DNA from: Syntrophomonadaceae bacterium
Lineage (GTDB): Bacteria > Bacillota > Syntrophomonadia > Syntrophomonadales > DTU052
NCBI GenBank assembly: GCA_012729505.1
Contig: JAAYDA010000058.1
Location: forward strand, 1 to 43,679
Direction: 5' to 3'
Length of the DNA stretch: 43,679 nt
Part shown: positions 1 through 43,679 of the stretch, piece after piece
How positions within the stretch are numbered: position 1 is the stretch's first letter
How the letters are laid out: each line of letters starts with the position of its first letter
Made by a program: the position numbers and the translations under genes
Notes under the pieces: generated by a model
What the model was told of the DNA's origin: nothing
Seen by the model: the letters and a program-made list of their open reading frames with translations, nothing else
Database searches by the model: none

Positions 1-203
1 CCGCAGGCTTGTTCCGGTGTGGCTGCTCCCCAGATTACGTCGTCTATCATTTCGGCCTTAAAGTTGGGGCCGCATCTTTTGATGGCTTCTTCCATGCACA
101 GCTTCCCTAAAAATTCGGGACGGGTGTCTCTAAGGGTCCCACGCGGTGCTTTTCCTCCCGCTGTGCGTACTGCTGATACGATAACAGCTTCTCTCACTTT
201 CAT
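1..203 (-). CDS. fadA: Acetyl-CoA acyltransferase (thiolase), N-terminal part
   Basis: This is the first 67 codons of a thiolase, which cleaves 3-ketoacyl-CoA to acetyl-CoA and a shortened acyl-CoA in the last step of beta-oxidation. The start MKVREAVIVSAVRTAGGKAPRG is typical of the family (AVIVxAxRTPxG at the N-terminus). The ATG at 203 follows GGGAGGT closely. The catalytic Cys region and the rest lie outside the window. It sits 41 bases downstream of the FadN-type gene on the same strand, the arrangement of fadN-fadA in Bacillus, so the two probably form an operon. The symbol is by that analogy. Confidence 0.85.
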   Translation of the reverse strand, partial: MKVREAVIVSAVRTAGGKAPRGTLRDTRPEFLGKLCMEEAIKRCGPNFKAEMIDDVIWGAATPEQAC

Positions 204-244
204 ACCTCCCTAGTATTTTATTACCGTGCTATTTTCCCGTTCTC

Positions 245-2629
245 CTAGTTCCGCAAGGGCTTACGGGTTTTTAGCATATGGGCAATCCTCTCCTGGGTCT
301 TTTGCTCGCCGCACAGGCTTACAAAGGCTTCTCTTTCCAGATCCAGCAGGTACTGCTCGGTTATCATTGCACCTTTAACTATATCGCCGCCATACATGAT
401 ATGGGCTACTTTCCTGGATATGAGCCAGTCATATTCGCTGATTACTCCGGCCAGCTTCATTCCCATGGTGGCCATTTGCAGCAGGGCGTTCTGGTTTTTG
501 CCGGGGGCCGGGAAGGCTCTGCTGATGGGGGCGGTGTAACCTGCGGCTGCCATGTCCTGTACCCGTTTCTTGGCATCGCCGAGGACGAAATCCGCATTCA
601 TGCTGATACTATCGGTTACCCGGAGATATCCAAGGTTTAAGGCATCCTTCGCACTTCCAGATGTTTTGGCTCCTACTACGTTTTCAAAGTTGGGGGCCAG
701 GAAATCTACGGTGAAAGCAGTGGTCCCTTTTATTCTGTCCAAGGCCCTCATGGCCATTTCCTTTACTCCGCCGCCGGCAGGAATCAGCCCGGTACCAACT
801 TCAGTCAGACCAATAAATGATTCGGCTGCGGCTTGAACAGCGGGAACCTGCATTATCAGTTCACAGCCGGCACCCAAAGCTTTACCGACCGGTGCCGCAA
901 CTACTGGTTTGTCTGAGTATTTAAATGCCATGAAGGTGTCTTGCATTTTTTTCAGCATGGCATCGATCTGATCCCAGGCTTTGTTCTCAATAGCCCCGCT
1001 GATTACACTTAAATCTATTCCCGAGCAGAAGTCTTTGCCGGCACTGGTTATTACCATACCCTCCCACTCGTCTTTTTTCAGTTCCGCTTGAGCCTGAATC
1101 ATGGCATCAATCAATGCGGGAGTCAAAGTCGAATTCCTGGTATTAATATCGAAACACAGTACCCCGTCGCTCAGATCATAAACTGTAGCGGCGTCTGTGG
1201 AAAGAACTACTTTGTTCTGTGCTTTCAACTCAGAAAGGACTATTACCTCGGGTTTGAATGTAACCGCCACATACTTTTTGTCCGGAACGCTATAGAAGTA
1301 TTCAACTCCATTCTCATATTTATAGAAGGAGTTAAATCCGGCGGCCAGCATTTCTTTTACCCATGGAGCAATTGTTAATCCATCGGCTTCCATGCGGGCC
1401 ACATATTTATTAAGATCCAGTCCGTTCCACATCTTAAAAGGTCCGGCCTGGTGATTATAACCCCAATTTAAGGCTCGGTCCATATTAAGGATATCATCGG
1501 AAATTTCGGGAAGCTTCGCTGCTGCGTAAGCAAAATAACTACTCAAAAATTTCCAAACGTACTGGGCACCCTTGTCGTCACCTTCAAAAAAAGCCTCCAG
1601 CTTTTCCGGGAGGGATTTGGCAGCGGCAGCCTTGGTTAAACTGGGAAAATCAGCAGCTTTCGGCGGACTATATTCCCAAGTGTTCAGATCCAGCATCAGT
1701 CTGTCTTTGCCTACTCTCTTGTAAAAGCCCCCCTTGGTTTTGTTGCCCAGCATACCCTTTTCCAGCATCTTAAAAAAGAAATCCGGCATGGCATACAATT
1801 CTTTTTCCTGAGGATCAGTTAATACATCATGAATAGAACCGGTGCCTGCCACAGCAATATCCAGGCCAACCAGGTCGCAGAGACCGAAGGCACCGGTGGG
1901 CGGTCTGCCTATTGCCGGTCCTAACAAAGCATCAACCTCCGAAAAGTTGAGACCCAGTTCCAGCATCAGCTTACCTGCGCTAGGTCCGGCTTGGTTGCCA
2001 AAACGGTTGGCAATGAATCCCGGGGTGTCTTTGCACCATACAATGCTCTTGCCCAGCTGGCGCTCGCCGAAATCAGCCATAAACTGCATCACTTCCGGCA
2101 AGGTATCTTCACCCGGAATGACTTCCAATAATTTCATGAAACGCACCGGATTGAAAAAATGCGTTCCCATGCAATACTGTCTGAATTCAAGAGGCATGTC
2201 CTCGACCATAGAGGTTATCGAAATTGTAGAAGTGTTGGAACTGACTATCGTGCCCGGTTTAACAAATGGGGCAATTTTCTTAAACAAATCCTTCTTAATT
2301 CCGAGGTTTTCGGGAACAGCTTCAACTATCCACTGAACCTCAGAAAGCCACGCCAGGTTGTCTTCCATATTCCCGCAAGTAACCAGATCAGCATCGGCCT
2401 TGTCCATAAACTGACGAGATTTTATGGCCAGAGCTTTATTGTTTTCAGCTATCCGGTTTCTAAATGCCGAACTATCAGCTTTAACACCTTTTGCCTTATC
2501 TGCATCGCTGAATTGAGGGACAATATCCAGGAGATAACTTGGAATCCCCGCATTGGCTAGTTGTGCAGCAATACCGCTGCCCATTGTTCCTGAACCAAGT
2601 ACTGCGGCTTTTTTAATTCTTTTTAACAC
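245..2629 (-). CDS. fadN: 3-hydroxyacyl-CoA dehydrogenase / enoyl-CoA hydratase, FadN type
   Basis: A 794-residue two-function beta-oxidation enzyme. The N-terminal Rossmann domain has GSGTMGSGIA near residues 12-21, and the dehydrogenase His lies in GTHFFNP. The dehydrogenase C-terminal domain follows (about 190-450). From about 475 to 690 there is a crotonase domain with an oxyanion-hole segment (GKDFCSGIDL, GKALGAGCELIM) and a Glu in LTEVGTGLIPAGGG. The domain order (dehydrogenase first, hydratase last) is that of Bacillus FadN and opposite to E. coli FadB. The start is GTG at 2629 with GGAGGT a few bases upstream. Its upstream region contains a 17-bp palindrome (2679-2695) that may be a regulator site. 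It is co-oriented with the thiolase downstream. Confidence 0.92.
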   Translation of the reverse strand: MLKRIKKAAVLGSGTMGSGIAAQLANAGIPSYLLDIVPQFSDADKAKGVKADSSAFRNRIAENNKALAIKSRQFMDKADADLVTCGNMEDNLAWLSEVQWIVEAVPENLGIKKDLFKKIAPFVKPGTIVSSNTSTISITSMVEDMPLEFRQYCMGTHFFNPVRFMKLLEVIPGEDTLPEVMQFMADFGERQLGKSIVWCKDTPGFIANRFGNQAGPSAGKLMLELGLNFSEVDALLGPAIGRPPTGAFGLCDLVGLDIAVAGTGSIHDVLTDPQEKELYAMPDFFFKMLEKGMLGNKTKGGFYKRVGKDRLMLDLNTWEYSPPKAADFPSLTKAAAAKSLPEKLEAFFEGDDKGAQYVWKFLSSYFAYAAAKLPEISDDILNMDRALNWGYNHQAGPFKMWNGLDLNKYVARMEADGLTIAPWVKEMLAAGFNSFYKYENGVEYFYSVPDKKYVAVTFKPEVIVLSELKAQNKVVLSTDAATVYDLSDGVLCFDINTRNSTLTPALIDAMIQAQAELKKDEWEGMVITSAGKDFCSGIDLSVISGAIENKAWDQIDAMLKKMQDTFMAFKYSDKPVVAAPVGKALGAGCELIMQVPAVQAAAESFIGLTEVGTGLIPAGGGVKEMAMRALDRIKGTTAFTVDFLAPNFENVVGAKTSGSAKDALNLGYLRVTDSISMNADFVLGDAKKRVQDMAAAGYTAPISRAFPAPGKNQNALLQMATMGMKLAGVISEYDWLISRKVAHIMYGGDIVKGAMITEQYLLDLEREAFVSLCGEQKTQERIAHMLKTRKPLRN

Positions 2630-2678
2630 TAATTCTACCTCCGTTCTTACAGATCTAATTCTGTTGGAGTGGCATTCT

Positions 2679-2695
2679 ATATCTATTATAGATAT
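2679..2695. promoter_or_regulatory. Palindrome upstream of fadN, candidate operator
   Basis: ATATCTAT-T-ATAGATAT is an inverted repeat with 8-bp arms and one central base. It lies about 50 bases before the fadN start, between flanking GGCAT and GCCC bases that are partly complementary. The position and symmetry suit a TetR-type repressor site, but the cognate regulator is not in the window and this is inference. The rest of the 330-base gap (2630-2959) is AT-rich, and nothing else was recognised in it. Confidence 0.45.
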
Positions 2696-2959
2696 GCCCG
2701 CCTGTTATCTTTAGTTGCATAACCGCAATTGGTTAGTCTGTTTATGCCCCCTTTCCGGACTTGAAAATGATCTCGTACAATAGTTTGTGCAATTTTCGTG
2801 CCATGGCAGGAAATTCAAATGAAAAATTGCTTGCTTATTTACGCTAATTCAGTATTTACAGGCATTGCGTGTCTGACTAAATGCTAATAAACATAATAAT
2901 ATGCCCATATATTTATTACCGAAAGCGTGTCTTATTGTGCAATTTGTGGCACAGTTGAG

Positions 2960-3628
2960 CTATTCCTTCCAGTTATTGCGCGCATGAGCTCCATCACAAA
3001 ATGGCTGGTTGCCGCTCATACCGCAACGACACATTACAGCTCGGCTCGTTTCCTTAGTAATTTCCCCGGAAAAATCCAGAATATGAACATCTCCTTCAAT
3101 TAATAAAGGCCCATTCTTAATAGCCCGGATTTTCGCCGGGTTTGGGTTCATAATCCGGTAGTGAATTGATCCAATCCCATCGGCCAGTGAGGGATCAACA
3201 CTTGACCCTTCTGCCAAGTCATATTTCAGAGCGCCGGTCGGGCATTTATCGATGGTTCTCATTATCTCTTCTGCCCCGGCTGCCGACAAATTGACCCATG
3301 GTTTTGCCTCCGGCTTAAATACTTCGGGCAAATCCCTCCAGCATTTGCCGGCATGAGAGCAGTCGTTTGGAAACCAATAAACGATTAAATCCTGGTTTCT
3401 GTATTCTTTAGTTTTTATTTCCGTCTGCTTATTTGATGCCTCTTTATTGGTCTCTGCCACTTCTACGAAAGCATCTTTTCCAGCTCCGCAAAGCGGGCAG
3501 ACCCAATCCTCAGGAAGATCTGCAAATGGGACGCCTGCTGAAATACCATTATCAGTATCCCCAACCTCAGGATTATATTTGTACCCACAAATCGTACATT
3601 CATAGACAGCCATCTCGTTAGATTTCAC
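2960..3628 (-). CDS. Rubredoxin / Fer4_19 / CDGSH iron-sulfur fusion protein
   Basis: A 222-residue protein built of three metal-binding modules. Residues 7-52 are a rubredoxin (C11, C14, C44, C47; CTICGY and CPLCGAG). Residues 74-140 match the Fer4_19 (DUF1271, YjdI-like) domain, with C90, H92, C96, PW at 110-111 and CPTGAL from C129. Residues 172-220 are a CDGSH [2Fe-2S] domain with C200, C202, C211 and H215 in the pattern CxC...PFCDGAH. Rubredoxins carry single electrons; CDGSH domains bind redox-active, acid-labile clusters. A soluble electron-transfer or sensing role is inferred. The start is GTG at 3628 behind GGGGGAG; an in-frame ATG at 3613 lacks such a site. It stands alone between two beta-oxidation units, so a link to acyl-CoA oxidation is possible but not shown. 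Confidence 0.88.
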
Positions 3629-3773
3629 GTGATCTCCCCCTTATTATTAGATAATGATTATAAACCCATAATATCTCAACCTGGCATTTAGTTCCAGGTC
3701 AGCGAATTCCATATGTTACCTTCAAATCAGTGTCCGCCGGACTCCCGTTACCCTTCATGCAAAGACCGAAAAA

Positions 3774-4499
3774 CTAATCCGGAAAGATCTTCCCCACCAC
3801 TTGGGGGTCATGGCCGGGAATAATCCTTTCACGGCTTCCGGCTAATGACAAAACTCGTTCCACACTTTTATACCATTCAGTCAAATCCGTATGGATACCG
3901 GGAGGATAAAAATCATGATCAGGCTGTGGGGTACACCTGATCTTATTACCTAGCATATCAGTAAACTCGGCGATCTCCGGATAAATGTTCAAATAACTGT
4001 ATAGCAGGTCACCGGCGATAACATAGGGCCCTGCCCCAGTATTTACCACAACCGCTTGTTGCCCCTGGGTGTGTCCCGGAACCAGGATAACCTGAACTCC
4101 TGGCACTACACTAAAGCCATCCTCCACCAACACAAGGTTAAGCATCTCCAATTCAGCAATTGTATTCGGATCATACAACGAACGCTGAATAGGAAGAGGC
4201 GACCTGGCATACTCCCACTCTTTCTTTTGCAGAATAAACCGGGCATGAGGAAAAAGACCTACATTGTCAGCATGGTCAAAATGCAGATGTGTAATAATAA
4301 CCGTATCAATATCTTTTGGCTTCAGACCCTTGGCGGCCAAAGCTCGAATAAGAGCTTCCGGCCCTCCTACCCCGGCATCAACCAGAATCCTTTCCGCCCC
4401 GCCTTCAATGAGAAAAACAAGAGCCGGACCCACCAGGGGGATCATCATATCCAGCAAATGAGTTGTAACCCCTTTAATTGAACTCATCATTCCCACCAT
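3774..4499 (-). CDS. MBL-fold metallo-hydrolase
   Basis: A metallo-beta-lactamase-fold hydrolase of about 241 residues, similar in layout to the N-acyl homoserine lactonase/glyoxalase II group. The metal motif THLHFDHADN (near 71-80) gives HxHxDH. Further ligands are expected at PGHTQGQ (about 147), the Asp of IAGDLLYS and the final His of IPGHDP (about 231). There is no signal peptide. The start is uncertain: TTG and ATG follow each other at 4502 and 4499, while the only good ribosome site (AAGGAGGG) is about 30 bases upstream. It lies 65 bases after the dehydrogenase gene on the same strand and is probably co-transcribed. A CoA-thioester or lactone substrate is a guess from context. Confidence 0.8.
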   Translation of the reverse strand: MVGMMSSIKGVTTHLLDMMIPLVGPALVFLIEGGAERILVDAGVGGPEALIRALAAKGLKPKDIDTVIITHLHFDHADNVGLFPHARFILQKKEWEYARSPLPIQRSLYDPNTIAELEMLNLVLVEDGFSVVPGVQVILVPGHTQGQQAVVVNTGAGPYVIAGDLLYSYLNIYPEIAEFTDMLGNKIRCTPQPDHDFYPPGIHTDLTEWYKSVERVLSLAGSRERIIPGHDPQVVGKIFPD

Positions 4500-4564
4500 C
4501 AACGGGTGAATTGTGTAGTTGCTGATGCTTCTCCCTCCTTAATATATAAGAACTGGCACACTGT

Positions 4565-5971
4565 TTATTCAGGAATGGGTTGATATGACTCAGTACGGAA
4601 ATCATAATAACAATTCACACCGTCTGCCTTTTTATAAAAACTTTCACAGCCATTAGCCAGCATCTTGTCTATCCGGGCCGGAACAGTCTTGCCTTCTTCT
4701 TTCATCTGGTTAACGGTTTCTCTTACTCCCAGGCTGTCCCAGGCTTCAAATGGGCCTAATCTCCAAAAATAGCCCCATTTCATGGCATTATCAATATCCA
4801 TTAAAGTATCGCAAATCTCTAGTACACGATTGGCAGCGTAAATGAAATCACTGGTCACAACTTCCCACGCGAATGAAGATCCGCGATCATTTTTTCGATC
4901 CGACAGCAGAGCTTTAAGTTTTTCAGCCGGATTATCAAGGGCTTCCGCTGCCTTTAAACACGGAAAATCGGGCTCAACTCTATCACGATACTCTATGGTT
5001 GCCAGATCCAGGACTAATTCTTTTTTTGTACCATCAGCTTCAATCACAGTCTTGTAGTAACCCTGACCGGCTTTATTCCCCAACCATCCTTTTTGAAGCA
5101 GCTTCTCGGCATAGGAAGGATACTTGAACATTTGGCGTCGTTCATCATCAGGAGTGTTTTTAAATAAATTGGTTACCACATTAAAATTTGTATCCAATCC
5201 CACCGCGTCTGAAGTGCCGAAGACCGGATTGCGCAATCTGGCCATTGCATGGCCGCAAAGAGCATCCACTTCCTCCACCCTCATGCCCATTCTGTCCGCC
5301 AAATGCAAGGCATTCAGACTTACTGCAACAGCCATTCGATTAGCCACAAAATTGGGAGTATCTTTACAAATAAGAACACTCTTATTCAAGCGATCTCTCA
5401 TGAATACTCTCATGAATTCCACCACTTCGGGAAGGGTTTCCACCCCAGGAATGATCTCCAGTAATTTTACGTAGGTGGGAGGGTTGAAAAAATGGGTGCC
5501 CATAAAATATTGTTTAAATTCAAAAGACGATTCGGAAGTAATATGTTTAATGGGAATACCGGAGGTATTAGTGGTAATAATACTGTCTTTACGACGAAGC
5601 TGTTCGATCTGTTTGAATAAAGGTATTTTAATTTCCAGCTTTTCAATAATGGTTTCTAAAACCCAATCGTATTCCGAAATAAGACCAAGATCATCTGTTA
5701 AATTGCCCGTCTTAATCCGTTTAAAAGACTCTTCAGACGTAAAAACCGGACGGCGGGCTTTCAACAGATCCTTGAGGGCATTATCGGAAAGCTTGTTGCG
5801 CCATTCCGGTGAAGACTGGGTCCATCCTTGGGCTTGGTCATCGGCGGAGAATTCGAAAGGAAGAATGTCCAGCAACAGCACCTTCAGGCCATTATTGGCC
5901 ATATGAGCAGCAATGCCGGCCCCCATTACCCCCGACCCAATTACAACTGCATTGTTAATAGCAAAACTCAT
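4565..5971 (-). CDS. 3-hydroxyacyl-CoA dehydrogenase, stand-alone
   Basis: A 468-residue NAD-dependent 3-hydroxyacyl-CoA dehydrogenase that is clearly paralogous to the first ~460 residues of the FadN-type protein. It shares GSGVMGAGIAAHMANNG at the N-terminus, the long insert after the first Rossmann strand (LLLDILPFEFSADDQAQG), NTSGIPI, and the catalytic His in GTHFFNPPTYVKLLEIIPG. It ends where the crotonase domain would begin, so it should oxidise 3-hydroxyacyl-CoA but not hydrate enoyl-CoA. The ATG at 5971 has a nearby GGAGG. The MBL hydrolase follows downstream. It may serve a different chain length or a special hydroxyacyl-CoA; this is not readable from sequence. Confidence 0.88.
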   Translation of the reverse strand: MSFAINNAVVIGSGVMGAGIAAHMANNGLKVLLLDILPFEFSADDQAQGWTQSSPEWRNKLSDNALKDLLKARRPVFTSEESFKRIKTGNLTDDLGLISEYDWVLETIIEKLEIKIPLFKQIEQLRRKDSIITTNTSGIPIKHITSESSFEFKQYFMGTHFFNPPTYVKLLEIIPGVETLPEVVEFMRVFMRDRLNKSVLICKDTPNFVANRMAVAVSLNALHLADRMGMRVEEVDALCGHAMARLRNPVFGTSDAVGLDTNFNVVTNLFKNTPDDERRQMFKYPSYAEKLLQKGWLGNKAGQGYYKTVIEADGTKKELVLDLATIEYRDRVEPDFPCLKAAEALDNPAEKLKALLSDRKNDRGSSFAWEVVTSDFIYAANRVLEICDTLMDIDNAMKWGYFWRLGPFEAWDSLGVRETVNQMKEEGKTVPARIDKMLANGCESFYKKADGVNCYYDFRTESYQPIPE

Positions 5972-6420
5972 TATAGCTACCTCCTTTTCTATTATGCATG
6001 GTTATTTACAAAGTCTGATTTTAGCAATTGCAGCGAAATCTGACTTCATATTCAATGTTACAAGTGGCTTGCCTATGCAAATAATATACATCATTTGGAT
6101 GGTGGCTGTCATACCGCATTAGCTCTTTCATAATAACCAATATCTTCAGCACTTAGAAGCATTAGAATTTATATGGATCCCAAGGTTTTCTGTATTTATG
6201 GATTATCATATAATATTCTCGTCCATCACTTCTTTTATGACTGTCAATGATCAGGAAAATGTCATATAGGGACTAGCTGGAGCCACAAATACTTTACCAG
6301 AGATTTGGCTCCCGGATTCGATCTGGATTGAATTCCACTTGCTCCCGGAATGAGCTATGATATGAATAATAAAACGATAATTTTTGGGTATTAATTTATG
6401 CCTGAAAGGAGGCCTGTGAT
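5972..6420. other. Intergenic region with dispersed repeat copy A
   Basis: A gap of about 450 bases between divergent genes. It contains repeat copy A (about 6243-6354), described separately. TATAAT-like bases occur near 6209, but no convincing -35 was found. No coding potential was recognised. Confidence 0.6.
6243..6354. repeat. Dispersed repeat copy A
   Basis: This is very similar to 12234-12339: both share GGACTAG, ACAAATACTTTA.CAG, GATTGAATTCCACTTG and TCCCGGAATGAG in the same order and with similar spacing. The end contains the inverted repeat ATTCC...GGAAT. A shorter relative is at 20778-20808. Confidence 0.75.
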
Positions 6421-7434
6421 TTGTCAGCATCAGAAATAAGAAAAGATCTGGTCAGAGATAACTGGGTAGTGATCGCTACGGGGCGCGCCATAAAGCCCAC
6501 CGACCTTCCTGTTCCTGCCCAGGGCACAGCTGTAAAGAAATCCGGTTTTTGTCCTTTTTGCGAAGGAAACGAAATGGTGACCCCTCCGGAGATACTGGCC
6601 AATCGTATACCTGGTTCTAAGGAAAATGGCCCTGGCTGGACTGCCCGAACGATTCCCAATAAGTTCTCTGCCTTCAGCTTGGAAACACCCTTTAAGACTG
6701 AAACAAACGGCATTTACAGCTATATGAGCGGATTCGGAGTTCATGAAGTAGTATTAGAAACCCCTGAGCATGATACAGAGCTTCATGAGAACTCAGCAGA
6801 AAAAATCAGTGAAGTCGTGGCCATGTTAAAGGCCAGACATCTGAGTCTGGCGGGAGATGAACGGATAAAGTTCATTCAAACCTATAAGAACAAGGGGCTA
6901 TTTGCAGGAGCGTCTTTGGGACATAGTCATATGCAGACTATAGCTCTGCCTTATGTTCCTGATGAGTTTCGGGGGGCAACAGAATATGCCCGAAATTCCG
7001 GCAACTGCCTTTTCTGTCACATGATTGATCAGGAACGGAAAGACGGTTCCAGACTGGTCTATGAATCGGAAAACTTCATCGTATTCTGCCCCTTCGCCTC
7101 CAGGTTTGCACATGAAACCTGGATACTGCCTAAAAACCATGGAGAAGACTTTGGAAAGCTCCCCGAGGAAAATGTTGCCGAACTTTCTATAGTTCTAAAG
7201 ATGGTTCTTGAGTCCATGGTTGGTCTGCTGAATGATCCTTCTTATAATATAATTATTAACTCAGCCCCGGTAAACGTTGCTCATGAGCCAGGATACCACT
7301 GGTATATCGAAATATTTCCCCGTCTTATCGTCCAAGCCGGAGTTGAAATAGCCACCGGCTACCATATGAATCCCATCTCACCTGAATGGGCGGCGGAAAC
7401 CCTGAAGGCTTCAATCGAGGGAAAAAGCGGATAA
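6421..7434 (+). CDS. GalT-family hexose-1-phosphate uridylyl/adenylyl transferase
   Basis: A 337-residue HIT-superfamily nucleotidyltransferase like galactose-1-phosphate uridylyltransferase. It has zinc-type pairs C44/C47 (FCPFC) and C196/C199 (NCLFC), and the nucleophile motif HSHMQ at 168-172, where most GalT enzymes have HPHxQ. A second-half motif HWYIEIFPRL lies near 290-300. The family transfers a nucleotidyl group between hexose-1-phosphate and UDP-glucose or ADP through a His intermediate. No galK or galE is nearby, and the diverged HSH motif leaves the true sugar and nucleotide open. Some relatives act as ADP-sugar phosphorylases. The TTG start at 6421 lies 8 bases after AAAGGAGG, which decides the start. 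Confidence 0.85.
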   Translation: MSASEIRKDLVRDNWVVIATGRAIKPTDLPVPAQGTAVKKSGFCPFCEGNEMVTPPEILANRIPGSKENGPGWTARTIPNKFSAFSLETPFKTETNGIYSYMSGFGVHEVVLETPEHDTELHENSAEKISEVVAMLKARHLSLAGDERIKFIQTYKNKGLFAGASLGHSHMQTIALPYVPDEFRGATEYARNSGNCLFCHMIDQERKDGSRLVYESENFIVFCPFASRFAHETWILPKNHGEDFGKLPEENVAELSIVLKMVLESMVGLLNDPSYNIIINSAPVNVAHEPGYHWYIEIFPRLIVQAGVEIATGYHMNPISPEWAAETLKASIEGKSG

Positions 7435-7492
7435 AGCAGCTATAGGGCCACAACGCCAATAATGCTGGCTTCCAATGCTGTTAAGGCAAAAT

Positions 7493-7534
7493 TAAGTCTA
7501 CAGGAAACAATCCAACCTTTTTTCTGTAGACTTA
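7493..7534. terminator. Hairpin after the GalT-like gene
   Basis: TAAGTCTACAG (7493-7503) and CTGTAGACTTA (7524-7534) form a perfect 11-bp stem. Only a weak T-rich stretch follows. It probably ends the upstream transcript. The gap to the next gene shows nothing else certain. Confidence 0.6.
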
Positions 7535-7660
7535 TTCTTTGCCGCCCTCTTTCCCCTGACAAGCCTGGTTCTAGACGGCAGTCTCCTTAAATTTTTTTTA
7601 AGTATATAATTAATTGCATTTGCACATTCTATTGACAATCAGACAAGGAGGTTAGAAACT

Positions 7661-7858
7661 TTGACACAAATATCAACCAAAGAACTCTTGTATTTAGAGG
7701 ATACCAGTAAACTCTTTGATTCCATTGAAAAGACCTGCCAGCATGCTTCCAGTGAAGTAACCGACCCGCAAATCAGAAGTTTGCTGACTTCAATGAACAG
7801 TACACACAAGCAATGGATTCGAAGCTCAGCCGGGTTTGTTACTAATAGGATGCAATAG
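7661..7858 (+). CDS. Small CotF-like protein, first of a pair
   Basis: A 65-residue helical protein (MTQISTKELLYLEDTSKL...). It resembles the short spore-coat CotF-associated proteins found in pairs in Clostridia: an amphipathic helical bundle with no Cys and no signal peptide. The TTG start at 7661 is 9 bases after AAGGAGG. It ends 12 bases before the next gene, which has the clearer CotF signature, so a forespore or mother-cell coat role is inferred from the partner. No sigma-E/K promoter could be assigned. Confidence 0.65.
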   Translation: MTQISTKELLYLEDTSKLFDSIEKTCQHASSEVTDPQIRSLLTSMNSTHKQWIRSSAGFVTNRMQ

Positions 7859-7870
7859 GAGGGAAATACA

Positions 7871-8128
7871 TTGTCTAGAGACATGGAATGGATGAATATT
7901 CTTCTGAATCAGCACAAATTAGCAGCCAGCATGCTCACATCCGGGGTTCTGGAATCAAGTAATAACCAAGTTCGTTCCCATTTCAAAGCCATACTTGATG
8001 GAACTCTCGACCATCAAAAGCAAATCTATGATGTTATGAGCCAAAAAGGATGGTATTCCGTTTCACCTGCACCACAGGCTGAAGTAACTCGCATAAGCCA
8101 GAGTATGTCCAATATTCAACAGCAATAG
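7871..8128 (+). CDS. Spore coat protein, CotF family
   Basis: An 85-residue protein with the CotF-type pattern: N-terminal WMNILLNQHKLAASMLTSGVLESSNNQVRSHF, then an amphipathic helix ending HQKQIYDVMSQKGWYSVSPAP. The MxxKGWY/PxPA ending is characteristic of this family. CotF relatives are structural components of the endospore coat. The TTG start is 6-7 bases after AGGAGGG. It forms a pair with the upstream 65-residue gene, and a GC-rich hairpin follows. Confidence 0.8.
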   Translation: MSRDMEWMNILLNQHKLAASMLTSGVLESSNNQVRSHFKAILDGTLDHQKQIYDVMSQKGWYSVSPAPQAEVTRISQSMSNIQQQ

Positions 8129-8156
8129 CAAATTTACTATAATACCCTTGAATCTG

Positions 8157-8182
8157 AAGGGCCGGCAACCAGTCGGCCCTTT
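8157..8182. terminator. GC-rich hairpin after the coat gene pair
   Basis: GAAGGGCCGGC-AACCA-GTCGGCCCTTTA forms a strong stem of 8-10 bp with a short loop. It is probably the terminator of the coat pair. Confidence 0.65.
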
Positions 8183-8252
8183 AGTATGTCCGCCAAGCTG
8201 ATTACCGGTCACCCTTAAACTCTTGTTTTTAACTTTTTTTTCAGACATACTA
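8182..8252 (+). promoter_or_regulatory. Structured leader of queT
   Basis: TAGTATGTC (8182-8190) and GACATACTA (8244-8252) form a perfect 9-bp stem around about 53 bases that end in a T-rich run. A second small palindrome, GACAG-T-CTGTC, follows. queT genes are often controlled by preQ1 riboswitches, but the conserved bases of the preQ1-I or preQ1-II classes were not seen here. The fold is visible; the ligand is unknown. Confidence 0.4.
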
Positions 8253-8316
8253 CTTAAGACAGTCTGTCAGATCGGCTTTATTCAACCATACGGGGTTTAA
8301 AGGAGACTGGGATCAC

Positions 8317-8784
8317 ATGCAATCCTCGATTCAAAAAATGACAAGAGCCGGAATAATTGCGGCTCTGTACGTAGCTTTATGTCTCGTCTTCAACGCCACC
8401 AGCTTCGGAGTAATACAGTTCCGCCCGGCGGAAGCATTTACTTTACTGCCTATTCTTTTCCCCGAAGCAATACCGGGAATCTTTATTGGTGTACTGATTG
8501 CTAATCTTTTCGGTGGGGTGGGGCTTGTGGATATAATTTTCGGCAGTCTGATATCATTGTTGGCCGCCTACCTTACCTGGATCTGGCGCCACAGCTTTCT
8601 GGCCTACCTGTCACCCATTGTGCTGAATGCTTTTCTGGTCAGCTTATATCTTCATGCCTTTTTTAATACCCCTTATTGGTATATGGTATTATCAATTGGG
8701 ATAAGTCAGTCCTTAGTCATTGTACTGCTGGGGGTGCCGTTGATTACTTATATCAGGAAAAAAGCATCCATCCCAAAAGAATAA
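8317..8784 (+). CDS. queT: QueT family queuosine-precursor transporter
   Basis: A 155-residue membrane protein with about five hydrophobic segments. It has the QueT (formerly COG4708) signature: a charged N-terminus MTRAGIIAALYVALCLVF, then FGVIQFRPAEAFTLLPILFPEAIPGIFIGVLIANLFGG. It is the substrate-binding (S) subunit of an ECF-type vitamin importer, thought to import preQ1 or related queuosine precursors used for tRNA wobble modification. The energising ECF subunits must be encoded elsewhere. The ATG at 8317 follows AAAGGAG by about 10 bases. It is convergent with the DNA methyltransferase gene. Confidence 0.9.
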   Translation: MQSSIQKMTRAGIIAALYVALCLVFNATSFGVIQFRPAEAFTLLPILFPEAIPGIFIGVLIANLFGGVGLVDIIFGSLISLLAAYLTWIWRHSFLAYLSPIVLNAFLVSLYLHAFFNTPYWYMVLSIGISQSLVIVLLGVPLITYIRKKASIPKE

Positions 8785-8802
8785 ACACTGATTCCTTTTG
8801 GT

Positions 8803-11100
8803 TCACAAGCTTTCTAAACCGATTTCTTCCCACCCTTTTTTCATCTCATTGAATTCGGGAGAAGTAAGCCCATAATATTCCGCAACCTCCCAGGCCAGAT
8901 AAATGTCCGGCAAATGACCGGATGCCACCTGACGGGCAGCCTCAATAATCCTGTTCTGAGATGATGAACCGGTGTACAAAGGGATTTTTACAGAGCTCAG
9001 CAGGTTAGGACCGGCAAAGCTCTTGCCTCCTACCATTGAGAAAGAGGATACTGCATACTCTATTGGCAGACTGTTTAATATCCCGGTCAAATACCAGGCT
9101 TCTTCTATAGATTTACAGGCTATCATGGTGTGGGTTTCCTGAGGAATGACTGTCTTTGTTTCTCCGTGGACCACTGCGGCTTTCATTCTTCTTCCAAAAC
9201 GCTGCCATACAGTTTTTATATCTGCCAGCGTGTATTTTCCTACGTTAAACATGGAGTAAAAAGGATCTGTATCCTTGAAGTAGCGGCGATAAGCGGCTCG
9301 ATTCGAAAGCTGTTCCTCAAAGTGCTGTAAGTACTTAAAGGTACGGGGATAATTGCGAGCCATGATGGGTAAGCTTATTCCCCGCCGCGAAACCGGATCC
9401 TGGGTCAGAATCAGATGTGCCGAGGGTTCTGCTTTCCAGCGAGTGACGTCAGCTCCCTTAAGCAACGGATAAACCAGATTTTCCTCAATAATCCATTCCA
9501 CTGCGGAAACTCCCCTTCGCGAGGAATTATACAAGTTGCGGATCTTGACTAAACCAGCTTCAGGACGTTCAAGTATTTCCACCCATAAGATACCGTTGGC
9601 TCCGCCGGTATTGGCTCCTTCCCGGGCAATATAGTCGGGGGATCCCCCTATAATCTTACTCAGAGAATCCCGGCAGCCTCGTCCATAAGTCAGCCACGGG
9701 GATCTCTTGTCTTCTCGATTAACCGGTTCAGCTATAAGATGGCGAAAGGAGTCTTCATGGGGTCTGGACCCGGTTTCCGGAAGCCGGGTCCAATAACGAT
9801 ATGGAATCGGATATTCGGTAAGAGAATCCTTTTCAAGATACAGGATCGCGGTTCGGTTAGAGGCGCTTGTAAAGGGTTTAATATCTGACAAATCTTCTGC
9901 CAGCAATACCTTTAAACCGATTCCGCCAGGCAAAGAAAAGCTGCGGAACCCTTCCGCCGCCCCTCCGGATTTGAAAACCGTCTGAGTTATTATGAACGCC
10001 AATTTTCCATGGGGTTTCAGATATTCATCTGCACTGACTAAAGTCATCAGCGTAGAAAAGTCCTTTTTTCCCTTTCCCAAAATAGTGTCCATTCCGCTAT
10101 GGGCAAATAAGCCGTATCTTTGCCACACATTCAAGGTAGCCTGCCGATATTCTTTGGACAGAGACTCCCAGTTTATCCAGGGTGGATTGCCTGCTACAAA
10201 ATCAAACTTTTGGTTCTCTTTGTTTTTGCTGAGATCGCTAAACAAGCCTTCATCTTGATTCAAGACTATGTCTCTCAAATAGACAGGAATCTCCAGCAAC
10301 TGCTGTCCCTGCTCCCATTGATAACGGGAAGCGACCAGATAATTTACCTTAGCCGCCAACACTGCCAGAGGATTTATATCCATACCCACCACTGAAGGCC
10401 ATTCCTGCTTGGAATCTTTGGAGACGGCTATTTTCCGGTGCCATGCCTCAATTAAAAAGGCGCCTGATCCACAAGCCGGATCCAACAAAGTCTCCCCCTT
10501 TTCCCTGCCATAGTCAATAGTGTCCAAAATATGGACCACCAGCCACTGGGGGGTGTAATGCTCCCCTAATCTATGGCGCACCTTGGCCGAAAACAAGCTC
10601 TCATAAAAGGGCTGAAACAGATCCTGAGAACAGGATTCATAATCGACATTTGCTGCAGCTGACAATATCTCAATAAATATCTTTGTCCTTCCGCCCATAC
10701 CCAGACCTAATCCGGGAGGGCAATCAACCGGTGCCAGGTTTGATAACCCCAGTTCAACGAAAGGTCGCCCAGCCAACAACTCATCTAATTCTAAATTAAG
10801 ATATTCAGGTGCATTTCTGTTCAAATAAGCCCAAGCCACACTTATGATAACCAGCAAATAAAATGCCTGCCTTATAAAGAGGTGTTCACTCTCATTAAGC
10901 TCGCTCAAATCATCAAAAAGCCCATCAATGCTCAGATTGCCATCCTGACCCATAAAGCCCTGCCACCTTTTGATGATTTGCTGCCGTTCCGAAGAATACA
11001 TCAACTCATTCTTAAAGTATTCAAGAGTCTGGTCAGCAATTGGTGAGCCTTCCCTAAAATAAAAGAGCAGCCGGGCCGAGGCCTCTTCAGAACCACGCAT
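8803..11100 (-). CDS. N6-adenine DNA methyltransferase, Eco57I class, no nuclease domain seen
   Basis: A 765-residue amino-methyltransferase of the Eco57I/type IIG class. A helical N-terminal region (1-170) leads into LFQPFYESLF...LGEHYTPQWLV (about 161-188). The SAM motif I DPACGSGAFL is at 207-216, and the catalytic NPPW at 305-308 is typical of N6-adenine methylation. From about 400 onward the sequence resembles a target-recognition region. Type IIG enzymes usually carry a PD-(D/E)xK nuclease at the N-terminus, which is not recognisable here. No restriction gene is adjacent (QueT and rubrerythrin flank it). It may be a solitary regulatory methylase or a type II enzyme that lost its nuclease. 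The ATG at 11100 has GGAGGAGGT 7-8 bases upstream. Confidence 0.85.
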   Translation of the reverse strand: MRGSEEASARLLFYFREGSPIADQTLEYFKNELMYSSERQQIIKRWQGFMGQDGNLSIDGLFDDLSELNESEHLFIRQAFYLLVIISVAWAYLNRNAPEYLNLELDELLAGRPFVELGLSNLAPVDCPPGLGLGMGGRTKIFIEILSAAANVDYESCSQDLFQPFYESLFSAKVRHRLGEHYTPQWLVVHILDTIDYGREKGETLLDPACGSGAFLIEAWHRKIAVSKDSKQEWPSVVGMDINPLAVLAAKVNYLVASRYQWEQGQQLLEIPVYLRDIVLNQDEGLFSDLSKNKENQKFDFVAGNPPWINWESLSKEYRQATLNVWQRYGLFAHSGMDTILGKGKKDFSTLMTLVSADEYLKPHGKLAFIITQTVFKSGGAAEGFRSFSLPGGIGLKVLLAEDLSDIKPFTSASNRTAILYLEKDSLTEYPIPYRYWTRLPETGSRPHEDSFRHLIAEPVNREDKRSPWLTYGRGCRDSLSKIIGGSPDYIAREGANTGGANGILWVEILERPEAGLVKIRNLYNSSRRGVSAVEWIIEENLVYPLLKGADVTRWKAEPSAHLILTQDPVSRRGISLPIMARNYPRTFKYLQHFEEQLSNRAAYRRYFKDTDPFYSMFNVGKYTLADIKTVWQRFGRRMKAAVVHGETKTVIPQETHTMIACKSIEEAWYLTGILNSLPIEYAVSSFSMVGGKSFAGPNLLSSVKIPLYTGSSSQNRIIEAARQVASGHLPDIYLAWEVAEYYGLTSPEFNEMKKGWEEIGLESL

Positions 11101-11264
11101 ATCTCAACCTCCTCCGCAACAACCTGTTCCCGGGCTTAATAATAAAGTTCTTAAAAAAGCATTAAACGGTATGAATTTCACTCATACCGCTCAATACTAT
11201 CTTACCATTACAAATTTTAAATTTATTATATTTTTACAGCATCGTTTATCGAAGCTCTGCAAGC

Positions 11265-11855
11265 TTAATATGGCTGAGTATAGACTTCGAAATGAGCCTG
11301 AGGGTGGATACAGGCCGGGCAAATTTCAGGTGCTTTGCTGCCTTCATGAACATAACCGCAATTGCCGCATTTCCACTGGGTCGAGACTTCTTTTTCAAAT
11401 ACCTTATTAGATTCAATGTTCGCAGCCAATTTATTAAATCTTATTTCGTGCCACTTTTCGGCGGAAGCAATCATCCGGAATGCAGCGCCAATCTGAGGAA
11501 ACCCTTCTTCATCGGCAACTTTGGCGAAAGCAGGATACAAATCTGCCCATTCTTCATTTTCACCGGCGGCGGCGGCCTTTAAATTTTCCAGAGTATTCCC
11601 TTGAGCAACGGGGAAATCAGCAGTAATATCAATCATTTTCGGCATTTCCCCTTCAAAGCCTTCTAACAGGAACTTCCAAAACCTCTTGGCATGTTCTTTT
11701 TCATTGTCAGCAGTCTCGATAAAGATGTTACGCATCTGCTTGTAACCTTCTTTGTCGGCTATTGATGCATAATACGTATAACGCATACGAGCCTGGGATT
11801 CACCAGCAAATGCTTTCATCAAATTAACAGCAGTCTTGGTTCCTTTTAAATTCAT
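11265..11855 (-). CDS. rbr: Rubrerythrin
   Basis: A 196-residue non-heme diiron peroxidase that reduces hydrogen peroxide in anaerobes, with electrons from rubredoxin or NADH oxidoreductases. The ferritin-like domain has the metal-ligand patterns ESQARMRYTYYA, ETADNEKEHAKRFW and SAEKWHEIRF. The C-terminal rubredoxin-like domain has CGNCGYVHEG and CPACIHPQAHF. Full length is normal for the family. The ATG at 11855 follows AAGGAGG. It fits the window's other oxidative-stress genes (catalase, MsrAB). A TATAAT-like element lies about 50 bases upstream, but no PerR box could be assigned. Confidence 0.95.
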   Translation of the reverse strand: MNLKGTKTAVNLMKAFAGESQARMRYTYYASIADKEGYKQMRNIFIETADNEKEHAKRFWKFLLEGFEGEMPKMIDITADFPVAQGNTLENLKAAAAGENEEWADLYPAFAKVADEEGFPQIGAAFRMIASAEKWHEIRFNKLAANIESNKVFEKEVSTQWKCGNCGYVHEGSKAPEICPACIHPQAHFEVYTQPY

Positions 11856-12036
11856 TACGTATTTACCTCCTTGTTTTACTTTTTATCGTCAGGGTTTGAT
11901 TATACACCCTGGATGCCAAATCATTATACAATATGCCTATTATAAATCAGCAAATATTGAACACTTCAAATCCATGTTGCCCATTCTAACCCCATATAAG
12001 TCGGAAGCCAAGTTACTTTTGCCATGGACTTTTGCT

Positions 12037-12188
12037 ATGGCCGCCTAAGTCCCTTTCGGCCATTATATCATTGGAGCGAAGCTTCATTGATATAATCGGC
12101 GCATGTGCGTTTGGCCTCAGGCCAAAATATCGCACGCGCTCTGAAATAAACTATATAATGGCCGCCTAAGTCCCTTTCGGCCATTATA
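12037..12188. repeat. Nested palindrome block with two direct copies of a hairpin
   Basis: Two direct copies of a hairpin (ATGGCCG, loop CCTAAGTCCCTTT, CGGCCAT) lie at 12037-12063 and 12154-12188. The second extends to an 11-bp stem TATAATGGCCG/CGGCCATTATA. Between them are TTATATCA (12063-12070)/TGATATAA (12088-12095), and a two-part hairpin: GCGC..GTGCG (12099-12109)/CGCACGCGC (12131-12139) capped by TTTGGCC-TCA-GGCCAAA (12110-12126). It is noncoding. It could be a miniature mobile element, a structured RNA or a protein-binding array. Confidence 0.75.
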
Positions 12189-12215
12189 CATTATTCTCCA
12201 CAAATTCGGTAATAT

Positions 12216-12233
12216 TTATTTTAAAATAGTTAT
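12216..12233. repeat. 18-bp direct repeat, left copy
   Basis: TTATTTTAAAATAGTTAT is identical to 12569-12586. The two copies flank a 335-base segment that holds dispersed repeat B and a GC-rich structured stretch. Confidence 0.9.
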
Positions 12234-12339
12234 GTCATTGACCAAGAAGAATGGGTTAGGACTAGTGGGAGACAAATACTTTAGCAGATTTGATTCCTGA
12301 ATTCGACCCGGATTGAATTCCACTTGTTCCCGGAATGAG
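12234..12339. repeat. Dispersed repeat copy B
   Basis: The counterpart of copy A (6243-6354), sharing the same order of conserved blocks through GATTGAATTCCACTTG and TCCCGGAATGAG. It begins directly after the left 18-bp direct repeat. Confidence 0.75.
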
Positions 12340-12550
12340 AACCGGCAAATACAACTGCTCAGGTTCGGCCTCCGGGCAGCACACCGCCAATTCGCCCTCC
12401 ATGGCTCAGGAGGCGGACTCAGGACCTCCTGTCCTTCGGCTGCCCTTTTGCCTCACCTTCGTAGGTGTTTGCTCGGTTTTCATCCCCACGGTCACTACGT
12501 CAGCATTCCACCCGTGTCTTCGCACCCAACTTCCTAATTGGGGATGACAT
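12340..12550. other. GC-rich, hairpin-rich noncoding stretch
   Basis: This segment is clearly richer in GC than its flanks. Visible pairings are GGGCAGC (about 12373)/GCTGCCC (about 12434-12440), CCTCC-ATGGCTCA-GGAGG, AGGAC-CTCCT-GTCCT and CACCT-TCGT-AGGTG. Both reading frames through it are short and unlike any known protein. It may be a structured RNA or part of an inserted element. No SRP, 6S, RNase P or tmRNA core was recognised. Confidence 0.45.
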
Positions 12551-12568
12551 TTTTCCAGATCAATAACA

Positions 12569-12586
12569 TTATTTTAAAATAGTTAT
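12569..12586. repeat. 18-bp direct repeat, right copy
   Basis: Identical to 12216-12233. Its last base is the first base of the -35 box of the next promoter. Confidence 0.9.
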
Positions 12587-12637
12587 TGACATAAGTTCAT
12601 AACCTGATATACTAATAGCAGTAACGGGCATATGCCC
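12586..12637 (+). promoter_or_regulatory. SigA promoter and GGGCATATGCCC operator of the ORP-like cluster
   Basis: TTGACA (12586-12591), a 16-base spacer and TATACT (12608-12613) make a near-consensus housekeeping promoter. The perfect 12-bp palindrome GGGCATATGCCC (12626-12637) lies just past the expected transcript start and before the ribosome site, where a bound repressor would block transcription. The DUF134 protein encoded second in the cluster is the natural candidate to bind it; this is inference. Confidence 0.75.
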
Positions 12638-12661
12638 TAAACTATTCAAGGAGGTGATTAT

Positions 12662-12907
12662 ATGCCCAGGAGAGACGGAACCGGTCCAGTTGGGAATGGA
12701 CCTCGAACCGGAGGCGCCCGAGGATTTTGCAGAAGCAGCATCCCAGCAAATCCTAATAGAGGCTGGAAATGCACAGGAATGGGAAGGGGTTTTCGACACT
12801 TTGGATACCAGGATCTCGAGAGCAATCAGAAAAGTGCATTGCTTCATCGGAAGGAATGGTTGGAAGGTGAGCTGAATGCCATTAACAGACATCTTGAAAC
12901 CCCTTAG
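12662..12907 (+). CDS. DUF5320-family small Gly/Arg-rich protein
   Basis: An 81-residue protein that opens MPRRDGTGPVGNGPRTGGARGFC, the hallmark of DUF5320 proteins, which are widespread in anaerobes beside NifX-like and MinD-type genes. The N-terminal half is Gly/Arg-rich with two Cys. The C-terminal 30 residues form a likely amphipathic helix (LLHRKEWLEGELNAINRHLE). Its function is unknown; a metal-related or chaperone role is only suggested by its constant neighbours. The ATG at 12662 follows AAGGAGGT by about 7 bases. It is the first gene of the cluster behind the promoter/operator. Confidence 0.85.
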   Translation: MPRRDGTGPVGNGPRTGGARGFCRSSIPANPNRGWKCTGMGRGFRHFGYQDLESNQKSALLHRKEWLEGELNAINRHLETP

Positions 12908-12973
12908 ACTATTAAGACTCGGGTTAATATGATAAACTCCTGATACAATCAACAGCCTTAGGAGGTGGGCTCT

Positions 12974-13354
12974 TTGTCCAGACCAGTTAAGTGGCGGAGA
13001 GTTTGTTGTGAACCCGAGACTAACGTATTCGGCCCCCTGAACAGAAATAATTTTTCCGGAGAATACGTGATAATGACTGTGGAGGAATATGAGACTTTGC
13101 GTCTTATAGACCTGGAAAGATTTACACAGGAAGAATGCGCCGACCGAATGGCTGTGGCCCGCACAACAGTTCAACGAATATATAACGAGGCTCGCCAAAA
13201 GGTAGCCAGATCCTTAGTAAATGGAGCAGTTCTCAGAATTGAAGGCGGGAACTACAAGCTTTGCGAGGACGCAGAAATCAGTTCAGGATGCCCCCATTGT
13301 CATCGTCGGCGATGGCGGCGAGACAAGGACGAAACCATCAGCCCGATGGAATAA
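12974..13354 (+). CDS. DUF134 (UPF0251) DNA-binding regulator
   Basis: A 126-residue predicted DNA-binding protein. The opening LSRPVKWRRVCCEPETNVFGP matches the conserved N-terminus of DUF134 (RPxKxRRVC...P...F.P). A sigma-factor-like helix-turn-helix follows (LERFTQEECADRMAVARTTVQRIYNEARQKVA, about 46-78). The C-terminus has CEDAEISSGCPHCHRRR, a possible metal or cluster ligand set. The TTG at 12974 is the likely start, because the GGAGGT site (12961-12966) overlaps the earlier in-frame GTG at 12965. It probably autoregulates the cluster through the palindrome at 12626-12637 in response to metal or redox state; this is inference. Confidence 0.85.
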   Translation: MSRPVKWRRVCCEPETNVFGPLNRNNFSGEYVIMTVEEYETLRLIDLERFTQEECADRMAVARTTVQRIYNEARQKVARSLVNGAVLRIEGGNYKLCEDAEISSGCPHCHRRRWRRDKDETISPME

Positions 13355-13472
13355 CAAGGGTATCCCCTGGTTTTGGGCGGTGCATTCTTCGGTTTTTTCC
13401 AGCAAGGATTGAGAAAGACTTTAGTTATCATTCTTGCCATTACCATACTGAAAACCGAAGGAGGAATACTCT

Positions 13473-13841
13473 GTGAAAATTGCTTTACCGGTGGAAAATA
13501 ATATGGCCGATTCCAATATAAGCCCATCCTTTGGTCGAGCTCCTTATTTTCTCATTTATGACAGTGATACTGACGAAAGCATATATGTTAATAACACCGC
13601 AGCCGCCAGTCAGGGAGGTGCCGGAATTAAAGCAGCTCAGGCTGTAATTGATCTGGGTGCCCAGGCGCTTATTACTCCACGCTGCGGCGAGAATGCAGCC
13701 CAGGTAATCAAGATTGCCGGAATTGAAATGTATAAGTCCCAGGGCTTATCGGCCGCCGCAAATATTGCTGCATATAAGGCGAATACCCTATCCCCCCTTG
13801 ATGATATTCATCCCGGATTTCATAATCACGGAAACAAGTAA
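13473..13841 (+). CDS. NifX/NifB-like cofactor-binding protein (ORP-like), first copy
   Basis: A 122-residue protein of the dinitrogenase iron-molybdenum cofactor biosynthesis family. It starts MKIALPVENN, has SPSFGRAPYFLIYD, and ends in a short His-containing tail (HPGFHNHGNK). Family members bind metal-sulfur clusters: NifX and NafY carry FeMo-co precursors, and the Desulfovibrio orange protein binds a Mo-Cu sulfide cluster. The GTG start at 13473 follows GAAGGAGG. The gene ends one base before the next start, so translation is coupled to the first ATPase. No nif genes are present, which argues against a nitrogenase role. Confidence 0.88.
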   Translation: MKIALPVENNMADSNISPSFGRAPYFLIYDSDTDESIYVNNTAAASQGGAGIKAAQAVIDLGAQALITPRCGENAAQVIKIAGIEMYKSQGLSAAANIAAYKANTLSPLDDIHPGFHNHGNK

Positions 13842-13842
13842 G

Positions 13843-14703
13843 ATGAAAATTGCGGTCCTAAGTGGAAAAGGTGGCACCGGTAAAACCCTGGTATCAGTAA
13901 ACCTGGCTGCAGTGGCTGAAAGCTCCCGATATATCGACTGTGATGTTGAAGAACCTAATGGACATCTGTTTTTTAAACCCCAGGAGCTTCAAACTCATAA
14001 TGAAGTAACAGTTATGATTCCCAGCTTTGATGCGGATAAATGTAATGGCTGCCGGATATGTACAGATTTTTGCAAGTTCAACGCATTAGCCTTGGTAAAT
14101 GATAAGCCATTATTATTTCCTCAGATATGCCACTCATGTGGCGGCTGTAGTCTGCTGTGCCCGGAAAAGGCCGTAACCCTGCACCCCAAACCAATCGGCG
14201 TTATTCAAGAGGGTGTTTATAGGCAGGTTCACGTCCTGACCGGAATACAAAACCCGGGAGAGCCTTCAGGCGTTCCCATAATCCAAAGACTTTTGAGCAT
14301 TATCCCGGCAGATAACCGGATAAACTTTATCGATTGTCCGCCGGGAAGTGCCTGTGTAGTCATTGAAAGTATCAGGGATGCTGATTACTGTATTTTGGTG
14401 GCTGAGCCTACCTTGTTTGGAGTTCATAACCTGAGTATGGTCCACCAACTGGTTAGAGTGTTTAATAAGCCTTTTGGAGCCATTCTAAATAAGAACCTTG
14501 ATGGAGAAAATCCGGCCGAATACTATTGTATGGAACAGAGAATTCCAGTTCTGGGCAGGATTCCATTTAACATCGAGCTGGGACGACTGAATTCCGACGG
14601 ACAAATTGCAGCCCATGAGAAACCGGAATTTCATAAATTATTCACTCAATTGCTGAACAGAGTTGTCCAGGAGGTGGGTCATGAAACAATTATTAATCCT
14701 TAG
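13843..14703 (+). CDS. MinD/Mrp-type ATPase with inserted ferredoxin domain, first copy
   Basis: A 286-residue P-loop ATPase of the MinD superfamily. The deviant Walker A is SGKGGTGKT (7-15). An inserted 2[4Fe-4S] ferredoxin has C67, C70, C73, C77 and C96, C99, C102, C106. A later switch region reads FIDCPPGSACVV. Such proteins in the Desulfovibrio ORP complex work with NifX-like proteins; related Nbp35/Mrp proteins carry iron-sulfur clusters. The ATG at 13843 directly follows the previous stop, and the ribosome site is weak, suggesting coupling. The first switch reads CDVEEPN. The 3' end overlaps the next gene by 23 bases. Confidence 0.92.
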   Translation: MKIAVLSGKGGTGKTLVSVNLAAVAESSRYIDCDVEEPNGHLFFKPQELQTHNEVTVMIPSFDADKCNGCRICTDFCKFNALALVNDKPLLFPQICHSCGGCSLLCPEKAVTLHPKPIGVIQEGVYRQVHVLTGIQNPGEPSGVPIIQRLLSIIPADNRINFIDCPPGSACVVIESIRDADYCILVAEPTLFGVHNLSMVHQLVRVFNKPFGAILNKNLDGENPAEYYCMEQRIPVLGRIPFNIELGRLNSDGQIAAHEKPEFHKLFTQLLNRVVQEVGHETIINP

Positions 14704-15562
14704 CGGAAAAGGCGGCACCGGCAAGACCACTTTGGCCAGCGCGTTTATTAAACTATCTGATACCCGGGCCATGGCTGATTGCGATGTGGACGCCCCTAAC
14801 CTGCATCTGGTCATGAGTCAGACATCGGTGCCCCAAAGATCCGATTATTATGGAATGAAGACTGCGGTTATTGATGCCCACAACTGCATAAAGTGCGGTC
14901 TGTGTGAAGATCACTGTCAGTTTAATGCCATCAAGGATTTTGTGGCAGACCCTTATTCCTGTGAAGGCTGTGGGGTATGTGAAGCTATTTGTCCTATGGA
15001 GGCTGTGTCACTGAAAGACAGCATTGCCGGTGAATTATTGCTCTATAAAAATGATCACGTTTTCTCGACCGGCACACTTAAGATGGGGAGCGGCACTTCC
15101 GGGAAGCTGGTAACTGAAGTAAAGAATCAACTGTTTTCGGTTTCTGTAAATTCCGAACTGGTCATTATCGATGGCTCCCCCGGAATCGGCTGTCCCGTCA
15201 TTGCCTCAATCAGCGGTGTGGACATGGTTCTGATTGTAACTGAACCATCCATATCCGGCATGAGTGATTTGAAACGAATCCTTCAAACCGTAGCATCTTT
15301 TCAGGTACCTGCCGCGGTTTGTGTTAACAAACATGATACCAATCCAGAAAATACGGCCCGTATTATATCATATTGTCAGGAAGCGGGGATCTCCTTTGTT
15401 GGTTGTATTCCCTTTGATCCCCTGGCTGTTGAAGCAATAAACAACGGATACACCATAGCAGACATAGAATGTCCCTCAGGCAGTGCAGCCCAAGCCGTAT
15501 TTGCCCGGACCATAAAAAAGCTCAAATCCGATGGATTACCTTCATCAGACACCTTTGAATAA
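14681..15562 (+). CDS. MinD/Mrp-type ATPase with inserted ferredoxin domain, second copy
   Basis: A 293-residue paralogue of the preceding ATPase. Walker A is SGKGGTGKT (8-16). The ferredoxin insert has C69, C72, C75, C79 and C94, C97, C100, C104, with CDVDAPN in the first switch region and IIDGSPGIGCPV in the second. The ATG at 14681 follows GGAGGTGGG and lies inside the end of the upstream gene (23-base overlap). The paired, overlapping ATPase genes suggest a heterodimer that uses ATP to load or unload a metal cluster on the NifX-like partners. This is inferred from ORP/Nbp35 biology. Confidence 0.92.
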   Translation: MKQLLILSGKGGTGKTTLASAFIKLSDTRAMADCDVDAPNLHLVMSQTSVPQRSDYYGMKTAVIDAHNCIKCGLCEDHCQFNAIKDFVADPYSCEGCGVCEAICPMEAVSLKDSIAGELLLYKNDHVFSTGTLKMGSGTSGKLVTEVKNQLFSVSVNSELVIIDGSPGIGCPVIASISGVDMVLIVTEPSISGMSDLKRILQTVASFQVPAAVCVNKHDTNPENTARIISYCQEAGISFVGCIPFDPLAVEAINNGYTIADIECPSGSAAQAVFARTIKKLKSDGLPSSDTFE

Positions 15563-15601
15563 CCCGGCCTGAAAAAATAAAAAATAACTGGAGGTTATAC
15601 T

Positions 15602-15958
15602 ATGAAAATAGCAGTTGCAAGTGAAAACGAATCCGTTACCCAGCACTTTGGACATTGTAAAAACTTTAATATCTTTGAAACGGAAAATGGACAAATAAGT
15701 GCAAAAGAATCAATTCCTAATCCAGGTCACATTCCGGGATTTTTACCTAACTTTCTTAACGAAATGGGAGTTAAAGTAATCATATCCGGCGGGATGGGTG
15801 CCGGTGCCATTGATATTTTCAATCAGAAAGGCATTGAAGTAATTACCGGAGCAAGTGGAAATGCAGAAATCATTGTACAACAGTATCTCTTGGGCAATCT
15901 CAAATCTACCGGTTCAGTATGTCACGAACATGAACACCATGATACCTGCGGCCACTAG
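15602..15958 (+). CDS. NifX/NifB-like protein with His-rich tail, second copy
   Basis: A 118-residue NifX-like protein (MKIAVASENESVTQHFGHCKNFNIFE, then VKVIISGGMGAGAIDIFNQKGIEVITG). The tail CHEHEHHDTCGH holds two Cys and six His and looks like a metal site. It differs from the first copy, which has a short His tail only, so the two may carry different states of a cluster. The ATG at 15602 follows TGGAGGT. It is the last gene of the cluster. Confidence 0.88.
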   Translation: MKIAVASENESVTQHFGHCKNFNIFETENGQISAKESIPNPGHIPGFLPNFLNEMGVKVIISGGMGAGAIDIFNQKGIEVITGASGNAEIIVQQYLLGNLKSTGSVCHEHEHHDTCGH

Positions 15959-16005
15959 AGTCTTTGAAGACCATCATTGCCAAATAAAACAACAATTCGA
16001 ACCAA

Positions 16006-16039
16006 CAGAAAGGAGCACCTGCAAAGGTGTCCCTTTCTG
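16006..16039. terminator. Hairpin between convergent genes
   Basis: CAGAAAGG-AG-CACCT, loop GCAA, AGGTG-TC-CCTTTCTG is a stem of 8 plus 5 bp with one internal mismatch. It lies between the cluster end and the convergent UbiB gene and probably serves both strands, although no long T-run follows. Confidence 0.6.
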
Positions 16040-16059
16040 CCTTAAAAGCACCCCGGCCG

Positions 16060-17724
16060 CTAACCCCGCAGTGATCCAAAAAAGAAGGCCAGCATTACCG
16101 CAATAGCCAGGCCAAAGCCGGCCGCCCCCAGATAAGCATACTGGGCTGTCTCCGCCGAATGGTTGGTCTGGAGAATAAGAGCTGATCCAATAAGAGCCCC
16201 TGTGGCCATCATACTTAGTCCCAGACGGCTTACCAGTTGAGTTATTTTCCGGTTCATCCTGGGACTGATATCCATTTGAAAATTCAATCGCAGCCGGCCT
16301 TCTCCTGCGTTTTTCAGAACCCGGTTAAGATTTGCCGGCATTTCTCCCAATGGCTTAATATCCTGATAAAAGCGGCTTCGTAAATATTTGGAGATGTTTT
16401 CCGGTTTAAGACGTTCACGATAAACACGAGAAGCCAAAGGGCCCGCAACTTCAGTGAATTCAAAGGAAGGATCCAGCTTCTTGCCAAGACCTTCCACAGT
16501 AATCAAAGCCTTCATCAAAGAAGTCAGATAGGAAGGCATTCTAAGATTGTAGCGAAAAGCCAGATCCATTATGTCAACCCGCAGCCGCTTCATATCAATA
16601 TCACCAATACTCCCCGCCATCACCCCTCCAATCAACTCCCCTAAATCCTCAGAAAACCCTTCTTCCACATCCGCATCATCCAACACACCCATGTCGCGAA
16701 GTACAGAGGTGGCACGGTACGGGTCTTTTTTGCTGATTGAAATCAGCAGCTCTCCTATATACATCAAACGTCGTTCACCCAGATACCCCATTTGTCCAAA
16801 ATCAATAAATGAAATAGTATTTTCATCAACTGCCAAGACATTGCCAGGATGGGGATCAGCCTGAAAGAAACCATGGAGGAGAATCTGAGACAGGAACGCT
16901 TCGGTTCCCAGCCGCGAAATATTGCGGCGACTCCAGCCTGCCCTGTCAATACTTTCAATGTCACTCAGCTTATACCCGGAAATATAGTCTTCAATTAACA
17001 CCCGGGGAGTACTATATTGGCCATAAACCCGGGGAATGACAACCCATTTATCATCAAGAAAATTATGATAAACCTTTTCCGTGTTGCGAGCTTCCCGCTC
17101 GTAATCCAGCTCCCTCAACAAGGTTTTGGCAAAATCCTCTATTATGGCCAGAACACCGATCTTGGAAGCTTCTACAGATCTTTTCTCCGCTCTGCGAGCC
17201 AGGCCTTTAAGTATTTCCAGATCCTTGCGAACCATACTCTCGATCCCGGGACGCTGAATTTTGACTATTACCTCTTCCCCTGTCTGCAGCCGGGCCCGAT
17301 GTACCTGTCCAATAGATGCTGCTGCCAGCGGATTCCAATTAAAATCAGAAAAGATGTCATCGAGACACCCTAATTCCTCTTTAATTACCGTTTTCAGATC
17401 TTCGTGATTTATGGGGGTGACTCTATCCTGCAACTGTTCCAATTCTTCAATATATACCCGCGGAAGAATATCTGCTCGAGTGCTGAGCATTTGTCCGAAT
17501 TTAACAAAGGTCGGACCCAATTCCATAAAAATTTCACGCAGATTGCGTGCCATTATATAATCATTAGCCTCTGTTTCGTGAATCGTAGTGCGAACGCTCC
17601 CAAAGCCGGTCAGTTTCCCCAATCCAAACTTCGTCAGAAAAACACCCATGCCATGGCGGGCAAACGCTCCCACAATCTCACGTCTTCGACGAACATATTT
17701 TAGCTGCCACCAGTATTGCATCAT
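16060..17724 (-). CDS. UbiB/ABC1 (AarF) family atypical kinase
   Basis: A 554-residue ABC1-family kinase-like protein. It shows the family KxGQ motif (TFVKFGQMLSTRADILP), the Ala-rich nucleotide loop AAASIGQVHRA, the Lys of VIVKIQRPG, and catalytic-loop and metal motifs ADPHPGNVL and FIDFGQMG. Two C-terminal membrane helices anchor it (LSMMATGALIGSALIL and YLGAAGFGLAIAVMLAFFFG). Relatives act in isoprenoid quinone and lipid metabolism. The ATG at 17724 (MMQYWWQ) with AGAGGG just before is preferred; an upstream TTG at 17781 would add 19 residues of unlikely sequence. Confidence 0.88.
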   Translation of the reverse strand: MMQYWWQLKYVRRRREIVGAFARHGMGVFLTKFGLGKLTGFGSVRTTIHETEANDYIMARNLREIFMELGPTFVKFGQMLSTRADILPRVYIEELEQLQDRVTPINHEDLKTVIKEELGCLDDIFSDFNWNPLAAASIGQVHRARLQTGEEVIVKIQRPGIESMVRKDLEILKGLARRAEKRSVEASKIGVLAIIEDFAKTLLRELDYEREARNTEKVYHNFLDDKWVVIPRVYGQYSTPRVLIEDYISGYKLSDIESIDRAGWSRRNISRLGTEAFLSQILLHGFFQADPHPGNVLAVDENTISFIDFGQMGYLGERRLMYIGELLISISKKDPYRATSVLRDMGVLDDADVEEGFSEDLGELIGGVMAGSIGDIDMKRLRVDIMDLAFRYNLRMPSYLTSLMKALITVEGLGKKLDPSFEFTEVAGPLASRVYRERLKPENISKYLRSRFYQDIKPLGEMPANLNRVLKNAGEGRLRLNFQMDISPRMNRKITQLVSRLGLSMMATGALIGSALILQTNHSAETAQYAYLGAAGFGLAIAVMLAFFFGSLRG

Positions 17725-17813
17725 CCATCCCTCTCTCACAGTCTGGATATATAGACAGTGATCGTTATTTCCAATTAACAAATAACCGGTAATTTAATTC
17801 TGGATTCTATGCT

Positions 17814-18590
17814 TTAAAAAAAGATCTGGGTCAGAGGCATAATACATATTCCCGCCAGAGTTGCAATTAAAGCCATCCTCTTGTATCCATACTGCCGGGA
17901 AGAAGGAATCAATTCCTCCATGCTAATGTATATCATCATTCCGGCCACCAAAGCAAAGCTGGCGCCTAAGACAAAATCGTTCAAGAAAGGACGCAGTACC
18001 AGAAATGCTAATATCCCCCCTATAGGCTCGGCAATCCCTGCCAATAAAGTATACTTAAAGGAGTCCAACACCCGGCCGGTAGCATGATAAATTGGAACAG
18101 CCACCGCAATACCTTCCGGAATATTATGCAATGAAATTGCCAAGGCAATAGAAAAACCCAAAGAAAGATCATTGTATCCGGCCATAAAAGTAGCCATACC
18201 CTCCGGGAAATTGTGAAGCATTATGGCCAGCATAGAGACAAAACCTACTCGGAACAAGTCTTCATGAGGTTTGTCATGTTCGAGTTTATTTTCTTCCGCA
18301 TGGGGTACAAACCGGTCCATCCCCGCCGCCATTGCCATGCCTGCCATTAAAAACAACAGAGAAGCAATTAACCCGCGAGTACTGCCGGCATTAACAGACA
18401 TCAAATGCTGCGCCTCCGGAAAAAGATCACCGAAAGAGACTGATAACATTACACCCGCTGCAAAGCCCAGGCCCAAAGATACCATTTTCTTTTGTTCTAT
18501 TTTAATAAAAATAGTAATAAATCCAATAAGCGTTGATAACCCTGCCACAAATGACAATCCCAACGCGATAAGTACCTGATCAGAAAACAT
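17814..18590 (-). CDS. ZIP family metal transporter
   Basis: A 258-residue membrane protein with about eight hydrophobic segments. The two metal-path motifs of ZIP/ZupT carriers are present: LHNFPEGMATFMAGY in TM4 and LHNIPEGIAVAVP in TM5. The cytoplasmic loop carries His/Glu/Asp (HAEENKLEHDKPHED). It imports zinc or another divalent metal. The ATG at 18590 follows AGGAGGAAGC; the open frame continues 34 codons upstream without a better site. No Zur box was recognised. It is co-oriented with the UbiB gene downstream. Confidence 0.9.
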   Translation of the reverse strand: MFSDQVLIALGLSFVAGLSTLIGFITIFIKIEQKKMVSLGLGFAAGVMLSVSFGDLFPEAQHLMSVNAGSTRGLIASLLFLMAGMAMAAGMDRFVPHAEENKLEHDKPHEDLFRVGFVSMLAIMLHNFPEGMATFMAGYNDLSLGFSIALAISLHNIPEGIAVAVPIYHATGRVLDSFKYTLLAGIAEPIGGILAFLVLRPFLNDFVLGASFALVAGMMIYISMEELIPSSRQYGYKRMALIATLAGICIMPLTQIFF

Positions 18591-18696
18591 GCTTCCTCCT
18601 GTTGCTTTCTGTTTAACTGCTGCGACCTTGTTAAGATTAGCTGCTGGGACAATAGCTGATAATATAGTAATCGGTATTCGTGATTTATACAATAAA

Positions 18697-18740
18697 CCCC
18701 CTTATTCAGGCGGAAAATTTCCTAATTAAGGGGGCCGTTT
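18697..18740. terminator. Bidirectional terminator
   Basis: CCCCCTTA (18697-18704) and TAAGGGGG (18727-18734) form an 8-bp stem. CCGTTTTTT follows on the plus strand, and TTTATTGT on the minus strand. It probably ends the chemotaxis-receptor transcript. Confidence 0.75.
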
Positions 18741-18784
18741 TTTATATGCAATACTATGTCAGCTCTAAGTGACTTGCCCGATTT

Positions 18785-20479
18785 TTACAAACGGAATCGG
18801 GTTACGTGAGCCCGAAGGTTTTCACCCATAGATGCCAGGATATCAGCAGCTGATGCTACTTCCTCGATGCTGGCCAGTTGTTCCTGAGTTCCGGCAGCTG
18901 CCGTTTCGGTTTGCGAAGCGTTATGGCGGCTGATGCGGGCGATATTGTCCACTGAGGCAACCAGGTTTTCATTACCTGAGGCAATCTGATGGATAGCGCG
19001 GGATATTTCCTGTATTTGAGCGATTACCTCATTAGTTAAACGTTCCACCTCTGCAAAAGCGGTGTTAGCATTCCTGGCCACATCAATGCCTATCTGCACA
19101 TCTCTTTCACCACTTTCGGCAGCTTGATTGGCATTCTGAATATAAGCCTGGTTTTCGTCAACCAGCCTGGTAATCTGTCCCGTCGCCGCTTGGGATTGTT
19201 CCGCTAATTTGCGTACTTCTTCCGCTACTACTGCAAACCCCCGTCCGGCTTCCCCGGCTCTGGCCGCTTCAATTGCTGCATTCAAGGCCAGAAGATTTGT
19301 CTGGGCCGCAATTTCGGATATTACTCCCGATATATCATTTATCTGTCTTGAACTTGCTGTAAGTTTACCAATTGACTCATTGATATTATCCGTACTCCGA
19401 CTGATATTGTTCATCTGCTCCATTGATTTCTCTACTGCCCGGGCCCCCTCTTTGGTTACCTTATCAGTATTATCAGCCATCGCCGCCATATTACTTGCGT
19501 TTGCATTTAACTGCTGGGTATTGGCGGACATCTGCTGAACCACCGCCGCCGCACCGTTTATTTCATTAAATTGCTGTTCGGTGCCCTGGGCAATTTCGGT
19601 CATAACCCGGGCCATTTGTTCAGATACATTCGTGCTGTCCTCTGCCGCCGAAGACATTTCTTTGCTGGCTGTGCCCAGCTGCTCTGCTGTATTGCTGATT
19701 TCCGCCACTACATCGTGGAGGTTTTTGGTCATTTTATTCAAGGCATAGCTTAAGGCGCCAATCTCATCATTACTAGCAACCATAGAAGTAACCGACAAGT
19801 CCCCCGCCGCAATTTTTTCCGCAGTCTGTTTCAAAGCAATAATGTTGTTTCCTAATTGAGACGAGAAGAACCATGCCAGGCTCAAGGCCACCGCAATCTG
19901 TACCAATCCGAACAATACCGTATCACGTCGAAAATCGGAGGCCATTTCATCATATGGAGTATTAGGAACACCTACATACAAAATTCCTATTACTTTTCCC
20001 TCCGCATCTTTGATGGGTTCATAGATAGTCTGATTTATAACCCCGGCAACCTCTGCTTCTCCCAAGTATGTTTGATATTCTTCCAGAGTTGCTTGGGCAA
20101 CCGCCGCCGCAACTTGGGTTCCCACGGCCCTTTTTCCATCTGCCAGTTCTACGTTGGTTGCTACGCGGGTATCCCCTTGAAAAACCGTCACTGTCCCGCC
20201 GGTTTTAGAGCCTATCAGGTCAATAACAGCATGATTATCGTTGAGCTTTTCCGTGCCTTTGTAAATATAGTTATCAATAATTTGCCAGTCTCCAGGATAT
20301 CTTTCATCCAGAAATGCTTTCGTCATGGACAGATCTGATCTCAATTTTTCATGGGCAGACTCAATCACTTTTGACTTCATCACACCTGACATGTAAAAAG
20401 TCATGGCCAGATTCCCCAGAATAATTACCACTGAAAACATCAATACGATTTTCAATTTTAAGCTGATTCTCATTGACAA
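18785..20479 (-). CDS. Methyl-accepting chemotaxis protein with Cache sensor
   Basis: A 564-residue chemoreceptor. TM1 is at about 9-29. A periplasmic Cache-type sensor spans about 30-185, with [19 protein letters not shown] and [21 protein letters not shown]2 is at about 187-206, then a HAMP domain (about 208-260). The long signalling coiled coil carries the hairpin tip [20 protein letters not shown] and then [20 protein letters not shown]. It should relay ligand binding to CheA/CheW. No cheA or flagellar genes are in the window. The start is TTG at 20479 (AAAGGG 9 bases upstream) or ATG at 20473. Many small-ligand Cache receptors look like this; the ligand is not readable. Confidence 0.93.
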
Positions 20480-21016
20480 ACTAACATCACCCTTTCAATC
20501 TTACATATAGATTTTCTGTAACTGTTGAAAACTGCTATCCCTTCTTTGCCTAATACCGTTCAACATATCTACTAATACATCGATAAAATTCGTCAATCTC
20601 TTTACTAATTTCCGTATTTTGTTATTTTGTGAATATTCGATTATCTCAGTATTTAAAGAGCAAAACTAATTGTCTGACCGTTATTTTGGCAATACTTAAT
20701 TATAATGATTGTAAATGATCAGAATTTCAGGTTGCGAAACACAAATATCTAAGGCGTAGATTTAGCTTCGGCCACTGACCGGGATGAATTCCACTTGTTT
20801 CTGGAATGTAAGGAACGTTGGTACTCTGCGCCTACACCAGCAACTCACACAAAACTCTGGGAGGAAATTTAGTGCCCTGCTTATTTCAACTGAAATTTCC
20901 CCTGATCAAAAACATATTTAAAAAAATGTTTCTCTATCCTCGCCATGATGTGATAGAATTTATTGCTGGAAAAATATATGACCTTTAAATGTTTCTAAAA
21001 AGTTGGGAGGAATTTT
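20480..21016. other. Intergenic region with dispersed repeat copy C
   Basis: A gap of 537 bases between divergent genes. It contains repeat copy C (20778-20808) inside a possible long stem (GGCGTAGA near 20753 with TCTGCGCC near 20827). No carB leader of a known type (PyrR site, riboswitch) was recognised. Confidence 0.5.
20778..20808. repeat. Dispersed repeat copy C (short)
   Basis: GATGAATTCCACTTGTTTCTGGAATG matches the 3' part of copies A and B in pieces: GAATTCCACTTG is shared, followed by the GGAATG arm of the inverted repeat. Confidence 0.6.
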
Positions 21017-24000
21017 ATGCCCAAACGAACTGACATCTCCAAAATCCTTATCATTGGATCAGGCCCTATTGTAATCGGCCAGGCATGTGAATTTGACTAT
21101 TCCGGGACCCAGGCCTGCAAAGCTCTGCGAAAGCTAGGCTACCAGATAGTATTAGTTAACTCTAATCCAGCCACTATTATGACTGATCCTGAAATCGCTG
21201 ATGTAACGTATATCGAACCACTAAACGTAAGAAGTCTGACCGATATAATAGCTAAAGAACGACCCGATGCACTGTTGCCTAATCTGGGCGGCCAATCAGC
21301 TCTGAACCTTAGTGCGAAACTATCCCAGGCCGGTATTTTGGCTCAATACAACGTCAAAGTAATCGGGGTACAAATCGATGCCATTGAACGCGGTGAAGAC
21401 CGTATCGCCTTTAAAGAGACTATGAATCGGCTGGGTATTGAAATGCCCCGCAGCAAACCCGCTTATACCATTGAGGAAGCCGAAACGATAGCCGCAGAGC
21501 TGGGATATCCCGTGGTTATCCGCCCCGCCTACACTATGGGAGGTACCGGGGGAGGCCTCGTCTATAATATTGAAGAATTGCGAACTGTGGCTAACCGAGG
21601 AATTACCGCAAGTATGGTAGGTCAAATACTGGTGGAAGAATCTGTGCTTGGCTGGGAAGAATTAGAGCTGGAAGTGGTCCGCGATACAAAAAACCAGATG
21701 ATTACCGTCTGTTTTATTGAAAACATTGACCCTATGGGAGTACATACCGGAGACTCTTTTTGCTCCGCCCCCATGCTTACCATCACCTCCGAACTCCAGC
21801 ACAGGCTCCAGAAATATGCATATGCAATTGTTGAAGCCATCCAAGTGGTGGGCGGAACAAATGTCCAATTCGCCCACGATCCCAAAACCGATCGGGTAGT
21901 AATTATTGAAATCAACCCCCGGACATCTCGTTCCTCCGCCTTAGCATCTAAAGCCACCGGCTTCCCTATCGCCTTGGTTTCAGCCATGCTGGCCGTAGGT
22001 TTGACCCTGGATGAAATACCCTACTGGCGTGACGGAACTCTGGATAAATACACCCCCTCCGGTGATTACGTGGTCATTAAGTTTGCCCGCTGGGCATTTG
22101 AGAAATTCCATGGTTCGGAAGATAAGCTGGGAACTCAAATGCGCGCCGTCGGTGAAGTAATGAGCATCGGGAAAAACTATAAAGAAGCCATGCAAAAAGC
22201 AATACGCTCTCTGGAAATCAGCCGTTATGGCTTGGGCTTCGCTAAAGATTTTCATCACCAGACCCTGCCCGAATTGCTGGACGCGCTCATTGAACCCAGC
22301 AGCGAGCGGCAATTTATCATGTATGAGGCCCTGCGCCAGGGTGCCGGTATTGAACAGCTCAACAGCCTGACCCATATCAAACCATGGTTCATACAACAGA
22401 TGAAAGAACTGGTTGAATTAGAAGAAGAAATCCTGACTTACAAAAACCAGACCCTGCCTGACAGGCTGCTGATCCAAGCCAAAAAGGACGGCTTTGCCGA
22501 TCGATACCTGGCTATGCTGCTGGGAATATCGGAGACTGCAATCCGCAAGGCCCGCATCGGTCTGGGCGTTGTGGAAGGCTGGGAGCCTGTTCCCGTTAGC
22601 GGAGTGGAAAATGCGGCCTACTATTTCTCCACCTACAATGCGCCGGATAAAAGTCAGGTCAGTGAAGGACAAAAAGTAATGATCCTGGGCGGAGGCCCCA
22701 ACCGGATTGGGCAAGGAATTGAATTTGATTATTGTTGCGTCCATACCGCTTTTGCCCTGCGGGATCTGGGCTATGAAACCGTTATCGTCAACTGCAATCC
22801 GGAGACTGTATCAACCGACTATGATACCTCAAATAAGCTTTACTTCGAGCCCCTAACCGTTGAAGATGTGCTGAGCATCTACGAAAAAGAAAAGCCTTTG
22901 GGGGTCATCGTTCAATTTGGAGGACAAACTCCCCTGAATATTGCCGCCGACTTAGCCCAAGCAGGGGTGAGAATTCTCGGTACAAGCCCGGAGACTATCG
23001 ATTTGGCCGAAGATCGTGACCAATTTCGTCATATAATGGATAAGCTTGAAATACCCATGCCTGAATCAGGGATGGCTGTAAACCTTGAAGAAGCCCTTGC
23101 TATTGCCAAAAGAATTGGATACCCGCTGATAGTCAGGCCCTCGTATGTCTTGGGTGGCCGGGGTATGGAAGTAGTATATGATGAGGATATGCTGCGCCAG
23201 TATCTGGCAGCCGCAGTTGGAGTCACTCCCGACAGACCGATTTTGATTGACAGATTTCTTAGTAACGCCATCGAAGCCGAAGCTGATGCCATCAGTGACG
23301 GCCATGAAGCTTTTGTCCCCGCAGTAATGGAGCATATTGAACTGGCCGGAGTTCACTCCGGTGACTCTGCCTGTGTGATTCCGCCCATCAGTATTCAAGA
23401 TAAACATATTAAGGACATTGTGGATTATGCTAAGAGGATTGCCCGTGAATTAGGAGTAGTCGGCCTGATGAACATACAATACGCCATTACCGATGACCGG
23501 GTTTATATTTTGGAGGTAAACCCAAGAGCATCACGAACTGTCCCCCTGGTATCAAAAGTCTGCAATATCTCCATGGCCCGTATTGCCACCGAGATTATGA
23601 TGAAATCATTAGTCGGCGGGAAATACCCGCTCAACAGCCTGACTTCTAAAAAACTCCCGCATTTTGGAGTCAAAGAAGCAGTTTTTCCCTTTAATATGTT
23701 CCCGGAAGTGGACCCCATTCTGGGGCCCGAAATGCGCTCTACCGGTGAGGTTTTAGGAATTGCGGATTCCTTCGGACTAGCTTACTACAAGGCTCAGGAA
23801 GCAACCCAGTCACCCTTGCCCACCTCCGGAACAGTATTGATCAGTATAAACGATCAAGACAAGCAATCAGCACTTCAAATTGCGCGGGAATTCGTAGAAA
23901 TAGGCTTCAAGATCAAAGCCACCGCTGGAACCCATAAATATCTCAAAGAGAACGGCGTCGATTCAACGGTGATTAAAAAAATACACGAAGGACGCCCCAA

Positions 24001-24247
24001 TATAGCCGATGACATAACCAACCAGGAATTAAATCTGGTAATTAACACCCCTTCGGGTAAACGCAGTCAGCATGATGATTCCTATATTCGAAAAAGTGCC
24101 ATCAGATACCAGGTCCCCTATATTACCACTATGGCCGCAGCATTAGCCAGCGCCAGGGGAATAGCCGCCTTCAAAAACAACGATTACTCAGAAGGCCGGT
24201 TAAAATCTTTACAAGAATATCATGCTGATATCACCCGGATCGAGTAA
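21017..24247 (+). CDS. carB: Carbamoyl-phosphate synthase large subunit
   Basis: A full-length 1076-residue CarB. Two homologous ATP-grasp halves start at GSGPIVIGQACEFDYSGTQACKAL (about 11) and GGGPNRIGQGIEFDYCCVHTAFAL (about 556), each with the biotin-carboxylase-like ATP site (RPAYTMGGTGGG and RPSYVLGGRGME). The C-terminal MGS-type allosteric domain covers about 935-1076. It makes carbamoyl phosphate from bicarbonate, ammonia (from CarA) and two ATP for pyrimidine and arginine synthesis. The ATG follows TTGGGAGG. No carA is adjacent, so the small subunit must be unlinked. Confidence 0.97.
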   Translation: MPKRTDISKILIIGSGPIVIGQACEFDYSGTQACKALRKLGYQIVLVNSNPATIMTDPEIADVTYIEPLNVRSLTDIIAKERPDALLPNLGGQSALNLSAKLSQAGILAQYNVKVIGVQIDAIERGEDRIAFKETMNRLGIEMPRSKPAYTIEEAETIAAELGYPVVIRPAYTMGGTGGGLVYNIEELRTVANRGITASMVGQILVEESVLGWEELELEVVRDTKNQMITVCFIENIDPMGVHTGDSFCSAPMLTITSELQHRLQKYAYAIVEAIQVVGGTNVQFAHDPKTDRVVIIEINPRTSRSSALASKATGFPIALVSAMLAVGLTLDEIPYWRDGTLDKYTPSGDYVVIKFARWAFEKFHGSEDKLGTQMRAVGEVMSIGKNYKEAMQKAIRSLEISRYGLGFAKDFHHQTLPELLDALIEPSSERQFIMYEALRQGAGIEQLNSLTHIKPWFIQQMKELVELEEEILTYKNQTLPDRLLIQAKKDGFADRYLAMLLGISETAIRKARIGLGVVEGWEPVPVSGVENAAYYFSTYNAPDKSQVSEGQKVMILGGGPNRIGQGIEFDYCCVHTAFALRDLGYETVIVNCNPETVSTDYDTSNKLYFEPLTVEDVLSIYEKEKPLGVIVQFGGQTPLNIAADLAQAGVRILGTSPETIDLAEDRDQFRHIMDKLEIPMPESGMAVNLEEALAIAKRIGYPLIVRPSYVLGGRGMEVVYDEDMLRQYLAAAVGVTPDRPILIDRFLSNAIEAEADAISDGHEAFVPAVMEHIELAGVHSGDSACVIPPISIQDKHIKDIVDYAKRIARELGVVGLMNIQYAITDDRVYILEVNPRASRTVPLVSKVCNISMARIATEIMMKSLVGGKYPLNSLTSKKLPHFGVKEAVFPFNMFPEVDPILGPEMRSTGEVLGIADSFGLAYYKAQEATQSPLPTSGTVLISINDQDKQSALQIAREFVEIGFKIKATAGTHKYLKENGVDSTVIKKIHEGRPNIADDITNQELNLVINTPSGKRSQHDDSYIRKSAIRYQVPYITTMAAALASARGIAAFKNNDYSEGRLKSLQEYHADITRIE

Positions 24248-24375
24248 AGGATAACATGCAATTGACCACCAAAAGTTCGCTCTTTATTAACAAATATTGT
24301 CCTTAAAAAGCAGGTCATGCAATTACTGTTATCGAAATACAAAACCCATAGGAAAATATAAAAGAAGGGTTTCAA

Positions 24376-25431
24376 ATGTACAGATACTTACGAAAGCTGC
24401 TAATTCCCGCAGCTTTGTTGTTAACCTTGCTGATGCCGTGCTCAGCCTCGGCCTCAGAAGCTAGTTTCAGCCTCGGGAAAGCATCCTACAGTGTTGATGA
24501 CGTAACCAATTCAATGGATGCCGCATCTTACATAAAAAATGGCCGTTTTTTTGTTCCCGTAAGGTATTCGGCTCTCGTTTGCGGCATAAATCAGGACAAC
24601 ATCACCTTTGACAGCAATACCCAAAGGCTTACCCTGGTTACAGATGACGGCTTGGTAATTAATCTTCAGGTTGGAACCAAAAGCATAATTGTTAATAACT
24701 CGGTTGAATCAATGGATGTTGCGCCCGAAAATATAAAGGGCAGAGTCTACCTGCCCATTCGTTACATTGCCGAAGCTATGAATCGAGCTGTTACCTGGGA
24801 TTCCATAGAAGAACGGGTTTCTATTCAGATGGAGGACTATCTGGGCAAGGCTTTGGATGAAATCAAACAGGAAAGATATTCTTCTGCAATTTCCCTGTGT
24901 GAAAAGATGATCAGTATTAGCCCTAATTCGGCGCCAAGCCACATAATCAAGGGGTTGGCTCAGTCCCAGCAGGCTATTTATGAGGGTGCAATTGCTTCAT
25001 ACAACAAAGCTCTCGCCATTAACCCCAACCACCACTTAGCCTTTATTTACCGTGCCGAGGCTCGTTGGTTGTCAAATGTGAATACCCAGAATATCGATCC
25101 AATTATTGACGACATATCACAAGCAATCGACAAATTTCCGACTCCCGAATATTATTGTATGCGGGCCGGCCTTTACAACTATACAGGAGCATATGATAAG
25201 GCTATCGCCGACTGCAATAAAGCAATGGCGCTGAACTCACAATACAAAACAGCACATTACAGACGCGCCTTCGCCTATTGTCTTAAAGATGGAAATGATG
25301 CCTTTATGGGTGAGCTTAACAACATACTGGCCCAGTTTCCGGCTGATGAGAAGGCGACCCAATACATGCAGCTGCTAAACAGTGGAACCCTTTTTAAACT
25401 TGATGTTTCCGATTGGTTAGAAGTCTATTAA
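24376..25431 (+). CDS. Secreted protein with copper-amine-oxidase-N domain and TPR repeats
   Basis: A 351-residue exported protein. A Sec signal peptide (about 1-27: basic YRYLRK, hydrophobic LLIPAALLLTLLMP, then SASA) is followed by a copper amine oxidase N-terminal-like domain. This has the paired motifs NGRFFVPVRYSALVCGI and KGRVYLPIRYIAEAM (about 55-150), a common wall-associated domain in Clostridia. Residues about 155-330 are TPR-like repeats (YEGAIASYNKALAINPNHHLAF, YDKAIADCNKAMALNSQYKTAHYRRA). It is probably cell-surface and binds proteins or peptidoglycan. The ATG follows AGAAGGG. No enzymatic site was seen. Confidence 0.82.
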   Translation: MYRYLRKLLIPAALLLTLLMPCSASASEASFSLGKASYSVDDVTNSMDAASYIKNGRFFVPVRYSALVCGINQDNITFDSNTQRLTLVTDDGLVINLQVGTKSIIVNNSVESMDVAPENIKGRVYLPIRYIAEAMNRAVTWDSIEERVSIQMEDYLGKALDEIKQERYSSAISLCEKMISISPNSAPSHIIKGLAQSQQAIYEGAIASYNKALAINPNHHLAFIYRAEARWLSNVNTQNIDPIIDDISQAIDKFPTPEYYCMRAGLYNYTGAYDKAIADCNKAMALNSQYKTAHYRRAFAYCLKDGNDAFMGELNNILAQFPADEKATQYMQLLNSGTLFKLDVSDWLEVY

Positions 25432-25472
25432 TATGTAAATCCAAATAATCTATTTTCTAGCTGTTTAGCATA

Positions 25473-25808
25473 TTATTTTATCAATCTGAGCTTGCCGATA
25501 AGGGGAAGCTCTTTCACTTTGCCTCCCAGTCCATTGAGTATGCCAATAACAGCAAATACTAAAACCACAATTGAGAAAAACGGCAGAAGTATCCATCCCA
25601 CAATAGGTATCAAGGATAGAATCAAGCTTCCGCCAAAGCTGAAAATCAGCAACAGCAATCCCTGGTTGGCGTGAAATTTCCCATATTGAGAATCAGGGCT
25701 GGCTAGCAAAGGCAGGAAGAAAAGTATATAAGCAACCCCTGCCAGAACCTTGTTTTTTTCGATATCAGCCGGCTCGATTGATCTAATCTCATTTTCAAGT
25801 TCCGTCAT
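25473..25808 (-). CDS. DUF4870-like small membrane protein
   Basis: A 111-residue protein with about three hydrophobic segments: GVAYILFFLPLLAS, LLLLIFSFGGSLILSLIPIVGWIL, and FFSIVVLVFAVIGILNGL. The pattern NKVLAGVAYILFFLPLL...KFHANQGLLLLI is characteristic of the DUF4870/Tic20-like family, often labelled 'import component', whose function is unknown. The ATG at 25808 is 7 bases from AGGAGGT; a TTG one codon earlier is possible. It is convergent with the preceding secreted-protein gene. Confidence 0.75.
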   Translation of the reverse strand: MTELENEIRSIEPADIEKNKVLAGVAYILFFLPLLASPDSQYGKFHANQGLLLLIFSFGGSLILSLIPIVGWILLPFFSIVVLVFAVIGILNGLGGKVKELPLIGKLRLIK

Positions 25809-25875
25809 CAATCATACCTCCTAATTTTATTTGTTTTTAATTGTATCATTATATGAAAACATTGAACCCCCGCAG

Positions 25876-25907
25876 ATAAGATTATTATCATAATCTTATT
25901 TTTTTCT
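25876..25907 (+). terminator. Terminator-like hairpin upstream of the acyl-CoA ligase
   Basis: ATAAGATTAT, loop TATC, ATAATCTTAT then a T-run: a perfect 10-bp stem with intrinsic-terminator form on the plus strand. No plus-strand gene precedes it directly. It lies about 200 bases before the acyl-CoA ligase start and may be a leader attenuator, or an end for read-through from 25431. The remaining gap to 26109 is AT-rich with nothing else recognised. Confidence 0.6.
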
Positions 25908-26109
25908 GTAAGTTGCCAATTGGATCCTGCCATGTAACCATAACCCGCGTAATTTTGCCACATTTACATCCATTACCATTTTATTGAATCCTTTCTTTAA
26001 TCATTTACAAAAATCAAAAAAATTTGAAGATTCATCATTGTCCGGCAGGGATATTCTTTCCAATATAGAAATTCCATTTATAAGATAAATTCGTTTATAG
26101 GAGGTAATT

Positions 26110-27903
26110 ATGGGAATGCGGAATTTAGCTTCAATGATCCGTGAACAGGTTAAGAAGTATCCCGACACTAAAAAAGCCCTCTTCTACAAAGCCGGTGATG
26201 AATGGATCGGAATTTCCTGGAAAGAGTTCGGGGATTATATTGACATGGCCGCATTGGGACTTCTCGCTCTTGGAGTTGAAGAAAAAGAACATGTAGGGCT
26301 TTTTTCCGGCAATCGTCCTGAGTGGGCCATCGCTGATTACGCAATCATGTCTGTAAAAGGCAGCAATGTCTCAATTTATCAGACCAACACCTGGGAACAA
26401 GCTGAATATATAGTAAATGATGCCGGACTGAAAATTATTTTTGTTGATGATCAAAACCAATACGACAAAGTTATGACATTTTTTGATGGCAGCAAGACCC
26501 TTACTACAGTAATCGTATTCGATAAAGAAGCCAAAATTGACAAAAGCAAGAACGCCATGTATTTAGACGATCTCTATGAGCTGGGTAAGAAAGCGGATAA
26601 ATACGACTTATTGAACCAAAGACTGGCCGCCGCCTCTCCCCATGACATTGCCGGAATAATATATACCTCCGGAACAACCGGCGATCCCAAAGGCGCCATG
26701 TTAACCCATGAAAGCTTCTTTGTAGAAATTGATGCACTGAATCCGGTTTTTCCCATGGGCGAGGATGATATTGAACTGGTCTTCCTTCCCTTGAGCCATG
26801 TATATGAAAAAGCCTCCTTTTATTGGCTTCATTCCAGAGGAGCGTCACAGTATTTTTGTTATGATACCAATAAAGTTGTTGAATATTTTCAAGAAGTGCG
26901 TCCCACATATATGGTCGGAGTACCCAGACTGTATGAAAAAATGTATGCGGCCGTTTATGCAAATATAGAAAAGTCTTCGGGATTAAAAAGGATGTTGTTT
27001 AACTGGGGAATTGAAACCGGAAAGAAGTACCGATATGCTGAAATTCAGGGTGAAAAGATTTCAGGCATGTTAAGCTTTCAGCATAATTTAGCATATAAAC
27101 TGGTGCTGCAAAACATCAGAGCCCTGCTGGGGGGAAGGCTTAATTTCTTTTCCGCCGGTGGCGCCCCGCTGGCCAAAGAAATCGAAGAGTTCTTCTTTGC
27201 AGCCAATATATTTATTGCCCAAGGATACGGGCTTACGGAAACAGCTCCCATGGGTACTTATAATACCCCGGGAGACTTTAAATTCGGTACTGTGGGCAAA
27301 CCAATCCCCGGCAATCATATAAAAATAGCACCCGATGGAGAAATCCTCATAAAGGGCGACAATGTCATGAAAGGCTATTATGGAAAGCCTGAAGCCACCA
27401 AAGAAGTAATGACCGAAGACGGTTATTTCATGACCGGAGATATTGGGGAATTCGATGAAGATGGCTTCCTGAAAATCACCGACAGGAAAAAGGATATAAT
27501 TATTACCGCCAACGGAAAAAATATTGCTCCCCAGCTGATTGAATCAAGAATCGGCAAAGATTTTTATGTCGAACAGATTGCAATTATCGGCGACAGGGAA
27601 AGATACTTGGTGGCCCTTATTGTTCCGGCCTTCCCGGCTCTTGAAGAATTTGCTCTGAGCAAAGGAGTCAGATTCAAAAACCATGAAGAATTAATTAAGA
27701 ATCCAGCCATTATCCAACATTATGCCGAAAGAATTGAATCACAATCCAAGGATCTTCCGAGCTGGTCGAAGGTTCAGAAGTTCACTCTGCTGCCCGAGCC
27801 TCTTACCGTTGAAAAGGGTGACATAACCCCTACCATGAAATTGAAAAGGAAAGTAATTGCCAAAAACTACGAAGATATCATTCAAAAAATGTATGCGGAA
27901 TAA
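26110..27903 (+). CDS. Long-chain fatty acid-CoA ligase
   Basis: A 597-residue AMP-forming acyl-CoA synthetase (ANL superfamily). The P-loop motif YTSGTTGDPKGAMLTH is at 185-200. Further motifs are QGYGLTETAPMGTYN, TGDIGEFDEDGFLKITDRKKD (the hinge Asp and the Arg that bind AMP) and a C-terminal Lys region (VEKGDITPTMKLKRK). It activates free fatty acids to acyl-CoA at the membrane, the entry to beta-oxidation carried out by the enzymes at the left end of the window. The ATG follows ATAGGAGGT. A clear terminator follows. Chain length cannot be read, but the closest type is the FadD15/LACS group. Confidence 0.93.
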   Translation: MGMRNLASMIREQVKKYPDTKKALFYKAGDEWIGISWKEFGDYIDMAALGLLALGVEEKEHVGLFSGNRPEWAIADYAIMSVKGSNVSIYQTNTWEQAEYIVNDAGLKIIFVDDQNQYDKVMTFFDGSKTLTTVIVFDKEAKIDKSKNAMYLDDLYELGKKADKYDLLNQRLAAASPHDIAGIIYTSGTTGDPKGAMLTHESFFVEIDALNPVFPMGEDDIELVFLPLSHVYEKASFYWLHSRGASQYFCYDTNKVVEYFQEVRPTYMVGVPRLYEKMYAAVYANIEKSSGLKRMLFNWGIETGKKYRYAEIQGEKISGMLSFQHNLAYKLVLQNIRALLGGRLNFFSAGGAPLAKEIEEFFFAANIFIAQGYGLTETAPMGTYNTPGDFKFGTVGKPIPGNHIKIAPDGEILIKGDNVMKGYYGKPEATKEVMTEDGYFMTGDIGEFDEDGFLKITDRKKDIIITANGKNIAPQLIESRIGKDFYVEQIAIIGDRERYLVALIVPAFPALEEFALSKGVRFKNHEELIKNPAIIQHYAERIESQSKDLPSWSKVQKFTLLPEPLTVEKGDITPTMKLKRKVIAKNYEDIIQKMYAE

Positions 27904-27935
27904 CAAACGAATCTATTTGCCCTGTCTTATGTGAT

Positions 27936-27974
27936 AAAAGGGATAATGGCCTAATATGCCACTATCCCTTTTTA
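27936..27974 (+). terminator. Intrinsic terminator of the acyl-CoA ligase
   Basis: AAAAGGGATAATGGC, a 7-base loop, GCCACTATCCCTTTTT: an 11-bp GC-containing stem with one mismatch plus A/T tails, ending in a T-run 30-70 bases after the stop. Confidence 0.9.
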
Positions 27975-28075
27975 TGTATGACGGACATACCGTCAATCTA
28001 ATGCATGAAAGTCTCTGGTGCGGGTTGATAGTGCCAAGCACATAACCAAGAGCAATAGGGTCCACCGCCAGATGA

Positions 28076-28251
28076 TTATGAGGCTATTCTCAGTATAATC
28101 AAGCGGCATCCTATGAATCAGTTTGAAATTGAAAGCTTTTTAAGAGCGAGATGTTGTAGTAATTATAGATAAGATTTTTTATGAGTTAAAAAAAGACTAC
28201 AAGGTAGCAACGATAAATTTTAAAGGATACAATACATATAGATTCAACTGA
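28076..28251 (+). pseudogene. Degenerate coding remnant, unknown product
   Basis: Reading the plus strand gives PDDYEAILSIIKRHPMNQFE followed by IESFLRAR. After a frame change near 28150 it gives DVVVIIDKIFYELKKDYKV and then ATINFKGYNTYRFN with a stop at 28251. Together they look like one small winged-helix-like domain broken by a frameshift. No start with a ribosome site is present. The parent gene is not identified. The rest of the 430-base gap shows only a small GACGG/CCGTC hairpin near 27980. Confidence 0.35.
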
Positions 28252-28333
28252 ACAAAACCTGACGAAATGATGGAAATAATGGTTATATTGAGTTTCAGCC
28301 CGCCTAACTGTGAGAGAAAGGAAGAAAGTATTC

Positions 28334-28792
28334 ATGAAACAAATACTGCCCGAAAACAGAGGGATCGAAGACAATCTTTTTAACGCCATATGTACCCGGT
28401 TTGATGAACTCCATGCCCACCAGACTTTTGGCATTAGTCTTACATATATGGGACCAGGCACTGTAGGTATGAAAATGATTACCGGGCAAGAGTTTACAAC
28501 TGTGCAGACAAGACTACATGGTGGTGTCATTGCGGCTTTATTGGATACTGCTATGGGACAGGCTGTTGTTTCGCTGGGTAAGGTGGGTACGGTAACCTTA
28601 GACATGAGCTTAAATTATTTGGCCCCGGTTTTTCTGGGGACCGAGCTTGAAGCGGAGGGTAATGTCATACATGCCGGCAGGTCCACTGCAGTAACTGAAG
28701 CAAATGTATACGATAATAATGGTAAACTGGTGGCAACAAGCAGAGGAACGTTCTTTGTCACCAATAAGCCCGATATAACCGGAGCCAGCTAA
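28334..28792 (+). CDS. PaaI-family hotdog thioesterase
   Basis: A 152-residue hotdog-fold acyl-CoA thioesterase. The PaaI/4HBT signature is present: TRLHGGVIAALLDTAMGQAV, then TVTLDMSLNYLAPVFLGTELEAEGNVIHAGRSTAVTEANVYDNNGKLVATSRGTFFV. It hydrolyses acyl- or aryl-CoA thioesters. The ATG at 28334 has AAAGGAAG about 10 bases upstream; the in-frame ATG at 28310 has none. It is the second fatty-acyl gene after the CoA ligase but separated from it by a terminator, so it is transcribed alone. An IS256 element lies about 110 bases downstream. Confidence 0.87.
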   Translation: MKQILPENRGIEDNLFNAICTRFDELHAHQTFGISLTYMGPGTVGMKMITGQEFTTVQTRLHGGVIAALLDTAMGQAVVSLGKVGTVTLDMSLNYLAPVFLGTELEAEGNVIHAGRSTAVTEANVYDNNGKLVATSRGTFFVTNKPDITGAS

Positions 28793-29046
28793 ATTGCAGG
28801 TCTTTTCTATGGAAGAAGTCATTTTTAGTATTATCAAGCAAAATGGTGGATTATCCCATTTACATCTCGCCAAAAGCCCTATCCAACGAGAGATTCAAAC
28901 GTGGGGAGTGTAAATAAGACTGTGTAAATGGAATAATCAACCAATCATTTGGTAATAATGAAAATTGTGCTCTTCTTCATGTTGGAGGATAGGGCTCCGG
29001 TGGAGACCGACCCGAGCGCCACATGAGGGTCTGCTTATACGGATGG

Positions 29047-29075
29047 GGGCAGCCAGTCAATGGCTGTCCTTTTTC
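29047..29075 (+). terminator. Terminator-like hairpin inside the IS tail
   Basis: GGGCAGCCA, loop GTCAA, TGGCTGTCC then TTTTT: a 9-bp stem with one G-U pair. In plus orientation it would stop transcription entering the element against the transposase direction. Confidence 0.65.
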
Positions 29076-29163
29076 CTATTCAAATTTACAACATCCGGTA
29101 AGGCAGACTAAAAGCGTTAAACTACGGGGTTCAGGGGCTGGCCCCTGAGGGCAGAGCCCCTAT

Positions 29164-30414
29164 TTAGGCTATATCTGCCTCAGTAAACCGATCCCCGTAA
29201 AAGACCGTAAACTGTCCAATTATTATGCCCCAGTGTTTGACTGGGTTATACCATTTCTTGCTGATTTCCTGTACCGACAGGTAAATGGACTTTCTCAGGG
29301 CATCATCCGTAGGATAGTTGGTCTTAGTTTTAGTAAATTTCCTCAGCATCCGGTGAAAACCTTCGACAGCGTTTGTTGTGTAGATTAACCGGCGCATTTC
29401 ATCCGGGTATTTGAAGAAACCCGATAAATTTGGCCAATTGGCCTCCCATGTCCTGTAAATCTGGGGATATTTCTTGCCCCATTTGTCCTTGAATTCTTCC
29501 AGTGCATAAAGCGCCGCTTCCTCGCTTACTGCACCGTAAACTTCTTTTAAATCAGCCATTACGGATTTTAGTTCTTTATACGACACATATTTTGTGGAGT
29601 TGCGTATCATGTGGATTATGCACAGCTGGTTCTCGGTCTTGGGAAAGACCGCCTCCAAGGCGTTCACAAAGCCGCTAAGGTTGTCGTGGCAGGCTATCAG
29701 AATGTCCTTCACTCCGCGGTTTTTCACTTCGTTGAACACTGTTGCCCAAAATGATGCACTCTCGGTCTCGCTGATCCAGATACCTAAGATATCCTTTTTG
29801 CCGTCCATGTCAATGCCTAGGACGCTGTATACGCACTTGTTGATGACTTTCCCGTCCTTCTTCACCTTGAAGCGGATACCGTCGAAAAACACTACCGGGT
29901 AAACTTCAGCCAATGGCCGGGACTGCCATTCGGCTACTTCAGGCATGATTTTGTCTGTTATCCGACTGATAAGGCTCGCGGATGCGTCTATGCCGTATAT
30001 ATCGCGCAAGTGATCTTCAATATCGCGGGTACTCATGCCTTTGGCGTACATGGCTAAAACACGCTTTTCTACTTCGTCAGTACGGGTTTGCCTTTTGCTA
30101 ATCGCTTTCGGTTCGAACGTGCCATTGCGATCTCTGGGGACGGTAATCTCGGTTTCGCCCCATTCGCTTTTGATGGTCTTGGGAGTGTAATGCCCGTTGC
30201 GTGAGTTGCCTGAGTTGTTGCCGGCCACGCTGTTTTTCTCGTACCCAAGATGCTCGTCCATTTCTGCCTCCAGCATCTTTTCAAGAGTCCCAGCAAACAG
30301 GTTTTTGAGTTTTGCCGTTACGTCTCCAGGGGTTGTACATTCCTCGCTAATGAGGGCTACTAACTGCATTTCTTTGTCGCTCAACTGTGTCATGCCAATA
30401 ATCTCCCTTTTCAT
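29164..30414 (-). CDS. IS256-family (Mutator-type) transposase
   Basis: A 416-residue DDE transposase of the IS256/MULE group. Typical blocks are LEAEMDEHLGYEKN...GNSRNGHYTPKTIKSEWGE (N-terminal DNA-binding part), the first catalytic Asp in VVFFDGIRFKVKKDG, the second in ILIACHDNLSGFVNALEAVFP, the C/H motif CIIHMIRNSTKYVSYK, and the final Glu in YTTNAVEGFHRMLRKFTK. The frame is intact, so the element may be active. The start is near 30414 (MKREIIGMTQLS); an internal Met at residue 8 is possible. It catalyses cut-and-paste or copy-out transposition through circles. Confidence 0.95.
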   Translation of the reverse strand: MKREIIGMTQLSDKEMQLVALISEECTTPGDVTAKLKNLFAGTLEKMLEAEMDEHLGYEKNSVAGNNSGNSRNGHYTPKTIKSEWGETEITVPRDRNGTFEPKAISKRQTRTDEVEKRVLAMYAKGMSTRDIEDHLRDIYGIDASASLISRITDKIMPEVAEWQSRPLAEVYPVVFFDGIRFKVKKDGKVINKCVYSVLGIDMDGKKDILGIWISETESASFWATVFNEVKNRGVKDILIACHDNLSGFVNALEAVFPKTENQLCIIHMIRNSTKYVSYKELKSVMADLKEVYGAVSEEAALYALEEFKDKWGKKYPQIYRTWEANWPNLSGFFKYPDEMRRLIYTTNAVEGFHRMLRKFTKTKTNYPTDDALRKSIYLSVQEISKKWYNPVKHWGIIIGQFTVFYGDRFTEADIA

Positions 30415-30522
30415 TTATTTTGGAGATTATTACCCTTTACACAGTTGGTCATACGCCCTCCAAACGTGACGGATATCTACGTTTTGACGGAATATTAATT
30501 TGCGAAATAATGTGTAAACTTT

Positions 30523-30600
30523 GGAACCGCCGTATACCGAAGAGTACGCACGGTGGGAAGGTCGGCTACTCAACTACTGAGTAGCCTCCTACCCGCTTAT
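30523..30600 (+). ncRNA. Group II intron 3' end remnant (domains V and VI)
   Basis: GAACCGCCGTATACCGAAGAG followed by TACGCACGGTGGGAAGG folds as a domain-V-like hairpin (CCGCCGT/ACGGTGG lower stem, short upper stem). It is followed by GGCTACTCA-ACTAC-TGAGTAGCC and CTCCTACCCGCTTAT, the domain VI form and end of a common clostridial intron type. No reverse transcriptase or domains I-IV precede it; the IS256 element sits immediately upstream. It is recognised by resemblance, not by a covariance model. Confidence 0.65.
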
Positions 30601-30612
30601 CACCCAAATAAT

Positions 30613-31497
30613 CTATTCTTTATAATTCTCCGGCAGCCAGCTGTTTACTAATTCCGGGTTCTCCTCCACCCATTTACTAGCTGCCTCCTTAGGAGTCATA
30701 TCACCCTCTAATGCCATCAGCATAGCATTTTGTAGATCATCAACACTCCATTTAAAGTTCTGGAAGAATTCATAGACCTCAGGAAGATCTTCTTTCAGGC
30801 CCAAACGCACCACGGTTTCAATATTCTCATCTTCACCCAGGACTTTCTTAGGATCTTCCAGGGTTTTCAGATCATATCTGGAAAACTTCCAATGAGGGAT
30901 CCATCCGGTTACAGCCACCCAATTCTGTTTGTCAATGGCACTCTTTAAGGCCGCAACCATTGTGGCGTCGCCGCCCTCCACCAGCTCAAAATCTAAATTG
31001 TAATCAACTATTGCTTTTTCGGTAAGTTTCATAATCCCTGCCCCAGGATCAATACCGATTATTTCACCGTTAAATTTATCTTTATGGGCATTTAATTCCT
31101 CAATTGAATTGATAGTTACATAATCCGGCACTGTCAGAGCCAGTTTGGCTCCTTGAGCATTAGGACCCAGATTTTCAACCTTACCTTCCACACTCTTCAT
31201 ATAGCTTTCATGAGTAACCGGCAGCCATGCAGTTGTCATGGCGTCAGCATCGCCATTGGCCAATGCTTCAAACATCAAAGGGGCAGCCACTGAGGTTAAT
31301 TCCACCTTATATCCCATCTTGTTCTCCAGAACATCTGCAACAACATGAGCAGAGGCGTTGGCACATGCCCATTCAACATATACAATTCTTACTGTACCCT
31401 TGCCATCATTTTCTGCGGCCCCGCCACATCCCATCAAGCCCAGGGACAGTATTAACATCATACTCAACAATAGAATCGCTTTTCTGTTTCTAAACAT
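30613..31497 (-). CDS. opuAC: Glycine betaine/proline ABC transporter, substrate-binding lipoprotein
   Basis: A 294-residue OpuAC/ProX-type binding protein. It has a lipoprotein signal with lipobox LMGC (Cys about 24) and a mature body typical of OpuAC domains (KVELTSVAAPLMFEALANGDADAMTTAWLPVTHESYM). Trp residues that could cage the quaternary amine include W91 and the tryptophans of AVTGWIPHWKF. It captures glycine betaine or a similar osmolyte outside the membrane and passes it to the permease. The ATG at 31497 follows AGGAGG. It is the last gene of the three-gene operon. Confidence 0.92.
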   Translation of the reverse strand: MFRNRKAILLLSMMLILSLGLMGCGGAAENDGKGTVRIVYVEWACANASAHVVADVLENKMGYKVELTSVAAPLMFEALANGDADAMTTAWLPVTHESYMKSVEGKVENLGPNAQGAKLALTVPDYVTINSIEELNAHKDKFNGEIIGIDPGAGIMKLTEKAIVDYNLDFELVEGGDATMVAALKSAIDKQNWVAVTGWIPHWKFSRYDLKTLEDPKKVLGEDENIETVVRLGLKEDLPEVYEFFQNFKWSVDDLQNAMLMALEGDMTPKEAASKWVEENPELVNSWLPENYKE

Positions 31498-31514
31498 TAT
31501 AATTGCCTCCTAAA

Positions 31515-32348
31515 TTAATTATTGCTTTTTCCGAAACTTTGCGTAATCCGATCCAGTACTATGGCCAAAACGACAATTGCCAGACCGGCTTCAAAGCCAT
31601 TTCCGATCTCCATACGCTGGATCGCACGCCATACTTCACCTCCTAATCCTTTAGCTCCAATCATAGCTGCAATAACAACCATTGACAGTGACAGCATAAT
31701 ACACTGATTAATGCCTGCCATTATGGTTGGCCTGGCCAAGGGTAATTCAATTTTAAATAACATCTGGGAGAAGGTTGAACCAAATGAATGCCCTAATTCG
31801 ATGAGCTCCTCCGGTACCTGCTTCAAACCCAGAGTGGTTAGCCTTATAACCGGTGGCATAGCAAAAATCAGGGTTGCAATTACCGCCGGAACTACTCCCA
31901 ATCCAAAAAAGGTCACTGCCGGTAATAGATAGACGAAAGCAGGCAGGGTTTGCATAAAATCCAGGATAGGCCAGATAATCCTGTGGGCACCGATCCGTTT
32001 TGCCGCCAGTATTCCCAGGGGCACCCCGATAATAATGCACAAAACCACAGCGCTTATTACCATGGCCAAGGTCAGCATTGTATATTCCCACAGATTCACA
32101 TTATAGATGAGATAAAAGCCTATGATAGCAAACATCGCCACCTTTTTCCCGGCAAATCTCCAGGCCAGCAAGGCGAATATAATTATTATTAAGCCGGGAG
32201 GAAGAGCGATTAATAAGTCCTGAAGGGATAATATTAATTCTTCCATATGTTCACTGAAGATTTCAAAGGAGCTTCCCCACTTAGCTTGCAGATAATCAAT
32301 TCCCGTATCGGTCCATTTATTAATAGGAATTCTCGGTATCTGATCCAT
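31515..32348 (-). CDS. opuAB: Glycine betaine/proline ABC transporter permease
   Basis: A 277-residue integral membrane permease with about six helices and the binding-protein-dependent transport motif (EELIELGHSFGSTFSQMLFKIELPLARPTIMAGI, the EAA-type loop that contacts the ATPase). It is close to ProW/OpuAB. The start ATG at 32348 overlaps the stop of the ATPase gene (TGATG), indicating coupled translation. The first 50 residues resemble the N-terminal extension of ProW. Confidence 0.93.
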   Translation of the reverse strand: MDQIPRIPINKWTDTGIDYLQAKWGSSFEIFSEHMEELILSLQDLLIALPPGLIIIIFALLAWRFAGKKVAMFAIIGFYLIYNVNLWEYTMLTLAMVISAVVLCIIIGVPLGILAAKRIGAHRIIWPILDFMQTLPAFVYLLPAVTFFGLGVVPAVIATLIFAMPPVIRLTTLGLKQVPEELIELGHSFGSTFSQMLFKIELPLARPTIMAGINQCIMLSLSMVVIAAMIGAKGLGGEVWRAIQRMEIGNGFEAGLAIVVLAIVLDRITQSFGKSNN

Positions 32349-33538
32349 CAGGCATCCATCCTTTCTCCGGCTAACCCTGCTATAACTGACCCTCTGACCA
32401 GGACGCCTTTCAATATATTATCTTCATCTACAACTGCCACTGGAATCTGGGTATAAGCAACTATTTCTAATATATCTGCCAACGTTGTATCCGGGCTGAC
32501 AGTTGGCGCTTCCTGCCGAATGATAGAGTCAATCTGCCGTTCCTTGGATTCCGCAATCCTAAGGGCATCATCTGCGGTTATATGCCCCATATAAACACCT
32601 TTTCGGTCAGTAACAAATAATCCGGACATACTATGGCGCTCCATGATATGAAGAGCAACCAGAGGTCCATCCTTCGGATAAACCACCGAACGAGCCTTGA
32701 CCATTACCGCCGAAGCTGTCAATGCCTTACTGCGGTCAACATTCTGAACGAAACGGCCAACATATTCTGTCGCCGGCGAAAGTAAAATATCTTCAGCTTC
32801 ACCTAACTGAACAATCTCACCGTCTTTCATCAGGGCAATCCGATCCCCGATTTTAATAGCTTCATCTAAATCATGGGTAATAAATATAATAGTTTTTTGC
32901 AGTTTTTTCTGAAGCTCGATGAGCTCTTCCTGCATTTCCTGACGGATAAGTGGATCCAATGCGCTGAAGGGCTCATCCATCAGCAGAATATCAGGATCTG
33001 TGGCTAATGCTCTGGCAAGCCCCACCCTTTGCTGCATCCCGCCGCTAAGGCTGGAGGGATAATAATCAGCCCAGGCCTCTAACCCTACCAGCTTCAGATA
33101 ATGCATGACCTTTTCATTTCTTTTTTCCTTCTCTATTCCTTGAACCTCCAGGCCGTATACCACATTATCCCTCACTGTACGGTGGGGAAGCAGAGCAAAG
33201 CGCTGAAAAATCATAGCGATTTTATTTCTTCGGATCTCCCGCAATTCCTGGGTGTTAACCCGGCTAATATCCTGACCATCAAGGAGGATTGATCCGGTCG
33301 AGGCTCGATTAAGCCCGTTTAAACAACGGAGTAAACTGGATTTCCCACTCCCCGAAAGCCCCATAATAACAAAGCATTCACCATCTTCCACCGAGAAACT
33401 CACATTCCTGACGCCCACCACCTGCTTGGTACGCTTACGAATTTCCTCGTTATTTTTTCCTTTCTCCATTAATTCGATAGCTTTTTCCGGGCTGTTCCCA
33501 TAGACCTTACTTAAATTCTTTACTTCTATCTTAGCCAT
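32348..33538 (-). CDS. opuAA: Glycine betaine/proline ABC transporter ATPase with CBS pair
   Basis: A 396-residue OpuAA/ProV ATPase. Walker A is GLSGSGKSSLLR (about 59-70), the signature is LSGGMQQRVGLARALA, and Walker B is ILLMDEPFSALD. Residues about 275-396 form two CBS domains (VMVKARSVVYPKDG..., ...IRQEAPTVSPDTTLADILE), which sense ionic strength or bind c-di-AMP in relatives. The operon is preceded by a c-di-AMP riboswitch, so the second messenger may act on both RNA and protein. The ATG at 33538 has GAGG upstream. Confidence 0.94.
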   Translation of the reverse strand: MAKIEVKNLSKVYGNSPEKAIELMEKGKNNEEIRKRTKQVVGVRNVSFSVEDGECFVIMGLSGSGKSSLLRCLNGLNRASTGSILLDGQDISRVNTQELREIRRNKIAMIFQRFALLPHRTVRDNVVYGLEVQGIEKEKRNEKVMHYLKLVGLEAWADYYPSSLSGGMQQRVGLARALATDPDILLMDEPFSALDPLIRQEMQEELIELQKKLQKTIIFITHDLDEAIKIGDRIALMKDGEIVQLGEAEDILLSPATEYVGRFVQNVDRSKALTASAVMVKARSVVYPKDGPLVALHIMERHSMSGLFVTDRKGVYMGHITADDALRIAESKERQIDSIIRQEAPTVSPDTTLADILEIVAYTQIPVAVVDEDNILKGVLVRGSVIAGLAGERMDA

Positions 33539-33672
33539 AAAGTTATAATTCCTCTTTCCAGCTTAAACTCATTGCCAATTTTTACCATACAAAATGGTCA
33601 AAACAAATCCTTAGAATTAGTATTACTAATTCCGTAATTCGCATGAGTCATTCAGATGATTAAACACACATT

Positions 33673-33775
33673 GCAAAAAATTACAGGGAAAGAATACAGA
33701 ATAGATAAAACCGAAGAAAATCGGAAGATTCCTTGCGGAAATAGATGAGATACACAATTCTCATTCTCCCCTGTA
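33673..33775 (-). terminator. Riboswitch-controlled terminator of the opu operon
   Basis: On the minus strand TACAGGG (33775-33769), which is at the 3' edge of the riboswitch aptamer, can pair with CCCTGTA (33688-33682), which is followed by ATTTTTT. The intervening bases can form smaller hairpins (ATGAGA/TCTCAT). This fits an expression platform in which ligand binding changes terminator formation. Confidence 0.55.
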
Positions 33776-33882
33776 GTGCTTACGGGGTTAGCTGACGGGT
33801 TTGGGCTAGGGAACCCTACCACTTTTACGTGGATTCACCCCAAGAAACGGTTCCCCCGTTCCTGAGAATAATCTCAGAATTC
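33766..33882 (-). promoter_or_regulatory. c-di-AMP (ydaO/yuaA) riboswitch
   Basis: Reading the minus strand, GGAACGGGGGAACC, TTGGGGTGAATCC, a variable hairpin, GGTAGGGTT and CCCAAACCCGTCAGCTAACC then CCGTAAGC appear in order. These are the conserved blocks of the ydaO class (RF00379 family). It lies about 230 bases before the OpuAA start with no gene between. ydaO riboswitches sense c-di-AMP and usually turn off potassium or osmolyte import and wall-related genes. Confidence 0.93.
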
Positions 33883-33894
33883 GGCATACGAGAA

Positions 33895-33906
33895 TTACAA
33901 TTGTAA
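33895..33906. promoter_or_regulatory. Palindrome near the riboswitch promoter
   Basis: TTACAATTGTAA is a perfect 12-bp palindrome just upstream of the riboswitch. TATGGT/TTAAGC-like promoter boxes are close, but none is convincing. It may be part of the promoter or an operator. Confidence 0.35.
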
Positions 33907-34282
33907 CCATATTGTGTTTTTAGCAATCGCTTAACAGTATACAGGAACATCAGAAAGCTGTCAAAAAGTCAGCGGTTTTTTTGCGGCCATATTCATGGAA
34001 TAGAGACGATATGCTGCTCAATTTAGACTCTACACAAGTTCGGGGCACACCCCTTGCTAAACCTATTTGTGTTCAGGCGAAAGCCGAATCTCCCTTGGGG
34101 TTATTTGACGCTGATTCACGCAGATTTCATATGATTTAATTAGGATTTTCTTGCGAAGAACATTATTTCTAATCTGACTTATTCTGCGTCTTTCGCCTCA
34201 CTCCTCACCCATCACGCCTTACTTCCTCTCGCCTCACGCCTTTCACCTTTCACCTTTCGCTTTACGCCTTTCGCCTCACCCA
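33907..34282. other. Intergenic region with simple direct repeats
   Basis: No gene is seen. The right half consists of C/T-rich units (GCCTCAC, GCCTTTCAC variants). A 24-bp direct repeat occurs at 34204-34227 and 34275-34298. The left half has a GGGG-CACA-CCCC hairpin near 34048 and a T-run near 33980. Confidence 0.6.
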
Positions 34283-34298
34283 TCACGCCTTACTTCCT
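34204..34298. repeat. Simple-sequence and 24-bp direct repeat reaching into msrAB
   Basis: Two identical 24-bp copies (34204-34227, 34275-34298) are separated by GCCTCAC/GCCTTTCAC-like short units. The second copy covers the stop codon and the last four codons of the MsrAB gene. Confidence 0.8.
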
Positions 34299-35263
34299 AA
34301 AAGATATCCATAACCTCGGGCTTCCATCTCTTCCTTAGGAATAAACAATAAAGAAGCACTGTTGATGCAATACCTTAAACCTCCTGATTCCCTGGGGCCA
34401 TCCTGGAAGACATGGCCAAGATGGGAATCACCCAGCTTGCTCCTTACCTCTGTTCTTTTCATACCCAAGCTGTTATCCTCTGTTTCCTTGATAGAATCAG
34501 CCTTTATCGGTTTGGAGAAGCTGGGCCAGCCACAACCGGATTCAAATTTGTCGAGGGAGGAAAAAAGCGGCTCACCTGTGGTAATATCCACATAAATCCC
34601 CTCATTAAAGTTGTCGTAATACTCATTACGGAAGGGGGGCTCTGTGGCGTTGTTTTGGGTTACATTATACTGCATATCCGTAAGCTTGGCTTTTAGAGCA
34701 CCGGGGGAAGCTTTACGATATATTCCGGTTTGGGCTTTCGTATTCGCAGCTTTATTAAATTTATCGCTGCCAATATGACAATAACCGGAGGGATTTCTCT
34801 CTAAATAATCTTGATGATATTCTTCGGCAGCACAATAATTCCGCAAAGGCATGGCCTCAATTGCCAGCGGCCGGTTATAACTCTTTCGCAGCTGTTCCAG
34901 AGAGTCCATAATAATTTCTTTATCCCGGTCATCTACGTAATAGATGCCGGTTCGATATTGAATCCCCACATCATTTCCCTGTTTGTTCCTGGATAAAGGA
35001 TCGATAATATCATAGAATAGGGCCAGAATAGACTCCAGGCTTATTATTTCCGGATCATACAATACCTTGACTGTTTCCGCATGACCGGTATTTCTCAAAC
35101 ACACATCTTCATATGTGGGATTTTCCGTGGTACCGTTAGCATAGCCTGCCTCGGTTTCACAAACACCATTTATTAGCGACAGATATTTTTCAACTCCCCA
35201 GAAACATCCTCCGGCCAAGTAGATTTCTTTTACGCATCGGCTTTTTTCTTTGAACACAGTCAT
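34283..35263 (-). CDS. msrAB: MsrA-MsrB fusion, methionine sulfoxide reductase
   Basis: A 326-residue bifunctional repair enzyme. The N-terminal MsrA half has the nucleophile Cys in [11 protein letters not shown] (about 18-28) and [15 protein letters not shown]. The C-terminal MsrB half begins near 190 ([18 protein letters not shown]), has [13 protein letters not shown], and the catalytic Cys in [14 protein letters not shown]. The zinc CxxC pairs of some MsrB enzymes are absent. It reduces the S- and R-sulfoxides of Met with thioredoxin. The ATG at 35263 follows AAAGGAAT. It is last of a four-gene operon; its final codons lie in a direct repeat. Confidence 0.94.
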
Positions 35264-35285
35264 ATTCCTTTCTATCCGTATTGAT

Positions 35286-35969
35286 TTACAAATGAACCGG
35301 CACCTTTTGGTCCATTGTCATTGCATCCGGAGCTATATTGCAGTCATAGGCTAAAATCTTCACCCCGGACCGGGCCGCATCCCTCAACGCTTTGCCAAAC
35401 TCCGGATGGGTCACATCATTGGGAACAAAATACTCAACCGGTTTAAACTGAATGACAAAAATGAGATAAGCCTCATATCCTTCCTTTATCACATCCATCA
35501 AGTGATGAATATGCCTTATACCTCGTTCTGTGGGTGCATCTGGAAAAGCAGCCACTCCCTCATTTTCCAGGGTTACGCCTTTTACCTCAATAAAGGCTTT
35601 CTTATCTTGGTCTTCAATATAAAAATCTACTCTAGAATTGCCGTACTTTTTCTCAGAATGGATCAGGGTTGGTTTAGCATATATGCCACCCGTTTCAAGC
35701 CATCCTTTAACCACCTTATTTGGCGCCTGGGAATCAATGTTTACCAGCATTTTTCCCTTTTCCACCACAACGAGATCGTATCTGGTTTTTCTTCCGGGAT
35801 CATTGTTTTCTGCTACAAAGACATGAGCCCCGGGTATTAGCAGCTCTTTGCAGCGCCCGGTATTCTTAACATGGGCCACCTGCACATCACCATTAATTTC
35901 TACCTGAGCTATAAATCGATTGGGACGATCTATGAACCTGGCTTTATGTATATTTGCATATTTCACCAT
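35286..35969 (-). CDS. sfsA: SfsA family protein
   Basis: A 227-residue SfsA protein ('sugar fermentation stimulation'). Conserved blocks include [33 protein letters not shown] (an OB-fold-like N-terminus) and [42 protein letters not shown], which carries the D...ExK pattern of a restriction-endonuclease-like fold. The original assignment was as a DNA-binding regulator of maltose genes; a nuclease-type role is suspected from the fold. The ATG at 35969 follows GAGGAAATAAT. It is 31 bases after the flavoprotein gene and 22 before msrAB. Confidence 0.93.
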
Positions 35970-36000
35970 ATTATTTCCTCATCATCATATAAATAACCAA

Positions 36001-37590
36001 TTATAAATCCATTGCGGCCAGCATGGCTTCCGCACAACGCAGTCCGTCCACCGCCGAGCTGGTTATGCCTCCTGCGTAACCGGCACCTTCACCACAAGGG
36101 TACAGACCACCCACTGATGACTGCATATTATCACCCCGCAGAATACGTACCGGTGAGGAACTGCGGGTTTCCGGCCCGGTCATGACCGCATCAGGGTTGT
36201 CAAAGCCATGAAGCTTTTTGCCCAGCTCCGGCAATGCTTGGGCAATAGTATCAGTAATCTTAGGTGGCAACACCTGCCGCAGATCAGTGAACCGCACTCC
36301 CGGACGGTACGTGGGTGTTACGGAATTTGCTTTGATACTGGCCCGGCCGGCCAGAAAATCACCTGCCAATTGGGCCGGAGCCTGATATTTCCCGCCACCG
36401 CAGACAAAGGCCCGGCGCTCAATTTCCCGCTGCCAATACATACCGCCTAAAGGGGATTGGTCCGGAAAATCATCGGGTTTAAGAGTGACCAGCAAGGCAG
36501 AATTAGCATTTTCGCCACCGCGATCAGAATAACTCATGCCGTTAGTAGCAACACCGCCCTCTTCAGAAGCAGCCGCCACCACATAGCCGCCGGGACACAT
36601 ACAAAAGGTGTAGGCACTGTTGCCGTCAGGCAAATGACAGGATAGTTTGTAATCGGCAGCAGGAAGCATTTTGCAGGCCTGGCCGTATTGAGCCATGCTG
36701 ATGGCCTCTTGTGAATGCTCGATTCGCACTCCCATAGAAAAAGCCTTTGGTGCCATAGGAATGCCTAAGGTGTGCAGCATTTCCATAGTGTCCCGGGCAC
36801 TGTGGCCGATGGCCAGCAGAAGCTGCCGACAAGACAATTCGTAAGTACCCTCCGGCGCCTCTACATAAACACCGTTAATATTCCCATTATCAATGTTGAT
36901 AGAACTTAACCGGTGTTCAAACCGCACCTCACCACCAAGGGACAGGACTTCTTCCCGCAGATTTTGGACGACACGTAAGAGAATATCTGTGCCAACATGG
37001 GGTTTCGCATCATAGCAAATATTTTCGGGTGCACCCAATCTGGCCAGAGTTTTCAATACAAATTGGATTCGCTCATTACGGGTACCGGTGTTGAGCTTGC
37101 CGTCTGAAAAAGCCCCTGCCCCGCCCTCTCCAAACTGAACATTGCAATTAGGGTCCAGACATCCATCTCTCCAAAATGCTTCCACTCTCTCCCGGCGAGT
37201 CACCACATCACAGCCTCGTTCGAGTACGATGGGCCTGGCTCCGGCCTTGGCAAGATAAAGAGCGGCCAACATACCTGCCGGACCAAAGCCTGCGATGACC
37301 GGACGGTGGGCAGACGGTGCCGCCTGTGGAATTATATAAATATTATCCTTGGCTGGCTTTATTCTATGATCCTTGGAACGCTGCAGCAGCCTCCCTTCAT
37401 TACCGGCAACTGCAACCTCCACCGTATAGGTATAGTGGATATCCCCCTTTTTGCGGGCGTCCAGTGATTTTCGAATAATGGTCAGCCTGACAATTCTGTT
37501 CTCATCAATACGAAGTGCGTCCGCTGCCATTTTACTCAGCCTTGTCTCTTGTTCATCAATTTTAAGGTGCAGGTTACTAATTACAATCAT
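36001..37590 (-). CDS. NAD(P)/FAD-dependent oxidoreductase, COG2509 type
   Basis: A 529-residue uncharacterised FAD-dependent dehydrogenase. An N-terminal RNA-binding-like or ferredoxin-fold segment (1-90) precedes the FAD site AGFGPAGMLAALYLAKAGARPIVLERG. Later come DGKLNTGTRN, GGVATNGMSYSDR and the C-terminal CGEGAGYAGGITSSAVDGLRCAEA. The reaction is unknown; it resembles geranylgeranyl-reductase/UbiH-type flavoproteins only distantly. The ATG at 37590 overlaps the upstream stop by 4 bases (ATGA), so it is translated with the BaiN-like gene. Confidence 0.88.
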   Translation of the reverse strand: MIVISNLHLKIDEQETRLSKMAADALRIDENRIVRLTIIRKSLDARKKGDIHYTYTVEVAVAGNEGRLLQRSKDHRIKPAKDNIYIIPQAAPSAHRPVIAGFGPAGMLAALYLAKAGARPIVLERGCDVVTRRERVEAFWRDGCLDPNCNVQFGEGGAGAFSDGKLNTGTRNERIQFVLKTLARLGAPENICYDAKPHVGTDILLRVVQNLREEVLSLGGEVRFEHRLSSINIDNGNINGVYVEAPEGTYELSCRQLLLAIGHSARDTMEMLHTLGIPMAPKAFSMGVRIEHSQEAISMAQYGQACKMLPAADYKLSCHLPDGNSAYTFCMCPGGYVVAAASEEGGVATNGMSYSDRGGENANSALLVTLKPDDFPDQSPLGGMYWQREIERRAFVCGGGKYQAPAQLAGDFLAGRASIKANSVTPTYRPGVRFTDLRQVLPPKITDTIAQALPELGKKLHGFDNPDAVMTGPETRSSSPVRILRGDNMQSSVGGLYPCGEGAGYAGGITSSAVDGLRCAEAMLAAMDL

Positions 37591-38801
37591 TTACCTAGCC
37601 TCCCTGCCAGATGGCCGCTGGACCAGGCCCACTGCAAATTGAAGCCGCCGCAGTCTCCGTCAATATCCAACACTTCACCACAAGCAAAAAGGCCGGGTAT
37701 AAGCCGGCTCTCCAGGGTATCCGGATTAAACTCATCGGTATTAATACCTCCGGCTGTCACCTGCGCACTGTCAAATCCGGCCACTCCCTCTACCTCCAGG
37801 ACAAATTCCTTGGCAGCACCGGCAACTGCACGAAGCTCATCATTGCTCAGCTGTCCAATTCTTTGGCTGCTGGTTATCCTTCCATATTTACAGACCATCT
37901 GTCCCAGACGATTATGGAGCGCCCCGGTCAGCATCTGGTTGGCCGGAAGGTGAGGAGCGATTTCACGGCGGCGGACCAGGAATGTCATTACCTCATCTTC
38001 CGTTAAGTCTGCCAATAGGTCCAAATGAACACTAAGACCGTCTCCCCCGGTGCTGATGGCCCGGGAGATATCAAATACAGCAGGTCCGGACACACCATAC
38101 TCCGTAAACAGCACCTCGCCGCGTTTGGCAGCAAGAATGCTTGGCCCCGCAAAAACGGCAACCACCGCATCCGCCTTGACTCCCTTGAGAGCCCTGGGAT
38201 AGGTGGGATCAGTCTTTACCTGAACCAGGGAGGGATTCAATTTCGTTCTGCTGTGGCCCATCTCTTCCAGGAGGCGATAACCATCCATAACACCACCCAG
38301 TTTAGGCGCTGCAGCTCCCCCGCAGGCCACAATCACATAGTCGGCATGGATATGTCCTCCCTCAGTGGTTCCAACCAGGAACCGGCTGCCATTCCGCCGC
38401 GAATAAACAGCACCGTTTTCGGTGTGCAATTCAATGTTGTCCCTCTGCAAGCCAAAGCGCAGCACATCAACTACACTATTGGCATGGTTACTGAGAGGAT
38501 ATACCCTCCCATCCGGCTCTGTCACAGTAATCAGGCCCAGCCCCCTGAAAAAGTCCAGAGTTTCCCCAACGCCAAATCTCTTCAAGGCCGGCAGGACAAA
38601 ATCCGTATCCGCCCCATGATAGCTTGTGCGGTCAGCATAAAGGTTGCTGAGATTGCAGCGCCCGTTGCCGGAGCTGAGAAGTTTGCGCCCTACCCGGGCT
38701 TGCCGCTCCAACAAGAGGATATGGTTGTCACTCTCCCGGGCAGCGGTCATTGCCGCCATCATGCCGGAGGCACCACCGCCGATAATCACGGTTGTTTTCA
38801 T
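37587..38801 (-). CDS. BaiN/HI0933-type flavoprotein
   Basis: A 404-residue HI0933-family FAD enzyme (also called aminoacetone-oxidase family or BaiN-like). FAD-binding motifs are IIGGGASGMMAAMTAARE at the start, GRKLLSSGNGRCNLSN, and the C-terminal GGINTDEFNPDTLESRLIPGLFACGEVLDIDGDCGGFNLQWAWSSG, a family hallmark. One member acts in bile-acid dehydroxylation, but most have unknown substrates. The ATG at 38801 is preferred (AGGTGG 7 bases before). It heads the operon of two flavoproteins, SfsA and MsrAB. Confidence 0.9.
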   Translation of the reverse strand: MKTTVIIGGGASGMMAAMTAARESDNHILLLERQARVGRKLLSSGNGRCNLSNLYADRTSYHGADTDFVLPALKRFGVGETLDFFRGLGLITVTEPDGRVYPLSNHANSVVDVLRFGLQRDNIELHTENGAVYSRRNGSRFLVGTTEGGHIHADYVIVACGGAAAPKLGGVMDGYRLLEEMGHSRTKLNPSLVQVKTDPTYPRALKGVKADAVVAVFAGPSILAAKRGEVLFTEYGVSGPAVFDISRAISTGGDGLSVHLDLLADLTEDEVMTFLVRRREIAPHLPANQMLTGALHNRLGQMVCKYGRITSSQRIGQLSNDELRAVAGAAKEFVLEVEGVAGFDSAQVTAGGINTDEFNPDTLESRLIPGLFACGEVLDIDGDCGGFNLQWAWSSGHLAGRLGK

Positions 38802-38825
38802 TAACAGTCCACCTAAAAAAGTCAT

Positions 38826-39029
38826 TTAAGATATTAAACCACAATCTTCAGCCTGAGCAAAGTCAGGGGTTTCAAGCAAAATATCCAGTCAGCTGAACCA
38901 TGCTACAGGAATTTTAATAACACTGGATTAACTTAGCTTTACATAGTAGACTACATCATATATGAAAGTTACTGGTGCTTCGCCGCCAAATACTTTACCG
39001 TTGTTTGGTCATATAAGGAGGGGCTGCCT
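38826..39029. other. Intergenic region with partial repeat motif
   Basis: A short gap between divergent genes. GCCAAATACTTTACCG (38985-39000) matches the centre of dispersed repeats A and B over about 13 bases. No other signal is seen. Confidence 0.4.
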
Positions 39030-39470
39030 ATGTTTAAGAATATCCTGGTGCCTGTTGATGGATCAGAATACTCCTGCAATGCCGCTAAAGCCGCCACAAG
39101 CATGGGAGAGAAGTACGGTGGAAAGGTAACCTTTCTCCATGTGATTGCGAAGAGCCTGGACGCAAATTTGAATATACAGGACAAGCATGAAATTCTGTTG
39201 GAAAAAATCACCGCCCTGCGGTTAGAAGGATATGAGATATTAGAAAAGGCTATTCAGAACAGCAGCAAGGATACTGTTGAAACAAAAGCGATATTGTCTT
39301 GGGGCAACCCCGCCGACATTATTCTGGAGAAAACAGAGGAAAACAAATATGACTTGATCGTTATGGGCAACAGAGGTTTGGGGGCGATCAAGGGCTTGCT
39401 GCTGGGAAGTGTAAGTGAAAAAGTAATTAAATCGATAAGGTGTCCGGTTATGATTGTAAAAGATTTATAG
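39030..39470 (+). CDS. Universal stress protein, UspA family
   Basis: A 146-residue single-domain Usp. The fold start MFKNILVPVDGSEYSCNAAKAA and the ATP-binding motif GNRGLGAIKGLLLGSVSEKVIKS (G-2x-G-9x-G-S/T) are both present, so it should bind ATP, unlike the ATP-free UspA subgroup. It is a soluble stress protein. The ATG at 39030 follows AAGGAGGGG. It is convergent with NhaA, with 6 bases between the ends. Confidence 0.93.
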   Translation: MFKNILVPVDGSEYSCNAAKAATSMGEKYGGKVTFLHVIAKSLDANLNIQDKHEILLEKITALRLEGYEILEKAIQNSSKDTVETKAILSWGNPADIILEKTEENKYDLIVMGNRGLGAIKGLLLGSVSEKVIKSIRCPVMIVKDL

Positions 39471-39476
39471 CAATTT

Positions 39477-40811
39477 TCAAGCCTGCTTATTTTTATGCCA
39501 AGCATGATCAGCAAACAATATTAATGTGCCTATGATGGCCGAAAGCATTGAACCGGATAAAATACCTATTTTGGCCTGATAAGCCAACATCGGCTGATTA
39601 AAGGCCAGATTAGTAATAAAAAGAGACATGGTAAAGCCGATTCCAGCCAAACACCCCATCCCCCACATTTGACTCCAGCGTACTCCTTCAGGCAGCACCG
39701 CAATCCCAATCTTAACCGCTGCCCAGGAAAAGAGGCTTATGCCCAGTTGCTTGCCCAGAACAAGCCCCGCCACCACACCTATAGTAACCGGGTTTAATAT
39801 TCCCATTCCATTACCGCCTTCCAGGAAATTAACCCCGGCATTGGCCAGAGCAAAAACAGGTATGATGAAATATGAGGCAAAGGGCTGTAGAGCGTCTTCC
39901 AGCTTCTGCAACGGGGTTTCGATGTTGTCAACGGCATGTTTAAGCTGGCTGATTATCCTTTTCTCGGTTTCATCAACCAGCATTATATCAAAATCCTTGT
40001 CGGGAATGCTGGTTATCAAACTGCTGGTCTTATCCTTGAAGAGCTCTTTACCATAACGAGCCCGGGCAGGTATGGTTAACGCCAGCAACACTCCGGCAAT
40101 AGTAGCGTGAACACCTGAGAGCAGGACAGTCACCCATAATAAGATTCCCAAAATAACAAATGGGTATGTCCGGCGCACTCCCCTTTTATTTAACATCCAT
40201 AATACCGAAAGAACAATAGCACTGGCCGCCAGGCCCATCAAATTAATCTTATCTGTATAAAAGAAGGCAATAACCAGAATAGCCCCCAGGTCATCCACAA
40301 CAGCCAAAGCCAGGAGAAAAACCTTTAATGAAAGTGGAATCAGCCTGCCTAAAGCCATGACACAGCCCAGGGCAAAGGCAATGTCGGTGGCCATGGGAAT
40401 ACCCCAGCCGTGGGCGCCCGTACCACTGAAGTTGAAAATCGTATAGATAAGAGCAGGTACTATCATGCCGCCCAAAGCTGCTACGATTGGCAGAGTTGCT
40501 TTTTGCGGTGTGGAAAGCTCACCTACCAGGAACTCACGCTTCACTTCCAGACCGATTACTAAAAAGAAGATAGCCATCAGCCCGTCGTTAATCCAATGTC
40601 CCAAAGCAGCAGCAAATTGGTAGTCTCCTATACCAATAACAATGTTTGTATTCCATAAACCATAATAGCTGTCGGCATAAGGAGAATTAGCCCAAGTAAG
40701 TGCAATAACAGTAGCCAGCAACAATAATAGGCTGCCGGCCATTCCTTTTTCTATGAACTTAGAAACAGGTTTAAACACCTGCCACCGGGGTTGATATTTT
40801 GTTTTACCCAT
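39477..40811 (-). CDS. nhaA: Na+/H+ antiporter NhaA
   Basis: A 444-residue antiporter with about twelve hydrophobic segments. NhaA hallmarks are HWINDGLMAIFFLVIGLEVKREFLVGEL, WGIPMATDIAFALGCVMALG (the TM4 break and the Asp sensing region) and LALAVVDDLGAILVIAFFY with the two adjacent Asp residues that bind ions. A longer cytoplasmic loop lies between about residues 245 and 300 (PDKDFDIMLVDETEKRI). It exports sodium in exchange for protons. The ATG at 40811 has no good ribosome site. Confidence 0.95.
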   Translation of the reverse strand: MGKTKYQPRWQVFKPVSKFIEKGMAGSLLLLLATVIALTWANSPYADSYYGLWNTNIVIGIGDYQFAAALGHWINDGLMAIFFLVIGLEVKREFLVGELSTPQKATLPIVAALGGMIVPALIYTIFNFSGTGAHGWGIPMATDIAFALGCVMALGRLIPLSLKVFLLALAVVDDLGAILVIAFFYTDKINLMGLAASAIVLSVLWMLNKRGVRRTYPFVILGILLWVTVLLSGVHATIAGVLLALTIPARARYGKELFKDKTSSLITSIPDKDFDIMLVDETEKRIISQLKHAVDNIETPLQKLEDALQPFASYFIIPVFALANAGVNFLEGGNGMGILNPVTIGVVAGLVLGKQLGISLFSWAAVKIGIAVLPEGVRWSQMWGMGCLAGIGFTMSLFITNLAFNQPMLAYQAKIGILSGSMLSAIIGTLILFADHAWHKNKQA

Positions 40812-40885
40812 TTAATTATTATACTTTTCTATAGAGAAGAAATAAAGAAAACGCGCCATATGTCTGCTCGACCTCCCGGCACTTC

Positions 40886-40981
40886 TCAATAGAATCTTGG
40901 ATCTTTGTCTGGGCAGCGCCATAAATCTGTTGAGCATTGGTCTCTGAAGAATTGCTGCAGATGGTCGTATCTGCACATCAT
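40886..40981 (-). CDS. Possible 31-residue Cys-containing protein
   Basis: MMCRYDHLQQFFRDQCSTDLW is the start of a small ORF that ends DPRFY. Its ATG at 40981 has GGGAGAG about 4 bases before. It contains three Cys in 31 residues. It may be a leader peptide or small protein of the nhaA transcript; chance is possible. Confidence 0.25.
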   Translation of the reverse strand: MMCRYDHLQQFFRDQCSTDLWRCPDKDPRFY

Positions 40982-41088
40982 TCGCTCTCCCAAAAAATAG
41001 TAGTCCTGTTAAACAGTTATATGACAATTCTATAACCCTGTACAGAGTTGAGTTACCCGTGGCCCGACTGCTGCTTTGTCAACGATCA

Positions 41089-41115
41089 GGAAACCCGGCG
41101 ACTCGCCGGGTTTCC
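41089..41115. terminator. Strong hairpin after the catalase gene
   Basis: GGAAACCCGGCG-ACT-CGCCGGGTTTCC is a perfect 12-bp stem 38 bases past the catalase stop. No T-run follows on either strand, but its position suits a catalase transcript end. Confidence 0.65.
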
Positions 41116-41152
41116 GTAAATAAGTGAATCTTCTCTTATGCTTCCATTGAAA

Positions 41153-43210
41153 TCATACTAGTATTCGATCCCAAAATCTATGAGCCGCGATACCCTGTAC
41201 AAATTTGACGATAAAATCGTTATTCCCTTCGTACCCTAAAAATACCCCCAGACTATTCCCCATTTTTTCATTTTCTATCCATGCTTTGCCTTCGTTGGTT
41301 CCTGAAATAGGTTTATAATGTATAAACGCTTCCTTCAAAAACTGGGAAGCATCCATTTCGAAAAGTGGAGACGCGTATTTGCCCCCATCAACATAAACCG
41401 CATCAAAAACAACCGACGAATCTGTGATAAATGATTTTATTGCTTCCAGCTGGTTGCCGTCGGAGCCTTTAATCACTCCAATCTTATCACTGATAATGGC
41501 CGGTTGAGCACCTGCTGCTTGCAGGGCTGCAATAACTGCATTGACTTGATTAAAATCAAATCCCTCCGCAATAACAATTGCCACCTTCCTGGTATAGGCA
41601 GATTTCAGTGTGTTTTCCTGACTAAGAGCCGGTGATGATTTCGTTACCGTTGAGCCACCCGTTGTCGGCGGTATAGATCCGATTTTGACAGCAATAGCTT
41701 TAGCCAGATCCAGGTTAACATTAGCGAACATGTCAACCACTCTTTGCTTTATGCTTTTGTCTTTTACTTTACCCACCTCAAACGCAAATGCATTTATTAT
41801 ATGCTCCTTTTCAGGCGGGCTCATACTATTCCAAAACAGGGCTGCCTGGGAAAAATGGTCCTTGAAGCTATCGCTTCGGGCGCGAATTTTATGCCCTTCA
41901 ACTTTTTCCTGATGATGAACATAGCCGCCTTCTTGCTCACTTACAGGATACGGGGAGTTATTCGCTAAAGCATTGCGATGGTAAGCAACCTGGCCTACAT
42001 TAATAGTTTGCCGCCCGTAGCCATCTCTCTGGTTGTTATGAATCGGACAAACCGGGCGGTTAATGGGAAGCTCATGAAAATTAGGGCCACCAAGGCGAAT
42101 CAATTGGGTATCCAGATACGAGAATAAGCGCCCTTGTAAAAGAGGGTCATTTGAAAAGTCGATTCCCGGCACCACATTACCCGGGTGGAAAGCTATCTGC
42201 TCTGTCTCTGCAAAAAAATTGTCGGGGTTGCGGTTTAGAGTGATTTTTCCAATGATGCGAACCGGCACATCTTCTTCCGGCCAAAGCTTGGTGGGATCCA
42301 GGATGTCAAAATCAAAAGCGAATTCATTCTTCTCCTCAATCATTTGCACTCCCAGTTCAAATACCGGATGGTTACCCATATCAATGTTTTCCCATAAATC
42401 ACGACGGTTAAAATCCGGATCCTTTCCGCCAATTTTTTCAGCTTCGTCAAATACGAGAGAGTGGATACCTAATGTTGGTTTCCAGTGAAACTTCACAAAA
42501 TGAGCCTTGCCTTCGTCATTTATAAAGCGAAAAGTGTTTACACCGAAACCTTCCATCATTCGAAAACTCCTGGGGATCGCACGATCACTCATTGCCCACA
42601 TAACCATGTGGGCCGATTCTTGGTTTTGCGAAATCCAATCCCAGAATGTATCATGGGCTGCTGTGGCCTGTGGAATTTCATTATGAGGCTCCGGCTTGTT
42701 GGCGTGGACAAAGTCGGGAAACTTAAGGGCATCCTGCATAAAAAATACTGCCATATTATTGGCCACCAGATCGTAGTTACCTTCTTCTGTATAGAACTTC
42801 GTTGCAAAACCGCGAACATCTCGGGTGGTGTCTTTTGAGCCCCGGGAACCGATAACGGTTGAGAAACGAACAAAAACCGGGGTTTTAACATTCGGATCCT
42901 GCAGAAATTTGGCCTTCGTATAAGCTTTCATCGATTCATAAACCTCGAATACCCCGTGGGCACCGGCCCCACGTGCATGGACCACACGCTCAGGAATCCG
43001 TTCATGATCGAAGTGAGTCACTTTTTCCCTAAAATGAAAATCTTCCATCAGCGTAGGGCCACGAACTCCTGCTTTCAGACTAAACTCATCCTCTGAGATT
43101 TTGACTCCTTGATCCGTCGTCATTGCTTTGTCTTGGTTATCTCTGGCACGAAACATCTCTAATTGCTGATTTTTGCTGTTTTCATTGAAGCTTATCTTAT
43201 CATCGTTCAT
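41153..43210 (-). CDS. katE: Large-subunit heme catalase (clade II, HPII type)
   Basis: A 685-residue monofunctional catalase, longer than the usual ~480 residues because of a C-terminal flavodoxin/GATase-like domain (about 545-685, RKVAIVIAEGFDFNQVNAVIAALQAAG). The heme domain has the essential His in ERVVHARGAGAHGVFEV, the Asn in NNMAVFFMQDALKFPDFVHA, and the proximal Tyr in RLFSYLDTQLIRLG. It breaks hydrogen peroxide into water and oxygen. The ATG at 43210 has GAGGAGGA about 10 bases upstream. It complements rubrerythrin and MsrAB in oxygen defence. The symbol is by family resemblance. Confidence 0.95.
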   Translation of the reverse strand: MNDDKISFNENSKNQQLEMFRARDNQDKAMTTDQGVKISEDEFSLKAGVRGPTLMEDFHFREKVTHFDHERIPERVVHARGAGAHGVFEVYESMKAYTKAKFLQDPNVKTPVFVRFSTVIGSRGSKDTTRDVRGFATKFYTEEGNYDLVANNMAVFFMQDALKFPDFVHANKPEPHNEIPQATAAHDTFWDWISQNQESAHMVMWAMSDRAIPRSFRMMEGFGVNTFRFINDEGKAHFVKFHWKPTLGIHSLVFDEAEKIGGKDPDFNRRDLWENIDMGNHPVFELGVQMIEEKNEFAFDFDILDPTKLWPEEDVPVRIIGKITLNRNPDNFFAETEQIAFHPGNVVPGIDFSNDPLLQGRLFSYLDTQLIRLGGPNFHELPINRPVCPIHNNQRDGYGRQTINVGQVAYHRNALANNSPYPVSEQEGGYVHHQEKVEGHKIRARSDSFKDHFSQAALFWNSMSPPEKEHIINAFAFEVGKVKDKSIKQRVVDMFANVNLDLAKAIAVKIGSIPPTTGGSTVTKSSPALSQENTLKSAYTRKVAIVIAEGFDFNQVNAVIAALQAAGAQPAIISDKIGVIKGSDGNQLEAIKSFITDSSVVFDAVYVDGGKYASPLFEMDASQFLKEAFIHYKPISGTNEGKAWIENEKMGNSLGVFLGYEGNNDFIVKFVQGIAAHRFWDRILV

Positions 43211-43298
43211 ATGAGCTGCATCCTCCTCATGATGGTTTAATCATTTACTGATTATTATTGGAGGTTAGCACTCAAAATATGTTCATTTTTTCATATAC

Positions 43299-43552
43299 TT
43301 ATAACTGAGCTTGGTTTATGTCGGCTGTTTTTGCTTGATACAGGGATTTGTCAGCTGATTTGAATAAATCATCATGGGAGGAAGACGTATTCGGAATCAT
43401 TGCTGCCACTCCTATACTTACTGTAACATAACTGCTTACCGGTGATTTTTCATAGGGAATATGAAGTGCCTCTATTTTTGATAGTAATCTGTTGCATTCT
43501 GTTTGAATGGAGGGATGTTTTTCCTGTTTGGCAAAATTAATGTCACGAAAAC
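43299..43552 (-). pseudogene. GGDEF-domain remnant truncated by an IS element
   Basis: The frame reads SSYVTVSIGVAAMIPNTSSS and then DDLFKSADKSLYQAKTADIN, the C-terminal end of a diguanylate cyclase (GGDEF) domain. The region before it (FAKQEKHPSIQTECNRLLSK) does not contain the GGDEF signature, and there is no start codon before the IS border at about 43553. The upstream part of the gene must be beyond the IS or lost. It cannot make c-di-GMP in this form. Confidence 0.7.
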
Positions 43553-43679
43553 GAGGCTGTCCCAAAAGGATGGCCTCTTTGTTATCGCAATACAGCGTAA
43601 TATGTAGTAAAATAGAGATATGAGCAGAACAATTAGAAAAAACGATAAAATTGTTTTCAAGGACTACGACATGAACCAG
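43553..43679 (+). mobile_element. Left end of an IS1182-like insertion sequence
   Basis: GAGGCTGTCCCAAAAGG (43553-43569) is the type of terminal inverted repeat found in IS1182-family elements. A transposase start follows at 43620. The element continues past the window and interrupts the GGDEF gene. Confidence 0.65.
43620..43679 (+). CDS. Transposase N-terminus, IS1182 family (partial)
   Basis: The first 20 codons encode MSRTIRKNDKIVFKDYDMNQ, very like the N-terminus of IS1182-type transposases (short basic start, then FKDY..NQ before LLPPSLDELIP). The gene runs off the window. The start ATG at 43620 has only AGAG upstream. Confidence 0.65.
   Translation, partial: MSRTIRKNDKIVFKDYDMNQ

Follow-up and report, generated by a model that had tools for sequence, protein, structure and literature searches.

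The DUF5320 operon and the sequences upstream of it

In the window, i.e. the whole analysed stretch of 43,679 bp from a Syntrophomonadaceae genome, a promoter composed of a -35 box, TTGACA, at 12586–12591 and a -10 box, TATACT, at 12608–12613, separated by a 16 bp spacer, precedes a short series of genes. These encode, in this order, a DUF5320 protein (12662–12907, the first gene behind the promoter), a DUF134 protein with a helix-turn-helix similar to sigma-70 region 4 (12965–13354), a Nitro_FeMo-Co protein of the NifX/NafY type, belonging to an ORP-type cluster (13473–13841), and a NUBPL/4Fe-4S ATPase. Features are given on the forward strand, unless otherwise indicated. The palindrome GGGCATATGCCC is found at 12626–12637, just 3' of the -10 box, while in relatives GACATATGTC overlaps the -35 box and recurs downstream of the -10 box: these palindromes are likely to be the operators of the operon. 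Hairpin repeats containing ATGGCCGCCTAAGTCCCTTTCGGCCATTATA are present at 12038–12190, to the left of the insertion described below.

Upstream of the promoter, an exact 18-mer, TTATTTTAAAATAGTTAT, occurs at 12216–12233 and at 12569–12586, as reported by the first-pass annotation; a search of the 2.45 Mb genome finds it nowhere else. The right copy, again in agreement with that annotation, reaches the first base of the -35 box, base 12586 being the first T of TTGACA. When the ends of the bracketed DNA are taken as TGT...ACA, as in autonomous elements, the duplication proper is of 17 bp (TTATTTTAAAATAGTTA; left copy at 12216–12232, right copy at 12569–12585, immediately adjoining the -35 box). 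The eighteenth base is coincidental: to the left it belongs to the element, being the T of TGT, and to the right to the promoter, as the first T of TTGACA. The bracketed DNA is a dispersed repeat: a 336 bp element (12233–12568) with ends TGTCATTGACC...GATCAATAACA, bounded by terminal inverted repeats at 12233–12257, the counterpart of the transposase 3' end in autonomous relatives, and at 12543–12568, the promoter-facing counterpart of the transposase 5' end.

An allele lacking the insert, which the first-pass annotation proposed to look for, was found in 11 relatives, where the orthologous DUF5320-operon promoters (TTATTGACATATG..., flanked by GACATATGTC palindromes) are insert-free; the window allele is therefore the derived one, and the insertion joint coincides exactly with the conserved promoter. 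These data support the proposal of an insertion that duplicated its target and kept the promoter intact. The accompanying statement, that upstream DNA had been replaced, needs correction: this DNA was rather displaced, since the promoter retains 17 bp of native upstream sequence, after which the element begins. The 18-mer is AT-rich, which could favour its occurrence by chance, or as part of a segmental duplication, rather than as a scar of transposition; yet it is present only at this locus, its positions match the ends of a dispersed repeat, and other copies of the repeat are flanked by differing repeats of their own. That reading is refuted, and next to no probability can be assigned to it.

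A family of non-autonomous elements and its IS1202 relatives

BLAST comparison of the 371 bp stretch with its own genome yields about 45 matches, about half of which cover an inner core only. The others reach the tips TGTCAATGATCAGG... and ...GCTGATCAACAAC(A), so that the window element is one of roughly 20–25 tip-bearing relatives in the 2.45 Mb genome. Tip-bearing copies are flanked by direct repeats of 14–19 bp, such as GTTAAGTGATGATCTGCT, ACATTT(T/C)TGCAGGATTA and GGCATTCAGCGCTTTT, which differ from locus to locus, the signature of target-site duplication (TSD). Two further family elements are found in the window: a decayed one at 20710–20914, upstream of carB (ORF 21017–24247), with a degenerate TSD followed by a recognisable promoter, and a truncated one at 6242–6354, of which only the left tip is left. 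Another copy (L114) is located within REP-like sequence related to the ATGGCCGCCTAAGTCCCTTTCGGCCATTATA hairpin repeats.

The inner core (12314–12509, not assigned to a strand) corresponds to the "GC-rich hairpin stretch" of the first-pass annotation. It constitutes a dispersed repeat in its own right, about 195 bp long and present in roughly 30 copies, often lacking IS1202-type ends and, in one case (L025), inverted relative to them. Its centre is almost invariant, while the outer arms covary: 49 base pairs are predicted, 16 of them with compensatory changes. A search of the insert against Rfam for known structured RNAs gave nothing above chance. The core may possibly be a structured RNA or a foldback element.

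The window element is short and present in multiple copies, with terminal inverted repeats, a TSD and no transposase gene, as is general for bacterial miniature inverted-repeat elements (MITEs). Its outer ends, TGT...ACA within an inverted repeat, resemble those of autonomous IS1202-family members, and the tips are shared with L191, L200 and L271. In one genome (G055), tips nearly identical to those of the MITE bound a 1459 bp element, with TSD AGCTATTTATTAAAGTG, whose transposase, although frame-broken, matches the NCBIfam model NF033594 (ISNCY_2) over its cut-off. This curated cut-off is of 250 bits; scores are 462 bits for L215, from a sister-genus genome, 364 for L271, the type with the closest tips, 333 for L308 and 293 for L200, while the named member ISRel10 scores 505. 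Of 398 Bacillota genomes, 37 contain intact ISNCY_2 members, which are also present in the sister genus and in the order. In an alignment of 23 of the transposases, residues D152, D212, E265 and Q272 are invariant, the last one at E+7; the IS1202 family is defined by such a DDE triad, with Q seven residues past E (PMC10132070). A profile built on these transposases matches TnsB in PDB through its N-terminal part. In the tree, short-TSD plasmid members form a separate clade (100/100), and so do members with a TSD of about 27 bp (100/100).

In the genome of the window, neither an ISNCY_2 match nor any intact transposase of the IS1202 family was found. The element itself contains no transposase either, which makes it a non-autonomous derivative, a MITE, rather than an IS; the enzyme would have acted from a relative, or from a copy since lost, none being found in this assembly.

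Promoters at the target sites

The target was analyzed in 40 autonomous copies of IS1202-family elements from 20 genomes of one phylum, Bacillota, taken from all long ISNCY_2 loci fetched. Copies were retained only on the basis of clear end repeats (TSDs), sought without regard to promoters. The TSDs, mostly exact repeats, are 17–19 bp or 26–29 bp long, as detected. Moving outward from the end where the transposase starts, the 40 copies feature the TSD, then TTGACA-17-TATAAT. The first bases beyond the TSD edge are T, T and G in 38, 38 and 36 of the 40 copies, with up to 1.66 bits for TTG; a conserved -10 box, with a maximum of 1.33 bits per position, is found 23–28 bp past the junction. Spacers range from 16 to 18 bp, 17 being the best one in 32 of the 40.

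When scored by the textbook consensus, which involves no training, the TSD edge attains a mean of 9.9 out of 12; for 211 other registers the value is 4.15 (sd 0.39). A score of 9 or above is reached at 35 of the 40 edges, but only at 0.3% of random positions. A matrix derived by training on these very sites gives scores above 8 for 38 out of 40 on the promoter side and for 1 out of 38 on the opposite one; the promoter is always on the transposase-start side of the element. Several of the target promoters have tRNA or tmRNA genes downstream, as expected if these promoters are real. A copy on a Paenibacillus plasmid obeys the same rule. Two short-TSD relatives from proteobacterial plasmids (L313, L314), with candidate repeats of 5–6 bp and dif-like flanks, do not follow it.

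The MITEs behave similarly. In the genome of the window, a -35 box is found about 17–19 bp past the right tips, and its -10 box at 16–18 bp; about 22 of 25 tips fit this register, as judged by eye, while L114, L117 and L132 do not fit cleanly. An automatic scan for the best promoter, by a matrix derived from the IS1202 copies, an independent set, places 17 of the tips at offsets 13–19, the 99th percentile of background windows being a score of 11.1. Other genera of the order supplied 30 cleaner tips, and for 25 of these the top-scoring promoter was at offset 16–19. The genes behind the target promoters include rpsB, rplM, ileS, sigH, tig, htpG and carB. At the locus upstream of the stress gene htpG (L139), the right tip and the promoter in register are followed by a CIRCE-like sequence, TTAGCACTC.

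That the element landed at the -35 edge reflects a rule of its family, and is no accident of the window locus. As read from the aligned junctions, the target is cut at two points, the upstream edge of the -35 box and a position lying 17 or about 27 bp upstream of that edge; it is invariably the end equivalent to the start of the transposase that faces the promoter, with one TSD copy in between. Because of this junction position and fixed orientation, the promoter, together with 17 bp of native upstream DNA, survives the insertion, even at housekeeping genes such as rpsB, rplM, ileS, sigH, tig and carB.

Proposed promoter recognition and related systems

Most probably, the insert is a MITE, moved in trans by a DDE transposase of the long-TSD group of the IS1202 family (ISNCY_2); it is proposed that this enzyme is directed to the promoter edge through RNA polymerase or its sigma factor. 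The sigma-70-type polymerase, or sigma, would be recognised at the promoter, and the transposase would dock at its upstream edge. The promoter-proximal joint would then always fall at -36, with the distal joint 17 or 27 bp upstream of it, two distances that differ by one helical turn; this spacing between the two TSD classes had been noted earlier (PMC10045372). Recognition of the whole promoter complex is favoured by the -10 box, which is conserved past the joint although the spacer varies in length, and a role of the polymerase is also suggested by the precedent of the sister short-TSD group, which inserts beside XerC sites.

That the transposase itself reads the -35 DNA, TTGACA, independently of RNA polymerase, seems unlikely, although the highest information is found at positions 0–2 (TTG) and the element's own 3' tip is likewise TTGACA: this reading alone leaves unexplained the conservation of a -10 box more than 20 bp away, at variable spacing. 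The target is no pseudo-end of the element either, a candidate that was rejected as its -10 box is on the wrong side: the -10 box of the target and the subterminal motifs of the element lie on opposite sides of TTGACA. Random insertion, followed by selection retaining only the events that spare promoters, would agree with the sparing of essential-gene promoters, but selection cannot set a one-base junction, or an orientation, as promoters would be spared just as well by insertions at -60, at -100 or anywhere between genes, while register 0 alone stands out among the 212 registers. This explanation is disfavoured, and must be regarded as very improbable. Nearly every right end has a promoter after it, as would also be seen if the promoter belonged to the mobile unit and was carried around by the element. 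Promoters, however, are outside both TSD copies and vary in sequence by locus, and the one in the window is orthologous to promoters of relatives devoid of the element; at this locus the reading is refuted by the empty sites, and there is scarcely any chance that it holds.

Targeting through promoter-bound RNA polymerase or sigma is probably a property of the whole long-TSD IS1202 branch and its MITEs, which would form one promoter-directed system. Full-length relatives insert at promoters with base-pair precision, which suggests that they form a group of bacterial transposons homing on promoters. We know of no described MITEs with a target in register with promoters. In yeast, Ty1 and Ty3 integrate at Pol III genes, at a fixed position relative to the transcription complex; they are an unrelated class of elements, and the promoters here are bacterial, of the sigma-70 type, but integration at a fixed position is alike. 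If the interpretation is true, the long-TSD IS1202 branch would be a bacterial analogue of the Ty elements that integrate at Pol III genes.

The long-TSD group of the IS1202 family includes IS1202, ISSeq2, ISTde1 and ISHahy13, with TSDs of 16–28 bp (PMC10132070). The window element agrees with it in the NF033594 transposase family (DDE, Q at E+7), the TGT...ACA-type ends and the TSD length, but is only 336 bp long and lacks the transposase gene. A conserved target had been sought for this group in the 2023 family study, and none was found (PMC10132070); here the target, read directly at base-pair register in about 20 Bacillota genomes, is the upstream edge of -35 boxes. Short-TSD members insert beside the XerC site of dif, and contact with XerC has been suggested by the authors of the same study (PMC10132070). 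The ISAjo2 group, to which dif and pdif insertions belong, shares with the elements described here a fixed orientation and a TSD lying between element and protein-binding site. Its TSDs, in contrast, are of 3–5 bp, beside the XerC site of dif, rather than 17 or about 27 bp, beside a promoter; the window TSD, of 17 bp at a promoter, is of the latter kind, and the short-TSD sequences sampled are a clade apart from long-TSD members. No report of promoter targeting by the IS1202 family was found in the open literature, in a collection with few subscription papers and without bioRxiv preprints, so that novelty is provisional.

Insertion of this kind shows a way for a transposon to settle beside essential genes without killing the host, and predicts that the sequences upstream of active promoters are systematically rewired. 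Whether the transcription machinery guides a bacterial transposase could be tested directly on such elements, and a map of such insertions would flag active promoters in uncultured genomes.

Finally, in nearly all the long-TSD IS1202 elements inspected (L247–L302) the 3' terminus is TTGACA, and GATAAT or GATATT is found about 14 bp inside the other end. It may be speculated that, in a circular intermediate with a 3 bp spacer, the terminal TTGACA and GATAAT could form a junction promoter for the transposase.

What the first reader, a model, noticed from the sequence alone, without database searches (positions are those of the whole stretch)
12586..15958. ORP-like cluster with its own DUF134 regulator and a clean palindromic operator
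Six genes (DUF5320, DUF134, NifX-like, two ferredoxin-bearing MinD-type ATPases, NifX-like with His/Cys tail) are packed behind one SigA promoter. A perfect GGGCATATGCCC lies just after the expected transcript start. Desulfovibrio ORP proteins combine NifX-like and MinD-type proteins and bind a Mo-Cu sulfide cluster. Here there are no nif genes, and the regulator is DUF134 rather than the sigma-54 activator known in Desulfovibrio. The cluster is best seen as an ATP-driven metal-cluster carrier system of unknown purpose with self-regulation.
Basis: partly seen in the sequence, partly recalled or inferred. Interest (0 to 1): 0.7.

Follow-up and report, generated by a model that had tools for sequence, protein, structure and literature searches.

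The report
Self-regulated metal-sulfide operon with paired operators
A six-gene operon of an anaerobic bacterium, probably for handling iron-sulfur or other metal-sulfide clusters, carries the gene for its own regulator, and comparison with many relatives shows which DNA sites this uncharacterised regulator family most likely binds and which amino acid helps choose them.

Summary
Six co-directional genes (DUF5320, DUF134, NifX-like, two MinD-type ATPases with ferredoxin modules, NifX-like) follow one SigA-type promoter. GGGCATATGCCC lies 6-17 bases after the predicted start and occurs exactly once in the genome.

It is more than a lone palindrome. Many relatives carry pairs of CATATG-core palindromes, usually 38-39 bases apart: site 1 overlaps the -35 box and the -10 lies between. 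GACATATGTC is the most enriched of all 1,024 palindromic 10-mers upstream of 71 DUF134 genes. The window fits, with a degenerate site 1 (TGACATAAGTTC) 39 bases before the palindrome.

The outer bases vary with one DUF134 recognition-helix residue: Arg goes with G...C (51 of 55), other residues rarely do (5 of 62). The window has Arg and G...C. Phylogenetic independence is only moderate. Among the first 30 pairs listed by a 398-genome scan, 17 of 18 with a -35-like outer arm precede DUF5320, DUF134, NifX or MinD genes, against 0 of 12 without.

DUF134 is most likely a sigma-region-4-like repressor of its own operon. The metal-sulfide function is inferred from relatives. It is ORP-like, but not a canonical ORP system: no fused MrpORP, no sigma-54-type promoter. 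Nothing was tested at the bench.

The parts
12586..12613 (+). SigA-type promoter: -35 TTGACA 12586-12591, 16-base spacer, -10 TATACT 12608-12613; predicted start near 12620
   Evidence: of 85 DUF134 pairs elsewhere 84 have a -35 (5 of 6 or better) on site 1 and 81 a -10 (5 of 6 or better), 71 of them with a 16-base spacer
12587..12598 (+). operator site 1, degenerate: TGACATAAGTTC (11 of 12 to TGACATATGTTC), overlapping the -35
   Evidence: sequence; distance 39 to site 2 as in relatives; inferred, and nearly half of its letters are the -35 itself
12626..12637 (+). operator site 2: perfect palindrome GGGCATATGCCC, just downstream of the predicted start
   Evidence: CATATG-core site at this place in many relatives
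12662..12907 (+). DUF5320 protein, 81 aa, Gly/Arg-rich and cationic (pI 10.4)
12974..13354 (+). DUF134 regulator, 126 aa from TTG 12974 (start codon chosen by me; GTG 12965 is also open), sigma-region-4-like HTH; conserved Cys11, Cys97, Cys109
13175..13177 (+). codon of DUF134 Arg68 in the recognition helix (ARTTVQRIYNEARQKV), the residue that varies with the operator's outer bases
13473..13841 (+). NifX-like protein 1 (Nitro_FeMo-Co domain)
13843..14703 (+). MinD-type P-loop ATPase a (GKGGTGKT) with two CxxCxxCxxxC ferredoxin motifs
14681..15562 (+). MinD-type P-loop ATPase b (GKGGTGKT) with two 4Fe-4S ferredoxin motifs
15602..15958 (+). NifX-like protein 2 with His/Cys tail CHEHEHHDTCGH; matches positions 265-365 of MrpORP (NF041136, E 3e-33), i.e. 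its NifX domain without the ATPase part

Best explanation
An autoregulated operon of an anaerobic Firmicute (order of Syntrophomonas and Syntrophothermus) for handling a metal-sulfide or iron-sulfur cluster. DUF134 is a small regulator whose helix-turn-helix is built like sigma factor region 4. Dimers bind two CATATG-core palindromes about 39 bases apart, one lying on the -35 box and one just after the transcription start, so that bound protein blocks RNA polymerase (dimers and repression: inferred from symmetry and position). Arg68 of the recognition helix favours G at the outermost base, giving GGGCATATGCCC here (correlation shown, contact inferred). Conserved cysteines of DUF134 probably let a metal or Fe-S cluster set binding (inferred). 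The controlled genes make two MinD-type ATPases with ferredoxin modules that pass electrons or clusters to two NifX-like carriers, with a small cationic Gly-rich DUF5320 protein as partner (inferred from ORP, MrpORP and IssA relatives).
For: Motif: of all 1,024 palindromic 10-mers (one mismatch allowed) the top three enriched upstream of 71 DUF134 genes are GACATATGTC (23 regions against 0 in shuffles), GGCATATGCC (11 against 1) and AACATATGTT (12 against 2.3). Geometry: 85 pairs upstream of DUF134 genes, distance 38-39 in 54; 84 of 85 have the -35 on site 1 and 81 of 85 a -10 between, against 15.5 expected. Covariation: in 117 genes Arg goes with a G-type arm in 51 of 55, other residues in 5 of 62 (the window is one of the 51, its arms entered by hand); among pairs found DUF134-first, 22 of 26 against 3 of 39; in the first data set, with Arg and Lys together, Fisher p=5e-7 and 2e-6 for the two inner arms. 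Lys pairs show a third form, TAG/CTA or TCG/CTG in 5 of 6. Targets: 17 of 18 flanked pairs among the first 30 listed precede DUF5320/DUF134/NifX/MinD genes, 0 of 12 unflanked. Fold: mostly sigma region 4 domains in the Foldseek and VIA lists. Function: NifX-like and MinD-type genes lie within the fetched flanks of 59 and 62 of 80 named DUF134 loci; Orp3/Orp4, MrpORP and IssA are metal-sulfide proteins in the passages read.
Against: No binding, repression or metal measurement exists here. Of 185 DUF134 genes found without use of the motif, 89 had neither a pair within 700 nor a single site within 120 bases by my rules; the second DUF134 gene of the nearest relative (L037) is one of them. The covariation rests on related sequences: only 4 independent contrasts lie on well-supported branches (median p 0.25); on the best tree, most of whose forks are unresolved, 10-12 of 14 agree and 0-2 oppose. 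Exceptions: 4 Arg proteins without G-type arms, 5 non-Arg proteins with them. In the window, site 1 is imperfect. The outer-arm rule used to sort real pairs from chance ones was set after I had seen. The DUF134 model has mean pLDDT 75 and its Cys tail is under 50; no Foldseek match reaches E 0.001. The sensed signal and the metal are unknown.
Confidence: 0.7

Rival explanations
1. The palindromes are sites of another regulator, such as LexA (SOS boxes GAAC-N4-GTTC) or a CRP/FNR-type protein, and only look tied to DUF134.
For: GAACATATGTTC is both a possible DUF134 site and an SOS-type box (SOS consensus recalled); in the own genome it precedes a DNA polymerase IV-like gene, and unflanked pairs in L113, L114 and L126 precede LexA- or Pol IV-like genes (gene names by my reading of the proteins). 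TGACATATGTCA overlaps the CRP site gtGtGAcatatgTCaCactttt of PDB 1cgp as listed in PMC4655474.
Against: GGGCATATGCCC fits neither GAAC-N4-GTTC nor the CRP arms TGTGA/TCACA; flanked pairs sit in front of DUF134/DUF5320/NifX/MinD genes in 17 of 18 of the unselected set, and the arms vary with a DUF134 residue. No search for CRP/FNR or LexA genes in the own genome was made.
Confidence: 0.08
2. DUF134 is an activator or a sigma-appropriating factor: its sigma-4-like domain on site 1 replaces or reshapes the -35 contact of SigA.
For: The fold is that of -35-binding domains and the half-site TTGACAT reads like a -35 hexamer plus T; site 1 overlaps the -35 in 84 of 85 pairs.
Against: These promoters already have good -35 and -10 boxes with a 16-base spacer; a second site just past the start is a usual place of a repressor (general knowledge); nothing suggests polymerase contacts.
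Confidence: 0.17
3. The gene products are a true ORP complex with a Mo-Cu sulfide cluster acting in cell division or septum placement, as proposed for Desulfovibrio.
For: Two MinD-type ATPases with double ferredoxin motifs and NifX-like proteins as in Orp3/Orp4/Orp8; NifX2 matches the NifX domain of MrpORP.
Against: No fused MrpORP in the cluster, and another promoter class and regulator; the MrpORP paper reports a [3Fe-4S] centre, not Mo-Cu, on the domain most like NifX2; nothing here bears on division.
Confidence: 0.2
4. Remnant of a nitrogenase cofactor pathway.
For: Both NifX-like proteins carry the Nitro_FeMo-Co domain.
Against: No PF00148 match in the genome; similar operons recur in many anaerobes with a regulator and operator.
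Confidence: 0.03

Closest known systems
[quoted passage not shown]
   Same: Paired MinD-type ATPases with two ferredoxin motifs each and NifX-domain proteins
   Different: One operon under a SigA-type promoter with DUF134; no fused MrpORP; DUF5320 present; Desulfovibrio has two divergent sigma-54 operons driven by DVU2106 with IHF. Whether DVU2107 is a DUF134 protein, or whether DUF5320 occurs there, was not determined.
MrpORP (NF041136), Fe-S carrier of Desulfovibrio
   Same: NifX2 aligns to its C-terminal NifX domain, positions 265-365, E 3e-33, and has an HFGHC stretch and a Pro-rich stretch like those described in the paper
   Different: The Mrp ATPase domain is absent from this gene; the own genome's best Mrp-type match is on another contig
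IssA thioferrate storage protein of Pyrococcus furiosus (PMC5524996)
   Same: NifX-domain family; the paper proposes that a cationic Gly-rich tail binds thioferrate, and DUF5320 is a separate cationic Gly-rich protein (window pI 10.4, median 9.7 in 59 proteins)
   Different: No such tail on NifX1 or NifX2; no thioferrate evidence; no NifX-DUF5320 fusion seen in the fetched loci
Sigma factor region 4 (-35-binding domain), e.g. 5fgm, 2h27, 1ku7
   Same: HTH fold (VIA: 5fgm Z 6.9, rmsd 3.2, 59 aligned; 2h27 Z 6.7, 4.2, 62; 1ku7 Z 6.2, 2.9, 61); site overlaps a -35 hexamer
   Different: Stand-alone small protein with flanking strands and Cys-bearing ends; operator is a palindrome, implying a dimer. 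Z under 8 may mean only a common arrangement.
DUF134 / UPF0251 / COG1342
   Same: Member by Pfam, 74.9 bits
   Different: No function, operator or solved structure found in the searches made

Membership tests
DUF134 (PF02001) | Pfam profile over gathering score | tested here: met
   74.9 bits against 27
DUF5320 (PF17253) | Pfam profile over gathering score | tested here: met
   53.3 bits against 27
ORP system (Desulfovibrio type) | two MinD-type ATPases each with two ferredoxin motifs | tested here: met
ORP system (Desulfovibrio type) | single-domain NifX-like protein (Orp8 type) | tested here: met
   NifX1 and NifX2; orthology to Orp8 itself not tested
ORP system (Desulfovibrio type) | MrpORP fusion (Orp9) | tested here: not met
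   NifX2 matches only positions 265-365 of NF041136, 115.6 bits against a cut-off of 450; both PF02579 places of the genome are single-domain
ORP system (Desulfovibrio type) | sigma-54 promoter with enhancer-binding regulator | tested here: not met
   SigA-type promoter with DUF134 operator pair; no scan for sigma-54 promoters and no genome-wide search for sigma-54 regulators was made
ORP system (Desulfovibrio type) | Mo-Cu sulfide cluster and a five-protein complex | not testable with these tools
   needs protein chemistry
Nitrogenase cofactor maturation (NifX proper) | nif structural or cofactor genes in the genome | tested here: not met
   no PF00148 match in the own genome; other nif families not searched
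IssA thioferrate storage | NifX domain with cationic Gly-rich C-terminal tail | tested here: not met
   the tails of NifX1/NifX2 are short and His-bearing or His/Cys-rich; a split arrangement with DUF5320 is not excluded. [quoted passage not shown]
LexA (SOS) regulon | GAAC-N4-GTTC box | tested here: not met
   GGGCATATGCCC lacks the GAAC/GTTC arms (sequence); consensus recalled, not from a call

The most novel reading that the evidence does not exclude
DUF134 proteins are a broadly spread family of sigma-4-like repressors in anaerobes that read the state of cellular metal sulfide through their conserved cysteines and recognise what amounts to a doubled -35 hexamer; the regulated set is a split thioferrate-type store or carrier, in which NifX proteins nucleate the metal sulfide, DUF5320 supplies the cationic Gly-rich coat that IssA carries as its tail, and MinD-ferredoxin ATPases load or mobilise it.
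Probability: 0.15. Interest if true: 0.85.

Novelty: new variant of a known kind. Interest (0 to 1): 0.62.

Why it matters
DUF134 was found in 266 of 398 genomes sampled in this phylum, yet no function, operator or structure turned up in the searches made. A predicted binding site, a promoter geometry and a residue that varies with the site make the family directly testable. The regulon ties together DUF5320, NifX-like and MinD-ferredoxin proteins of unknown purpose, and in Desulfosporosinus a DsrK-like protein, pointing at sulfur and metal-sulfide handling. If DUF134 senses cluster status, this would be an Fe-S or metal-sulfide control circuit of anaerobes outside the known IscR/Fur/Rex types (those recalled).

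Tried and rejected
Chance palindrome: rejected by enrichment and geometry. LexA box: rejected for the window site, kept as a look-alike for GAACATATGTTC sites. RNA element in the leader: no Rfam match in 11000-17000 at E up to 1. Other targets in the own genome: GRRCATATGYYC occurs four times; apart from the window, one is SOS-like and two lie inside long ORFs; exact spaced pairs are absent, so I claim no second target here. Of the ten further GGGCATATGCCC sites with one mismatch only three were read (L033-L035); all three lie inside ORFs. Phylogenetic test: an earlier tree with 61 rows gave 2 supported contrasts; the 117-row tree gave 4, not significant by themselves; the 14-contrast test is my own script on a weakly resolved tree (quoted: its eight commonest outcomes of 300 random pairings). 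Fusion of DUF5320 with NifX was looked for by a motif and a Gly-rich tail in the fetched loci and not found; two NifX proteins have long His/Cys/Gly tails. DUF134 hits in two iron-limitation papers proved to be other DUF names that begin with the same digits; of the papers listed for DUF134 and UPF0251 I opened only these two and PMC5886521. A full cross-table of pair genomes against DUF134 genomes was not made, because one search listed only 20 of its 132 negatives.

Counting rules that matter: identical DUF134 domains were counted once; rows without a recognisable helix were dropped; pairs whose residue could not be read were dropped. The 213 DUF134 genes are 185 found by family or protein, 27 found by way of the pair pattern, and the window, so 85 of 213 is not a prevalence; the 185 give 65 pairs, 31 singles, 89 neither. 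The window had no pair by my rule (its site 1 is imperfect), and its arms (TTC|GGG) were entered by hand. Loci L131-L164 were chosen by me from the listing, mostly because they looked like promoters, so the 52 of 56 is biased; L101-L130, one locus for each of the first 30 genomes listed, was not chosen by me. Genes were named by profiles grown from the window's proteins and a DUF5320 motif; 'MinD' there and takes in Mrp and other MinD-type ATPases. The control count (26 genomes against 130) was counted by eye from its table.
Full report
What is there. Between 12586 and 15958 on the + strand lie a SigA-type promoter, a palindrome and six genes: DUF5320 (12662-12907), DUF134 (12974-13354), NifX-like 1 (13473-13841), MinD-type ATPase a (13843-14703), MinD-type ATPase b (14681-15562) and NifX-like 2 (15602-15958). 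Pfam supports each over its curated cut-off. Both ATPases carry the GKGGTGKT P-loop and two cysteine motifs of the 4Fe-4S ferredoxin type. NifX2 matches the NifX domain of MrpORP, positions 265-365 of NF041136, E 3e-33, but no Mrp ATPase is attached; the own genome's best Mrp-type match is on another contig. The two NifX-like proteins are the only PF02579 proteins of the genome, and no PF00148 nitrogenase-type protein was found. Contigs of the same-family genome G001 and the same-order genome G031 have the lengths of records titled Syntrophothermus sp. DTU052 and Syntrophomonas sp. DTU019, so the window belongs to that order.

The operator is real and is one of a pair. DUF134 is present in 81 of 101 related genomes. 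I fetched the surroundings of many of these genes. Upstream of 71 distinct DUF134 genes, the three most enriched of all 1,024 palindromic 10-mers (one mismatch allowed) were GACATATGTC (23 regions against 0 in dinucleotide shuffles), GGCATATGCC (11 against 1) and AACATATGTT (12 against 2.3). By looser rules 38 of the 71 have a site. Often two sites stand together. With later loci and 80 named ones, 185 distinct DUF134 genes found without use of the motif give 65 with a pair within 700 bases upstream, 31 with a single site within 120 bases and 89 with neither. Over all 85 pairs (20 of them found through the pair pattern), distances peak at 38 (30) and 39 (24); 84 of 85 have a -35 of at least 5 of 6 on site 1 and 81 of 85 a -10 of at least 5 of 6 behind it, 71 of them with a 16-base spacer, against 15.5 expected from shuffled inter-site bases. 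The window has the same plan: TTGACA at 12586, a 16-base spacer, TATACT, a degenerate site 1 (TGACATAAGTTC, 12587-12598) and GGGCATATGCCC 39 bases further on. The cluster loci of same-family genomes G001, G002 and G004 have TGACATATGTCA or TGACATATGTCG followed by CGACATATGTCA, with TATAAT between in the two that I read. The second DUF134 gene of G001 (L037) has no such site and no cluster.

The site follows the protein. The residue after the conserved Gln of the recognition helix ([AS]RxTxQ-X-I) is mostly Arg or Gly, and sometimes Lys, Ala or Ser. With Gly, Ala or Ser the inner arms of the pair are mostly TGA/TGG and TCA/CCA; with Arg they are mostly GGG/GAA/GAG and TTC/CTC/CCC; with Lys TAG/CTA or TCG/CTG in 5 of 6 pairs. 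In 117 genes, 51 of 55 Arg proteins have a G-type arm against 5 of 62 others; the window, whose arms I entered by hand, is one of the 51. Restricted to pairs found DUF134-first it is 22 of 26 against 3 of 39. In the first data set, with Arg and Lys taken together, Fisher tests give 5e-7 and 2e-6 for the two inner arms, and 1.3e-4 for each within the ARTT/ARST subfamily alone; the outer arms show little or no such link, as expected if they serve the -35. The window has Arg68 and GGG...CCC, whereas its same-family relatives have Gly and TGA/CGA...TCA. Limits: the genes are related. On well-supported branches there are only four independent contrasts (on average 2.7 agree, 0.3 oppose; median p 0.25). 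On the best tree, most of whose forks are unresolved, 14 contrasts give 10-12 in agreement and 0-2 against in the eight commonest pairings. I take direct recognition as likely, not proven.

The fold fits. An AlphaFold model built from an alignment of 20 DUF134 proteins of window and loci (mean pLDDT 75, HTH above 90) matches mostly sigma factor region 4 domains, including structures bound to -35 DNA, besides some other HTH regulators; these Z values, 6.1-7.5, are in the range where a common arrangement alone can score. By a recalled alignment with the sigma-70 helix, Arg68 sits where sigma-70 has Gln589, a residue I recall as contacting -35 bases; this was not computed. The half-site TTGACAT resembles the -35 hexamer it overlaps. 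In those 20 aligned homologues, chosen by me, Cys11 and Cys109 are invariant and Cys97 is at least 90% conserved, which suggests, but does not show, a metal or Fe-S site. No solved DUF134 structure was found; the one weak match is a sigma factor.

Targets. A pair pattern was scanned over 398 genomes of the phylum: 130 have it, against 26 for the pattern read backwards (26 counted by eye). So part of the 130 must be chance. Of the first 30 pairs listed (L101-L130), 18 have an outer TGA or TCA arm, and 17 of these 18 have a DUF5320, DUF134, NifX or MinD gene start within 500 bases; of the 12 without such an arm, none does. The outer-arm rule was set. At least three of the 12 precede LexA- or Pol IV-like genes by my reading. 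Over L096-L164, partly chosen by me, the figures are 52 of 56 and 0 of 12; the four exceptions are a FUR-family gene (L125), DsrK-like genes (L135, L138) and one unexplained (L148). Several targets have no DUF134 gene within the 1.5 kb fetched, so the regulator appears to act in trans. A DsrK-like gene (381 and 390 bits against a DsrK cut-off of 400 for the two tested) was found in nine places of Desulfosporosinus and kin, eight of them in a stretch that also holds DUF134; CATATG sites stand upstream in seven (L079/L135, L138, L226, L228, L229, L230, L240) and none was found in two (L221, L231; the L221 gene is cut by the end of the stretch). In the own genome I found no second convincing target, and here the circuit may be one autoregulated operon.

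What it most likely does. From named precedents: Orp3/Orp4 each contain two 4Fe-4S ferredoxin motifs, Orp8 is homologous to proteins holding a Mo-Cu sulfide cluster (PMC6345978, introduction), the MrpORP NifX domain shows a [3Fe-4S] centre and its ATPase domain passes Fe-S clusters to partners (same paper, introduction and discussion), and IssA stores thioferrate, with a cationic Gly-rich tail proposed to bind it (PMC5524996, passages and one section). Two IssA homologues rise in Methanococcus voltae grown on pyrite (PMC8516115, passages). DUF5320 is small, cationic and Gly-rich (median pI 9.7 and 18% Gly in 59 proteins; window pI 10.4). The best reading is an ATP-using carrier or store for a metal-sulfide cluster, with DUF134 repressing it when the cluster or metal state is satisfied. 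Shown: gene content, operator conservation, geometry, covariation, target set. Inferred: repression, sensing, ATP use, the metal.

What it is not. It is ORP-like but not filed as an ORP system: the fused MrpORP was tested and not met, and the promoter class differs. D. vulgaris also has a gene DVU2107 in its orp operon (PMC4641369, one passage); whether it is a DUF134 protein was not checked. It shows no sign of a nif remnant, and the window site is not a LexA box. TGACATATGTCA, the commonest form elsewhere, overlaps a known CRP site (PMC4655474, one table row), so a CRP/FNR-type reader of the TGA form has to be kept in mind; the GGG form of the window does not fit it.

Print. DUF134, UPF0251 (with 'DNA-binding'), COG1342, DUF5320 and the motif TGACATATGTCA were searched in the held library. 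The listings showed no paper on DUF134 function or operators; I opened passages of four hits (PMC5886521; PMC10434189 and PMC7970244; PMC4655474) and not the rest. PMC3897727 was seen in passages. The library lacks most subscription papers, the 2011 ORP operon paper among them.

Noticed in passing
12234-12568 (element about 12255-12566): A roughly 310-bp stretch just upstream of the promoter belongs to a repeat family with 42 matches in this genome, itself included (the others 76-92% identical over various lengths); here it lies between two exact 18-bp copies of TTATTTTAAAATAGTTAT (12216, 12569). It looks like an inserted mobile repeat and may influence the operon.
   Followed up: partly
12037-12067 and 12158-12188: Two identical 31-bp copies of ATGGCCGCCTAAGTCCCTTTCGGCCATTATA, 121 bases apart, upstream of the repeat element.
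   Followed up: no
11265-11855 (- strand): A rubrerythrin gene stands divergently from the operon on the far side of the repeat.
   Followed up: no
L306:1501-1512 (own genome C41:8030): GAACATATGTTC before a DNA polymerase IV-like gene: an SOS-type box that overlaps in sequence with the DUF134 motif, a trap for motif scans.
   Followed up: yes
L079/L135, L138, L226, L228, L229, L230, L240: In Desulfosporosinus and kin a DsrK-like gene, mostly in the same stretch as the DUF134 cluster, has CATATG sites upstream, mostly as a pair; none seen in L221 and L231.
   Followed up: partly
L070:4610-4834 and L118:2249-2476 (- strand): Small proteins that begin like DUF5320 (MPxxDGTGPxGxG) but end in a Cys-rich CxxC...CxxC part: the N-terminal motif may be a shared tag of this system.
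   Followed up: no
R-type pairs, e.g. L140, L141, L226: In pairs of Arg-type DUF134 the outer right arm is often TCA although the inner arms are G-type, so the whole pair is near-palindromic; this could mean a second, divergent -35 or a bridging tetramer.
   Followed up: no
L040, L046: Other DUF134 genes have GGCTTAAGCC palindromes near -97, perhaps another specificity class.
   Followed up: no
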